Shown here piece by piece: positions 1 to 64,000 of a stretch of DNA of 64,000 bases. Source of the DNA: Candidatus Altimarinota bacterium (lineage in GTDB: Bacteria > Patescibacteriota > Gracilibacteria > BD1-5 > UBA6164); assembly GCA_022565555.1 (NCBI GenBank), contig JAIUMN010000001.1:1-64000 (forward strand), written 5' to 3'. The translations under genes were made by a program, and so were the position numbers. Each line of letters opens with the position of its first letter. The stretch's first letter is position 1. Below the pieces are notes generated by a model, which did no database searches, had not been told where the DNA came from, and saw only the letters and a list, made by a program, of their open reading frames with translations.

Positions 1-41
1 CCGTTACTTTCTTAAACTATTATCTTGCTTGCTTGTGTTCT

Positions 42-2456
42 TTAAACATAACCTACGGGGTTATCTGTTGTAATATCAAATCTAAAAGGAATATTTTTTC
101 GATATGATCAATCAAAGAAAGCGACTCTCATATCAGCTTGATTAATACCGTCTGTTTCAATAAGGACTCCCTGTGAGCTAAATGGAAAATGTAGAACTGA
201 ATCAGAGATAACTATTCCTGAAACTGTAGTTCATCCAAGCGTAAGAGAAGCTGATCGTAGTGCTTGTGCAAGATTTAATCATGCAATACCCTGAGTGACA
301 TATATGTCTGTAACACGTGAATTATCATTTGAAGCCTCTATATTAAATCTAAATACACTAGACTCAGTATTTGATGGTACAATAATTGACCGAGCTTGAG
401 TTTCACTATTAAAAAGTACCTCTAATTCAGCACCAGAATTAAAAATAAAATTTTCTGAAATTACGCTTGAAGTAAGAGAAACTAATTGATTATTTGATAT
501 ATTACGAGCAGTTATGTCACTACCTGATAATGCAAGTTGTATATTTTGACCTGGATCAATTGTATCATTAAAGTCAGCAACTAAAATAAAAGATAAGGCA
601 GAATCTTTTGGTATTGTGACATTCAGAGAATCAAAATTAAAATCATTTCTTGTCGCTAGAAGTGTAGAGCCTTGATAAAGACGTATATTAGTAACATCAG
701 AAAGATTAACATCTCAGGTAATTTGTGGTTGTATACCTATTATTCTTATATCTGATATATCATTCGCACGAAGTTGAAAACCAAGAAGTGTTATATCTTG
801 TGCCCCAGGTACGAGAGAATTATTATCTATACCATCATTACGAGTAACTACTAAACTCGAATCTCCAACAAAAGTAGATATTCAATCAACTGAACCGTCA
901 ATCTGAGCAATTTCATCATTTGAAATATATCGCTTATAAGTTGAACCAAGTATAACAGCAGAAACATTGAAATTACCAGTAGCATCAGAATTAAGATTTG
1001 CAACGAGTCTTACTGTGGTATTAGATGAAACTACAAATTGTGTACTAAGTGGGATTACTATAGTTCCAGTTCCAGCAGATGGAATAACAGAGGCTACAGT
1101 TTGATTCCCAACCTTAAAGCTCAAAGAAGAGATTTGATTTATATTAGCTCCAAGAGTTGCTTCTAAGTCAATAGATATATCTTCAAAATCAACCGCTTTA
1201 TTTACATTTAGTATTCCAGCCCAAAGTACTACATCAGAAGTGCTCGATGAAACAGTTTGATTTATAGGAAATGATGTATCTCGTGAGAGAACAAGTAATC
1301 ATCATTGTACTACATACTGTCATAAAGATAGAGGAGTATCTGCAAGACTTATAGGCACTAAAAATGGAGTTCACACTTCTTTCATAGAAATATCTGACGC
1401 ATATCTAAGTCTAAACTCATAAGTTTCAGGAATTGTTTGAGCCCCTGTTACATCAGCAAAAATTTCAAAGTTTTGAGTATCACCTTTCTCAATCTGGAAA
1501 TTTAATTCAAAAACTATATCTCGACCATTCAGTTCAACATCAGTTGAGACTTTCTCTCCATTATTATAAAGTCCTATATTAGAAAGAGAATCACTCACAT
1601 CACCTGTTCCTTCATTTCTAAAAGTAATAGATTGTAATAGAATATCTTTTTCACCTGAAGTTTGAAGACTAATTCCGCCAAAATTTTTCCCTATATCTCA
1701 TACATTGTATGATAATAAAGCATTATCTAAAGAGGATACCATTACTTCTTCAGGACAAATATCTAGCATTTCACAAATATCATTATTATTCATGCCAGCT
1801 GTTGAATAAATAATATTTCCACTATCATCTGTGAGATTTTGCGTTCCTCAAAAAGTAGTAGCATTACTACTGAAAATCGCATATGCTCTTCCCTCTTGGA
1901 GATATCAGCTAGCTCATTTAGATTTGATACTAAAATTATTTGATAAAAGCTTTGAAGAGTTTGAATTTGCAAAGTTTGAGCTTGTAAAATCAACTAGCTG
2001 TGAATAATCAAGTCAAAAACCAAGACCATCATCAATACTCTCTATTCAAAGAGCATTATTATTACGAGCTATTCATATAAGATTCCATCCTGGTGAGAGT
2101 GATCTTTGTATAAGAGCTGAGAGACTATCTATATTTGCCTTATAAGCGTAGGTAATTTCTAAACTCTCTCAGGCATGATTAGATATAATAAATCATCTCA
2201 AGGGCTTGTACTCTGAAATACTTGCTGAAACGTCTCGCCACACTCAAGCTTCAAGTGTTTTTACTGAAACATCAGAAGATTTTGAAAACTCTATACTTGA
2301 AAGTTCATTTGCAAAGCTTATAGATTTTGATTCCCCAGCTTCAATTGTAATCGTTCATCCTGAATAATCTGAAGTAAAGTTTTCTCATCAATTAGCATAT
2401 GTATTTCATATACATACTAGAAACAATACGATAGCCAATATGAATAACTTCTTCAT
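42..2456 (-). CDS. large exported beta-rich surface protein (804 aa), unknown function
   Basis: Read with UGA=Gly this is one open frame of 805 codons ending in TAA. The N-terminus (MKKLFILAIVLFLVCIGNTYA, split here only for length: about 20 residues) is a typical signal peptide with cleavage after TYA. The rest is rich in Ser, Thr, Asn, Val and Ile, nearly free of Cys, with repeated beta-strand patterns such as DISIDL, TVRLVANL and RLYQGSTLLA, as in immunoglobulin-like or S-layer-like surface proteins. No catalytic motif was recognised. It is divergently arranged to the defence genes that start at 2642. An adhesin or surface-layer component is a guess from composition only. Confidence 0.8.
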
Positions 2457-2641
2457 AATACAAAACAATTAGGATGTAAAACATAGCTACTATAGTATTT
2501 TTAGCTTTTAAAGCAAGTTATATAAGCTCTTGAGGAATATGGTAAAAAGATAAACCAAGTAAGTACACTTTCTTTCCCTTTGAAATCTATAAAAAATTTA
2601 TATACTCATCATAAGCTACTATTTAAAGTGTATTTAAATCT

Positions 2642-4684
2642 ATGAAAGCAGAAGAAAAACGCTTCCTTCAATTTCTTGAATGATCTGAAAAAAGTTTTGT
2701 TATTCCAGTGTATCAAAGAAACTATGACTGGAAACGAGAACAATGTAAGCAACTCTTTGATGATATCGTACAAATTATTCATGATGACTATAGAACTCAC
2801 TTTATGGGAACTATTGTTGCGTTTCAAGAAGATGGGTATGGAAAAGAGCTTCTTATAATAGATGGACAGCAAAGACTCACTACAGTATCTCTCATACTTC
2901 TTGCTATCTATAAAGCATTAGAAAATGGTGACGTACCTGATGCTTGAATATTGAAAGGAAAAATCTATGAAGAGTTTCTGATTAATAAATATTCTGAAGA
3001 CCAATCAAAAAAAGTACGACTCAAGCCAGTAAAAGATGATAGAGAGGCGTTTAATTCTATTTTTGAATGAGAAGAGAAAGAGGATTCAAACGTGACTATT
3101 AACTATCATTATTTCTATGAGAGAATTATCGCTTGAGAGGTCAGTATAGAAGAACTCTACCGGGCTATAGAGCAGCTTATCATTGTAGACATCAGACTGA
3201 AAAAAGGAGAAGATGATCCACAGCTTATATTTGAAAGCCTCAACTCAACAGGGCTTGACCTCGAAGAATCAGATAAAGTACGAAACTTTATTCTCATGAA
3301 AGAAAGCTCACAAAAGCAAGAAGAACTTTATAGAGATTATTGGTACAAGATAGAAAAGAACACGAGTTTTAATGTAAGTAGTTTTCTCAGAGACTATTTA
3401 ACTATGAAAGATAGGAGAATCCCAAGAAAGGATAAAGTCTACCTCATATTTAAAGAGTTTATTCAAAAGAAAAATATAGATGTTCATGAACTTCTTATTG
3501 AACTCTTAAGATATTCAAACTATTATTGCAGTATTATTAATTCTGTAGATAGTGATAAGCAGATATCAGATACACTCAGAAGAATCAATAAACTTGAAAC
3601 AGTAGTTGCCTACCCTTTTTTCCTTGAAGTGTATGAGATGGAAAAACAGTGAATTATAAGTCACAAAGAATTATGAGAAATACTTTCAATTATTGAATCT
3701 TATGTCTTCCGAAGATTCATATCTGATGTACCAACAAATGCACTCAATAAAACTTTCATGTTACTATGAAAAGATATAGGATCGTATGATGACTATAAGG
3801 AAAACTATCTTGAGGTATTCAAACATGTATTACTCAGTAAAACAGGTTCTCAAAGATTTCCAGATTATGCAGAATTCTGAGCAGGTCTACTTACAAAGGA
3901 TATATACAATACACAAGGTAGAAATAAGCTATACTTACTTGAAAGGTTAGAAAACTATAATCATAGAGAAAGTGATATAACAGCCCTCATAGATGAAGGT
4001 ACTCTATCTATAGAGCATATTATGCCTCAAACACTTACACCAGCTTGGAGAAAAGAACTTTGAGATGATCATCAAAGAATACATGAAACATACCTCCACA
4101 CCCTTGGAAATATAACACTTACAGGGTACAACTCTAAATATTCAAATAAAAGCTTTGGAGAGAAAAAGAGTATGGAAAAATGATTTAATGAAAGTGTTTT
4201 ATTTCTCAACAAATATCTGAGTTCTATAAATGAATGGACCGAGGAATGTATTCAAGAGAGAGCAAATATTCTTATGAAGAAAGCACTTGAGATATGGAAA
4301 TATCCTGAATCTACGTATGTGGTGAAAAAAGATGTAACAAAATCGTTTACTCTATCAAGTGAAGACTCATTCACAGGAAAATGGATTGTTGAGTGGAGCT
4401 TTGAAGAACAAAACTATGGAGTTGAATCTTGGAAAGATTTTTATGAATGACTTATAAAAGCGCTTTATGAAAAAGATAAGCTCCTCATGAAATCATTTCT
4501 CAGAGATTATAATCTCTCTAACAAGTTTTTAGAAGCAGATGACTGAACAAAGTATCTCTCAAAAATAGATACAGATTTTTATCTTATAGTAGGAACAAAC
4601 ACGGACTCAAAAATCTCAGCTATGAAGCTCATACTTGATAGGTTTGATATAGACCCAGATGAAGTAAGTTTTTATATAAAATAG
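2642..4684 (+). CDS. DUF262/DUF1524 (GmrSD-like) restriction nuclease
   Basis: 680 residues with UGA=Gly. The N-terminal DUF262 (ParB/sulfiredoxin-like NTPase) domain shows VYQRNYDW near residue 22 and DGQQRLTT near residue 78. The C-terminal half has the DUF1524 HNH-type signature IEHIMPQTL followed by LGNITLTGYNSKYSN. These two domains form GmrS and GmrD, a type IV enzyme that cuts modified DNA using NTP; here both are fused in one chain. The C-terminal 150 residues are an extra region without a recognised motif. It is 3 bp upstream of the type III mod gene, so it is probably in the same defence operon. Confidence 0.85.
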
Positions 4685-4687
4685 TAT

Positions 4688-6427
4688 ATGTCACAACAAC
4701 AAAGTCTCGAAATCCCTGAAGAAGTAAAGGAGCAATACTTTCAAATCAAATCCTCCACGGTCCAAGATATGAAGGACCTTCTTTGAAGTATGAAGTGAAA
4801 CAAGGAAAAAGACCTTCAAGCACGTATACGAGAGCTTGAAGAAGAGCTTCAACATCTCCGTAACTCTAAGAAATATGGGCTCGTATGGGACTCAGAGCGA
4901 GAACCTGAGCAAGTTGTTATGGATTGTCAGACTAAGCTTCCTATTCTTGAGGAAGTCAAAGAGCGAAAAATCATCTCAGATGATTCATGAGATTCAAATC
5001 TTCTCATCGAGGGAGATAACTATCATGCACTTCAAGTTCTCAGTTATACTCACAAAGAAGCGATTGATGTGATTTATATAGATCCTCCGTACAATACAGG
5101 AAACAAAGACTTCATCTACAACGACAAGATAGTAGATAGTGAAGATACTTACAGGCATAGTAAGTGGCTCAACTTTATGGAAAAGCGTTTACGACTTGCC
5201 TATGATTTACTCAAAGAGGATGGAGTGATTTTTATAAGTATTGATGATAACGAACAAGCACAACTCAAGTTACTCTGTGATGAGATATTTGGGGAAAATA
5301 ATTTTATTGCAAATATTTGTAGAAAGACAAGAAGTGGATGATGAGCAATGTCTAAACATATAGCAACAAACCATGATTACGTATTGATTTATGGAAGAGA
5401 TAAATTTCTGGTACAAGATTTCTTTACTCCTTACGATGAGAAATATTTAAAACGATATAAAGAGATAGATGAGAATTGAAGATATTTTTGGGATACTTTT
5501 ATTAGAAGAAGAATATGAAATAACAATGTTTATAAAATTAAATTACCTAGTGGAAAAGAAGTTTCTGATAAATGGAATCTAAGAGAAGAAAAATTTTATG
5601 AAATGTTAAAAGTTTGAGATATTAGAATTATTGAAAATTGAGAGAATTGGAGTGTACAATTTAAACAAAGAATGTGAGATTCTTGAAAAAAATCATGAAG
5701 TATTATAAATGATTTTAATAATACACAAGCAACGGAAGATATAAGAGATATATTTAATGATAGAGCTTTTGATTATCCTAAACCAATCAATCTAATTAAA
5801 TATCTTTTACAAGTAACTTGTAAATGAAATAACATTAAGGTACTTGATTTTACAGCTGGTTCAGGAACAACGGGTCATGCAGTTCTGGACCTCAACAAAG
5901 AAGACGGAGGAAAGAGAAAATTTATCTTGTGTACGAATAACGAAAACAATATCTGTGAAGAAGTGACCTATGAACGAGTCAAGCGAGTAAGCCAAGGATA
6001 TACAAATGCTAAAGGAAAAGAGATTGAGGGGCTTGGGGGAAATCTGAGATATTATAAAACAGCATTTGTAAAAGTAGAAAACTTACAGGAGGTGACGGAT
6101 GAGAAAAAGCTTGAACTTACGTATAATGCTTGAGAACTCCTTGCTATCAAAGAGTGAATCTATAACGAACGTCTCAAGACTGAGTACGGACAAGTCTTTG
6201 AAAATATGCATGATATCGTGGCAGTATACTTTAAGGAGTCTACTCGTGACCTTGCACCTATGGCTGAGGAACTTGGCAAGATACAGGCTGAGAAGTGAGG
6301 AAAAGTTATATTGTATATCTATGGAAATCCCTATGGACTTGAAGCGTTTCCTATGATTGCAAATCTTGAACTCAAGGATATTCCTGATCCTATTCTAAAA
6401 GTTTATAGGGAAATTAATAAAGTATAG
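4688..6427 (+). CDS. mod: type III restriction-modification DNA adenine methyltransferase (Mod)
   Basis: 579 residues. The catalytic motif IV DPPYNTG (about residue 129) precedes the SAM motif FTAGSGTT (about residue 389), the permuted order of beta-class N6-adenine methyltransferases used by type III systems. The N-terminus has a coiled-coil-like stretch rich in Glu and Leu. The central target-recognition part (about residues 218-390) differs in base and codon use from both ends: nearly all its glycines are TGA, while the flanks mostly use GGN. Mod alone methylates the recognition site and supplies specificity to Res. It begins 3 bp after the GmrSD-like gene and ends 4 bp before an unusual third gene. 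Confidence 0.93.
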
Positions 6428-6431
6428 AAGT

Positions 6432-7853
6432 ATGAAATGAATACAAACAATATCTGAATACTTTTGAATTTCAAAAGAGGATTTAGAATCAAAATGAGTA
6501 TATGATAGAATCTTATGATTTGACTCTAGATTGTTTGTTGATCCATTTTTATTAAAAGAATTAGTTATAAATGAATTTAATTGAGCTGAAGAAATCTTAC
6601 GTAAAAGAATTAAAAATATTATTAAGTTATTAAGACTGAGTGAAGAAGAAAATGATATAGCTTTCAGAAAAGCAGCAGAGTTAATTATTACAAAGGAAAC
6701 TAAATGAGTATGAATAGGATATTGAAATGATACGGATGATGGCAATTCTATATGACCAGTTCTTGCACATAATATTGCATGAATAGGTAAAAAGATTATT
6801 GGTTATTGAATAGATGATCCTGAGATTTTTGAACTAATTTGATTATTTCAAGAATGATTTTGAGCAGATAGAATTAGTGATTTCACAATTTGAACATTGG
6901 AAACTAATTTTTTAAATTTTACTGAAAGAGTTTGTTATGAGCTATGAATCACAAATATAAAATCTATTGATTTTAAAGACGGTAACTCATATATGTTACC
7001 TTATATAACTGAACAAGAAAAATATGTTCTATTTATTCCACAAAAATTACTAAGAAATTTACCTATATCTCAGGATGCAGAGAATATCGAACATGTAGTT
7101 GAGTTTAATAAAGAATTGAGAGATAGACTGAATAAATTAGTATGAAAGGATTGGAGGGAATATATACAGACTATTGGAGCAAGAAAAGAACATATTTTAA
7201 CAGAAGAAAAATATGTAAAGGATCTCCTAAGTTTTTATAAAAATAGACCCTCAATCTCCTATGATTTTATTAATGATCCATTATGAAGAGATTTATGGCT
7301 AAGTATCTGAAAACAATTTGCAGAAAGATTTCCGATACAATTTGAAAATACAGAACTTAAATCTTTGGAAGATATTAAAAATATAGTCAGAAAAATGATT
7401 ATTCATTTTCAAAAGCTAACAGAACATAATCAATTAAATAAGACCTTTACAAAGTGAAATTGAGCATACGATGAAAAATATGTTCAAAGAATATTTTTAG
7501 CAATAGCAGATACATTCTGTATTGCCAATAACTTAGATTTGAGTCCAGAGTCTAAAAAAAGCAATTGACCTGTAGATTTTAAAATGAGTCAATGAAATAA
7601 GAAAGTAGTAGTTGAAACAAAGTTATCAAAAAACGATATTATAAAATGAATTGCTCAAATAGAAGAATATGAAAAATGAGAAGATGCATATTGAATTTAT
7701 TTAATTATAATAACATGAGATCATCAGACAAAGCTCGAAAGATTTGAAGAAATAATTGATGAATTAAAAGAGAAGTGAAAGTATACTCCTGAATATTTTA
7801 TAATTGATTGAAGATTAAACCCTACTCCAAGTAATTTAAAATTAGTTTTATAA
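6432..7853 (+). CDS. unrecognised protein with PD-(D/E)xK-like C-terminus, inserted between mod and res
   Basis: 473 residues. About 29 of some 35 glycines are TGA, and leucine is mostly TTA, so codon use is far more AT-biased than in mod or res on either side. I recognise no family for residues 1-370. The C-terminal 100 residues contain GPVDFKMS followed by KKVVVETKLSKND, which fits the D...ExK core of PD-(D/E)xK nucleases, then a helix with IAQIEEYEK. Its tight spacing (4 bp after mod, 3 bp before res) places it in the R-M operon. It may be an accessory nuclease, a specificity partner or a separate abortive defence gene; the nuclease call is inference from the motif. Confidence 0.7.
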
Positions 7854-7856
7854 GGC

Positions 7857-10202
7857 ATGCAACTCAAAAAATTCCAAGAAGACACTATCGAAAGACTCAG
7901 AAAGGCATTTCTGAATGCTTGGCAAACGGGAGAGAGAAGAATCCCTCTTATACTAAAGTCTCCTACTTGAAGTGGGAAGACTATTATGGCGGCTGAGTTT
8001 TTGAGATGACTGGTTGGTGACCCTCAGTTTCAGGAACAAAAAGCTTATGTATGGGTATCTATCAGTGACGAGATAGTGATGCAAAGCAAAAAGAAGTTAT
8101 TTAAAGTATATGATGGGGCTTGAGAAGTAAATCTTCTTGATCTCAATGACTTGAGCAATAAGAGTCGCATGAAGAATAATAATGTCTTTTTTGTGAACTG
8201 GCAAAAAATCAAAGCAACAAATAAGGATGGAAGAAAACTCAGGCGTGAAAGTGAGAAGTCTCGAAGTGACCTTGGGATATTTGATGAGTTTATAGAAAAC
8301 ACTAAGCGAGCTGGTATTGAACTCGTAATGATTATAGATGAAGCACACATGGGAAGTAAGACCGCTTTATCTCAAGAGATATTTGACCTTATAAACCCAA
8401 GAATTATTTTTAAGATAACCGCAACTCCTGAAGGCAATGAAGAACTTGAAGCATATAGAAAAGGAACTTTTGTAGAAACTAAGCGAGAAGATGTTGTGAG
8501 AGAAGAACTTATCAAAGACAAGATTATTACTCAGACAAAAGAGGACCTTGAGCGTGTTACTGAACACAGCTATGATGAAGATAAAATGCTTCTTGAATTT
8601 GCATATAGAAAGAGACTTGAACTACTCAGTTACTATCAAGAGCTTGGATTGGATATAAATCCTTTGGTCCTCATACAACTTCCAAATGATGACCAAGCCA
8701 CAAAAGAATCAATGCAGAAAACAAAAGAAGAAACGGTAAAAGATTTCTTAAAAACAAAGTGAATCCCTGACGAGGAGATAGCAATATGGCTCAGTGAGAA
8801 AAAAGAAAATCTTGAGTATGTTGAGAAAAATAATTCTATGGTGAGTTTTCTTATCTTTAAGCAAGCAGCCGCAACTGGATGGGATTGTCCAAGAGCTGGA
8901 GTACTCGTGATGTTTCGAGAGATAAAAAGCGCTACCTTTCATACACAAACAGTAGGACGAATACTCCGTATGCCAGAGGCAAAGCACTACCCTATACCAG
9001 AACTCAATACTGGATATCTCTATACAAACTATGAGAGAAAAGATATTAAGATACCAGACCAAGCAGGACCAAATAAAGCCTTTATCTATAAAGCTCAGAA
9101 GAAAGCACATATTGAACCGCTCAAACTTCTCTCTACCTATCTTGGAAGAATTGATTACAACGATCTCAACTACACTTTTCAAGACGTTCTTTTTACTGTA
9201 CTCAATAAGTATTTTGATATTGATGATACTGGGATGACTGACTTTGCAGAGAATCAAAAAAAGCTTGAAAAAATCTGAGTACGCATACAGGAGACCTATA
9301 TTACTCATAGTATGATAGTAGATGTCGTGATAGAAAACTATGATAGATTTATCGATGACCTCAAGAAGTCAGGTAGTGACTATGAAACAAACATATCTCT
9401 TTGAGACTTAGAGAGACTCTATGACTTACATGTATATAATCTTATCGCTGGACAAGAAGTAGATACGAGAAGATATGCACCAGCGCGTAGCTGGAAAGCA
9501 TTTAGAAATGCTATCACCACTTGGTTTGTAGAATATATAAACCCAAAAAGACCAGAGTTTAAAGCAATGTTTATAAATGACCTTCAAAGACCAGATAGTA
9601 TTTTTCGAGAAGTGATTGGGGAAGCCTTAGAGATATATAAGCCTATACGTCTTGCAGAGACAAAAGCAAAGGAAATCAGACAAGAGCAAGATATCCAAGT
9701 AACTGTACCGAGACTAGAAACATTTTATACTGATGATTACTCTGAGTTTATAGATTATACACTGGAGAAGTGTGTAGTAGAACCATTTTACTTTCATCAT
9801 AAGAACTTTAAAAATGAGATGGACTTTATGAAGTACCTCGAAGAAAGTGAGAGTGTTGATTGGTGGTATAAAAACGGAGATAGTGGACTTGAGTATTTTG
9901 CAGTAAAATATTTTGATGAGTTTAAAAATACCGAAAGACTCTTCTATCCAGACTGGATAGGAAAACTTAAAAATGGGAAGATATTTATTATCGACACAAA
10001 ACAAGGCTTCACCGCAACTTCATCTGAAACAAAAAATAAAGCTGAGGCACTTCAAGCTTGGATACAAACACAAACAAAACTTGATATAGTATGAGGGATA
10101 GCAGTACAAGTATGAGGAATATGGAAACTCAATACTCATAAAGTATACAAAGTAGATAGAGACTATAGTGAGTTTGAAAGTTTAGGAGAAGTGTTGAAGT
10201 AA
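7857..10202 (+). CDS. res: type III restriction endonuclease, helicase/nuclease subunit (Res)
   Basis: 781 residues. Superfamily 2 helicase motifs are visible in order: Walker A SPTGSGKT near residue 37, DEAH in MIIDEAHMGS near residue 160, KITATPEG, and motif VI HTQTVGRILRMPEA near residue 365. The C-terminal endonuclease core is FYPDWIGKLKNGKIFIIDTK, with the Asp and the DxK arrangement of PD-(D/E)xK enzymes, near residue 700. Res translocates with Mod and cuts 25-27 bp from an unmethylated site in the known systems. All motifs are intact, so the system looks active. It ends the operon that starts at 2642. Confidence 0.93.
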
Positions 10203-10213
10203 TTCCACAAAAA

Positions 10214-11041
10214 CTAAATAGTCTCAATACTCTCTATCATATCTGTCCTTATTACTACTGTTTTTGTTTCCATGAGTAACACAGTATTGATTTTTCCATG
10301 CTCTATAAGAAAGCCTTTTTTTACTTTTCAGCAATATCTCAAAGTTACATGTGGAGGAAACTTATTTTTTAATATTGAAAGTAAAACATAGATAGATACT
10401 AGACTAATATGAATATATAGAATACTGAAGATATTAAATTCAAGTATAGTATTGATTGGAAAGATAAGTATACTCAGTGTTACAGTCAGATAGGAAAGAT
10501 ATGAAACATAATAAAATGGAATTTTATGCTCTTTCATTATGGTAGATATATCTATATTATCTTTTCGGAGACCATCCTTATGAATATCTAATAATTGTTT
10601 ATAGCTTGCTCGAATCTGAGAATACTTCTGGAGTATAATATTTGATGTTCATCATACTACAATAACAAAAGCAAGTAAGCTTGATATCTCTCACCAATTT
10701 CACTTTGTAGATAAGTAGATTATAAAAGGAATTAATACAAAATTCAGAATATGATATATGAGTGTTACAATCTGAAAGTGACTTCATTGAACTCATTGTC
10801 ATATAATTTTTCATTTCTCAAGTCATATGTATCAAAGTAAGAGAGCATATCACAAAGATAGTGGCACAACATAATGAAGATATGAATTCAAAAAAGAAGT
10901 TATTTTTCTATATTCATATCCTATATCAAAGAGAATACTAATATCTCATAAATTCTTTAGGAGAATGAAAGTAAATATACAGGCTAGGATGATAATAAAC
11001 ATCGTTAGTATGTTAAATGTGTTAAGAAAACTTTTAAACAT
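10214..11041 (-). CDS. multi-pass membrane protein, unknown
   Basis: Frame of 276 codons with TAG stop, convergent to res (11 bp gap). It has at least five hydrophobic segments, for example ILTMFIIILACIFTFILL near the start, VVPLSLGYALLLGYI, VLIPFIIYLL, and VTLSILIFPINTI plus IHISLVSIYVLLSIL toward the end, then a hydrophilic C-terminal tail of about 40 residues. No family recognised. The start at 11041 was chosen because the hydrophobic N-terminus begins there; the frame stays open for about 35 more codons upstream, so the start is uncertain. Codon use is AT-rich with many TGA. Confidence 0.65.
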
Positions 11042-11133
11042 ATAATCAAATATTTGTGATAATAAATTTATTATACAAGTAATTCAGATATTGTAAAAAA
11101 TAAAATAAATCTCTTGAGTGATACACACACTCC

Positions 11134-11172
11134 AAGACTCTATAGAAATATAGGGTCTTTATTTTATATCCT
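11134..11172 (+). terminator. hairpin plus T-rich tract in the leader of the ArdC-like gene
   Basis: AAGACTCTATA and TATAGGGTCTT form an 11-bp stem with a GAAA loop, followed by a T-rich tract, 14 bp before the ArdC start. It may terminate a transcript from upstream or act as an attenuator for the antirestriction gene. Confidence 0.45.
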
Positions 11173-11185
11173 AATTTTGTAGCCT

Positions 11186-12010
11186 ATGAAAGCATACGAA
11201 ATACTTGCAGATCAAATACTGCAAAAGATACGAGAAGGAGTTATCCCTTGGAGACGTCCTTGGAACTGAGGAAATCCTGAAAACTTTGTGAGTGGTAAAG
11301 AGTATAAGGGTTTTAATCGTCTGGTCCTCTCCTTGTCGTGACACAGTGATCATCGCTTCCTCACGCATAAGCAAGTTACAGAGCTTGGAGGAATGCTGAA
11401 GAAAGGAGCAAAGGGCGTGAAGATATTTTTCTTCAAGCTGGAGGAGAGAGAAGACGGAAAAGACAGCTACCCTATACTGAGGTACTATGTCGTCTTTAAT
11501 ATCTCAGATACTACTGGGATAGATATTCCTCCTATAGAGCGAAGAGAGGTGGTGACTCCACTTGCAAAGGCTCAAGCTATTATGGCAAGTTACCAAGGGA
11601 AACCAAGAACCCTTGAGTGAAACAGAGCGTGCTATAGTCTGACTCGTGATAGTATTACGATGCCAAGTCTCTATAAGTTCAAGACTAATAGCGCGTACTT
11701 CTCAACACTCTTTCACGAGTATATCCATAGTACTGGTCACAAAAGCAGGTTGTGACGTCTCAATCTGGAACGCATAGAATACTCAGGAAGAGAACACTAT
11801 TCACGAGAAGAACTCGTTGCTGAGATAGGCTCTATGTTTCTATGCCAAGAGGCAAGCATCTCTCAAGAGACAGAAGCAGACGCTCATGCCTATCTTGCTT
11901 GATGGCTCAAGTATCTCAGTGACCATAAAAAAGAACTCATATTCGCAGCATGAGAGGCCCAGAAAGCTTCTGATTATATTTTAGGTAACATTGTACTCTC
12001 GGAAGTTTAA
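11186..12010 (+). CDS. ArdC-like antirestriction protein (ssDNA-binding domain plus zincin metallopeptidase)
   Basis: 274 residues. The N-terminus (IREGVIPWRRPWNGGNPEN, then GKEYKGFNRLVLSL) is the ArdC ssDNA-binding domain; the C-terminal zincin-like domain has the zinc motif HEYIHSTGH near residue 185 and a downstream EELVAEIGSMF glutamate. ArdC-type proteins on plasmids and conjugative elements protect incoming DNA from restriction. The location next to a restriction-modification operon and upstream of a serine recombinase suggests it belongs to a mobile element that arrived beside, or together with, the defence genes. Gly is encoded by both TGA and GGN. Confidence 0.85.
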
Positions 12011-12065
12011 GAGCTCTCTGAGGGCAAATTTTTACATATTTTTTATATTTCTTATTTTTACAACT

Positions 12066-12704
12066 ATGAACACTATAGAACTTACTCATACACTTACTTC
12101 AGATAACATCCAAAGAACATCGGAACTTTGGAACAATACAATCCCGCAACTTCTTACAGAAAAAGACATGGTGACTATCAAAGGTAAGACCTACATAAAC
12201 CGTTCTTGATGTCGTAAGATAGCAATGCATCTCAATATAAATACAGAAGTCATTCGGGAAGAAAGAAGAATGCTTGATGATGATACCTTTATCTATGACT
12301 TTACTGTGAGAGCTTCATCTCCACTAGGAAGATACACTGAAGCTTCAGCAAGCTGTAACTCCTGAGAGCGAGACTTCACACATCTTGATAACGATGTACG
12401 TGCAACGTCTCAGACGCGAGCAACGAACCGAGCTATCTGTGATCTCATAGGATTCTATGAAATACCAAATAGCTATGTATCTCAAGCAGCTCATCAGGTG
12501 GTGACTGAAACACCAACAGTACAAACATCTCAAGAAGAAGAAGGACTCACAAATAAACAAAAGTATCTTCTTATAAAACTCATAGATGAACGTCACGATG
12601 ATGAAGAGACAAGGACCGAACTCTACAAGTCTCTAGAGTGAATGACAAAAACAGAAGCAAGGTTTCTTATTCGAGACTTTCTTCAAGAACAAGCTGAATC
12701 GTAA
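12066..12704 (+). CDS. conserved hypothetical DNA-processing-type protein
   Basis: 212 residues. The central part, VTIKGKTYINRSGCRKIAM followed by DNDVRATSQTRATNRAICDL and IGFYE, resembles an uncharacterised family found in archaea, phages and plasmids whose members carry an 'ATAxTRAxNRAISDLIG' core, often near recombination or replication genes. The C-terminus ends in KTEARFLIRDFL, a helical segment also seen in phage-associated proteins. Start ATG at 12066 is preferred over an in-frame ATG 75 bp upstream because the extension is a hydrophobic, non-conserved leader. It follows the ArdC-like gene by 55 bp and is probably co-transcribed. Confidence 0.65.
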
Positions 12705-12744
12705 AAAGGCTTGTATATTTTATTTTAATACTTATATTCTAAGA

Positions 12745-12870
12745 GCCAAGTCCACATAAAACGAATTTCTTTAGTAACTGGAAAGTAAGGAGCAATCTAT
12801 CTCTTTACACATTCCTTTCAGTTATTGAAGAAGTGTGGGCTTGGCGGCTTAGAGATAGGTTGCTTTTTTA
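12745..12870 (+). ncRNA. structured RNA candidate with crossing stems (pseudoknot) and T-run end
   Basis: Three complementary pairs are visible. A: GCCAAGTCCACA (12745) pairs with GTGTGGGCTTGGC (12833). B: TAACTGGAAAG (12775) pairs with CTTTCAGTTA (12815) with one bulge. C: AGCAATCTATCTCT (12791) pairs with AGAGATAGGTTGCT (12851), with one G-U. B lies inside A, whereas C crosses A, giving an A-B-C-B'-A'-C' order. C' is followed by seven T within the next eight bases, so C/C' would also act as a terminator stem. It lies between two genes, 19 bp before the membrane protein at 12889. Function unknown; family not recognised. Confidence 0.6.
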
Positions 12871-12888
12871 TTTGTTAATTTTTTTAGT

Positions 12889-13644
12889 ATGGAAATCTTA
12901 TTATTTGGAATCGCATTATTTATTCTCTATGCTATCCTTCTTTATTACCCATTAAGTAGATTTATTTCAGAGTGAAAAATTATATTTTATATAATTCTAA
13001 TTCTGAGTTGTATATCTTTTTGATTTTTACTTTATGGGATAGAGTATACTCCTTATGGATTATTTAGTAATTCTTTTAATTTTTGGAATACTTTTCATCC
13101 TGCTGCACTTACAAATATCATATTTAATTCAATCATTACTCCCTCATCATTCGGTATAATATTCATAATCTACTTATTTTCTTGAAATATAAGGAAAGAG
13201 CAGAAGCAAAATTTTATTATACTAATGTGATTCTTTACCTTATTATTGAACTTCGTTACTTTAACTTTAATATTTTCATCTACATATGGATTATTAAATG
13301 ATGAAACTATTGAAACCGGAGGTATTATTTTCTGAGCTATTATTACCATAGTATTTGTACTCTATGTTGTAATTACTAATATCACCTGAACCCAAAAAAT
13401 CAAGAAGCAATCAAAAGATCTTGCTTCAAAAACTGTAATGATTGATGGAGTAGAATATATACTTACACCAACTCAAGTAGAAGAAGAAGAGATAGACACT
13501 GAAGAAGGAAAAGCCGAGGAAATTAAGGAAGAGGATATTAAAGAGGAAACAACACGTATTGATAGAATAAGTGATAAAGAACGGTTTATAGGCTTTGTGA
13601 TAATCATAATAATATTATCAGTTATTTTATTGATATTAATGTAG
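12889..13644 (+). CDS. membrane protein with acidic tail, paralogue of next gene
   Basis: 251 residues. Four hydrophobic segments occur in the first 165 residues (for example IIFYIILILSCISFGFLL and IIFGAIITIVFVLYVVI), then a basic-to-neutral segment beginning ITGTQKIKKQSK and ending EYILTPT, then a strongly acidic stretch (EEEEIDTEEGKAEEIKEED), and a last C-terminal membrane segment FVIIIIILSVILLIL. The segment from ITGTQ to TPT is encoded by DNA identical to that in the following gene. No family recognised. Located in the mobile-looking region downstream of the structured RNA. Confidence 0.7.
13379..13473 (+). repeat. 95-bp direct repeat, copy 1
   Basis: Identical base for base to 13895-13989. 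It lies in frame in the upstream membrane-protein gene and encodes about 31 residues (ITGTQKIKK ... YILTPT). Confidence 0.9.
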
Positions 13645-13710
13645 TTTATTATTTATCTTTCTTGGATACCTATTTTGGTTCATAAATAAATAATTTCTAA
13701 TCAACAAAAT

Positions 13711-14187
13711 ATGAATACTTTTTTCTATTATCTTTCTATGTTTGGGGTTCTTATACATTGAGTAGCTACCCTAAGTATTTTATCTTGAGATGTCACTATA
13801 AGTTTATACTCTATTCCTATGCTTATATTTTTTTGAATCATTCATTATTACACAAGTCAAAACAGAAAAAAAGTATTGAATATAGATAAGGTATATATCA
13901 CCTGAACCCAAAAAATCAAGAAGCAATCAAAAGATCTTGCTTCAAAAACTGTAATGATTGATGGAGTAGAATATATACTTACACCAACTAAAGATAATCA
14001 AGAACAGGATGAAGATGAAGAAGAAGAAGATGAAGAAGAGGAAATCAAACCTAAAATATTAACTGAAGAAGAGGAAGAAAAGGAAATGAATCAAGCTGTA
14101 AATGACTTCTTTAAGTGGATGTGAATAATATTTTTCATTTTAATTTATATGATAGTATTGGCTATTACTATCTCTGAATATGTATAA
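13711..14187 (+). CDS. small membrane protein with acidic tail, paralogue of preceding gene
   Basis: 158 residues. Two hydrophobic segments at the N-terminus (YYLSMFGVLIHGVATLSIL and YSIPMLIFFGIIHYY), the same ITGTQ...LTPT segment as the preceding protein, an acidic linker (DEDEEEEDEEEE), and a C-terminal membrane segment IIFFILIYMIVLAITI. The outer parts are not alike in sequence to the preceding gene, only in layout, while the shared segment is identical at the DNA level. Followed by a clear terminator. Function unknown. Confidence 0.7.
13895..13989 (+). repeat. 95-bp direct repeat, copy 2
   Basis: Exact copy of 13379-13473, in the same reading frame in the second membrane-protein gene. 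Confidence 0.9.
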
Positions 14188-14200
14188 TTTACATTATTAG

Positions 14201-14228
14201 GCCTTAGTATAACACTAAGGCTTTTTTC
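14201..14228 (+). terminator. rho-independent terminator
   Basis: GCCTTAGT and ACTAAGGC form an 8-bp stem followed by TTTTTT, 14 bp after the stop of the second membrane-protein gene. Confidence 0.85.
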
Positions 14229-14285
14229 TTCATACAAATTCCCACCACACCCACCACAAATTGATTGATACTAGAGCACGCATTC

Positions 14286-14450
14286 TAGAGCCATTTTTGT
14301 TAGGGTGCCCCTAAGCAACTACTACTTTACCCGCGCATTACCCCAAATCATATGAATCCTTACCCAAGCATTACCCCAAATCATATGAATCCTTGCCTGA
14401 ACATTTTCAAAATCATATGAATCCTTGCCTGGATGTGATTAAAAGACCTC
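14286..14450. repeat. tandem-repeat element, copy 1 (33-bp units x3)
   Basis: Starts with TAGAGCCATTTTTGTTAGG, then three units of 33, 33 and 32 bp sharing CCCAAATCATATGAATCCTT, then a unit-like end followed by GTGATTAAAAGACC. The same order of parts occurs at 14867-15030. On the minus strand, frames carry TAA or TAG, so this copy is not coding. Confidence 0.75.
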
Positions 14451-14780
14451 TGAATTATATAGTAAATTACCTACTAACGATACTAGACTATCCTCTACTA
14501 TAAGCCAAAGTTTATATCTTTCTTATCCTGAAAACCCTACCCTAGCCCACAAATACTTTACTCAAGCAAAAAAAAGAAGAGTTTTATATGAGATATTTTC
14601 ATATTATTAGGGAGTACTTGTAGTTCTTTTTATACATATTTTTGGTCCTAAAACTATACTATACCATTTTAGTGGAAAATACGACTTTTCTTTACAAAGC
14701 CAAAGTAGTAAAAAAATATATGTATGAGATATTGACAAGTACATTTAGAAGATATTTCTATCATACAAAGCAGAATATTT

Positions 14781-15143
14781 CTATAATTTTATACTCTTAA
14801 TAATTGTTATAATTTCATCTATCTCCCCCAAACTCCCCAACATAAAAAAGAGACTAGCTATACATTTAGAGCCATTTCTGATAGGATGCCTTTTACTGAA
14901 TAGACTTTTCCTACTCATTTCCCAAAAGTATATGAATCCTTTCCTACTCATTTCCCAAAAGTATATGAATCCTTTCCTACTCATTTCCCAAAAGTATATG
15001 AATCCTTTCCTATTTGTGACTAAAATGCTCTCATATATTCTATACAAATATAGAAGTACATATAAGAGTATATGGCATATGCGTGAGGAGTTATATATAT
15101 TGTATCTTATAAAAAGAGTACCCTCAGCAAGAACTCTAAACAT
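14781..15143 (-). CDS. doubtful open frame over the second repeat element
   Basis: 120 codons, TAG stop. It contains three exact 11-residue repeats RKGFIYFWEMS, then RKSLFSKRHPIRNGSK. The related element at 14286-14450 would encode similar words (GFIGFG, HPNKNGSR) but is broken by stops. It may be a decayed repeat protein, but an open frame is also expected by chance over a 33-bp (11-codon) tandem repeat. I rate it more likely non-coding. Confidence 0.2.
   Translation of the reverse strand: MFRVLAEGTLFIRYNIYNSSRICHILLYVLLYLYRIYESILVTNRKGFIYFWEMSRKGFIYFWEMSRKGFIYFWEMSRKSLFSKRHPIRNGSKCIASLFFMLGSLGEIDEIITIIKSIKL
14867..15030. repeat. tandem-repeat element, copy 2 (33-bp units x3)
   Basis: Starts with TAGAGCCATTTCTGATAGG, then three 33-bp units (14910-15008) that contain CCCAAAAGTATATGAATCCT and are identical to each other, then GTGACTAAAATGCTC. 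Both ends and the unit length match copy 1, while the unit sequences have diverged between copies but not within this copy. Confidence 0.8.
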
Positions 15144-15283
15144 TTATATAAAAATAATCACAAGACCATCATATCATCTCTATAAACATTTATCCTCATA
15201 TTAACTTATATCATACCCTCCCTCTTGTCTACCTATACCCACCCGAACCCACCACAATATTATTACTTCTGTATACCATCACT

Positions 15284-15410
15284 TCTTTCTTCCTCTTCCT
15301 CTCATCTCTTCCTCTTTTCCTCTCCCACCCCCTCAGTGTGTTGTGTTGTATTGTGTTGTGCTTCGGGTAGGGTATGTGACCCCAGTGTAGTGTATTGTTG
15401 TTTGGTACCC
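15284..15410 (+). repeat. pyrimidine-rich tract followed by GT-rich tract
   Basis: About 45 bases of TTCCTCTTCCTC-type sequence run into GTGTGTTGTGTTGTATTG and further GT-rich DNA, with GGGTA near 15365 and TACCC near 15407 as a possible short stem. Strong strand asymmetry in a gene-free stretch. Confidence 0.5.
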
Positions 15411-15506
15411 TGTATAAAAAATTTTTTTCTAGTTTGTTTAAAAGTTTTTTTCTTTACTTATATTAAGAATGTATATATTAATTTTAATATAACTTCATTA
15501 TTTCAT

Positions 15507-16595
15507 ATGTGGGATGATATAATAAATAAGTCTTGAAAATATATATGGGATTATTCCGAGATATATAATAAATATAGAAAGGGTCACGGCATTGTTTTGG
15601 ATGGTATTCATATTGAACATGGTTTTTTTCCTTTTGAGTATATCGTATGAGTCACCACCAGAAATATGATACAAGAAGGGAAACACAACCTCAGAATCAT
15701 AGAAATGCAAGTTATCCCAACACGAATAGATTTTTACAGTACTCTTGAGAAAGATATTATCTCTATATCACTGAGCGATATAGATGATTCTAGAAACGAT
15801 GTACAAGAATATCTTCAGGAAGCTCTACAATGATTCTTGAGCAAGTATGATGAACTCGGAAAAGTAGTTGTGACTCAACTTGATATCCCAAGTAAATGGA
15901 GTAATCCTTCACAAGCCTATGAGAGTATCTATATATATGATATTGAACTTGATAAAGATGCTGCAGATCAATATCTAGAGGACGTAAAGCAACAAGCAGA
16001 ACGAGACGTATTACAAAGCTCTTATACTCTAGAAAGATGAGTAGAGAAAACGCAAAGCGAGATTGAGAAAAAGTATAGCGAGTTTGGGAAAATAGAAATT
16101 AGAAAATGAGACATCGAGCAGTGGTGACCACTACATCTATTCAAAACATTTATATTTCTCCTTCTTCTAGATTGAAAATATATAATAGAAGAGATTAACA
16201 TATCTCCAGTGTATGGATGTTCTCTCGATGAAAACACTCCTCATAACTTTGGTGGGCACTTACTTGATGATACTCTTGTTCTTAAGAAAAAAGAAGCAGA
16301 GAGCAAAGTAGTATCTCTTATGGGTAATAAGGTAACTGAGGAATATATTATGCAAGTTATAAATGATTATAAGATTTTAGAAGATAATCCAAGAAAAGTT
16401 GAACTAGATATTAATACTCAACAAAAGCTCATCTGAATACGAGTACTTCGTGATATACCTGCAGGTATGCTTCCCCATGAGATAAAAGCAAAATATCCAC
16501 ACTGAGAAATAATAAGTACAACAAATAAGGGAAAAACAGTAGGAATAAAATGTGTTGAAAAATTATTTTTTAAAAAACAAAAAACATCATTATAA
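15507..16595 (+). CDS. hypothetical protein, 362 aa, unknown
   Basis: Open frame of 363 codons with UGA=Gly, TAA stop. No family recognised. It starts MWDDIINKSGKYIWDYSEI, has a glutamine- and glutamate-rich helical part (about residues 135-205: AADQYLEDVKQQAERD, GVEKTQSEIEKKYSEFGK), one hydrophobic stretch LFKTFIFLLLLDGKYIIEEI near residue 213, and a basic C-terminus ending VEKLFFKKQKTSL. There is no signal peptide. It lies between the repeat-rich stretch and a small broken gene upstream of the serine recombinase, so it is probably mobile-element cargo. Confidence 0.65.
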
Positions 16596-16600
16596 TACGA

Positions 16601-16771
16601 ATGCTCTTTGAAATATAAGAGACCTATATACGCTCTCAAGTTGCCTTTTGGAACACAAAGGATCTTGTGCAGACTAGTATTATGCTCAGCAATGAGAATA
16701 CAGCTGTTTGACAAGCGCTTCATGAACTTCTTGAAGTGTTTCGTGAAATAGATGAAAACATAGAAGCTTAA
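16601..16771 (+). pseudogene. small gene broken by a TAA at codon 6
   Basis: ATG CTC TTT GAA ATA is followed by TAA, after which the same frame continues for 50 protein-like codons (ETYIRSQVAFWNTKDLV ... VFREIDENIEA) to a second TAA. The whole frame is 57 codons and starts 5 bp after the preceding gene. Since glycine here is often TGA, one TGA-to-TAA change would produce this break. It could instead be translated from an internal start (GTG at 16667 or ATG at 16682). Confidence 0.45.
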
Positions 16772-16859
16772 CCGCTTCTTTGTTTTTTGTTTGGATTATG
16801 TTCAAAATTAATTATATTTTATAATGTAATCATATTATTTATATATTTTATTGAACATT

Positions 16860-18539
16860 ATGAAATCCACAGAATATGTCATCTATCTCAGAAAATCCTC
16901 TGAAGACAAGAAGAAACAAGTGCAATCATTATGAGATCAACTACGTGCGTGTCTTGACTATGCCAAACAGCATAACCTCAATATAAAGAAAAGACCTCTT
17001 GATTTTAGTATGTATGAAACTGACAAAGATATATTAGAACAATGAAATCTAAAAGATGAAAGAGACAAAAAGTTATTCCGTGATAATGATCATTTATTTA
17101 TTGTAAAAGAAAGCTATTCTTGAAAAGACTCTGGTACAAGAAAGAAATGGTGAGCTCTTACAAAATATTTAATTAGTATGGATTGAGCTGTTTGACTCAT
17201 GAGTTATTCGCCAGATAGGCAATCAAGAAATCTAGTTGAAGCCTGAGAACTTATTGAAATGGTAGAAAAAGTTTGAATGGAACTACGCTACCCTACTTTT
17301 CATTTTGAAAATAATGCTTCATGAAAAATGATGTTAGGAATATGGTTTGTCCTTTCAAAACAATATGTTGATAATCTAAAGGAAACATCTACTAGAGGTT
17401 CTAAGAGTGCTCATGGAAAATGAACTGCTCTTTGATACCATAAGCATGGATATGAAATTAATGATAATAAATATCATGAACCGTGACAACATTTTGACCT
17501 CATAAGAAAAGCATTTGAAATGAAGATATATGAAAATAAAACAAATGTTCAGATTATAAGATATCTCAATGCAAAAAAATATACATATAAACATTGAGAT
17601 GAACTAAAAAGTATATCAAATAATACTATTAAGACAATTTTTGAGGATAGTTTTTATTATGGAATCTTTAGCTATGGTGGAGAAAGTATTGATTTACGAG
17701 AATATAATCCTCATTTCAAACCTATTATTACAGAGCAAGAATATAATAAGCTCACAGCAATGTATCAAGCAAATAAAAGCAATAAGGAATTAAAAGAAAG
17801 AAAGAAGGAATATGAAGAAATACTACCCTTTAGTCGTCGCTTTATTAAGACTTGAGATAATTATTCAATTAGCGGTTATATACCATCTTTTAAAGAAAGA
17901 TTTCCAGATAGACTCAAGAAAATGCAAGAAAAAAATCCAAAGCTACAGATGATTGATATTATTAAAGATCATCAGATTATATTTAAAGTATGATGTAAAA
18001 AAAGTAATCTTGCTGGATATGAAGTGAGTTATGAAAAATTAAAGCCGTATATATTAAAAGAGTTAAAAAAACTCAAACTCAATGAAGAGCACTATGAAAT
18101 GTATGCTACATATATTCAAACAAGTTATAAACAACAAAAAGAAGAGAATAATAAAACTCGTCAGACCCTACAAATACAAAGAAATAATATTGATAAGGAA
18201 ATGTGTGAATTTATTGAAAAATGTTTAGGAAAAGAAAGAAATAGTAATGAAGAAGAAGTATACCAAAAAAAGCTACGCTACTATCAATCTACTCTGGATT
18301 GACTTGATTCTGACATAAATGCATTAAATACAAAAGATAGAGATATAGTTTTTGAATTCCAAATATTATCAGAATTTTTAAAAAAAGCTGAACACTACTA
18401 CCTTAAAGCTTCTTATGTTCAAAAAAGAAAAATACACGAAATTTTGTTTTCGAACATAATAATAACCCCCAAGAACATCTCTATTAAGCCAAGAGAGGGA
18501 CTTGAAGGGCTATTTAATCTTAAATGGCAGGCCCACTAG
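16860..18539 (+). CDS. large serine recombinase (site-specific integrase)
   Basis: 559 residues. The N-terminal resolvase domain shows YVIYLRKSSEDKKKQVQSLG with the catalytic Ser at residue 11 or 12, and FRDNDHLFIVKESYSGKDSG. A recombinase domain follows (GTALGYHKHGYEI ... IFEDSFYYGIFSYGG), a cysteine-containing segment, then a long coiled coil (residues 390-500). The C-terminus NLKWQAH is encoded by the 3' end of the tRNA-Trp gene on the other strand (15-bp overlap). This suggests the element integrated at tRNA-Trp and that part of its coding sequence is completed by the attachment site. Start ATG 16860 gives the conserved N-terminus. Confidence 0.9.
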
Positions 18540-18599
18540 GAATCGAACCTAGATCGCAGGATTTGGAGTCCTGAATTCTAACCGTTGAACTATAGGCCT
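18525..18599 (-). tRNA. tRNA-Trp (CCA)
   Basis: 75-nt cloverleaf with acceptor AGGCCTA/TGGGCCT, anticodon loop ACTCCAAA giving CCA, T-loop GGTTCGATTCC and an encoded 3' CCA. Its 3' end overlaps the last 15 bp of the serine recombinase gene on the other strand. A CCA anticodon reads UGG only, consistent with UGA not being read as Trp. Confidence 0.95.
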
Positions 18600-18659
18600 A
18601 TAAAAAATTCTTCCAAGTCTGTTTTATAAGGCTTTAGACTTGCAAGAATTTTTAGTATA

Positions 18660-19445
18660 TTAGATAGCAAATCTCTTAAATCCTGTGAGAGTTGAGCTTC
18701 AAAGAAAGTCTTTTACTTTTTGATCAGGATTTATAACAAATGCTTGTTCAAGAAGTGAAATCTCAGATTTGAATTTCCCCATTTTCCCTTCGATTATCTT
18801 AAGAAGTACTTCATCTGGCTTCCCTTCCATTTTTGGATCATTTTTCATCATCTCGAGTTGGATAGCTTTTTCTTTTTCTACTACATCTTCACTGATATCA
18901 TTTGGAGAAAGATACTCAGGGTTAGCTGCAGTAATATGCATTGCAACTTGTTTTAACTTCTCTTCATCTGATGAAGCTTCAGCAACTACAACTGCTGCAA
19001 GTTTAGCATTTGAATGAACGTAACTTGCTGTTACTCATCCAGTAATAACTTCATAGTCCTTTACTTGAAGATTCTCCCCCATCTCTAAAGAATAATTTTT
19101 TTCTATCATGTTTTGAGCTGCTTCTTTTGAATCAACTCCATTTTCCTTAAGGAAATGAACTATATCATCAAGCATAGTTTTAAATCTATCTGAATTTGCA
19201 AGAAAGTCTGTTTCACATGATACTGAAACAACGAAAGCATCTGATCACTCAGAAAGTATTTTTATTCCTCCTTCAAAAGCTTCTCTATCAGCTTTTTTTG
19301 CTGCTTTTGCAAGTCATTTTTTTCTCAGTTCTTCTATTGCTAACTCTATATCTCATCCTGATTCTTCAAGTGCTTTTTTACATTCCATCATTCCGATACC
19401 AGTTCTTTCACGAAGCTCTTTTATAAGAGCAGCTGTAATAGCCAT
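18660..19445 (-). CDS. tsf: translation elongation factor Ts
   Basis: 261 residues. The N-terminal UBA-like part [20 protein letters not shown] and [20 protein letters not shown] are diagnostic, followed by [13 protein letters not shown] and the core motif [13 protein letters not shown]-Ts recharges EF-Tu with GTP. TGA codons stand for the Gly of ESGGD, KKGLAK and ITGGVTASYVH, positions that are glycine in the family. It is the last gene of the S1 - S2 - membrane protein - EF-Ts cluster. Confidence 0.97.
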
Positions 19446-19470
19446 AATTATTAAGTAGTTAGAGAATAAA

Positions 19471-19812
19471 TTATTTTTTTATTTTTTCTTGAACTTTGTC
19501 TTCAAGTGAGTCTATGAAATCTATCTGTATCTTTTCTCCATTATAAGCCTTATATGCAAGTAGTATACTTAAGCATAGATACGCAACACTCAAAACCCAA
19601 GTGAAAAATGTATTAAACATAATCATAAGTACAATAGCTCACAGAGCGATAACAGAAGAGTACTTAATATGCACAAAGAGTTTTTTCTTATCTGAAGAAG
19701 CAAGGAAAAACATAAGCACAGGACCTATAAAATATGGTATATAGGTCAAGGAATGAGTAGTAGATTCTTGTGATAGAATATCTTGTTTTGGTGATGCTTT
19801 TTTAAGAGGCAT
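19471..19812 (-). CDS. small membrane protein, DUF4870-like
   Basis: 113 residues with three hydrophobic segments ([53 protein letters not shown]) separated by [14 protein letters not shown], the layout of DUF4870/TIC20-like proteins. It sits between rpsB and tsf, an unusual place, since these two genes are normally adjacent. Confidence 0.65.
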
Positions 19813-19870
19813 ATATATGATGTTATAAATATAAACATCTGCATTATAATGCTTTTAGGGAAAAAGAAAA

Positions 19871-20638
19871 CTATTTTTCTTCGCTTTTCTCGCTTTCAGT
19901 TTTCTTTTCAGAAGAAGTAGTCTGAGGAGCAGGTTTTACTGCAGGTTTTGGAGTAGATTTTTTTACAGCTCATGAAAAAGCTGGAGCAAGAACCTTAGCA
20001 AGATAATCAAGTGATTTTACTGAGTTAGTATTCGCTGGAATAGCTTCATTGAGAGAATAAGGATCAGAGTTTGTATTACATATTCCATATACTGGAAGGC
20101 GAAGACTCTTAGCTTCCTTTACTGCCTGATCTTCATATGCGGCATCAACTACAAAAATAATATCAGGTGTTTTTTTCATATCTTTTACTCATCTAAATGC
20201 TTTATCAAGCTTTTCAAGCTCAAGAAGCTTTGTAGCCTTTTCTTTCTTAGTAAGAATATCAAAGTTCCCATTTGCAGCTTCTTTTTCAAGACGTACATAA
20301 GTAGCTATTCTTTTTTTAATTGTCTTAAAGTTAGTAAGAAGTCCAGGAACCCATTTTTCTGTAACATAGTAATGTCCAGCGTTTTCAGCAAGCTTTGAGA
20401 ATGCTGTTCTTGATTGAAGTTTTGTTGCTACAAAAAGAATTTTTTTTCAAGAAGTATGAGCCTCTGAAAGAAGTTCTTTTATAAGATCAATTTGCGTTAC
20501 GGTCTTTGTGAGATCAATAATATGAACTCCGTTACTTGATCCATAAATAAATGATTTCATTGTTGGATACCAGTAATTTGTTTTGTTTCCGATATGCAAG
20601 AGGTTATCAAACATATCTGTAAGTAGTTTTTTATCCAT
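19871..20638 (-). CDS. rpsB: 30S ribosomal protein S2
   Basis: 255 residues. Motifs HIGNKTNYWYPTMKSFIYG, IIDLTKTVTQIDL, TEKWVPGLLTNF and DIIFVVDAAYEDQA match S2, as does GICNTNSDPYSLNEAIPAN. The C-terminal tail after residue 220 is rich in Lys, Pro, Thr and Glu, typical of extended S2 tails. It is 107 bp downstream of rpsA. Confidence 0.97.
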
Positions 20639-20744
20639 TGGTAGGTAAGTTTTATAAAAATAAGCAAGATACTATCTTTTTTCAATATATCTGCATTCAG
20701 AATCCTAAATTTCACAAATATATTTACTTAGTACTTAAGGAGCC

Positions 20745-21995
20745 TTATTCTGAAGTTTCTTCAGAATCTGCTTTCTTTGTTTTAGGAGTCTTTACAGACT
20801 TCTTTTCTTTTTTTTCTGTAAGCTCGGCATCTATCATATCTTCTTCAGATGGACCTTCTTTTACTTTTGGCTTAGAGTCTTCTTTTGTACCTTCAGGTGC
20901 TTCTTGAAGAGCCTTAAGTGAGAGACCAATACGTTTTTTTGTTGGTTCAAAGTTAATAACTTTTGCTTCAACATCTTGTCCAACTTGTATATGGTCACGT
21001 ATATCCTTTACTACACCATGAGATATTTCTGAAAGATGGATAAGTCCTTGTATTCCTCCATCAAGATCCATAAACGCTCCGAACTTAGATATTCGTGATA
21101 TAGGAGCCTTAATGATATCTCATGCTTTAATTTTCTTTGCAAGAACATCCCAAGGATTATCTTTTAATTGTTTAATAGAAAGAGATATTTTATCGCTATC
21201 AAGTCCTATAACTTTCACCTTAACAGTCATACCAACTTTTGCAAATTTCTCAGGAGCAGTAACGTGCCCCCAATCAATTTCAGATACATGAACCAGTCCT
21301 TCAAGTCCATTAAAGGTAACAAAGAGACCGTAAGAGAGTATACCAGATACAGTACCTTCAACAATATCCCCTTCCTTAAGAGTAGAAAGTGCTTTTGTTC
21401 TTTCCTCTTCAAGTGCTGCTTTTTCAGAAAATATAATTTTCTTCCCACCATCATCTATATTGATAACTCGGACTTTGAAATCAATTGAAAGGAGCCCCTC
21501 AAGATGCTCAAGAATCTTTTCAGGATCTGCACCCTCAACGCGTGGATAATGGACAGGCGTAAGTTGTGAAACTGGGATAAATCCTTTAAGTCCATCAATA
21601 TCAACCAGAAGTCATCCTTTATTTGCTTCAGTAGCACGAACTGTAATAATATCTCCAGAAGTATGACTTGAATTAAGTCGTTCTAAACTTCTTATTTGAT
21701 TTGCTCTCTTGAGAGAAAGAATAAGAAGACCTCTCTCAACTGAGTCTCAAAGTACCATTACATCGATTTTTTGACCTTCTTCTAGACTTCCAAAGTCTAC
21801 AGAGTTCCCTATTTCCTTTGAAATCACAAGACCTGTAAATTGATTATTTACATTTACAAGTATATTTTTCTTTTCTATCTTTTCGATAGTACCAGTAATA
21901 ACTTCATTATCCTTTGGATATTGTATTGCTGGAGCTGATTCAAATAACTCTTGAAAAAGAGTCTGCTCAACTTGAGCTTCTTTTTTTGCAGGCAT
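20745..21995 (-). CDS. rpsA: 30S ribosomal protein S1 (four S1 domains)
   Basis: 416 residues. Four S1 RNA-binding repeats are visible: around VITGTIEKIEKKNILV, GDIITVRATEANKGGLLVDI, EGTVSGILSYGLFVTFNGLE with GLVHVSEI, and IKAPISRISKFGAFMDL with GLIHLSEISHG. The tail is charged (KEDSKPKVKEGPSEED). S1 binds mRNA leaders on the 30S subunit, which matters in a genome with few Shine-Dalgarno sites. TGA encodes Gly at conserved positions. Four domains are fewer than the six of E. coli but usual in many bacteria. Confidence 0.96.
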
Positions 21996-22176
21996 AGCAA
22001 TAAAGAGATTAAAAAAATAAAGTACTGAAATCCTTCCTCAAATATACGCACATATTTGCGAGCAGCGCTCGGGATATTTTCCTAGAAAGGCTTAAAATCT
22101 AGAAATAATCCGAGAATTTCGTTTAAAAATTATGTAGTAAAAATTTGAAATAAATTTCCACTATGTAATCTTTAAA

Positions 22177-22254
22177 TGGGGTGCCCGAAGGGGCTCGAAC
22201 CCTCGACCTCCAGAGTCACAATCTGGCGTTCTAACCAACTGAACTACGGGCACC
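22177..22254 (-). tRNA. tRNA-His (GTG)
   Basis: 78-nt cloverleaf: extra G at -1 paired with discriminator C73, acceptor GTGCCCG/CGGGCAC, anticodon loop TTGTGAC giving GTG, T-loop GGTTCGAGCC, encoded CCA. Located upstream of rpsA on the same strand; the 180 bp between them hold no gene. Confidence 0.95.
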
Positions 22255-22321
22255 ATAAAAAAGCTCACGCAGTATATAAAAAAGAGTTTGAAAGTCAAAC
22301 TCTTTTTGCTCAAACTTCAAT

Positions 22322-23359
22322 CTAAGAATCAAGTCAATATTTCTTCACATGTGCTTCAAATATTTCCTGAGTTATTTCATTCTTAGATAGAAGATATTCA
22401 AGAAATTTTATCATTGTGATCATTCCGTGTTCTTTACCAGTTTCAATAGCAGAATCTATTTGGTGTACATGGTCTTCGCGAATCATATTTTCTATTGCCT
22501 TATTTTTTACAAGCACTTCAACTGCCATAACACGACTCCCATCTTCTTTTTTTATAAGATCTTGCCAGACTATACCAAGAAGAGATTCTGCAAGTTGTGC
22601 TCTTATATATCATTTTTCCTCTCCTGGAAACATATCTATAATACGTGAAACGGTTCTTGCAGCACCGGAAGTATGAAGTGTTGCAAATACGAGATTTCCA
22701 GTCTCAGCAGCCCTGAGGGCAAGTCGAAAAGTCTCAATATCTCGCATCTCTCCGATCATTACTACATCACTCGCTTGTCTGAGTGCATATTTAAGTCAAT
22801 TTTCAAAACTCAAAGTACTCCCTCAGAGTTCTCGTTGTTCTATGAGTGACTTATCGCTCTCATGAACATATTCTATTGGATCTTCAACAGTAATAATATG
22901 TTTTTTATAGTTTTTATTTATTTCGTGGATAAGTGACGCAAGAGTTGTAGACTTTCAAGCTCACACTCAACCTGTAATAAGTACGAGCCCGCTTTTTCTA
23001 TGAGAAAATGACTGTATAACTTTTGGAAGTCCGAGTGTCTCAAATTCAGGAACTGTACTAGATATAACACGAAATACTACTCAAAATCCATTTTTTTGCT
23101 TAAAAGCATTCACTCGGAATCTTGAAACTCATTTTAACTCAATAGAAAAATCTAGCTCATAGGTTTTTAAAAACGTATCTTGGTGTCTTTCTGGTATAAT
23201 ACTGAGTATATCTTTTTTGAGGCTTTCAGCATCGAGTTTTCATCGCTCTTCAAGATAAACTATTTCTCCACTTACTTTAAAGGCTGGATAGTTCTCAGAA
23301 GATAAGATTATATCGCTTGCTTTATGTTCTAGAGAAAGTTTTAAAAGTTCAAGTATCAT
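22322..23359 (-). CDS. pilT: PilT-like twitching motility ATPase
   Basis: 345 residues. Walker [18 protein letters not shown] near residue 129, the Asp box [12 protein letters not shown], Walker [21 protein letters not shown] and the His box [20 protein letters not shown] follow the order of GspE/PilT secretion ATPases, and the length and the GEMRD motif fit PilT, the retraction motor. TGA codons encode Gly within these motifs. Type IV pili in epibiotic CPR bacteria serve attachment and DNA uptake. No other pilus gene is adjacent. Confidence 0.93.
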
Positions 23360-23415
23360 AATTCGAGTTATTATATTGTAAATACATATGAAGTATACAT
23401 CTTTTCAGATAAAAA

Positions 23416-24168
23416 TTACAGATAATCATTCATATTATCGAGTTTTTTAAGTAGTTCTTTTTGATATATATAGTATGATTCACTTTTCAACCAGACTTTA
23501 TACATAATTTTTATATCCTCCCTTCTTTGCGTGTCAATATAAAGCTTAATATTTTTTAGAGCTTTTGGAAAAAGACTCTTTCCATATTTCGTTCGATATA
23601 CATTTTTATCCACAGAAAGAATATATTTAAAAAATCCAACTTCAAGCAACCAATTATTGAGATTCTCAAACCATAATTCGTGCATCATTGGAAAGTCAGC
23701 ATAAAATGTGTATTCTAAGAAATTCATTCCAAGGGTTCAGATATCTATATCAGCAAGTATCATAGCGTATTTATCTGTATTTTTTGCTCTATTTTTAAAT
23801 ACTGTTCCTATAATTGCTTTCCGTACAATACTAAAGTCAATTCCCTCGTAATCATATAGCCTCTCAAATTCAAGAATTCCCTCAAAAGCCATATCAAGAG
23901 AACGGAATTCATCAAGATTTCCTGTAGTACCCCTATGTCCAGCATCATGAAATAATGCCGCTATAAAAAGACTCTTTATTTCTATAATACTAAAATCTGA
24001 TATTGGAAGCATCAATACTCCTTCTGCTACTTTTAGTGCATGGATAAAGTTATGATATGGAACAAAATCACAATATAAATTTTTTATATAAAAAAGCTGT
24101 TCCTGAGAAATAAGTCCTGAGAAGCATATTTTTTCTATAAGAAATTCTTCTTCTTTTCTTTTATACAT
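23416..24168 (-). CDS. class I cyclic nucleotide phosphodiesterase-like HD protein
   Basis: 250 residues. PYHNFIHALKV (residues 37-47), ALFHDAGHRGTTGN (71-84) and ILADIDIGTLG (near 139) match the metal-binding signature of class I (PDEase_I) 3',5'-cyclic nucleotide phosphodiesterases, including the His, HD and Asp ligands. The usual eukaryotic domain is longer, so this is a short version. It begins a leftward pair with pilT, 57 bp apart, and is divergent from thrS. If it cleaves cAMP or a related nucleotide, it might set a signal that acts on pili; that link is only from adjacency. Confidence 0.75.
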
Positions 24169-24214
24169 AGTATTTTTCTCTTATGATAGCATAGATTATT
24201 TTTGAAATCAAAAT

Positions 24215-24242
24215 TTGACTTTTATTATTAAAGCAATATATT
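24215..24242 (+). promoter_or_regulatory. sigma-70-type promoter for the thrS leader
   Basis: TTGACT and TATATT are 16 bp apart, putting transcription start near 24249, just upstream of the leader peptide. The spacing and boxes are close to consensus. Confidence 0.65.
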
Positions 24243-24270
24243 CGAGATGTTACTAAACTAAAAGAAGCGT

Positions 24271-24315
24271 ATGCTAGCACAACTTGAAACCACAACTCCT
24301 ATTTCCCTCTTCTAG
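24271..24315 (+). CDS. threonine-rich leader peptide of thrS
   Basis: A 14-codon frame, MLAQLETTTPISLF, with TAG stop. Three successive Thr codons (ACC ACA ACT) at 24289-24297 lie inside the 5' arm of a hairpin. A short frame with a run of codons for the amino acid of the downstream synthetase is the hallmark of ribosome-mediated attenuation. No strong Shine-Dalgarno is seen before the ATG, as for most genes here. Confidence 0.75.
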   Translation: MLAQLETTTPISLF

Positions 24316-24384
24316 AGAGTTTTTGTTGCGGTATTTCAAAAAATATTTTTATAAAATCTCTCTCAAAATGAGGGGATTTTTTTA
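24284..24384 (+). promoter_or_regulatory. transcription attenuator of thrS
   Basis: Hairpin 1: TTGAAACCACAAC (24284-24296, holding the Thr codons) pairs with GTTGCGGTATTTCAA (24325-24339). Arm 2, AGAGAGTTTTT (24314-24324), lies in its loop and can pair with arm 3, AAAATCTCTCT (24353-24363). Arm 3 can instead pair with GAGGGGATTT (24370-24379) to form a terminator with a T run. A ribosome stalled at Thr codons would open hairpin 1 and free arm 2 to block the terminator; a ribosome reaching the TAG at 24313 would cover arm 2 and permit termination. Confidence 0.75.
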
Positions 24385-24404
24385 TTTTAATTAATATATT
24401 ACTT

Positions 24405-26294
24405 ATGAATGCTGAACTCAATATAAAACGTCACGGACTCGCACATGTGATGGCACAAGCAGTGCAAGAAAATTTTCCTGAAGTAAAATGCGCTACTGGA
24501 CCCTATACGGAAGATGGATTTTTCTATGATTTTGATTTTGGAGAAAATGAGATATCAGATAAAGACTTTAAAAGTATAGAGAAATCAATGAAAAAAATCA
24601 TCTCTCAAAATCAAGATTTTGTGATGTTTGAAGTAAGCTATGATGAGGCTCGTGAATTACTTACTCAGATGGGTGAAGATTTTAAAATAGAGATCGTAGA
24701 TAAACTCGAATCTGGAGACTTTAAAAATTCTGAAAAAATAAGTGGAAAAATATCTTTTTATCTCAATATCTCAAAAGGGAAAAATTCTGAGAAAAATGCG
24801 AAACTTCAATATATGATAGAGGAAAAATGATATTTTGATTTTGGGTCTCATATGGACGGAGATCAAGTAAAAAACCTAAAGTTTATTGATATGTGTACTG
24901 GACCACATGTCGCGAGTACTCGGGAACTCGACGCAAATAGTTTCAAGATAGCTCGTCTTGCTGGAGCTTATTGGCTTGGAGATGCAAAAAATAAACAGCT
25001 TACTCGTATTTTTAGCTACGCTTTTGATTGTAAAGAAACACTTGATGGACATCTTCATATGCTCGAAGAAGCTCGTAAACGAGATCATAGAGTACTTGGA
25101 AAAACGCTTAAGCTTTTTACTACTTCAGAACTCGTGGGATCTGGACTTCCACTTATGCAGCCTCGCGGAATGATTATTCGAAAACATATCGAGGATTATC
25201 TCTGGGATCTTCATAAGAAAAAATGATATCATAGAGTATGGACTCCTCATCTTGCAAAAGAAGAACTCTACCAAACATCAGGGCATGCAGGAAAATATCT
25301 TGAAGATATGTTTTCAGTGTATGGAGGAACCAGTAAAGAAAACTTCTTCCTAAAACCCATGAACTGTCCACATCATATGCAACTCTTTGCTGATAATCAA
25401 TTCAGCTATCGTGATATGCCGGTAAGGTATTTTGAACCCGCAACCGTATATCGTGATGAAAAGACTGGACAACTCGCTGGGCTGACAAGAGTACGATCTA
25501 TCACACAAGATGATGGTCACCTCTTTTGTAGAGTCGGTCAGATTAAAGAAGAAGTCACTGCTATAGTTGGAATTATTAAAGAATTTTATACAACATTTTG
25601 ACTCATGGATGGATACTGGGTTTCACTTTCAGTGCGTGACCCCGAAACTCCAGAAAAATATCTAGGGGGAGATGAAGTATGGAAGATAGCTGAAACTTCT
25701 CTAGAAGAAGCCGCAAAAGAAAATGGACTCAATTACAAAGAAATGCCTGGAGAAGCAGCGTTTTACGGACCAAAACTTGATTTTATGTTTCAAGATGCTA
25801 TAGGACGAGAGTGGCAGCTTGCAACGATACAATGTGATTTCAATCAACCAGAGAGGTTTAAACTCAGTTATAAAAATGAGCAAGGAGAGGATGAGCAACC
25901 TGTTGTAATACATCGAGCAATATGTGGGAGTTTAGAGAGATTTATGGGAATTATGATTGAGCACTTCGCAGGAACTTTTCCCCTTTGGCTGAGCCCAGAA
26001 CAAGTAAGGATTATTCCGGTAGCTGAAGCGTTTAGTGATTACGCCTACGAAGTAAAGAAAATACTTGAGGATGCTGATATCAGAGTATCTGTTGATGCTT
26101 CTTCTGATTCACTCAATAAAAAAGTTCGTAATGCTGAAAAAATGCATGTCAATTATATGCTTATAATCGGTGAAGAAGAAGTAAAATCTTGAAGTGTTGC
26201 AGTAAGAAATTATAAAACAAAAGAACAGAGCATAATGACGCAAAATAAATTCTTAGAAGTAATTCAGGAAGAAATTATAGCTCAAAAACTCTAG
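24405..26294 (+). CDS. thrS: threonyl-tRNA synthetase without TGS domain
   Basis: 629 residues. The editing domain is present with HGLAHVMAQAVQ (HxxxH) and DMCTGPHV; the class II core shows MQPRGMIIRKHIEDYLW, FLKPMNCPHHMQ, RYFEPATVYRDEKTGQLAGL, TQDDGHLFC and the C-terminal anticodon-binding domain (LSPEQVRIIPVAE). The usual N-terminal TGS domain is absent: the protein starts directly with the editing domain. TGA encodes Gly in EEKGYFD, KKKGYHRVW, TFGLMDGYW and VKSGSVAVRNY. Expression is apparently set by the leader at 24271-24384. Confidence 0.96.
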
Positions 26295-26299
26295 CATAT

Positions 26300-26338
26300 A
26301 TACTCTCTTAGATTAGGTCCTAAGAGAGTATTTTTATT
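26300..26338 (+). terminator. rho-independent terminator of thrS
   Basis: TACTCTCTTAG and CTAAGAGAGTA form an 11-bp stem followed by TTTTTATT, 6 bp after the thrS stop. Confidence 0.9.
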
Positions 26339-26394
26339 ATTTGCATATTTTTAGAGAAGAGTATAATATAAGTGTTTATTTTTAAAAATACACT

Positions 26395-26820
26395 ATGGCA
26401 CTTCTTTCTAAAAAATCTGAGAAAAAAACTGAGTCAAAGATTTTTAATTCTCACTGGCTTTTTACTGTATATCTTGCGTTTGTTTCACTAGTTGCTGTTA
26501 TTGTGATGTCTGTGAATCTTGGTATCCTCATAACTTCTGTTTGAAAATATATTCTCATTACAGACAGGGAATATATACTTTCAGATAGAGCATGGGAAGT
26601 TCGTCAATGTAGCGAACCTCGCTGGGAAGAAAGTAGGCAAATAGAAAAAACAGAGGAGGAAATAATATCTTGTGAGGAAAAAGCTACCGTAACAGCTCTC
26701 GCACAGAGATCAATAAGTCTCAAAGAAACATTTATCGAATCACTTGCATGGTTTGCTGTATTTGGACTTCTCTTTTGGTTTCATTATCCTAAGTTTCTGA
26801 GAGCGAGAGAAGAAAAATAA
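26395..26820 (+). CDS. small two-span membrane protein, unknown
   Basis: 141 residues: a hydrophobic segment VYLAFVSLVAVIVMSVNLGI near residue 25 and another SLAWFAVFGLLFWFHY near the C-terminus, with a 70-residue hydrophilic loop that contains two Cys (VRQCSEPRW and IISCEEKA) which could form a disulfide outside the membrane. No family recognised. It precedes the PHA depolymerase-like gene by 29 bp and may be co-transcribed. Confidence 0.7.
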
Positions 26821-26849
26821 ATACTGTAATTCTTTTTCCCATTCAAAAT

Positions 26850-28214
26850 ATGTCTCTTGATACCTTAGAAACACCACAGACTCATACTTCATCCATATTT
26901 TGAATATATCATGAAATATTTGCTCAGTGAGTTCAATCCACCCTTTCTTATTGGGAGTCTTTATTTTGTCATTCTCAAGAACTTCTAGAAATCTGGAGAG
27001 AAATGTTACAACAACATAAGAATCCTCTCAGCTATATTAGTACTCAAGGAGAGTATCAGACATTTATGTCCTCACAAAAAGCACGAAAACTTGTTTTTGA
27101 AACTGCACTGAAGCAATTACAACTTCTGAAAGGAAAAGAGAAATACATAAATCCTGAATTACAGCGATTAGAAAACTATATCCGTACAAATCTTGCTTTT
27201 ACTTTTACATTCGAAAGACCTGATTATAACGTATCTTGTCAGAAAGAAGAAGAGATCTGTGAAACAGAGCGTATGAGACTGATGAAATTTTCTCCAATAG
27301 AGATTTCACAAGATAATGCTTATCTTCTTATCGCTCCAATAAGTGGGCACTTTCCAACACTTCTAAGGAAAACAATCCAAGCACTTCTTGATGAATGATA
27401 TGAGGTATATATCACTGACTGGAAATCTCCTTTAGAAATCAATCAAAATACTCTCACAGGTCTTGATGCCTATACGCAAGATATATCAGATACATATGAT
27501 ATAGTCTCTCATGATACTCAATCTTTTGATGTTCTTGCTGTTTGTCAGCCTGGACCTATTACACTAAGCTCACTCGCTCTTTCAGAGTCTCAGTGAAAAG
27601 AAGTTCCTAGAAGTGTTACACTCATGGCCTCCCCAATTGATACTTCTGTGAATCCAACCCAAGTCTGAAAAGTTTGAGAATCTCTTTCGCCTATGATGCT
27701 ACATCAAGCACAACTCACTTCTCCAAAGTCAGGAAAACAGGTGTATCCAGGTACGTATCAGATAAGTAATTTTATATCTGCAAATCTAGAGCGTCATCTT
27801 AAAAAATTTACCTCACTTGCTTTTAAATCTACTCCACTAGACATAGAGGAAGAAAAGACGCTCGCATTTTATCATGAATACTTTGCAGTAATGGATATTC
27901 CTTTTGATTTTTTTCAAGAAACGATACAAAAAGTATTTCAGACTCGTGAATGGAAGTCTGGAAAGGTTCGTTTTTGAGATTGACTCTTAGATATAAATAA
28001 TATTCAAACGCCTCTTTGTATTATAGAAGGTGAGAAAGATGATATCTGTGGTATAGGTGAAACTCATGCAGCTCTAGGAATTACAGAACAAACCGAGACT
28101 CTAGAAAATTATCTTTGCGTCCCAGATACAGGACATTATGGAGTATTTGCTGGAAAAGCCTTTCGTAAACAAGTTATTCCTCATATGTCACGATTTCAGC
28201 AATCTCTTTCCTAA
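26850..28214 (+). CDS. phaZ: intracellular-type polyhydroxyalkanoate depolymerase-like protein
   Basis: 454 residues. LLIAPISGHFPTLLRKTIQA, GYEVYITDWKSP, VLAVCQPGPITLSSLAL (cysteine nucleophile elbow near residue 235), MASPIDTSVNPTQVG, EGEKDDICGIGETHAAL and DTGHYGVFAGKAFR correspond in order to the intracellular PHB depolymerase family (PHB_depo_C; alpha/beta hydrolase with Cys-Asp-His). There is no signal peptide. The family degrades stored poly-hydroxybutyrate granules. No PHA synthase, phasin or acetoacetyl-CoA gene is in view, so the enzyme may act on polymer from another cell. It ends at a terminator shared with the opposing gene. Confidence 0.85.
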
Positions 28215-28246
28215 AAAACTTCTCAGTTAGCTAAGAAGTTTTTTTA
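28213..28246. terminator. bidirectional terminator
   Basis: AAAAACTTCT and AGAAGTTTTTTT form a stem with a nine-base loop between the ends of two convergent genes; the hairpin overlaps the last codons of the minus-strand gene. Confidence 0.8.
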
Positions 28247-28829
28247 TGTCATCATAGCGAAATCACTTCATAAGAAGTTTTTGGATGATTTTTTGCTTAT
28301 CAGACTTCCCTTTTATTTTTTCATACTCTTTTTTGAGTGCTTCTCACTCTCAGTCCTCAAAATATTTTTCAAAAATATGTTCGAGAAGATACTTATCTTC
28401 TTTTGTTTCACCAAGTTTTCAGAAGATATATTGTTTGCTCTTTCATTTTTCTATGTAGTACTCTATCTTTTTTCTGAGGTACTCTTCCTTATAAAGACTT
28501 TCCCCTGTATCTCTATACTGCTTAAGGTATACCTTCACCTTTTCTTTCGGAAAAAGTTTTTCTCGCATCTTTTGCTCGATATACCGAAAGTTTTTATTGC
28601 GTAAAATATATCCCTCTATCTTGGTTTCTAGAATAGCTTCCTCCTGAGTAAGGGGAAATATATATTCATATACTTTGAGAACATCTTCCTCACTCCCCTT
28701 TTCTCTGAGCTTTTGAAGAAGTTTTTCATTACTTGGATAATAGCGGAAATAATACCACTCTGCGTAGTTTTTAAGTCGAGATAGTGAATATATTTCTTGT
28801 TTCATTTCTTTATTGTCTCTTAAAAGCAT
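28227..28829 (-). CDS. recX: RecX-like regulator of RecA
   Basis: 200 residues, entirely helical and strongly charged. Three tandem three-helix repeats are visible: SLSRLKNYAEWYYFRYYPSN with EKLLQKLREKG, then RNKNFRYIEQKMREKLFP, then KKIEYYIEKGKSKQYIFGKL, with a last repeat ending KLLMKGFRYDDIKKLL. This is the layout of RecX, which modulates RecA filaments. The identification rests on layout and repeat pattern rather than on a strict motif. The in-frame ATG at 28802 is an alternative start. Confidence 0.65.
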
Positions 28830-28847
28830 AAAAATACAAAAAATATT

Positions 28848-28875
28848 TTGACAAAAATATTAGCACATATATAAT
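28848..28875 (+). promoter_or_regulatory. consensus sigma-70 promoter of groESL
   Basis: TTGACA and TATAAT, both perfect, 16 bp apart, about 90 bp before the groES start. No CIRCE inverted repeat is seen downstream, so HrcA control is not supported. Confidence 0.85.
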
Positions 28876-28972
28876 CTTGGTGCTTAAAAGAAGTGAGAAA
28901 AAAATAGTATTATCATAAAAAATGTCTATACTTCTTCTTGAAGCATCGTATTATTTTTTAACTCTTTTTTAT

Positions 28973-29251
28973 ATGAATATACAGCCACTTTTTGATAGAG
29001 TCGTACTCAAGGCAGTAGAAGAGGAAAATATCACCAGTAGTGGGATAATCCTTCCAGAATCTGCAAGCAAAGAACGACCATATGTGTATGAGGTTGTTGC
29101 AGTTTGACCAGGAAAAGCTGATAGAGATATGTCGGGAGTAAGTATTTGAGACAAGGTTCTAGCGGGACAATACTCATGAGACGAAGTAAAGATAGACGGG
29201 CAAGAATATAAAATTGTTGCGATAGAATATATCCTCGCAAAAGTAAGTTAG
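28973..29251 (+). CDS. groES: co-chaperonin GroES
   Basis: 92 residues: [45 protein letters not shown] and [20 protein letters not shown] with C-terminal [12 protein letters not shown] match GroES and its mobile loop. TGA stands for Gly in AVGPGK, SIGDKV and YSGDEV. The start at 28973 gives the conserved N-terminus; an upstream in-frame ATG would add a 17-residue hydrophobic leader not found in the family. Forms the lid of GroEL; 24 bp before groEL. Confidence 0.97.
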
Positions 29252-29275
29252 TTTAATTTTTAAATTATAAAAATC

Positions 29276-30931
29276 ATGGCAAAAGTAATAAAATTTAGTG
29301 ATGAGGCTCGCCAGAAAATGTTTAGTGGAATTGAGCAAGTTGCAAAAACAGTCACTGTAACGATGGGACCAAAAGGTCGAAATGTGATTCTTGATAAAGG
29401 CTATGGAGCTCCTCAGGTAACCAACGACGGAGTAACTATTGCAAAAGAAATCGAACTGGAAGATAAGTTTGAAAATATGGGGGCAGAACTTGTGAAAGAC
29501 GCTGCTGAGAGAACAAATACCCTCGCTGGTGATGGAACTACTACCGCTACTCTTCTCACCTACGCTCTTGCAAAAGAATGACTTAGAAATATTAAAACTG
29601 GAGTCAACGCAGTTGAGCTGAAAAATGGAATGAGAAAGGCAGGACAAAAAGTTGTAGAAGAGCTTGGAAATAATGCTAAAATGATAGGAACCAAGGCTGA
29701 AATCGCACAAGTAGCAACTATCTCAGCGCAAGACTCTGAGGTAGGAGATATCATCGCAGAAGCGATGGAAAAAGTAGGAAATGATGGTGTGATAACTGTT
29801 GAGGAAGGACAAACATTTGGTCTTGAGGTAGAGATAACCGAAGGAATGCAGTTTGATCAAGGATATATCAGTCCATATATGGTAAGTAATACTGATAAAA
29901 TGATAGCAGAGATGAAAGATGCCCCGCTTCTTATTACTGATAAAAAGATATCAAGCATGAAAGAGTTCCTCCCAGTACTTGAAGAACTTGTGCAATCTGG
30001 AAAGAAAGATCTCGTGATCATCGCTGAAAGTATAGAGTGAGAAGCTCTTACAACTATCATACTCAATAAACTTAAATGAGTACTCAATGTTCTTGCAGTA
30101 AAAGCTCCAGGATTTGGGGATAAAAGAAAAGAGATGCTTCGAGATATTGCAATACTTACTGGAGGAACAGTAGTGTCAGAGGAACTTGGAATGAAACTTG
30201 AAAATACTACCCTTACAGAGCTTGGACGTGCAAAATCTGTAATAGCAAATAAAGATACCACTACTATTATAGGAGGTGCTGGAGATAAATCAGATATCGA
30301 TGCACGTGTTGGGGAACTAAAAACTCTTCTTTGAAACACAGAAAGTAAATATGATAAAGAGCAGCTCGTAAAGCGGATTGCAAAACTCGCTGGTTGAGTT
30401 GCAGTTATTAAGGTAGGAGCTGCAAGTGAAGTAGAGATGAAAGAGAAGAAACTACGTATCGAAGACGCCTTGAACGCTACGAGAGCCGCAGTTGAGGAAG
30501 GAGTTGTAGTATGAGGATGAGTTGCACTTCTCAGAGCCTCTAAAGTACTTGTAGATATAGATTTCTGAAATGCTGATCAAAATGTATGAGCAGATATCGT
30601 AAGACGTGCACTTTCCTACCCAGTAAGACAAATAGTTGAAAATGCTGGGAAAGAAGGCTCTGTGGTCATAAATAAAATACTTGAATCAACTGATATCAAT
30701 TTTGGATACAATGCTGCGACAGATGAGTATGTAGATATGATGAAGGCTGGGATTATTGACCCTAGAAAGGTTGAACGAGTCGCTCTTGAAGAAGCTATTT
30801 CTCTTGCTGGTATGTTCCTTACTACTGAAGCTGCAGTAGTTGATGCTCCAAAAAATGAGGAAGACCACAACCATGCTCCAATGGGCGGGATGTGAGGCAT
30901 GGGATGAATGTGAGGCATGGGGATGATGTAG
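29276..30931 (+). CDS. groEL: chaperonin GroEL
   Basis: 551 residues with all landmarks: [68 protein letters not shown], and a Gly-Met rich tail. In-frame TGA occurs at AKEGLRNI, SIEGEAL, KLKGVLNV, LLGNTESK, VVGGGVAL and in the tail, every one a glycine in the family, which makes this gene the clearest proof of UGA=Gly in the window. With GroES it folds cytosolic proteins. Confidence 0.99.
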
Positions 30932-30944
30932 AGAAAATTCTTAT

Positions 30945-30981
30945 AAAAAAATCTCAAGCAAAAAGGCTTGAGATTTTTTTA
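30945..30981 (+). terminator. rho-independent terminator of groESL
   Basis: AAATCTCAAGC and GCTTGAGATTT flank a short A-rich loop and are followed by TTTTATTT. Confidence 0.9.
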
Positions 30982-31038
30982 TTTGACTAATAAAGTATTA
31001 TATTTATTATACATATAATACTTTATAAATATCTATGT

Positions 31039-32910
31039 ATGATAACTCCTGAAGCAATTGTATCTCAAGAAACTGTAGAAAAATGAGATAAGATTAATAG
31101 AACATTTTCAGGAGCAATAGTAGAATATATATGAGGGATAGAATCTGTGGAACAACAGACAAGTATTACATGATCATGTACCCTTGTTGAAATTAAAGAT
31201 ACTCAATGAAAGACTATAAAAATAGTGATTGATGCGTGAATGCACCAAGGATGAAAACATGACAGTACGCTTAATCAAAACTTAGACCCTAGGATACTTG
31301 AAGCTGATTACATCATAGTAACTCACGCTCATATAGATCATATAGGAAGGCTCCCACAAATAGTTAGCCAAGGCTTCAAGGGAAAAATAATTATGTCTCC
31401 AACAACATGGGATCTCAGCTACCTTTCTCTCCTTGATAGTGCGAAAGTAATGAAACGGGAAAGAGATGAAGCGATAGAATATAATAAGAGGTTATGAAAA
31501 AAGCTCCAACAACTTGTAAAATACCTCAATGATAAAAATAAGAAGCGGGGAATTAGAAGATGAAGATGATGAAGTAAAATTGATACTAACACGGGAGTTT
31601 TGTGAAATCAAGAATACCTAGATGCGTTCAGTCAAGAATATCCTGATGTAAAAAGTCAGACTGATATACGTCCGTATCTTAAAGAAATACCAGAACCTCT
31701 TTTTAATGAAGATAATGTACATGCATTAAATAGATATATTACTACACTTGATACTGAACCATGAGTAACACAGGAACTAATATTGCAGCAATGACCTAAG
31801 AGTGATGACAAACAAAGGCCTAGGATACATTCCATACATCTTGAATTCTTAGATGCGTGACATATTATCTGATCAGCACAGGCGCTGATACGTGTGGAAG
31901 TTACAAGAATCATTACTAATCCAAGTGAAAGATTGGAAAAATGACTCAGAGGTGAACAAGAAAGTCATAAACTCCTCTTTACTTGAGATCTTGGAAGAAA
32001 TGAGTGATATTCTTGAAAAGCACTCATACCAGATGAAGAGATACGATATGCTCAAGTCGAAAGTACTTATGCTTGAAGACCAGAACATACTTCTCGTATA
32101 GAGGCAAAAGACAATCTATTTGAAACGCTACAAGATTGTGAGGGTGACGCTGTAATACCAGCATTTGCACTTCAGAGATCACAAGAGGTACTCCTCATGC
32201 TTTTAGATTACTATGAAGCAGTTATTCAACCTCAAATACAAGAACTCAAAGAAGAAGCAAAATGAAAAACAAGAGAAGAGAAGAGACTCATTGGTCAAAG
32301 AATTAATGAACTAGACAGAGAGATAATTCTTGATAGCCCACTTGCAATTTCTATGACAGAAGTATTTATACAAAAAGCTGGAAAAGATTTTTATCCACTC
32401 AGTGAGGAGGCACAAAAGAAACGATTTTGAAAAGTAGTGATATGAATACAAAGTGAAAAGTTATATAAATGAGAAGCTCAGGAGGACCAAACATGACACA
32501 CCAAGAATATAAAGCGTATCATTGTTGCTCCATCATGAATGTGTGAGTGATGAAGTGTAATTGCTCACCTCAAAGAACATCTCTGAAGACATACTTCTAA
32601 TATCGTATTTATCTGATATACTCCACCTCAAAGTCTTGGATGAAAAATAAAAACAGAAAAAGAAGTAGTAATAGAAGGTGAAGTATATCCAATTTATGCT
32701 ACAGTACATAATCTAGATTGATTCTCTTGACATATATCCCATAACGGTATAGTGGAATATATAGATACATTAAAATCCAAAACTAGATGAGTTATTGCAT
32801 TAACACATGGGTGAGATAATAGATTAAGAATTACACCAGATATCGAAAAAAAGAAACAAGTAAAAATCATTACTCCTGATCTTTGAGAGAGAGTTACATT
32901 AAAGTTTTAG
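31039..32910 (+). CDS. metallo-beta-lactamase/beta-CASP RNase
   Basis: 623 residues. Metal motifs in order: motif 1 VIDAGMHQG, motif 2 THAHIDHIGRLP, motif 3 FLDAGHIIGSAQ, motif 4 LFTGDLGRNEG; then the beta-CASP domain with VIPAFALQRSQEVL (motif A region), IVAPSGMCEGGSVIAHL, and TVHNLDGFSGHISHNG (motif C). This is the Ysh1/CPSF-73-like bacterial group of RNA-processing nucleases. Insertions of about 120 residues lie between motifs 2 and 3. RNase acting on mRNA 3' ends or decay is the family role. No KH domain was seen. Confidence 0.9.
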
Positions 32911-32919
32911 ACTTTACTT

Positions 32920-32962
32920 ATACAGGACTTATTTTTAATAAAAATAAGTCCTGTATTTTTTA
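32920..32962 (+). terminator. rho-independent terminator
   Basis: TACAGGACTTATTTTTA and its exact complement TAAAAATAAGTCCTGTA form a very stable stem followed by TTTTTTATT. Confidence 0.93.
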
Positions 32963-32973
32963 TTAAAAATACT

Positions 32974-33001
32974 TTGACTAAATTAGCAATAATTATATTA
33001 T
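32974..33001 (+). promoter_or_regulatory. sigma-70-type promoter of the short structured transcript
   Basis: TTGACT and TATTAT with a 16-bp spacer, immediately after the preceding terminator. Start of transcription would be near 33008. Confidence 0.7.
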
Positions 33002-33007
33002 AGATAT

Positions 33008-33292
33008 GCTCAAGATTGACGCGGTGTCAATTCTTGTAACCTTGGAGGCGCTCATGAAACATCCTTTCAAAGATTTTTCCTACAGAATTCAAATCGAAAG
33101 GAGGTGATCCTCGTCTCGCCTGGGGTTATGAAATAGCCATCGTGCTTAAGTAATAACTAGCTAGGAAGTCAGGCCTGGCAAGCCTGGCCCTTCCGGAATT
33201 AACCGGCAATAAAAGATCGCACAGAGCAATAAAAGCTTCAGTGTGACACGTACAAAAAAAGAGACCCCTCACTCTGCTGGGGTCTCTTTCCT
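33008..33292 (+). ncRNA. short structured transcript carrying the 16S 3'-end complement
   Basis: A stand-alone unit of about 285 bases bounded by a promoter and a strong terminator. It opens with a hairpin (CAAGATTGAC / GTCAATTCTTG), carries a 31-codon frame, and at 33096-33110 has GAAAGGAGGTGATCC, the exact complement of the conserved 16S rRNA 3' end. Two further hairpins follow: GGAAGTCAGGC / GCCTGGCCCTTCC and CCGG-N6-CCGG. It does not match tmRNA, RNase P, SRP or 6S RNA by eye. The family is not recognised. Confidence 0.6.
33054..33149 (+). CDS. 31-codon open frame with strong Shine-Dalgarno
   Basis: ATG at 33054 is preceded by GGAGG at the right distance, rare in this window. The peptide runs MKHPFKDFSYRIQIERR, then an in-frame UGA (Gly), then SSSRLGLGNSHRA and TAA. 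The UGA directly follows AGGAGG, so the perfect 16S-binding site lies within the coding region just before a recoded codon. It may be a real small protein or a regulatory frame; coding is uncertain. Confidence 0.4.
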
Positions 33293-33297
33293 TTTCC
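33258..33297. terminator. strong terminator hairpin
   Basis: GAGACCCC and GGGGTCTC form an eight-bp GC-rich stem (33261-33286) flanked by A and T runs, so it can serve both the short transcript and the opposing HAD-like gene, whose stop codon is at 33298. Confidence 0.9.
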
Positions 33298-33903
33298 TTA
33301 CACCTCCTCTATCCTCTTATACCCCCTATTTCAATCCATCTCGACTTTCATAATAGTAATTTTTATTCAGAGTAATGACTCCAGAAGCTCACGATATTGT
33401 ATAAAATATTCTGGCCTATCCTCATATATAATTACTTCACGGGGAATAACTCCGAACTCAAAAACAATATAACGAAGCACTTCCAATACTTTATCTTTTC
33501 ACTCATCTACAACTGTTGTAGGAAAATCAAGAAGTCATACGGCTTCTGTTTTCATATACTGGAGTTCTCGAAGTCCAGCTGTAAGAATTACATCAGTCTC
33601 AGGATTCATAAGATTAAAAATATCATGAGGAAAATCATGTCCTCTATAATATGTATCGATAAACTGAGAAATCCCCATAGAGTTTACTATAACATCTATT
33701 CCAGCTCATCCTCTATTTTCACGTAGTGCTGATTCTTTTTCTAATTGCTCTTCTCGTGAAAAAAGTGTATCATCAAAGTCTACAATTCGTATCACTATAT
33801 CTTCATCCTTTGAGAGACTTGCTATTTCTTGGAGGTAAAAATCTATAAGTCCGGTTCTTTCTCCAAGCTCTCTCATGTATTCTTGTAGTCACTCTTTATT
33901 CAT
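33298..33903 (-). CDS. HAD-like protein
   Basis: 201 residues. RIVDFDDTLFSREEQLEKES near residue 37 is a HAD motif I (DxDDT), DVILTAGLRELQYM could provide motif II (Thr), and VVDEGKDKVLEVL with VIIYEDRPEYF the motif III Lys and motif IV Asp region. HAD enzymes are mostly phosphatases. Substrate unknown. It lies just downstream of ileS (4 bp before its stop), on the same strand, and is probably in one transcript with it. Confidence 0.7.
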
Positions 33904-33907
33904 AATC

Positions 33908-36900
33908 TTATTTCTTAAGAATAATTTTAGCTTGCTTGCCTTCTCCAAGCACTACTTCTTTTACTAAATCCCCGTTTTCTAGTCAACTATCAAGCACTGA
34001 AAGTGTTTCAGAGCATATATCATAGCTTGCAAGTATTGCCTCTAAGTTTTCTGTTTTGATATTCACACTTATCCTATCTTCTACATTATACCCTGCTTCT
34101 TTTCGTGCTTCTTGGATAAAGCGTACGAGATCACGAGCATACCCCTCAATCTCAAGCTCTGGAGTTATTTCAAGATGCATAGCTATTACCATACCAAATC
34201 CTGATTCAATATTATCTGCCTCTCACTGAGTCATAAATGCAATCTCAAACTCATCTCACTCAAGTGTATATTCTCATACCTTTACTGTATTCTCATCTAT
34301 TTCTTCAAAATTTCCAGCTTTTGCCTGTGAGATAATCTCTTTTACAGCTCACCCAAACTTTGGACCAATGAGACGCCCATTCGGCTTACATATTTTTTGA
34401 GCAATTGAGCTTGAATCTACCTCAAGTACTTCTTTTATATTGAGCTCTTCAGTGATAATATTTTTATAATATTCATCAATCTTTGTTCCTATAGAGATAC
34501 TTTGAAGTGGTTGACGAACACGTATTTTTGCGCGAGTCCTGAGAGAAAGACCGAGATTAATAATCTTTTGCACGAGATCCATATCAGCATTGAGCTCTAT
34601 ATCTACTAAGCTCAAATCAGCAACTGGAAAGTCCGCAAGGTGGAGAGATTCTTCTCCAGTGAGATTTTTATAGATATGTTCGGTAACAAATGGGGTAAAC
34701 GGAGCCATCACTTTACACAGCGTTACAAGAACTTCATAGAGAGTTTCATAGGCTTGCATCTTATCTCCATCATTTTCTGATTTCCAAAAACGTTTTCGAC
34801 TTCGGCGGATATACCAGTTTGTGAGGTTATCCATAAACTTCACGATAGGACGAGTTGCCTCAGTTACTTCGTACTTTTCCATTCATTTTACAACGTCATC
34901 CACGAGTTTATGCGTTTCTGAGAGTATCCAAGTATCGAGAGGGTTTAACCTCACCCTAACCCTCTCCTGCGAGGAGAGGGGACGAGCTACAGCTTCATCC
35001 TCTCATGTAGGAGAGGAATTGAGGTGAGGTTTTTCAAATCCATCTATATTTGCATAGGTCGTAAAAAATGAGTAGGTATTCCAGAGTGGGAGAATTACTT
35101 TTTTGATGACCTCAAGTATTCCTTCTTCCTTAAAGTCCATATTTCATCCTGTGAGAAGTGGTGAATTTGCCATATAAAATCTGAGAGCATCCGCTCAATA
35201 TTTTTGAATTGTCCCCTTTGGATCAGGATAGTTTCCGTAAGATTTACTCATCTTGCGTCCGTCAGAACCGTTTACAATCCCTGTGGTGATGACATTAGTA
35301 AAGCTACGCTGATCGAAAAGTGCTACTCCACACACATGCATCACATAAAACCATGCACGTACTTGTCCGATATACTCGACGATGAAGTCAGCTGGATAAC
35401 TCGCCTCCATTTTTTCACTATTTTCAAATGGGTAGTGTTCCTGCGCGTACGGCATAGACCCTGAGTCCATCCACACATCAAGTACTTCTGGGAGTCTTGT
35501 ATAGGTAATATCTCATTCTTTCCACATGATATCATCGATATATGGACGATGGAAGTCTGTAACTTTCATCCCGCTCGCTTCTTCTATCTCAGCCTTACTT
35601 CCAAAGACCTTCATATCTACTTGATTTCCTTCACTATCTTGTCCTATCCATATCGGCATCGGAGTTCCCCAGTAGCGAGTTCTTGAGATACACCAATCTG
35701 GAGCTCCTTCCATAGACTTAAGAAATTGTCCATGTTTGAGGTGATTTGGCTGCCAATTGATTCCTTCGTTTTCCGCAATCAGTCAGTCTTTGAGTGATTG
35801 AATATCGATAAACCATGAGTCTTGTGCCTTGTATATAAGCGGAGTTCCCGAACGAGGACACATCGCAACGCGGTGATTAATTGATTCTTTTTTGAAGAGT
35901 CTTCCCATCTCTTTGAGTTTTGCAGAGATGACATCATTTGCTTCCTGGTAGTGCATTCCCTCATAATCTACAATTTCAGAAGTATATTTCCCCTCGTTAT
36001 CAAGTGCTGCCGAGATATGTACTCCGTTTTTCTTCGCAAGCTGAAAGTCCACATCCCCAAACTCTGGAGCTTGATGCCCAATACCTGTACCATCGGTATC
36101 CGTGATGAAATCCGCTGCAAGTATGCAGTGATTTTTCTCAGCATCCACACTTCCTTGATAGTACGGAAATGGTGCTTCATAGCGAAGTCCAATCAGGTCA
36201 CTTCCCATAAAGCTCTCAACTATCTCGTACTCTCTCCCTTTAAATACATGCTCTACGCGAGCAGTCGCCACAATATAATAACTTCACTCTGAAAGCACTC
36301 GACTATAGGCAAGCTCTGGATTGAGCGCCATAGACATATGTGCTGGAATTGTCCAAGGAGTCGTTGTCCAAGCGAGGACATAATCCCCTTCTTGCACGTG
36401 TTTACTCGACTCAGTAAGTGGAAACATCACGGTCACGGCAGGGTCGCTTACCTCCTCGTAGCTATCATCCATCGCTACTTCAAAGTTTGATATCGGAGTA
36501 GAGAGTTTCCATGAGTAGAGAGAAACTCGTTGCCCCTTGTAGATAAGTCACTTCTCCCAAATCTTCTTAAATACCCATATCACCGACTCCATATAGTCTT
36601 GATCCATCGTCTTATAACAATTCTCCATATCCACCCAACGTCCGATATGGTCGATATACCAATCCCACTCTGCGGAAGTTTCCTTGGTATAGGTATAACA
36701 TTCTTCGATGAATTTTTTGATTCCAACTTTTTCCTCGATATCCTTACTTCCCGCAAGTCCGAGTTTTTTCTGTACTTTTTCCTCGATAGGAAGACCATGA
36801 CAATCCCATCCCCACTTTCGCTCTACACGCTTTCCTTGCATCGTATGATATCTTGGCACGATATCCTTGATGATACTCGATAAGAGACTTCCGTAGTGCG

Positions 36901-37063
36901 GAGTTCACGTGATAAATGGAGGTCCATCATAAAACCTATACGGCTTATCTGCTGGTCGTTGCTCCACAGACTTTTCAAATATCTTATTCTCTTTCCAGAA
37001 CTTCAGTACTTCTTCTTCCAGAGCTGGAAATGATTGTTTTTGGTTTACTTTTGAGAATTTCAT
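33908..37063 (-). CDS. ileS: isoleucyl-tRNA synthetase with in-frame palindromic insertion
   Basis: 1051 residues. Class I motifs PHYGSLL (HIGH-type, near residue 57) and [16 protein letters not shown] (KMSKS), plus the editing region [19 protein letters not shown], and the WDCHGLPIE and [15 protein letters not shown] segments, identify it. Between ANIDGFEK and PLDTWILSE, where the family has only a few residues, about 29 residues ([18 protein letters not shown] and on) are encoded by a palindromic repeat element at 34946-35035, leaving the frame intact. The insertion falls in the linker before the anticodon-binding domain. TGA encodes Gly throughout. Confidence 0.97.
34946..35035. repeat. 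palindromic element, copy in ileS
   Basis: About 90 bp: ends AACCTCACC and GGTGAGGTT are inverted repeats, inside are two hairpins, CCCTCTCCT / AGGAGAGGG and CCTCTC / GAGAGG, with AGCTACAGCTTCAT between them. The same order of parts occurs at 43709-43818, 53850-53935 and 37945-38048. It is within an essential gene and in frame. Confidence 0.9.
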
Positions 37064-37083
37064 GGGTGGGTGGGGTTAGAAAA

Positions 37084-37551
37084 TTATTTGATATATTTTT
37101 TTATAATTATATGTGACAATACAGCTGTTAATATTCCTACTGGTATTGACATTATTAAAATAAATACTGCAATTTGCCATCATTCAGATAGATTCAACCA
37201 ATAATTAGAAATATTTCATATAAATCATGAGATTATTGGAAAAAATAAAATAGATAAATGATAGAAGAATAAAAATATCATTATATTAATAATTTTTTTA
37301 ATTCTTATTAAGTCATTCTCTAATTTTTTAGTATTATTGAAACTTTTTTCAATTAGGTGCATAATTCAATCATTATTTTTTGTTATTCACTTGATAGTAT
37401 CAATAGTAATTCTCATATTATCTATAATAGATACTTTTCTAAAATCTCAATCAGAAGATAATAAGCTTAAAATATTTTTCGTTATTTCAGACATGTTTGC
37501 AATATCATCTTCTATTTTTTCAATTTTTTCTATGATTTCTTTCTGTTTCAT
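37084..37551 (-). CDS. membrane protein with N-terminal coiled coil, unknown
   Basis: 155 residues, TAA stop. Residues 1-85 are hydrophilic and helical (MKQKEIIEKIEKIEDDIANM, KKLENDLIRIKKI); then two membrane segments, IMIFLFFYHLSILFFPIISG and WQIAVFILIMSIPVGILTAV. Glycines are nearly all TGA. No family recognised. It ends 20 bp before the ileS start, same strand. Confidence 0.7.
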
Positions 37552-37597
37552 ATTTTTCTCTAAAAAATATTTTTTTGTACTAATAGCACAACTCTCC

Positions 37598-37819
37598 CTA
37601 CTGATATAATCTTCTTTCTAGGTCTTGTCTATCTTTCACTCACTTTTCAAGGAGCTCTCGGCATTTTTTAGAAAATCTCTGCACCCACAGTTTTGCACCC
37701 TCTCGTCTTTCTAATCAATTTTCTGCAATATATGCTTCTGCAAAATCACGCTGCAAAGAACATATTTCCTGCATACTTATAAGCTTTCAATCAATGTAAC
37801 ACTCAGAAGTATTTTTCAT
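37598..37819 (-). CDS. small hypothetical protein, 73 aa
   Basis: MKNTSECYIDGKLISMQEI, then CSLQRDFAEAYIAENGLER, a charged helical protein ending RRLYQ. Glycine by TGA at three positions. No family recognised. Lies between tRNA-Ser and the coiled-coil membrane protein. Confidence 0.55.
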
Positions 37820-37847
37820 ATATACAACAGCTATTTATAACATATTA

Positions 37848-37938
37848 TGGCGGAAGGGATGGGATTCGAACCCACGGTACGAGCAAGTCGTACACACGCT
37901 TTCCAAGCGTGCTCATTCGGCCACTCTGACACCCTTCC
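37848..37938 (-). tRNA. tRNA-Ser (GGA)
   Basis: 91 nt with the long variable arm of class II tRNAs (TGTACGACTTGCTCGTACC), acceptor GGAAGGG/CCCTTCC, anticodon loop TTGGAAA giving GGA, T-loop GGTTCGAATCC, encoded CCA. Confidence 0.95.
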
Positions 37939-37944
37939 AAAACA

Positions 37945-38048
37945 ATCTCTATCCTGAATCCTTTCTCTTGAGTTCAAGAGAAAGGGGCTACAAAATTTGT
38001 ACCTTCCTCTCTTCATAGAAGGGAGGAAATTCAAAGGAGGGATATTGT
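37945..38048. repeat. palindromic element, intergenic copy next to tRNA-Ser
   Basis: Two hairpins, CCTTTCTCTTG / CAAGAGAAAGG and CCTTCCTCTCTTC / GAAGGGAGG, separated by GGCTACAAAATTTGTACC, ending AAATTCAAAGGAGGG. The order matches the in-gene copies, with more divergence in sequence. Confidence 0.65.
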
Positions 38049-38076
38049 AGTTTCACGTCATTTCGGACGATTTTTT

Positions 38077-38310
38077 TTAGACTTCTTCTAGCTCTCTAAT
38101 AAGCACAAGAGCCATTTCTCTATACTCTTCTTGCTTAAGTTCAAGATAGAGTGTTGCCTCGGAGATAATTTCCTCAAGACTGTCGATTTCTCTCTCTGAG
38201 AGCCAACCACCATGAATAATCTGAAGAACTTCATCAAGTTTCGTAAGGTCTTTTTCTGTGAGAGCCAATTTTAGCTCGTCAAGAAACTGATCGTAGTAAT
38301 TTTCTTGCAT
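38077..38310 (-). CDS. small hypothetical protein, 77 aa
   Basis: MQENYYDQFLDELKLALTEK, an acidic all-helical protein with IIHGGWLSEREIDSLEEIIS in the middle and LIRELEEV at the end. No family recognised. Last gene of the leftward ilvA-ridA group; 18 bp after the I78-type lipoprotein gene. Confidence 0.65.
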   Translation of the reverse strand: MQENYYDQFLDELKLALTEKDLTKLDEVLQIIHGGWLSEREIDSLEEIISEATLYLELKQEEYREMALVLIRELEEV

Positions 38311-38328
38311 GAGAGAATGATTAAAAAA

Positions 38329-38736
38329 TTATTCGATACTAAAACTGGTAACGATTCCGTCCTCAACTTGTGCGTTGATTCTTCCAGGCACATAATCCAT
38401 AGTCACTGGGAGCATTTCTCCATCTCGCATAACTACTCGAAATGGGATATTACTTTCCCTTGCAAGTTCACTTGCCTCTTCTTCACTCAGTCATATAAAG
38501 TCAAAACCCTCACTTCGCTGTCTTTGCTCATCCCATCCGGCTTCTATATCTTCCATATTCCAATCTGTATCATCACCTCTATCATTTGAAACTTCATTAG
38601 AAGTATTTTCAGAATCTACATTCCCAGTATCTTGACTCGGAAGTTCAATATCCTCTCTATCTTCATAGATATTATTATCTACCGATCCACAGCTTATAAG
38701 AAACACGGGCAACAAGAGTGCTACAAAAGTTTTCAT
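38329..38736 (-). CDS. lipoprotein with I78-type peptidase inhibitor domain
   Basis: 135 residues. MKTFVALLLPVFLISCGS is a lipoprotein signal with a lipobox Cys at residue 16. After an acidic linker of about 50 residues comes GLSEEEASELARESNIPFRV and VMRDGEMLPVTMDYVPGRIN with AQVEDGIVTSF, which matches the peptidase inhibitor I78 family (potato-inhibitor-I-like fold; the reactive loop is around MLPVTMDYVP). The domain starts with a TGA-encoded Gly. A surface-anchored protease inhibitor would guard the cell against proteases of a neighbour or host. Confidence 0.75.
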
Positions 38737-38753
38737 ATAAAATATATTAAAAA

Positions 38754-38957
38754 TTAAAAATTATCTAGTTTTATCCAAAGTATACATAAAAAAATATATA
38801 ATATAGTAAAAATAATTACTTTTATGTATCCCAAGGCATTATATATATCCTTGAATAAAGATATATCAGTAAATGCTATAAATCAACAAAGAACTGGAAT
38901 AGAAACAATTATTGGAAAAATAAAGAATGTAACTATGAAGGAGTTAAATATTTTCAT
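38754..38957 (-). CDS. small two-span membrane protein, 67 aa
   Basis: MKIFNSFIVTFFIFPIIVS and IKVIIFTILYIFLCILWIKL form two hydrophobic segments. Starts 3 bp after the ridA stop, so it is translationally linked with it. No family recognised. Confidence 0.6.
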
Positions 38958-38960
38958 AAC

Positions 38961-39311
38961 TTATTTATAAGCAATACATTCTATTTCTACAAGTGCTCAC
39001 TTGGGAAGTGCTTTAACAGCGATAGTTGAGCGAGCCGGTTTGTGGGAAAAATATGTTCCGTATATTTCATTTACAGTAATGAAATCTTCGATATTTGCAA
39101 GATAGATAGTAGTTTTGCAAATATTTGTAAGAGAAATCCCTAACTCATAACATATTCATGATATATTTTCACATACTTGCTTTGTTTGACCCTCAAGTCA
39201 CTCTATAAGCTCCATAGTATCAGGATTAAGTCATATTTGTCCTGAAAAATATATGGTTTCTCACACTGTCTGGTATGGGGAATACGGTCAAATAGCTTGT
39301 GGATATTTCAT
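38961..39311 (-). CDS. ridA: RidA enamine/imine deaminase
   Basis: 116 residues: AIGPYSPYQTVGETIYFSGQ, IGLNPDTMELI, TTIYLANIEDFITVNEIYGT, FSHKPARSTIAVKALPKGA and LVEIECIAYK are the family's signature, including the substrate-binding Arg. RidA hydrolyses the reactive 2-aminoacrylate and 2-aminocrotonate released by PLP enzymes such as threonine dehydratase. It directly follows ilvA (6 bp apart), a tidy metabolic pairing. Confidence 0.95.
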
Positions 39312-39317
39312 AATCAC

Positions 39318-40553
39318 TTATACTAGTAAATTAAAATACATATCATTATCGGTAATATTTTCAAAAGAAAATCCGTTTTCTTGCATGTTATGTTCTATAG
39401 TAAGAAAATTATCTTTTCCAAGTGCCTCTATACCTATGAGTACAGGAGCTGTATTACGATTGGATTTTTTCATATACTCAAAACGTGCAATATCATCATC
39501 AGGACCGAGAAACTCAAGAAAGCTCTTAAGAGCTCAAGGCCTCTGTGGAAATTTTACGAGATAATATCGTTTCTTCCCTTCATACCTGAGAGAGCGTTCT
39601 TTAATCTCAGGAAGTCGCTCAAAATCAAGATTCCCCCCACTCACTATAACTACTACTTTTTTTCACTTGAGTCTCTCTCACAGAGTCTTGAGTCCATCAG
39701 ACTCAAGTGCTCCAGCTGGTTCAAGTACAATGCCATCCTCCCGAAGAAACTCAAGAATCGTTGAGCAAATACGATTTTCAGGAGCGGTAATCACTTCTAT
39801 ATTATTATCCCTACAAAGCCTAAAGGGCATTTCCCCAACTCTTGCAACTGCAGCACCATCAACAAAAGTTTCTATTTTTTCAAGTGTAGTATTTTCTCGT
39901 AACTCTAAACTTCGCTTCATACTTGCAGCCCCCTCAGGCTCAACTCAGATAATTTCAGTATTTTTTTCTAAGATATTTCGCGTAGTAATCACTCCAGATA
40001 TTACTCATCCACCTCATATAGGAGCAACTATCATATCTACCTCAGGAAGTCACTCAAATATCTCGAGACCGAGAGTCGCTTGCCCAACAATAGTTCGTTC
40101 ATCATCAAAGGGATGCACAAAAGTGGATCCGTTTTTGGCTTCATATTCTTTCGCAGCCTTGAGTGCCTGATCAAAAGTATCTCAGATAAGCTTTACTTCT
40201 ATATATTTCCCTCAAAATTGCTTCGTTTTATATACTTTTTGCTCAGGAGTTGTTACCGGCATATATACGACTCAAGAGATACCAAGCTCCGAGCAAGAAA
40301 GCGCGAAACCTTGTGCGTGATTTCATGCACTAGCGCAAACAACTCACTTTTTTTGTTCTTCTTTTGAGAGTGAAGAGATGAGATTATATGCTCCGCGTAT
40401 CTTGTAGCTTCTAACTTTTTGCAGATCTTCACGTTTCAAATATATTTCTGCCTGATATTTTTTTGAAAGTCTCTCTGAGTATTCAAGAGGAGTATTTTTT
40501 ACAACTTCTCAGAAACGGTACTTTGCAGCAAGGATGTTTTCAAGTGTAAGCAT
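39318..40553 (-). CDS. ilvA: threonine ammonia-lyase (threonine dehydratase)
   Basis: 411 residues. The PLP lysine lies in KVRSYKIRGAYN, the glycine-rich phosphate loop in VAPIGGGGVISG, and CASAGNHAQGFA, FVHPFDDERTIVGQATLGLE and the C-terminal ACT-like part (KRYYLVKFPQRPGALKSFL) are conserved. It turns threonine into 2-oxobutanoate and ammonia. No other isoleucine pathway gene is in the window, so the role may be threonine catabolism. It is preceded by a T-box-like leader and co-transcribed with ridA. Confidence 0.95.
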
Positions 40554-40770
40554 AAAAAAACACATAAAATAATATTTATGTGCTTGCGGTCCTGTCCCCT
40601 ATCTAACTTTCCCCTAAAGGGAGAAAGGATGAGTTACAGAAAGGTACCACCTCAAGCGATTCTTTATTTTATTTTGATAACGAAGGTTTTTGACTTCGAG
40701 AGGTTCTAATCAGGAATATCCCTTTCTTCCTCCAGCATCGCAGGTGATAGCTGCTCAAGTGCTTTTAATA
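40554..40770 (-). promoter_or_regulatory. T-box-like leader of ilvA
   Basis: On the minus strand, after a TATAAT box (40776-40781), comes a stem I-like region (GCACTTGAGCAGC ... GGAGGAAGAAAGG ... GATTAGAACCTCTCG), then the T-box core TGAGGTGGTACC (40643-40654), and a terminator CACATAAATA / TTTTATGTG with T7 directly abutting the start codon. ATT in GATTAG (40708-40710) is a possible Ile specifier. The T-box is split by a palindromic half element at 40588-40642; joined across it the sequence reads GGTGGTACCGCAAGC, close to the consensus. Uncharged tRNA binding would promote readthrough. Confidence 0.65.
40588..40642. repeat. half copy of the palindromic element inside the T-box
   Basis: CCCTATCTAACTTTCCCC ... 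GGGAGAAAGGATGAGTTACAG corresponds to one hairpin plus the joining segment of the ileS copy (CCCTAACCCTCTCC ... GGAGAGGGGACGAGCTACAG). It separates GGTACC from GC of the T-box, with GGT repeated at both borders. Confidence 0.7.
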
Positions 40771-40809
40771 CTTTGATTATACAGTATTTTAAAAAAATAC
40801 AATCTCTTT

Positions 40810-41166
40810 TTAGCTTTTTATTTTTCCAAGAATCCTCTTTATCTCTCGGCAGTAACTCTGAGTATCTTTATGGAGTATATGATTTGAAATATGTTTCTCA
40901 TCATGCACGAGCCTGTTACGAATCTTATGTAATCTCCAGACAATTTCTATATCATCTATCTCTCTTGGGTTTTTCTTTAAGATATTTCAAAAACTTCCAC
41001 TATATCCAAGTTCTAGTAAGATGTGATGATAGAGTTTATCAAGTTCAATTACTTGTCTAAAGGAATCTTTTTGGATTATTTCACTGAGACGTTTTTGAAA
41101 GTTTTTGTGACTTATTTGTGATATTTTTCTTCAAAATAAGAGGCGTTTGAGGAGCTTGAGAATCAT
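40810..41166 (-). CDS. hypothetical helical protein, HEPN-like motif
   Basis: 118 residues, helical, basic. IQKDSFRQVIELDKLYHHIL, VWRLHKIRNRLVHDEKHIS and SYCREIKRILGKIKS. The segment KIRNRLVHDE contains R-x4-H, as in HEPN-type RNases, but one motif in a short protein is weak evidence. It ends 29 bp upstream of the ilvA promoter box and starts 6 bp after the FKBP gene. Confidence 0.6.
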
Positions 41167-41172
41167 AGTTTA

Positions 41173-41988
41173 TTAATCATATACTTCTAAAATCTCAAGT
41201 TCTCAGAACTGAGTCGGAAGTCTCACTCATACTTCAAGCTTAAATCCAGCATCAACAAATTGTTGTAGTTCAGACTTTGGTACAATCTCAAATGCCTCTT
41301 CGTCACGATATCAATATGCTATCTCAGGCGGCAATACTAAAGTCTTTTTTTCACCGACTCTCATACCTATAAATCCGTCATTAAATCACTCTATCATTTG
41401 TCCTGCTCATAACTCAAAGTCTAGAGTTTGTCCTCTGTTGTGAGAAGAATCAAATAGAGTTCCATCCACTAAATATCAATCATAATGTACAGATACACTA
41501 TCCCATATTTCCGCACTGAGTGCTTGCGTATTTCAAGATGCCTTCCTGAGAGCAATAAGCTCAACTTCAAACCTCAAAGTTTGTCAAACAAGAGGATGAT
41601 TTAAGTCAAGTTTTACACTTCAGCTGATATCAGCTGCATCTTGGGATATATCGTCTCTGATATCTTGTAACTCTTTCAATATCTTTTGTTTGAGATACAC
41701 GATTATAAGCCGTAAGCGTTTATGGGTTTGAGATTGTCCTAACTCAGGAAGAATTCCGTCGATTCTTGAAGCTATATCACGTAAGTCTTGAGGAGTATCG
41801 ATGCGCGCTTCCACAAAGCTATCAAGTGTTTCTATATAGATATCTCATTTGGGAATATATTCTTGTACATCAGCTCTCGCGAGGATATAATCTTTTATAA
41901 GGAAATTATTTTGCGCGCTTGTAACTCACATGCCCATAAGGACGACAAGCATAAAGCATATTGTGTAAGTAATTATTTTATAGTTCAT
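41173..41988 (-). CDS. exported FKBP-type peptidyl-prolyl isomerase
   Basis: 271 residues. N-terminal signal MNYKIITYTICFMLVVLMGM, then a helical region, then the FKBP domain: VSVHYDGYLVDGTLFDSSHN, GQMIEGFNDGFIGMRVGEKK, TLVLPPEIAYGYRD. These are the standard FKBP motifs. A long helical linker lies between signal and domain. It would help fold exported proteins; it sits beside the DsbA-like gene, which supports a shared role outside the membrane. Confidence 0.88.
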
Positions 41989-42009
41989 AGTGTGTGATTA
42001 TAAAAAATA

Positions 42010-43257
42010 TTAACGAAGTCTCTCGATGACTTCTTCAAAGAAATGAGTAGGATAAGCTCAGCTGATAATTTCATATTCTCAGCTTTGATTATTTACAATA
42101 ACATTTCATGGAGTTCAACGTATTCAAAATACCTCTTGTCAAATACTCATATGAGTATCAATTCTGTCCTTCATCCTTCCATCTCAAATACATGCTTGGT
42201 AATCAGTTATATTAAAACTCATATTTTCAGAGTTAGCTACAGCAATGACATCATTTTGGGTAGATACTCACTGTTCAAAACCTTTATCAACAAGAGTATA
42301 AAATGCTTTTTCTCAAGCTTGCTCAGCAATACACTCGATAGCTTCTGGTACCTCTCTATTACGAAATGCCATATGTTGAAAGCGATTATTTATGATATCT
42401 GGATATGTATTGAGGATAGTGCTCACGGTCATATCATCAACATGCATACGCCTACAAAAAGGGCAACCAAAATCACTATACTCTATCCAGGTAAGCGGCG
42501 CGTTTGTATTTCCTTTTACATATGAAATTGCTTGTATTTGACTCAGTATATCTCTATCAACTATACTGAATCATCTTTCGCTTCTTAATGCAAACGAATC
42601 AAAGGAAGCTGCCTCACCAATTGCTAGGCTGTATTCGCCATTATGTAAGGTCGTGAGAAATGGAGTTATTTGTCACCCATCCCATAGCTGATCTGTACTA
42701 AATATAATAACTGGGAGTTTTGTAAGATTATTTTGCTGCAGCAGTTCACGCACTCAATCATCAGAAAAATCTTTGAGAACAAACTTTGCATCAATCAAAA
42801 ATGGGGATTGATTCAATTGCGCAAGTATATCTTCTGTCATACAGTCGTTACATCGTGCATCATCAAGTATAGTTATAACAACACCTTCTCATGTTTTACT
42901 TATTTGTTCTTCTCGTCTCTGAGTGAGGAGATGGAGCTCGTATTTTGCTTTTTGTCATATATACTCTATTATATAACGAACTCGTATATCTCTTTGGGAA
43001 GTTCAGAGTCGTGAGAGAGCATTATCTACTCAAGTCGCTACCTTTTCTAAATACACTCTATCATCTTTATTTATTTCAATGATTTGATCTACATATTCTC
43101 TATATATTCCTCAACGTGAAACGTTTTGTTCGAGATTATTGATAGCAAATATGTACTCACGCATAACAAATCCTTGAGACGAAGCATATCAGCTATGAAA
43201 TTGAGAAAACAGTATTCCAGTAAAAATAAGCACAAAGATAAAAATTTTTCTTCACAT
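42010..43257 (-). CDS. exported two-domain thioredoxin/DsbA-like protein
   Basis: 415 residues. ATG is followed directly by TGA (Gly): M-G-R-K-I-F-I-F-V-L-I-F, a signal segment. A first thioredoxin-like domain has DDARCNDCMTED (CxxC near residue 130) and ends near NNLTKLPVIIF; a second, DsbA-like, has WIEYSDFGCPFCRRMHVD (CPFC near residue 260) and VPEAIECIAEQAGEKAFYTL, with a cis-Pro region GIRGTPGNVIVNNQ. Two redox centres in one chain suggest disulfide formation plus isomerisation outside the membrane. Confidence 0.85.
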
Positions 43258-43302
43258 ACAGCCTGAGATTAAAAAGTAATAACATCAATATACCAAAAAA
43301 TA

Positions 43303-44328
43303 CTAAATATCAAATCAAATAAGCAGTGTCGCATCATAGGAGTCAAAATCTTGGAACTTTGGGACGAGGTAATTATGTACCGTAAGTCAAGGTGAGCTTG
43401 ATGAAACTTTTTTTCGTTTTATCTCATGAAACTCTACTACTGGAAATACTACTTTTTCTCCAGCCTGCATCACTATCGCTTCATCAGGATCGCGAAATGT
43501 ACTATCGTGGGTTGCGGCAAAAAGTACTTGTCTTCTTAGGCATTCATGTACTCCATGATTTCTTTCTTCCTCGTGCTCAAAGATATATCGCCTATCTTTT
43601 CCATCCAGAAGTACTACTTCTTTCAGTCCTTGTACTGAGAGTAAAATATTTTTTTCTTTTTCTATTGCTTCTTCAAGTGTTTCAGTCGCCATTCATTGAG
43701 TCTTTTCTCACGCAAAACCTCATCACAATTCTTCTCCTCAAGGAGAAGATGAGGCTGCAGAAATTTTTGTAGCTTGTTCCCTCTCCTTGAGGAGAGGGTT
43801 AGGGTGAGGTTTTGCGTGAAAGCTTCATACATCCTCTAAACACTGTATTTTCTTTCTCTCTGACTCATCCATAGAGTGAAGTGCATTGATGATTTTATAT
43901 ACTTTTTCGATATTTGGAATATATTGCGCCTCAAGGTCTCCTACCGCTCAAGCGGAACTTCTCGCAAAAAATGTTCCATAGTTAAACAGATAGTGAAAAA
44001 TATTATTTTTAGAAAAAGCGGTATCACGAATATTACGGAAGTGAATTGACATATGAAACTTGGAAAAAAGTCCATTTCGTACTTTTACGATGATTTTTTC
44101 GTTTGAGATACAAAAATATGACTTCGTCCAGAAAAAATAATACCACGCTGTAATACTTACTCCTCATACAAGTATTAATATAAGTATAAAAAGTATACTC
44201 CAAGAAAATATATATCAGAAAATCCCAACTATCACAAGGTAGGGAAGCAATATACTCAGTATCTTGAATATAAGTACAAAAATATGTTGATGTACTTGAT
44301 AGAGGATAGTGTCGTTGTAGTGCTGCAT
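43303..44328 (-). CDS. membrane protein with PH-like domain and palindromic insertion
   Basis: 341 residues. Two membrane segments, IFVLIFKILSILLPYLVI and SILFILILILVGGVSIT, are followed by FCISNEKIIVKVRNGLFSKF and IHFRNIRDTAFSKN, which look like a bacterial PH (YdbS/bPH2) domain. Residues of about 171-207 (AKPHPNPLLKEREQATKI and on) are encoded by a palindromic element at 43709-43818; the frame continues in EEAIEKEKNILLSVQGLKEV. The C-terminal domain (HDSTFRDPDEAIVMQAGEKV) is not recognised. Confidence 0.75.
43709..43818. repeat. palindromic element, copy in the PH-like gene
   Basis: 110 bp bounded by perfect 14-bp inverted repeats CACGCAAAACCTCA / TGAGGTTTTGCGTG. Inside are CTTCTCCTCAAGGAGAAG and CCCTCTCCTTGAGGAGAGGG, two near-perfect palindromes, separated by GCTGCAGAAATTTTTGTAGC. 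Frame is preserved; five in-frame TGA would be stops in the standard code. Confidence 0.93.
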
Positions 44329-44331
44329 GAT

Positions 44332-44844
44332 TTAGAGTAAATTTTTTACGAACTTCTGAAGTTGTCCTTTTCCGAGAAGTCCAAGTTTTCCATTTTGAAT
44401 TTGAAAATAGCTATTGAGAATGTATGGAACTTCTTGTATAGGTTTTATACTATACTTTTTTTCAAAACTTTCAAAAAAATGTTCATAGGCAATCTGGCAT
44501 TCAGGAAGAAGTGCTGAAACTATGACTCATACTTTCTTCTCTGTGAGAGCTTCACCACAGATATCAAGAAAGTTTTTAAGGACTCAAGAAATTGCATAAT
44601 GGTATACGGGAAATCCTAATATAACAATTTTAGATGCCTTAAGTTTTTGATATATTTCTTGTATATCATCATGATACTCTCAAAGTTCCCGCCCGTCACA
44701 AAACTCAAGAGTTTTTTCTCGCAAGTCTATAATCTCTACTTCAAAATCTCAAGATTTTACAAGCATATCTTGAAATTCCCTTAGTATCGCATCTGTCAAG
44801 GAGTTTTTTCTGAGTGATGGCTGGAGAAGGATTATTTTTTTCAT
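44332..44844 (-). CDS. NADPH-dependent FMN reductase / flavodoxin-like protein
   Basis: 170 residues: MKKIILLQPSLRKNSLTDAI gives the flavin phosphate-binding loop (PSLRKNSLT), and KIVILGFPVYHYAISGVLKN with FLDICGEALTEKKVGVIVSA completes the flavodoxin-like fold of NAD(P)H:FMN reductases. Redox partner unknown. Starts 9 bp after lepA, in one operon with the PH-like gene. Confidence 0.85.
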
Positions 44845-44853
44845 TATAAAGGA

Positions 44854-46737
44854 TTACTTCTTTAATAAATTCACAAATGCCTCACTTGGGAGACTGACTT
44901 TTCAAAATTGTTTCATTTTTTTCTTTCCTTTTTTTTGCTTGTCAAGAAGTTTATTTTTACGAGTTACGTCTCATCCATAAAGATGTCAAATAACATCTTT
45001 ACGAAATGCTGAGAGCGTTTCACGCGCAACTACATTTGATCATATTGCTGCTTGGAGGGCAATTGCAAACTGTGCTCTTGGAACTGATTCTTTCAGATTT
45101 TTTACTATTTTCCCACCTATATACCTGGCTTGATCACGGTGACAGAGAAGTGAAAGAGCAGCGATTCGCTCCCCTGCTATCATGGTATCAAGCTTTACAA
45201 TATCATCTTCCTTATACTTCAAAAATTCATAATTAAGAGAAGCATATCAGCTTGAAAGTGACTTCATCTCATCATAAAAGTCTCAAATCAACTCACTCAT
45301 AGGAAGCTCATAACTGAGCATTACACGTGTCTCATCGATAAATTGCTGATTGCAAAATACTCCTCTTCGTTCCTGACAGAGCTGCATCAAAGTCCCTACA
45401 TAGCCTGTTGGAGTAATAATTTCAACTTTTGCAATTGGCTCTAAAATACCCTCACAGGTTTCTCTTGCTGGTAAGTCTTCGGGGTTTGAAACAAGAAGCA
45501 GAGTCTTTGTATTTCCTCACTCTTCAAAAATCTGAGGACTTAAACGAGAATACTCAGAACTTTTATCACCATACATACGAACTTTATAGGTTACTTGTGG
45601 AGAAGTCATGATGACATCCATATCAAACTCGCGATAGAGACGTTCCTTTACGATATCAAGGTGGAGAAGTCCAAGAAAACCACAACGAAATCATTGTCCA
45701 AGTGCCGTTGAAGCTTCAGCTTCTTTTTGAAGTGCTGAATCATTGAGCATCAGACGCTCCATGGCGTCTGCGAGTTGTGGATATTCCTCAGTTGCTAGAG
45801 GAAATACTCAAGCATAGATAAATGGGGTCACTTTTTTAAATCCATCGATTGCTTTTGCTTCTTCAGGCCTCATTCGTGGTCACTCAACTTGTTCTGATTT
45901 CCAAAGAGTATCTCAAACTTTTGCATCCCGTATGGATTTAAGTCATGTTACCACATATCATACAGAGCCATTATGTATAACAGTATCACTTGTATATCCT
46001 GGCTCAAAATACCCAACATCAAGGGCTTCTATTTTTTTTCATGTATTGAGGAAGTGAAGGGTATCTCACTTTTTTATTTCTCCGGAAAATATTTTCACGT
46101 AACTTACAACACCTCTATACACATCATACTGGCTATCAAAAACGAGTGCTTTGAGTTCTTGCTTAGAGACGTCAGTATTTCAGATATACACTTCAGGCTC
46201 AGGAACACGAGTGAGAACAGCATCAAGCACTGCTTCAACATTTTGTCCTGTCTTTGCTGAGATTGGAATGATATCTTCCCGTTTACATCAGAGAAGATGA
46301 ATAATCTCTTCACTTACTCGCTCGACATCCGCCGCTGGAAGATCTATCTTGTTGATGACTGGAATAATTTCAAGTTCGTTTTCTATTGCCATATACACGT
46401 TAGAAAGTGTCTGAGCTTCTATCCCTTGTGCAGCATCTACTACAAGGAGACAACCTTCAACAGAAGCAAGACTTCGTGAGACTTCGTATTGAAAATCCAC
46501 ATGTCATGGAGTATCTATAATATTGAGTTCATACCCTTTCCAATTCATACGAACTGGTTGAAGCTTGATAGTAATACCACGTTCTTGCTCAAGTTCCATA
46601 GTATCAAGCATCTGCCCGTGTTTCATATCACGCATTTCAATCGTTCCTGTAATCTCAAGAAGTCTATCGGCAAGCGTAGATTTTCCGTGGTCAATATGTG
46701 CGATAATACAAAAGTTCCGAGTCTTTGCGAGTTCCAT
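44854..46737 (-). CDS. lepA: elongation factor 4 (LepA)
   Basis: 627 residues. GTPase motifs [43 protein letters not shown] and [11 protein letters not shown]; LepA-specific [26 protein letters not shown] and C-terminal [18 protein letters not shown] and [27 protein letters not shown] codons give Gly at conserved sites (TPGHVDF, GHLYGGD). LepA back-translocates stalled ribosomes. Confidence 0.97.
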
Positions 46738-46799
46738 AGAAAGTACTTATAAATATTTTCGCGCAGTATATGGAGATAGTATAAAAAGTAAAGTGAGTC

Positions 46800-49700
46800 T
46801 TATTTACTCGGAAGTAAAAATATGATCTCAGCGCGAACTCGTGTACGGACTTGAAGTTCTTTGAGTGCCATAGTAGGAGGAAACGCGAGGATAAATAAAT
46901 GCCACATACCTAAGAAGGCTATGATTATTATAGTTCCAAGTAAGAAAAATCTTCTCAGTATAATACTTGAACCATCTGGAGATAGAACTTCACCTTCTGC
47001 ATTCGCTTGCGAAATAAACCTAAGTGTAGGAGTTCTTGGAGTTGAACCAGGACGAGGAGTATTCCAGTACTCCATTCTCTGAGATTGAAGTGTAAAAGTC
47101 CGTGGGCGTAACTCAAAAATATTTCAAAACATATCAGTAAGCACATATGTTACTTCATGTTTTCATGCTCATATATTTTTTGTAGTAAAAGTATATCTTC
47201 CTGAGGCTCAAGTTGTAAGAGAGAAAAATCTTTGATCTCGTATAAATCACTCAAGCTGACTATAAGGAAAAGTTTCTCATGAAACTCTGAGTCCATCATA
47301 CTTAAGAGCTCTCGCAGAAAATCAAAATACATTTTTAACATAGTTTTCATAGTGCTCATCGCTGAGTTCAGAACGGATATATTCTGGATGAAAGACTGGT
47401 ATATATCTTCACTTATATGATATTCACTCACGAACTTTTGTTTCCCATACTATATCTTGCACTATTTCATTATTACAAATAAGCGCTATTCTCCCTCTTT
47501 GATTTCAGAGTGTGAGTTTCGTTTGTGGGCGAAAAAATCTCTTTTGTTCTCACGGTTCAAGATAATCTCACAGTAGAAATCTAAATTTTCTTTTTGCTCT
47601 ATCTTCTAAGTAACAGCCATATAAATCTCTGGCTTCAAGATTTGTATTTCTAAGTTCTATAAACTCCTTCATATCAGAACCTATAGGATCAGCTAAGAAA
47701 TCATGTATTTCAAGTCCATCGTGTAAAAGGGTATTAAAAAGTCATGGTTCAGTGTTTTTTTTCTTTTTATTTTTCAAAGTTCAACTTATTTCTTTTCACT
47801 CAACTATAACAAAAAACGAAGAAGTTCAGAGAAGTATTTCATCATCATATATTTCAAAGGTGATTTCATATTCTCATGTTTCAATCCAGTATGCTGGAGG
47901 ATTATTATGTTCAAAAAGAAGTTCTCAATTTTTATACCATACATAATTCAGTCATCTTTTTTTATATTCGATTTCTCAGATAAGATTTACTGAACATTTC
48001 TCAACTTCTACACATATAAGCTCCTGTTTTTCGGCATCGTACTCTTTTTCCTTGCCTATTCTTCATTGTAAATGAATATTTATTTTTCAGATATCAAAAG
48101 CAGTATTTTCAATATTTTTATTATTTTTTACTATAACATTAGTATCATATTCTAAATTTTCATCATCCCATATATTTCTTACAAAAAATATAAATTCTCG
48201 CTTATTTACTTCGAAACGATTTTCGTATACTGTAAGGGAAAGTTCATGATCTCACTCTGGAAAAGTTACAATTCATGGATTACAGCGTGTATGTGTAGTT
48301 GGGTGATTAGGAACTCAAACTCAGAAATCCCATAAACATCTCTCTGAGCTGTGTCACTGTTTATAATCAAGATTTATTTTACAATCTTTTTTGAGGCATC
48401 GAAAAAATTTTCCAGTATCATCCATAGCTTCAAGTCAACTCTGTACTATGATTCTTGGAAGCTTTATATCAATCTTTCATACTTTTTCTCAAGAACTGAG
48501 AGCAAGAGATTGCCTTTTTTCAGGTGGTAAATATCAAAGATTACGAACGGTAAATTTTTGTTCATAAATATTTTTTTCTCAAGATTTTTCTTCGACTGTG
48601 ATGGATACCTCATGAACTCAAAGTGGAAATACAACAGTATTCGGATTACACTTTTCTTCTTCTCAAGTTGTTTCTCAAAATCAGAAATCAGTAAAACAAG
48701 TATAATTTCGTAAAGGAAAATGACTTGAAAAACTTGTTCTGTAATCAAGGTTTACTCGACAATCTTGACGACTTCTATCACAATCATAGGCGTTTAATGA
48801 ATCAGGTATAGGGCTTATATCAGTAGGCCTTTGAAATTCATAAATAATAGAAAATTCTTGAGTTTTATCCTTATCTTCTGCTTGAATTAGTTCTTCACTT
48901 TCAGGAATACTTGTGTCATCATACATACAATCAGGATGCGACACGTATCATACTTCCTGTATATTTGAGAGTATACTTGGTCCGATTCAGCGTATTTCGA
49001 GTAAATCTTCACTCCTACAGAGGAGGTTTTCCTCTCGGTAGACTATGATGTTACCCGCGATACTTGCTCATATTCATCTAATAGTAATAAGCTCCTCGTA
49101 AGTTGCAAGATTTATATGCATGAGCTCTATATCTCCCTCTTCTCCTACCTCTTCTACAACTGGTATATTCTCATTTTCAGATCAAGTACCTCATCATCAT
49201 ATATGTAAGTCTTCGTTCTCGCTCTCATCTATATCATTATTCTCAGTGTTTTCTCATCACTCGACTACCTCATCAAGAATATCTCAAGAGTCTTGATTAT
49301 TATATTCCTCTAATATTTCATTCTCATTTTCATCACGTATATCTCAATTTTCCTCTCTATCTTCTTGTATAGAATCGTCTATAATTTCAGTAGTATCATC
49401 TATACAGTCAGTTGGGTCGATATATCACGATTCTTTTATATCTTCAAGCCTTGCTGGTCAAACTCAAGATACATTGAGTAATTCCTCTATATCACAAAAG
49501 GGCGAAATCTCTCTATAATTAATAATATTTTGCGCCGTAGCATTTCAAATTCATCGAATACTTTTCAGCTCTTCGACTGTTGCAGTATTTATATTTATAC
49601 CCTCTCTCTGAGTCTCATCTATATCACCTATATTTGTATGTTCTTCTTCACTATATTCAGTACTCTCACTATCTTCACCTAGCTCTATATCTCAATCATT

Positions 49701-50126
49701 ATTTATATTTTCTTCATTTTTGTTATCTTCTAATATATCATTTTCTTGCATTATTTCATTTCCTATACTCTCTTCATCTTCATTTTGATATGCATCTCAA
49801 TTTTCTCAAGCTCACTCATATTCTAATATAGTATCGGTTTCTTCTCAAGTTATATTTTCTACTACCTTATCCTCTCATCACTCATTCTCAAAACCTTCAT
49901 CTTCTTTTGATATACTTTCTTCTTCTAATACTTCTTCCTCAATAACTTCTACCTGCTCTTCTTCAATTATGTCTTCGATTTCGGATTCTTCATAAGTAAT
50001 TACCTTCTCAACAACTTCTACAATCTCAGCCTCAAGAGATTCTTCAGCATATATAGGCTGAAAAAATACTCACACGTGTGAGAATAATAATGAAAAAAGG
50101 AGTATATTTGCAAGAAATCGTTTCAT
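46800..50126 (-). CDS. 1108-residue exported protein with two ComEA-like HhH domains and a lamin-tail domain
   Basis: Signal peptide MKRFLANILLFSLLFSHVG, then a very acidic region. Two ComEA-type helix-hairpin-helix domains follow: INTATVEELKSIRGIGNATA with LLNVSGVGPARLEDI, and INLATYEELITIRGIGASIA with LLEIRGIGPSILSNI, separated by another acidic linker. Then come several beta-domain segments with Cys pairs (CDRSRQDCRVNLDY, CLKKDCKINLDY), a lamin-tail domain (GLEIHDFLADPIGSDMKEFI, ELRNTNLEARDLYG) and a C-terminal membrane anchor (FFLLGTIIIIAFLGMWHLF). A surface-anchored DNA-binding or scaffold role is plausible; ComEA-like HhH bind DNA in uptake systems. Confidence 0.82.
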
Positions 50127-50229
50127 ACTATTTATACCGAAACGAAAATAAGTATATATTTTTATATACAGAAAATACTCTCTTGCAAATATAAAAATTT
50201 TTTTTGCTTGTTACTTTCCAAATGTATGG

Positions 50230-50280
50230 AAAAAGTAAGAAAAAAAGAACTACTTTCATAATTCTTTTTTTCTTACTAGA
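50230..50280 (-). terminator. terminator of the peroxiredoxin gene
   Basis: AGTAAGAAAAAAAGAA and TTCTTTTTTTCTTACT are exact complements (16-bp stem, 12-base loop), just after the stop codon at 50282. Confidence 0.8.
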
Positions 50281-50281
50281 T

Positions 50282-50893
50282 TTATTTCTGAAGCTCTTCA
50301 CCAACTTCCCCTGATATCTTGATAGATGGGGTAAGAGTTTTTGAACCTATTACCCACTTTGCAGGACAAGCTGTCCCAGGATTTTTCTCCATAAACTGAA
50401 GTGCTTCTATCTTACGAATAAGCTCCGCACTATTTCTTCCCAGTGGACCACTTGTTACCTCAATTCATTTTACGATTCCATTTGGATCGATGATAAATGT
50501 TCCTCTTCCCGCAATACCTGTTTCTTCGTCTAAGATATTATACATCTCAGCGATTCGAGTCGTATGATCAGCAAGCATTTTATAAGGAAATTTCTTCATA
50601 AGCATCTCATGCTTTACCCATGCTCTGTGAGAGTATACAGTATCAGTTGAAGCCGCAAGCACCTCGACTCCTAAGTCATGAAAAGTTTGTTCTTCATCTG
50701 CCATATCTTTGAGTTCCGTAGGACATACAAAGGTAAAGTCAGCTGGATAGTAAAAAAGCACTACCCACTTTCCTTTCAGATTTTCTAAACTGATTTTTTC
50801 TTCATCATCTGTTTTTGGATTATAGGCAGGAAGAGTAAAATCTGGGGCCTTTGTATCGATTTTTACATATTCTGGAAGTTCATATTCACACAT
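50282..50893 (-). CDS. 2-Cys peroxiredoxin (AhpC/Prx family)
   Basis: 203 residues. Peroxidatic Cys in YYPADFTFVCPTELKDMAD (near residue 57), VLAASTDTVYSHRAWVKHE, GRGTFIIDPNGIVKGIEVTS, resolving Cys in NPGTACPAKWVIGSKTL. It reduces peroxides using thioredoxin-type donors. Gly of IVKGIEV is TGA. It stands alone with its own terminator. Confidence 0.96.
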
Positions 50894-51052
50894 AATTGTT
50901 ATAACTTAAGAATTAAAGCTCATTGAGTCTATGGATTATATAAGAAATTCAAGTTTCATATCAAAAAATACATTGAAAATATAAATTAATCCTTACTATG
51001 AAAGTGATACAATTAATATTACTCTTTATGAAGACTTTTTATCCTAATACTC

Positions 51053-51481
51053 GTGACTGCCACTACCGTATTTTCAGCAAAGGCAATTCTTAGAAATCCT
51101 GAGTGAAAATTTGCACTCTGCATGAAAGAAATGCTCGTAAACGGAGAGCTTCACTCACGCTTTGATATACCATGAGGCGGGATTGACCATGGAGAAGATG
51201 CTCTCACGACGCTTCGTCGAGAAATACTTGAAGAAATGTGACTTCAAGCCACTCATATAAATCCTCGTCCAAAGTACTTCTGTATATGAGAAAGTTCAGA
51301 TGGAAACACTCCACTTGTACTTGTATTTTATGAAGTAGAGGTAGAAAATTTTAACTACACTCCAACAGAAGAGTGTCGCGAGATGCGATTTTTTACACTC
51401 GATGAAGCACTTGAATCAGATATCTATCATGCTGTAAGGACAAGCCTTGAAGAAGTTAAGAGATTATTTGGAGAGTTTTAA
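51053..51481 (+). CDS. Nudix hydrolase
   Basis: 142 residues. The Nudix box is GGIDHGEDALTTLRREILEE followed by MGL, matching GX5EX7REUXEEXGU. The start is inferred as GTG at 51053 (TATTVFSAKAILRNPEGKF follows); the nearby ATG at 51029 is in another frame that stops after 19 codons. Nudix enzymes cleave nucleoside diphosphate derivatives, often for housecleaning. It overlaps the recG stop by 3 bp in convergent orientation. Confidence 0.88.
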
Positions 51482-53490
51482 TTTTTCTTCTTCTCAAACA
51501 TCTCCTCAATATCCTCACGTATCTGAGAAACCAATTGTAAATCTGTAATATCAGCGATTTTGAGATCTGGAATTCCAGATTGACGCACTCCGTAAACCTC
51601 TCACGGACCACGTATCTCAAGGTCAATTTCTGAGAGTTCAAAACCATTATTGGTTTGCTCCATCGCTTTGAGCCTATCAGTTGAATTTCCAGTTGTAGGA
51701 AAAAGATAACAATATGATTGATACTTCCCTCGTCCAACTCGACCTCGAAACTGATGCAATTGCGAAAGCCCGAATCGTTCCGCTCACTCTATGCACATTA
51801 TAGAGGCATTAGGGACATCAACTCATACCTCAACCACAGAAGTACTTGAGAGTACTTGGATTTTATTTTCCTTAAAGTCTCGCATGATTTGTTCTTTTTC
51901 TTTTGATTTCATCTTTCCATGTAGAAGACCTACCTGAAAGGGATGAAAAATATCTACAAGAGATTCATAAGTTGAAATCGCATTTGCAAGATCCATTTTT
52001 TCAGATTCTTCCACAAGTGGCGATATCCAAAATACTTGCCTTCCCTTTTCAAGTTCATTTCGTATGAAAAGTTCTATTTGCTGACGTTCTGAATCATTTT
52101 TCGCAACCTTGGTATATATCTCTTTTCTTCATTTTGGGTACTCTGAAATAATCGAGAGATCCTGATCTCCATAGAGTGTGAGCGCAAGTGTACGAGGAAT
52201 CGGGGTGGCAGTCATATTGAGATTATGCGGGATGAGTCCGCTTTTATTTCCCCATCACTTCTCCAGTACCTCTCGCTGACGAACTCAAAATCGATGCTGT
52301 TCATCTATGACAACAAATCAGAGATTATAAAAAAATACATCTTCCTGCACGAGTGCGTGCGTCCCAATGATGACATCAAGATTTGAGGATTTGAGAAGTG
52401 CTTTGATTTCTCATTTTTTCTTCGCAGGAGTACTTCATACCAGAAGTTCACATGAAAGCCCAAATTCAAACAACATATTTTGCATCGAAAGAAAATGCTG
52501 ACGCGCAAGGATTTCAGTTGGCGCCATAATAGAAACTTGGATTTTACGTTCAAGTATTTCACTTTGCCTTATAGCATGCATAGTAGCAATGAGTGCTACA
52601 ACCGTCTTCCCCGTTCCAACATCTCACTCAAGAAGTCGTTGCATTGAGTGGGTTTTTTCCATATCTTTGAGTACTTGAAAGAGTGCTATTTTTTGTCCTC
52701 AAGTAAGCTCAAAAGGGAGTTTTGACATAACAGTTTTCACTAACTCAGCATCAAGTGGAATCGGAAGAGACTTTCCTTCGCTTGCGTCAAACTTTTTATG
52801 CTTGGAGGATATCGCTTCATAATTGATAGCGTAGAGTTCTTCATAGGCGAGTCGATACTTTGCAAGCTCGATATCATGACTATTTTTTGGAAAATGTATC
52901 TTATGAAATGCTTCTTTTCGACTGATAAAGCTATATTTTTTTATGATTTCTTCGGGAAGATTTTCCTCGATATCCACGGTATATTTCTCAAGATTTCACA
53001 TCTTAGACTCTATCCACTTTCCTGGTATATACTGCGCGTCTGAGTAGATAGGAACCACTGAGCCACCGATTTTTGCAAGATCAGTTTCTACTTCAGGACT
53101 TGGAAATGAGAGCTTTCCATACTCATACTTAGGCTTCCCTGAGAGAATCACTTTTTTTCACTTATATCGCTCCATCTGACTTGCAAGGTACTTCCTATTA
53201 AACCAAACTGCTTCGGCTAAATATCACGATTTGTCTTCTATAACTGCTTTTGTGAGTATCTTATTTCCACTTGTTCGACTGTTTTCTATAGAGAGAAGTG
53301 TGATGAGAATCGTATTTTTTTCTTTGAGCGCTATCATCGAGAAACTATCAAGTACTTGCGTTCTATCCTCATAATCACGTGGGAAAAACCTCAACATATC
53401 CCACACTGTACAAATCCCCGCCTTTTCAAGCGCCTTGATATAATTATCAGTCGTACGAAGGATTGTTTTTGTAAGTGGAGTTTGAAGCAT
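51478..53490 (-). CDS. recG: ATP-dependent DNA helicase RecG
   Basis: 670 residues. Wedge-like OB domain at the N-terminus; then [17 protein letters not shown] (motif I), [12 protein letters not shown] (Ia), [14 protein letters not shown] (II), [17 protein letters not shown] (III), [20 protein letters not shown] and [20 protein letters not shown] (V-VI). RecG regresses stalled forks and migrates Holliday junctions. TGA encodes Gly in the GTGKT and QFRGRVGR regions' surroundings and elsewhere. Confidence 0.97.
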
Positions 53491-53498
53491 ATGAATTA

Positions 53499-53547
53499 AC
53501 CCTATCTTGAATTCTTTTCCCTGAAATCAAGGAAAGAGGTGCAAGTA
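53499..53547. repeat. partial palindromic element, intergenic
   Basis: CCCTATCTTGAATTCTTTTC, then CCTGAAATCAAGGAAAGAGG and TGCAAGT resembles one hairpin and joining segment of the other copies. A degraded half copy between recG and rsmG, 100 bp from the full copy inside rsmG. Confidence 0.5.
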
Positions 53548-53647
53548 AACTAAAATATATACTAAGTATAATTATTTTCTCAAAAATTCAAAACTTGCTT
53601 TTTAGGGCATTTTTTATACTATCGTGACATATCATTTATTGTCACCC

Positions 53648-54445
53648 ATGCAATCCATCTTTCAAAAATACCATATCGAACTCTCTGAGAGTGAGCTTGA
53701 GAAATTTCAGAAATTTCTGGAGATTTTTATGGAGACTAATAGTCAGATAAACCTCTCTGCGATTAGAGATGAAGCGTGAATTATAGAAAAACACTTTGTA
53801 GATAGTATTATGCTTGCAGTTTTTTATGATATACAACAATCTCCCACACAATACCTCTCTCCAACTCTCCCCTCACAGGGGAGAGAGCAAGCTGCAGCCT
53901 CTTCTCTCCTAGCAGGAGAGAATTGAGTGAGGTGTTTGGTGGAGAAAATAAGGGTCGCTGACCTCTGAACAGGCTGAGGTTTTCCAGGGATTCCCCTTGC
54001 TATCGTGGCACCTCAAGCTGAGTTCACACTTATAGACTCAGTTGCAAAGAAGCTCAAGTGTATCGATGAGTTTGCTGAAAAGCTTGAACTGGATAACATA
54101 GAAACACTTGTATGACGAGCTGAAGAGATTGGTCAAAATCCTGAGTACCGAGAAAGTTTTGACCTTGTGACCTCACGCGCAACTGCGTATTTCCCTACAC
54201 TTCTTGAATATACACTCCCCCTACTTAAAGTCTGATGAGTGTTTGCAGCCTATAAACTGACAGACAAAGAGGAATTTGCAAGTATGAAAAAAGCACTTAT
54301 CCGACTCGGAGGAAAAATACTCAAGATAAAAAACTATGAAATAGATGGGCAAGAAAGAAGTATTGTATTCATCGAAAAGATAACAAAAACGCACGCAAAA
54401 TATCCTCGTAAAGTAGGAATTCCACTTCAAAATCCTATAGTATAA
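53648..54445 (+). CDS. rsmG: 16S rRNA (guanine-N7) methyltransferase RsmG with in-frame palindromic insertion
   Basis: 265 residues. SELEKFQKFLEIFMETNSQI and NLSAIRDEAGIIEKHFVDSI are the RsmG/GidB start; the SAM loop is RVADLGTGGGFPGIPLAIVA; DLVTSRATAYFPTLLEY and VFAAYKLTDKEEF follow. Between FYDIQQ and EKIRVADLG about 30 residues (TQYLSPTLPSQGREQAAASS and on) are encoded by a palindromic element. RsmG methylates G527 (E. coli numbering) of 16S rRNA. TGA gives Gly in ADLGTGGGF. Confidence 0.95.
53850..53935. repeat. palindromic element, copy in rsmG
   Basis: Hairpins CTCTCCCCTCACAGGGGAGAG and TTCTCTCCTAGCAGGAGAGAA with AGCAAGCTGCAGCCT between; ends TACCTC and GAGGTG. In frame, with one TGA read as Gly. 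Confidence 0.9.
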
Positions 54446-54459
54446 TTTTCAAAATACCT

Positions 54460-55020
54460 ATGCTCTATATACTCCCAACTGACACCTGTTATGGAATCTG
54501 ATGTGCTTTTCATGACAAAGATGCCTATGAACGTATCTATAAACTCAAAAAAAGAAGTTTTGATAAACCACTTGCTATCTTAGTCGAGAGTTTTGATTGG
54601 CTTGGAAAAAATACGGAACTTACAAGTGAACAAGTGGATTTTTTGAAGAACTATCATAGACCATTTACTATACTCACTGAGAGTTCGCCAGTACGCGCGT
54701 ATCTCGAGTTTTATACCGATGAGGAAGAAGCTTTTATCAACAAAGATATCTATACGCATATCTCGTTTCGAGTAGTACATAATGACACCCAAAAGAAACT
54801 TCTCAAACAAACTTGACCTCTTTGGCTTACTTCAGCAAATCTTGCAGATGCTTGAGAAAGCTATAGTCCTCTTAAAATAGAGGAAGATTTTGGATACCAA
54901 ATATCCACTTGAGAACTTGTATTTCACTCGACATGAGAACTTAATAGTGCAACTCCTCCATCAGATGTATTTCGTTTTATCTGAGAAAGCTTAGAAATAG
55001 AGTATGTGCGTAAAATCTAA
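54460..55020 (+). CDS. tsaC: Sua5/YciO/YrdC family threonylcarbamoyl-AMP synthase
   Basis: 186 residues: LPTDTCYGIGCAFHDKDAYE, RIYKLKKRSFDKPLAILVES, LTSANLADAGESYSP and STGELNSATPPSDVFRFIGE follow the YrdC fold with its KxR and SxN residues (KKRSFDKP, TSAN). It makes threonylcarbamoyl-AMP for t6A37 of tRNAs reading ANN codons. Follows rsmG by 14 bp. The final 4 bp overlap the opposing gene. Confidence 0.9.
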
Positions 55021-55340
55021 ATCGATATAATTTTTGCAGCTTGTTCTCATACCTGTGGAATAACATATACTGGATTACAAAACACAGGAATTTGTGGCGC
55101 TGGAGGAATCACTCATAGCGTATATGCTGGTGGAAATTGACAGCTAGGAAGATTGAGTGGTTCACGCTCTTCTGCATCATTTGATCAAGCTGGTTGAGCT
55201 CAAAGTGCGGTGATAATACTCGTCGCTGCAAGGATTCTAAAGATACTATTTCTTGTCACGTCTTGAACTAAAATTTTTATATCATCTATTTTATCTTGTC
55301 GTATAAGACTCTTATTTGCATCTAATAATATTTTATTCAT
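55017..55340 (-). CDS. small protein with one membrane segment, 107 aa
   Basis: MNKILLDANKSLIRQDKIDD, then a hydrophobic stretch IFRILAATSIITALGAQPAG (membrane span or late signal), then a proline- and cysteine-containing tail (NLPSCQFPPAYTLG, IPVFCNPVYVIP). No family recognised. Located 100 bp downstream of the wall-hydrolase cluster, separated from it by a terminator. Confidence 0.6.
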
Positions 55341-55417
55341 ACCTTGTGTACTATAAAAAAATATACTCAATACTCAGTTATAAAATATATTATCTGTAAT
55401 CTAAATAAAAATGCAAG

Positions 55418-55446
55418 AAAAAACTCTCACTTCGTGAGAGTTTTTA
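55418..55446. terminator. bidirectional terminator
   Basis: AAAAACTCTCAC and GTGAGAGTTTTT are exact complements around TTC, directly after the stop of the wall-hydrolase cluster. Confidence 0.9.
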
Positions 55447-55448
55447 GC

Positions 55449-57266
55449 TTACGAAATAAGGGATCATCAAGTTGAGCGTCATTGATGCGCTCTTAGTGCC
55501 ATTACAATTGGCATAACTCAGATACGTGAGTCTCGTGTTTCACGACTAAATACCCCGTCACGAACAAACATACCTCACTGACTTTCATATGCTTGACTTC
55601 CAGCCATTACATATGGACTCATAAGTCATCTATTCCTATATCACAAGCCATTAAATCTTTCAGCGAAATCAGCTTGTCATCTCAAGTCTCCTTGAGTAGG
55701 TCTTCCATAGGATGCTCTTGGTCAAGTGAGAGCATCAATCGCTGCGTCTTCCCAATTGTTAAAAAGGATTCAAACTGGAACAATGGTAGTTCTTCTTCCA
55801 AGTGGTTGTCCATTATGGAGATATGTATTGAAGTTAAAGCTCGATTCTCTATAATGGATACCTGCTATAAGTTCCCAAGGAATTCATGTTCTTGACGCAA
55901 TCGTTTCATATCTTCATTTAAAACGTAATGCGGTACTTACAGCTTGAGCAAGGATTCATTGTTTTTCAGGTACTACATCAATCTCTCCAGCATCTATAAG
56001 AGCTTGTATTTCTGGATTTATTTGTCCATCTACCTGTCTTCCATACGTTTCAGTTTCTTCAATTTGTTCAGGAGTAAATCCATATGCCTCCATAACTTCT
56101 TCTCTTCTTCCACTATTATGTTGATTCATAAAATAGGAAGCGAAATAATGTGTAAATCTTCCATCATCTGTCAGTGCCTCATGCTCAGTATTCTCTCTGT
56201 GATACATAAATCTTTCTTCAGCTCGCGCTAAATCTGTAAGAAGTATCTCTAATCTTGTGCTATCAATTGAAGAAAGCTCTCCATTATCTCAAAGCGATTC
56301 AGGAGCTGGGAAAAAAGCTTCGAGTATAAAAGCATGATCATATCATTTTTTCTCTGCTTCCTCAGCTATTTTTCTCTCTATATCAGCCCCTTCAAATCAC
56401 TCAAGTTTTTGCTCAATTTGGGCTTGTATATCGGATATATCATCCACACGTTCACTTACTTGTAGCACTGTTCCTTCATGAATTTTTAGTCTTTCACCAT
56501 TCTCAGAAAAGAATTCTCAATTCAATCACCTCCTCTGATAAACAACTCATGATTCATCTGTAAAAGCTCTAATACGTGGTTCTCACGCTGTAGCCTGACC
56601 GAGTGTTGTCCGTAAATATAATTCATTATTTTGATGAAAAGTAAAAGTAATTCGAGAATCTTGTTCAAGCTGGCTAAGTGTAAATGGAGGATTTGTAATG
56701 TATTCAAGTCTATTTGCAACTGGTACTTCTGTAAGAAATCGCTCATTGTTTATAGTTCACATTTCCGCTAGGATTTCTTCATCTCGTTCTATTATATTTA
56801 CTGGCTCTGGAGTTTGTTCAATATGATCTCACAAAGCTTGATGAATCTCATCTCGGAGTCTTTGGATATCACGTACAGTATTGGTATGTATCCTTATAAG
56901 TCGTGGGATAAGTTCATTTCTGATACGCTGATACTCTGGATCAGATGGTCCATATCAAGCAACTCTTCACTCTGCGATAGAAGTAAGTGATCCTATGAGA
57001 TGCTGCGCCCAACCAGATATAAACTGTGATTCTCATTCAAGAGCCTGAAGTTCTTCTGTCTTATCTTCAATATATTGACGAAGTTGCTCTGGAGTTGCAT
57101 TTCTTCAAAATGTCTCATAGTCACCACTCATACGAGCTCTTCCTAGCTCAGAACTATCTGGTGAAGCTGTTCTATCTTCAGATACACTTCACGCTAATCC
57201 TCCGGACATATCATAGAGCGCAAATTGCGAGTGAATTTGTTTTAGGATTTGTGTTATTATAAACAT
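55449..57266 (-). CDS. exported protein with C-terminal lysozyme-like domain, common N-terminal tag
   Basis: 605 residues. Starts MFIITQILKQIHSQF, the shared 15-residue tag. A long helical, acidic middle contains EERFMYHRENTEHEALTDDG and FMNQHNSGRREEVMEAYGFT. The C-terminal 150 residues, TGIPWELIAGIHYRESSFNF then NTYLHNGQPLGRRTTIVPVG and WEDAAIDALTGPRA, resemble phage and secretion-associated muramidase/transglycosylase domains with a catalytic Glu in HYRESS. Probably cuts peptidoglycan glycan strands. Last gene of the cluster. Confidence 0.78.
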
Positions 57267-57280
57267 AATTTTTTATAAAA

Positions 57281-57317
57281 ATATAATACCCTGTAAGGAT
57301 ATCATATTTTTATAAAA
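57281..57317 (-). promoter_or_regulatory. conserved upstream cassette, copy 1
   Basis: 37 bp nearly identical (2 mismatches) to 58647-58683 and at the same distance, 15 bp, from the downstream start codon. On the minus strand it reads TATGATATCCTTACAGGG, then TATTATATTTT; TATTAT could be the -10 box. Confidence 0.65.
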
Positions 57318-57339
57318 CTCGCAAAAAAATAACGTTTTA

Positions 57340-58632
57340 TTAGGCAGCGAGAGCTCCAGAAGATTCACGAATAGTCCTGAGTTGAGAAAGTACTTGTTGT
57401 GGACTTACTAAGGCGTGATTTAAGCCATCTCAAGCATAATAACTTGCTCATGACATATCTCGAGGAAAAGAAGCCCATTCCATAGAAACATTTCTCATGA
57501 AAGTCATCTCATCTATCTGTCAAGACTGAAATCTTTGAAGTCATCTTTCATTAAGCTTTCCAAGAGTGAAACGCATTTGAGCATCTTCGTTGAATAATTC
57601 ACCTTCGCGCAATAGACCACTCTGAATTGCACCATCTAAAGTAGAACGGATAACTTGACAAGCTCAGACAGCTGAAGAAGGACTTCAAGCTTGCACCATT
57701 CTATCTTGAAATTGTCGGACTTCACGAACCGTCATAGTTGTAATAGGCTGTGGTGGTTGTACTGGACTTCATCCATATATAATGTCTGGATCTCCGTTTG
57801 CTTCAGCTTGATAAATAAGCTCTACAAGCCCTTGTACCCCCGGAGTAAGATTTTCTATATCTATATCCATAGTATTTGGTCCAGGAGAAGGTCTTGCTCC
57901 TCAGGTATATCCACTCACTACTTGACCTCAGCGCACTTGCGGAAGTCATGCTGGAGCGTCGTTTCAAGGATAGGTAATAGGAGCTCCTCATTGTGGAGAT
58001 TGTATCGTAATATTTCCGGCTTCATCAACTGTAATTCACATTTCACTCATAGCCTCAGGAGAAATAGGAATTTGTATTTCTCAGTTTTCATTCATAAGCT
58101 GAGTCATAAGCTCTTGAAACTCTTCTGGAGTAGTTGGCATTTCAAGTCATTCTGTTTGCTCGACAAGAGCCTGGAGTCGCTCCATTTGATTTGCAAACTC
58201 AAGCATATCAGCTTCTAGATTTTCAGGATTCAAGTCTGGATTATTCTCAGTACTCCAACTATAGAGTGTAGCGAGAGTATCCGGTTCTATTCCTACATCT
58301 TCTGCAAGGCTTAATAAACGTTCAGTTTGTAGAGATTCGGGAGAAGTTTCTCAAGTCTCTCACACTTCCTCAAATCATGCCTCATCTCATTCTTGGGATT
58401 CAACTATTCAGTTTTCAGCTCTATTAAGTCAACTTAATCCATCTTCTAAATCTCTCCTTCCTCTATCAGCTTTTCTTAGTGCTTCATCAGCATTTGAAGT
58501 AAGATTTTCTGAACTCAAAGGATCAGGATTTTTTCCTACTTGATCTTCTACTCTTTCAGAAGGACCTTCTGGAGTATTTATATGAATCAGGTGAAAGGAA
58601 AACTGAATACTTATTTGTTTTAAAATATACAT
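57340..58632 (-). CDS. exported protein with phage-type muramidase domain, common N-terminal tag
   Basis: 430 residues. Starts MYILKQISIQFSFHL (shared tag). The middle is acidic and Asn/Glu rich. From about residue 265: GLVELIYQAEANGDPDIIYG, TTMTVREVRQFQDRMVQAG, AVGACQVIRSTLDGAIQSGL, RFTLGKLNEGGLQRFQSGQI, VSMEWASFPRDMSG match the phage-related muramidase family (catalytic Glu in YQAEANG). Predicted target is peptidoglycan. Second from last of four genes with the same layout. Confidence 0.82.
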
Positions 58633-58646
58633 ATAAATACATAAAA

Positions 58647-58683
58647 AATATAATACCCTATAAGGATATCATATTTTTATAGA
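58647..58683 (-). promoter_or_regulatory. conserved upstream cassette, copy 2
   Basis: Matches 57281-57317 except at two bases; 15 bp upstream of the muramidase gene start. Contains TATTAT on the minus strand after TATAGGG. Confidence 0.65.
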
Positions 58684-58722
58684 ACGGGCAAAAAAGACGG
58701 AAAACTATCTTACGCTCATTTA

Positions 58723-60000
58723 TTATACTGCTGACACTGCATCAAGAGGGCGTCATTCGCTATTTCATAGAGCTATAGGCATAAATACCCTATATTGTCA
58801 TTCAACTGGTGGTCTACGACTTCAACCTGGTGATTGAGCAATCTGTCAAAAATAATAGCTTCCATTTCCAAGTGCAATCTCAACATGTCCAAATTGTGAA
58901 AAAGGAACCGATCCACCTGGTCAAGCAGCATAGGAAATAATAGCTCATGGAGGTGCATCTTGAGCGGATACTTCTACTTCTCTATAATCATTTGGGCGTG
59001 AAGCAAGCATTTGAGACCAAGTATATCAGTGACGTGGTCTATCATTAATTTTTAATTCTGGCTTATCAATTGAATCATAAAAACCATTAAGTGCATCTCA
59101 AGTATTTTGTCAACACATAAATTCTTCTCCTGTAGAAGGAGTGCATGTTGCTGCATATTCCGCGAGTCTTTGTCCTGTAATTCAAAACTCAGCCAACTGT
59201 TCAGGAGTCATACGTGCAGCTTCTCATCTAAAGAAGTTTGTATTTCATGGTCATTCCCCTCTTGCACTCTCCCGTGCTTGTCATATTTGCTCGGTACGCT
59301 GATCTATCTGAGCTTGCCTTTGAGGACTTGCAGTCACTCTTTCTTGTTGTAATCTTTCTTCTTCTTGATCTAAGATAAGCTCAGTACGCTCTCGCCAAGA
59401 TTCAAACCTCTCTTGCATAAATCTAGATTGTTCCTCAGGACTTAGGGCTTCAAATTCCACGATTTCATCAGGAGTCATTTCTCAAAATACCGACTGGAGA
59501 CTTTCACCATCAAGTCACTCAATCCCAAGAGTAGTCATCATATCTAGAATCTCTTCATTTTTTCTATTTTGTATTTGTGTTTCTAGATATTCTTGTTGCT
59601 CTTCAGGGGTTTTACTTTCAAAATCTCTTCGTTCATCTTCATTCATTGCTGTAATAATTTCATTACGTAATTCAGGATTTATAATGTCTTCAAGCTCTGA
59701 GTCTCAAGTATCTTCTATAGTATCTCTTCAAGCTTCTTGTGTTCACTCAAATTGATCAGATGAATCAACTCCTTCTTCAATCTCACTCAATCGTGCCATC
59801 CTATCATCTAGCTCTCAATGTGCAGCTTCAGCTGCTCTCGCAGTTGTATCAGCGTTATGAGCAAGTCACTCCGGTGAAACAGTGGGAGACGAAGTACCTT
59901 CAAGTGGATTTACATCTTCAATTCACCCTGCTTGTTCAGGTCCAGCAAATACATATATCTGTAAATAAAATTGTCGAAGAATATATTGAAAAGTAAACAT
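58723..60000 (-). CDS. exported protein with CHAP/NlpC-like C-terminus, common N-terminal tag
   Basis: 425 residues. Starts MFTFQYILRQFYLQI (shared tag). The middle is helical and acidic (EFEALSPEEQSRFMQERFES, QEEERLQQERVTASPQRQAQ). The C-terminus has CTPSTGEEFMCGQNTGDALN, a possible catalytic Cys, followed by APPWAIISYAAGPGGS and SQFGHVEIALGNGSYYF with the His, the pattern of CHAP or NlpC/P60 amidase-peptidases. It would cleave peptide cross-links; the call is by motif only. Confidence 0.68.
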
Positions 60001-60031
60001 GTTAAAATTTTAATAATAAACTATATCTAAA

Positions 60032-61567
60032 TTAAGCTACTCATGAAGTTCAAGTGCTACTTGGTTGGGGTGGAAGTGTTGCTTGTTCAGACTGAAATCA
60101 ATATCCTCAACCGTGTCGATTTACTGCTTCTGCGAGACGAATCATAAACTCATCTGGTGCAACTACGCATCATAAGCTATTTTGACCAGGAAACCTTCCA
60201 TCACGTCCACCATGCCACCATCTTCCTCATCGTTCTTGTCATTCTGGAGATCGTATCTCTGCACCTGTAATTGTTTGAGCATTTTGATTTGCTCGTTGCC
60301 CAACTCAAGCAATAGTTACACTATTAAAGTTTTGGACTCTTCAAGTTTGTGTTCTTCCGTCTCACCTTTGACCAGGTACGTCATGATCAGCTCGGACTTG
60401 TGGACCAAATCCGTTTCTTCAGATTGATATAGGAGATTCTTCGATACGAGGAGGTGTACCAGGATATGATACAATTGCGATAAGGTTTGAACATGAAGCG
60501 AGCGCTATAGGTCGATCTGTATTAATATCCCCAGCTGTATTCATAAACTCAATAGCTATTCAATACCACTGACTTGGAAATCTTGTTTCAATTATTTCTT
60601 TATGTTCTGGATTACGTAACTCTGAAACTTGTGACTCTGTAAGTTGTGTATCTGGAGTAAATTCAGTCAGTGTATCATAGGTAATATTTCCTGCATCAGG
60701 AGATATCTCATTAGGTCTTCATTGATATACCTGTCCTCAAGTAGAAGATGGAGACCCAGCTGGTCATACAACTGTCCCCCCAGGAGCCTGCCTGTATCAT
60801 GAAGATTCTGGATTTATAGCAAATCCTCCATTTGAATCTCTTCTTACATCTATTCACATAGCAGCTGCTGCGGCTGGATCAATAGTCTGAGTTGCGGCTA
60901 CTGAGTCATTTTGATCTAGTGAGTTATATATTTCTAAAAATTCACTTGTACGTAAAGTACTCATATCTCTTCACTCTGATTCTGCGATTCTTGATATCTC
61001 ATCAATAAGTGCTTCATAATTTCTTGTAATTTCTTCAGGATTCCAAGCTTGAGCTCCATCAAAATCTATAGCTCGCAAATACATGAGAAGTTGTGGATTT
61101 ATTAATCTTTCCTCAGCAAGTCACTCAACAAACTCTTGTTCTAAGAGACGTATAGGTCAATCTTCTCAATTATGTGGAAGTTCAGTTTCAGCTATCCTCG
61201 CGATGCGCGCTTCAAATATTTGCCTTCTCATTTCAGGATTTATTTCTCCTCAAACTTCTACTCAGTTTTCTTGAAGTGTTTGCATTTCCTCTTGAGTTGG
61301 CTCAATGGTAGTCGAAAGTGTAGATATCTCTTCTTCCCTTATCAAGGCATCGAGTCTTTGAGTCATGATATCTGACATCCTGCTTCCTTCATTAAGTCAA
61401 TTTCATACACTCACTTCTAATCATCTTATTGCCTCAGTAGGATCTTGATTTTCTGGTCTTTGCCTTGGTAAGTCACTTTGTTCCTCGTTAACTCTTGCTT
61501 CTGGAGCCTCTTGATAGCTCATACACTGCATAAAAAATAGAGAAGAAATTTGTTGTAAGAAAAACAT
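60032..61567 (-). CDS. exported protein with L,D-transpeptidase-like motif, common N-terminal tag
   Basis: 511 residues. Starts MFFLQQISSLFFMQC (shared tag). Helical acidic N-terminal half (TIEPTQEEMQTLQENGVEVG, EMRRQIFEARIARIAE); a central Gly/Pro-rich linker; C-terminus GRWWHGGRDGRFPGQNSLGC followed by VVAPDEFMIRLAEAV. HG with SLGC about ten residues later fits the HG-x-SxGC catalytic pattern of YkuD-type L,D-transpeptidases. First gene of the cluster and farthest from its terminator. Confidence 0.65.
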
Positions 61568-61775
61568 ATTTTTTTATAAATTATAAGTCCCTAATATACT
61601 ATCATACTCACCAGAAAACTTCCAATAATATAACTTGACAATGATAAAAATAAAATGATAAAAATATTTTTTAAAATCTTGCAATACATGAAAATACAAG
61701 TATATTTTCAGTATATACTATTTACTTCCCATTTCTCAGTTCATAATAGAAGGATGGGAGAAATTATTTTCCCTT

Positions 61776-62834
61776 ATGACTATAGATATTTTTTTTCTCC
61801 TTCTATCTCTCTCTGCAATACTCCTTGTTGCAATCCTTATTATTCTTATCATCGTACTCACAAAACTCTGAAAAAACTCGTGAAGTGATGCAAAATTTCT
61901 GCAAAATAGTTTCGAGCATTTAAGGCAAAGCCTGGACTTCAAGCTCTCAGAGAATGGAAAACGCCTGAGTGAAAACTTTGCAACAAACTCAAGAATCTCT
62001 GAAAATGCAAGCAAACATATTGAGCATCTTACCCGGAAGCTTACTGAACTTGGAGAAACAAATAAAGAGATACAAGAAATAGGAAAACGTCTCGAATGAC
62101 TAGAGCATATTCTGAAAAATCCAAAGCGTCGTGGAAATCTTGGGGAGTATTTTTTAAAAGAACTCCTTGAAAATGTTTTTCATGAAAATCAGTATACCCT
62201 TCAAGCAAGTCTCTCAAGCTGAATCGTCGATGCCCTTCTTCATATTGGGCCGACTTCTATTCCAATTGACGCAAAGTTTCCACAAGAAAATTATGATAAG
62301 CTGATAAAAAGTGAAGATGAGTTCTCAATTAAAAAATACTCAGGGGATTTAAGGCGGGATATAAAACTCCGTATTGATGAGGTAGCAAAATATATCCTCC
62401 CTGCTGAAGGTACAAGTGAGTTTGCGTTCATGCTTATACCTGCAGAAGGACTCTATTATGATATATTTATCGGAAAAATCTGAGAGATTTCAAGTCGAGA
62501 ACTTGTTGAGTATGGTTTTTCTAAAAAAGTAATTATCACTTCTCCAAGTGGATTTTATGCCTATTTACAAACTGTACTTCAAGGAATGAAGTCACTTCAA
62601 ATAGAAGAACATGCAAAGGAAATACAAAAATATGTTCTTAAACTTCAAAAGGACCTTCAAAGCTATGAAGAAACATTTCTTAAGCTCGGTAACTCACTTG
62701 GAACTACTGTAAATCACTATAATACTTCAGCAAAAAGACTTCAAATAGTTGAGAAAGATATCTTGAGAATTAATCCAGAAAGCGAAAAAATACTCGCGTG
62801 AAGTGAGGAGATCGAGAGACCATATATTTCATAA
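61776..62834 (+). CDS. rmuC: RmuC-family DNA recombination protein
   Basis: 352 residues. N-terminal membrane helix IFFLLLSLSAILLVAILIIL, coiled coil to residue 115, then KNPKRRGNLGEYFLKELLEN, PIDAKFPQENYDKLI, GTSEFAFMLIPAEGLYYDIF and SPSGFYAYLQTVLQGMKSLQ, the RmuC core (a PD-(D/E)xK-like fold). In E. coli RmuC limits inversions at short repeats. In a chromosome rich in palindromic elements that may matter. Divergent from the wall-hydrolase cluster. Confidence 0.92.
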
Positions 62835-62932
62835 CTTCACGTATTCTCCACTAAAAATTATTTGCAATCTCTTTCTTGGTTCTTACACTGATTACTATGT
62901 TACATTGTTTTTATTTTTCTGATTTCTATATT

Positions 62933-63694
62933 ATGAAGAAAAAATATTCATTATTAGTTCTTTTTATATTCATATTTGTATGAAGCTTATCTTTTGTGAG
63001 TGCAGCTCAAGAAGATACTTCAAGTAATGAAACTAGAAAAGTCGATACTAGAGATACTCAGACAAAAACAGTTGATGCTCATGAATGTGAAAGATATCCA
63101 GAAAGATGTCCTGATGTGAGACCAATTAAAGTTGAAACTAAAACAGATGACTTCAGAGATACTGATGACGATGGTGATATAGTACCAACTCGATATGAGA
63201 GATCAGCGAGTGAACTGTGAGATACTGAAAACAACAAAGTAGAATGAGCTAAAACCTATAACTCTACTCGTTCAAATAGAACTGGTGGAATATTTATAGG
63301 CGATAATGAAATAGAAGACTGTAAATGGGATCCACCAAAATGTCGTGATGAACTCGAAGTACGAATTATGGAATCTCAAATTAAAGTACGAACTGATGAT
63401 ACTTTATGGTGTTGGGGGAGAGCTGGGAGAGAATGTCCTACTGAGCTACGTGAAGAAAGACGTGACATACTTAAGGATAGACTCCAAGTAGAACAAAGAC
63501 AGTATCAAAGACTGCGATTACAATTTAAGCCTCGAGTTGAGAGACTCTTTGAAAGATTATCAGAAGAGGAATATGACAGACTCTCTGAAAGACTTGCTTC
63601 ACTTATAGAACAGCACCAAGATAGTAGTAATACTCGATTGCTTGCTGCAATACTGGTACTTCAAGAACTCCTAGAGTCAGTTGAAAGATTGTAA
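62933..63694 (+). CDS. exported charged protein with coiled coil, unknown
   Basis: 253 residues. Signal peptide KKKYSLLVLFIFIFVGSLSF with cleavage after VSA. Two similar cysteine-containing parts: AHECERYPERCPDVRPIKV, and DCKWDPPKCRDELEVRIMES plus WCWGRAGRECPTELREERRD, each C-x6-7-C. The last 90 residues are an Arg/Gln/Leu-rich coiled coil (ILKDRLQVEQRQYQRLRLQF). No family recognised. Confidence 0.75.
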
Positions 63695-63703
63695 TAATTT
63701 TCA

Positions 63704-63738
63704 TTAAAAAAAGTTCGACTAAATAGAACTTTTTTTAA
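63704..63738. terminator. bidirectional terminator
   Basis: AAAAAAAGTTC and GAACTTTTTTT form an 11-bp stem between two convergent genes. Confidence 0.85.
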
Positions 63739-64000
63739 TGTCTATCAAATCAGGGGTTGCAAAGAAGATATTATTTTTTACTTGATGCTTGAGAAGAAAC
63801 TCGTTAAATACTCGTTCAGCTTTTAAGATATAAAATGCGCTTGTAATACTATAGAAGAGTTTATATTTAACAGCATAATCCTCAAAACTAAATATTTCAA
63901 GTGATATAAATCCATCGTCTCAAAAATAATTCGTTTCCTTTGGTTTTTTCAGAGCTTGAAGCATCTCTTCATAGGCGTCATAACAGACTTGTTTGATATT
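63719..64000 (-). CDS. partial hypothetical protein, C-terminal 93 residues
   Basis: Runs off the right edge; only the end is seen: YDAYEEMLQALKKPKETNYF, ISLEIFSFEDYAVKYKLFYS, ITSAFYILKAERVFNEFLLK and a TAG stop within the terminator stem. Helical, no motif recognised. Confidence 0.6.

Follow-up and report, generated by a model that had tools for sequence, protein, structure and literature searches.

Four consecutive genes, A to D, on the minus strand of the window (the whole stretch of DNA analysed, 64,000 nucleotides) start with one short N-terminal sequence, indicated below as the tag, which is real, translated and conserved across genera, and is nearly exclusive to wall-active proteins. 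That it acts, in a way comparable to YSIRK sorting, as a lineage-specific N-terminal signal by which wall hydrolases are targeted or exported appears somewhat probable. The genome, of a Gracilibacteria type in which TGA is read as glycine (about 1.02 Mb, 49 contigs, 97.7% complete), is that of a tiny Gracilibacterium, probably dependent on a host. The four genes are open solely when TGA is translated as glycine (code 25), and contain 21–27 TGA codons each. All D-family relatives that bear names are 'Candidatus Gracilibacteria' MAGs.

Gene A (60032..61567, minus strand as all features reported here; 511 residues with TGA as glycine) is composed of the tag, MFFLQQISSLFFMQCMSY (61514..61567), an acidic, helical and Gly-rich middle and an L,D-transpeptidase-like end. 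The latter carries a His/Cys block (WWHG...SLGC, of the HG...S/T-x-G-C type), kept in an untagged homologue (L200, 42% identity); the motif suggests a YkuD-like L,D-transpeptidase, and neither Pfam nor the PDB provides a match for A. In gene B (58723..60000, 425 residues) the tag, MFTFQYILRQFYLQIYVF (59947..60000), is followed by an acidic helical middle and by a C-terminal domain which, by alignment, is CHAP-like: B aligns to positions 4096-5901 of locus L130, the same-sequence copy L023 scores with the Pfam CHAP profile (E 0.009; B itself does not), and a Cys and a GHVEI motif are conserved in L130, L078 and L030. Gene C (57340..58632, 430 residues; tag MYILKQISIQFSFHLIHI, 58579..58632) features the middle common to A, B and C. 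Its end is a muramidase of phage-endolysin type: residues 260-423 match the phrog_90 endolysin family (E 1.1e-13), and an untagged homologue (L075, 7177-7944; 34%) has a Glu in common with C at the position proposed as catalytic.

Gene D (55449..57266, 605 residues; tag MFIITQILKQIHSQFALY, 57213..57266) contains a coiled coil, a conserved beta domain (about residues 163-320) and a lysozyme-like end. The beta domain, for which AF2 gives a confident model and a PDB search no match to the fold, forms with its relatives a family of 25 members, several ending in muramidase, SLT or CHAP domains. Ends of D homologues sharing it score with Pfam Muramidase (7e-27) or SLT (7e-7), while the own end of D matches neither profile; a first contig scan of genomes with D as query gave no match. 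Downstream of D lies a small ORF of 107 residues (55017..55340), with a polar N-region followed by a signal-like hydrophobic stretch and no match in a Pfam search. Similar small genes come after wall-enzyme genes in relatives, and the ORF may be a companion of the enzymes.

The four proteins had been described as unrelated. This is right in part only, as A, B and C have middle or linker sequence in common: after removal of the tag, A and C align over 186 residues (30%, E 6e-9), B and C over 82 residues (E 8e-5). A set of modular paralogues whose ends have been exchanged is the best description of A to D.

The one 15-residue start that the preliminary description had attributed to the four genes is present letter for letter in all of them, and in 946,008 six-frame residues, covering about 46% of the same genome, these starts are the only four occurrences of its pattern. 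Over the whole genome, intact matches to a DNA pattern are A, C and D only; a looser one adds B, five tiny chance frames (13-63 codons) and one match with an in-frame stop, no fifth tagged gene being found by these searches. A PSSM for which only tags found in other genomes were used, 18 in number, and no sequence of the window, ranks the four genes first among 409 proteins of the genome (D 11.7, A 9.3, C 8.4, B 7.7, in this order). The fifth protein scores 0.3, and the mean is -27.7 (sd 8.5).

The tag is not confined to these four genes, as the preliminary description had conceded it might be: tagged genes in wall-enzyme clusters are also found in relatives. The DNA form of the tag matches about 100 times in 48 genomes of the family; 67 matches are open over 11 codons, and 18 start real genes. 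Of the 49 remaining open matches 46 were checked, and all end within 73 codons. In 17 of the 18 cases the tagged gene sits in a wall-enzyme cluster, often in a tandem pair, the enzyme types being NlpC/P60, CHAP, muramidase, VgrG3-like lysozyme, SLT and PG-binding; some enzymes of the same clusters carry no tag. Pfam assigns tagged genes of other genomes to NlpC/P60, CHAP, VgrG3-like lysozyme (5.7e-16, 1.9e-16, 5.6e-25), PG_binding_1 (8e-7, 3e-10), Muramidase (7e-27, 4e-25) and SLT. The 18th gene (L077) encodes a SU10-like phage capsid, a number of exceptions close to chance by a rough estimate. Among 543 proteins from the family loci, true tags score 21.3 or above with the PSSM, the capsid 5.9 and all others -0.5 or below; the best of these last are variant tags on PG-binding and SLT proteins of another genus. 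A phage origin was discarded: no relatives of the D family were found in IMG/VR, and a single capsid gene with a tag-like start is roughly the number due to chance. A stricter pattern, applied to 353 genomes of the class, matches 18 times in 15 genomes, with 14 of the matches inside the family, while the reversed control gives 4. The four matches outside the family (L109-L111, L117) do not start the genes called there, and the tag is thus a feature at family level.

The family consensus spans about 18 residues, M-[YF]-[FTI]-[LIF]-x-Q-[IL]-[KRx]-x-[QST]-[FI]-[Lx]-x-x-[LIV]-x-x-[YG], followed by a loose linker rich in acidic residues, Gly and Pro. When 22 tags are compared without gaps, identity amounts to 0.39 at residues 2-12 and to 0.07-0.11 past residue 18; conservation at positions 2, 4, 6, 7 and 11 is inflated, these having been fixed in the pattern by which most relatives' tags were found. 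Positions 3, 10, 12 and 15 were left free by the family search patterns, and position 15 is hydrophobic in 21 of the 22 tags, the exception being a Cys. In the mean hydrophobicity profile the moment is greatest at 100 degrees, indicating an alpha helix with residues 4, 7, 11 and 15 on one face, in keeping with the amphipathic character proposed from the window alone. For gene D, AF2 predicts a helix at residues 2-15, at low confidence, ahead of a disordered stretch and the coiled coil. The absence of a basic n-region, also proposed, is true for this species, where residues 1-18 have a net charge between 0 and +1; in other genera this charge reaches up to +4.

Different codons are used in 39% of the identical residue pairs of the 22 tags, indicating that conservation acts on the protein. 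These synonymous changes, a mark of coding constraint, speak against the notion that the tag is an artefact, a translated leader with the real starts located downstream. Internal ATGs are indeed available in A (codon 16) and D (codon 20), but a Met is missing from this region in B, in C and in most relatives, and the internal Met of A is replaced by Ala in a relative (CMSYQEAPE against LASYQEAPE in L070). In addition, the promoters of C (58667..58692) and D (57300..57325), both TTTGC-N14-TATGATA, make the ATG of the tag the first in the transcript. An artefact of this kind is very hard to credit.

The history of the tag was followed on homologues. In several other genera, the counterparts of A, C and D feature neither the tag nor a signal peptide, and the enzymes are therefore presumably able to work without it; many close homologues being untagged, the tag is not obligatory for the enzyme class. 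In a tree built for the D domain, gains or losses of the tag number 4-5, at least two of the changes being forced, so that the tag behaves as a separable module. Coming and going in this way on the tree of one domain, and present on NlpC, CHAP, SLT, VgrG3-like and muramidase proteins, it is poorly explained by common descent only, that is by an ancestral N-terminus kept through duplication and swaps of the catalytic end, with no signal function. The similarities of A to C and of B to C beyond the tag, and the tandem arrangement of the paralogues, speak for such descent, and part of the sharing does go back to a common ancestor of the N-terminal regions; the tag is, on the other side, far better conserved than the 70 residues which follow. 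We regard this explanation as improbable.

The tag was also compared to Sec signal peptides. The maximal hydrophobicity over 11 residues (maxKD11) is 1.04-1.35 for the tags of the window and 0.4-1.9 for those of relatives, against 2.2-3.3 for lipobox signals of the same genome. The hydrophobic core of about 10-15 residues, typical of classical Sec (type I) signals, is not found in the tags, and an A-x-A-like cleavage site ([ASGVI]-x-A at residues 15-28) is present in just 6 of 22. Ten N-termini, searched against Pfam and NCBIfam signal models, YSIRK and KxYKxGKxW included, gave no match with an E of 10 or less once HMMER's filters had been applied. A C39 double-glycine leader was also discarded: GG occurs in some linkers, but the spacing of the leader, judged by eye, is absent. 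The preliminary description had considered that the tag might turn out to be a standard signal peptide, found on all kinds of exported proteins. This is not what is seen. The usual Sec signals of this genome do not show the motif.

The tag might still be an atypical Sec signal, made of a conserved n-region and a short, weak core, which the usual translocon would handle without any particular route or destination. The tags of genus g5, and some more, combine 2-4 net positive charges with a core of 9-10 residues (FLQLMFIGLI, FFKLMIFGLF, FLACVFSFA; maxKD11 1.65-1.86), and a D homologue (L020) starts with MGIFKHYLHNYKLLLLSSFQANA, which resembles a true signal peptide. In some other genera the hydrophobicity of the tag and its basic charge are both higher, so that it may have descended from a Sec signal. 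The tags of the window, however, are no more hydrophobic than the average N-terminus of their genome (55th-66th percentile among all). Together with the scarcity of cleavage sites and the lack of the motif in ordinary Sec signals, this makes an atypical Sec signal unlikely.

Export itself is supported by a test independent of the tag, based on lysine composition. In this genome the median K/(K+R) is 0.41 for proteins with a Sec signal and 0.67 for soluble ones (p ~1e-14); A to D, at 0.03-0.14, lie at or below 42 of the 43 Sec-signal proteins and below 183 of the 184 soluble ones. The same depletion is seen in two other genomes (G004 and G007), not in all relatives. Being lysine-poor like Sec-exported proteins, A to D are predicted to be exported as well. 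Such a composition fits exported, not cytosolic, proteins, and weighs against the tag being a membrane- or complex-docking helix, which would keep the enzymes bound to the membrane from inside until release by lysis or by a partner. The amphipathic helix, followed by a disordered stretch, would suit docking, and untagged enzymes of the same clusters could ride along; this role is nevertheless considered distinctly unlikely.

The neighbours of tagged genes are housekeeping genes (RmuC, RsmG, YrdC, RecG), and not the secretion or phage-tail-like genes with which the preliminary description proposed to check for clustering. Tagged genes have in common the element TTTGC-N14-TATGNTA and a hairpin ahead of the ATG. 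Most of the hairpins stand behind an upstream gene of the same direction, and therefore look like terminators. A special regulon was rejected, the promoter being a general one (33 matches against 2 for the reversed control, in four genomes).

T4SS-like systems are often served by wall hydrolases. A VirB4/TraG-type ATPase (PF19044) is present in 45 of 47 family genomes, the one analysed included, in tagged and untagged genomes alike. The patescibacterial T4SS (PMC12102498), ubiquitous in the family, is a possible export device; yet its VirB4-like locus adjoins ftsA/ftsZ, no tagged genes are found near VirB4-like genes, and the ATPase is also found in untagged genera, so that a linkage to the T4SS was rejected. 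Cargo signals of extracellular contractile injection systems (eCIS; PMC11495950, PMC11297309) are similar to the tag, in that an N-terminal segment is common to effectors with different catalytic ends. Tagged genes, in contrast, are not near tail-like genes, and the contractile sheath (PF04984) is absent from all 47 family genomes, with positive controls; since the sheath gene is lacking, a cargo signal for contractile injection (eCIS or T6SS) was rejected. The preliminary idea of a dedicated secretion route, loading effectors for attack on a host or prey, finds no support so far, neither a sheath nor a T4SS linkage being seen. It is conceivable, if doubtful, that Gracilibacteria possess an export or delivery route of a kind previously unknown, and that the tag is its address, a non-Sec amphipathic helix handing diverse wall-lytic enzymes to a dedicated machine directed against the host or prey wall.

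Phage endolysins and virion-associated muramidases resemble the tagged proteins in their catalytic ends, the end of C belonging to phrog_90 and several tagged relatives having VgrG3-like lysozyme or SLT ends; they differ in that the tagged genes are chromosomal, amid housekeeping genes, and no such tag is recognised in these phage families. A parallel in kind is offered by YSIRK/GxxS, a short conserved motif in the signal peptides of a subset of staphylococcal surface proteins (PMC5962339, PMC11841062): in both cases a short N-terminal motif sets apart a small subset of the secreted, wall-related proteins of one lineage. YSIRK, however, lies within a full-length Sec signal peptide, while the tag has another sequence and a weak hydrophobic core, or none. 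The available sections of the Gracilibacteria and Vampirococcus literature (PMC11452946, PMC8080830) describe Sec, type II and IV systems, type IV pili and wall hydrolases, and make no mention of such a tag; a literature search for the N-terminal motif was empty. The tag is specific, undescribed in the available sources, and not a member of the YSIRK family.

Under the favoured reading, of a lineage-specific targeting or export signal, A to D would be exported cell-wall enzymes of the Gracilibacterium. SecA or translocon components, or a dedicated receptor, would recognise the amphipathic helix of the tag on the inner side of the cytoplasmic membrane, and the helix would lead this one class of cargo out of the cell, as YSIRK/GxxS sorts a subset of staphylococcal wall proteins. 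We infer that the tag may cause export, that some machine would read it, and that the enzymes may act on the wall of a host or prey.

To our knowledge, it is not known by what means the enzymes which open the host wall leave the cells of host-dependent Gracilibacteria and of their predatory relatives, the Absconditabacteria. The tag offers a handle on this problem: it picks candidate wall enzymes in a genome without annotation, may be fused to a reporter, and may serve to pull out a receptor. As a sorting signal, it would join the few known cases in which an N-terminal motif sorts one class of cargo.

Between about residues 163 and 320, the 605-residue tagged putative wall enzyme D contains a conserved beta domain, shared by 24 homologues and marked by the pattern FTFxGxxNxELYLxTTAGQ...GEFF...RLxIHEGT. 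The domain is modelled with confidence, and no fold match to the model was found in PDB.

The wall-enzyme genes are adjoined by small companion genes, both in the window (55017-55340, minus strand) and in relatives (L070, 5572-6162; L124, 9053-9580; L086, 5079-6298); their products feature a polar N-region of 25-60 residues, followed by a signal-like hydrophobic stretch, and those tested have no Pfam match. A rigid promoter, TTTGC-N14-TATGNTA, is located at 57300-57325 and 58667-58692 of the window and is also present in G004, G005 and G007, genomes of relatives: it is repeated across whole genomes, and the reversed control gives almost no matches.

In other genera, an AI-2E family transporter gene, or a lookalike, recurrently adjoins wall-enzyme genes (L020, L027, L031, L075, L078 and L122, where it spans 7290-8555 and matches PF01594 at 7.5e-27). 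In genus g4, untagged wall-enzyme operons are followed by ABC exporter-like genes (L125, 5199-8715; L126, 9647-11383; L123, 11168-12895). In several family genomes, ftsA and ftsZ adjoin the VirB4/TraG-like ATPase gene (L204, L206, L207).

A tag-like start, MFILKQLKVLFMAF, is also carried by an SU10-like major capsid protein (L077, 7971-9284), where it is probably due to chance; this bacterial family is probably the host of the phage encoding this capsid.

In the own-genome sample (window and L089-L108), Sec signal peptide proteins are strongly depleted in lysine relative to arginine, with a median K/(K+R) of 0.41 vs 0.67 for soluble proteins. In this lineage, a low K/(K+R) may be a compositional sign that a protein is exported.
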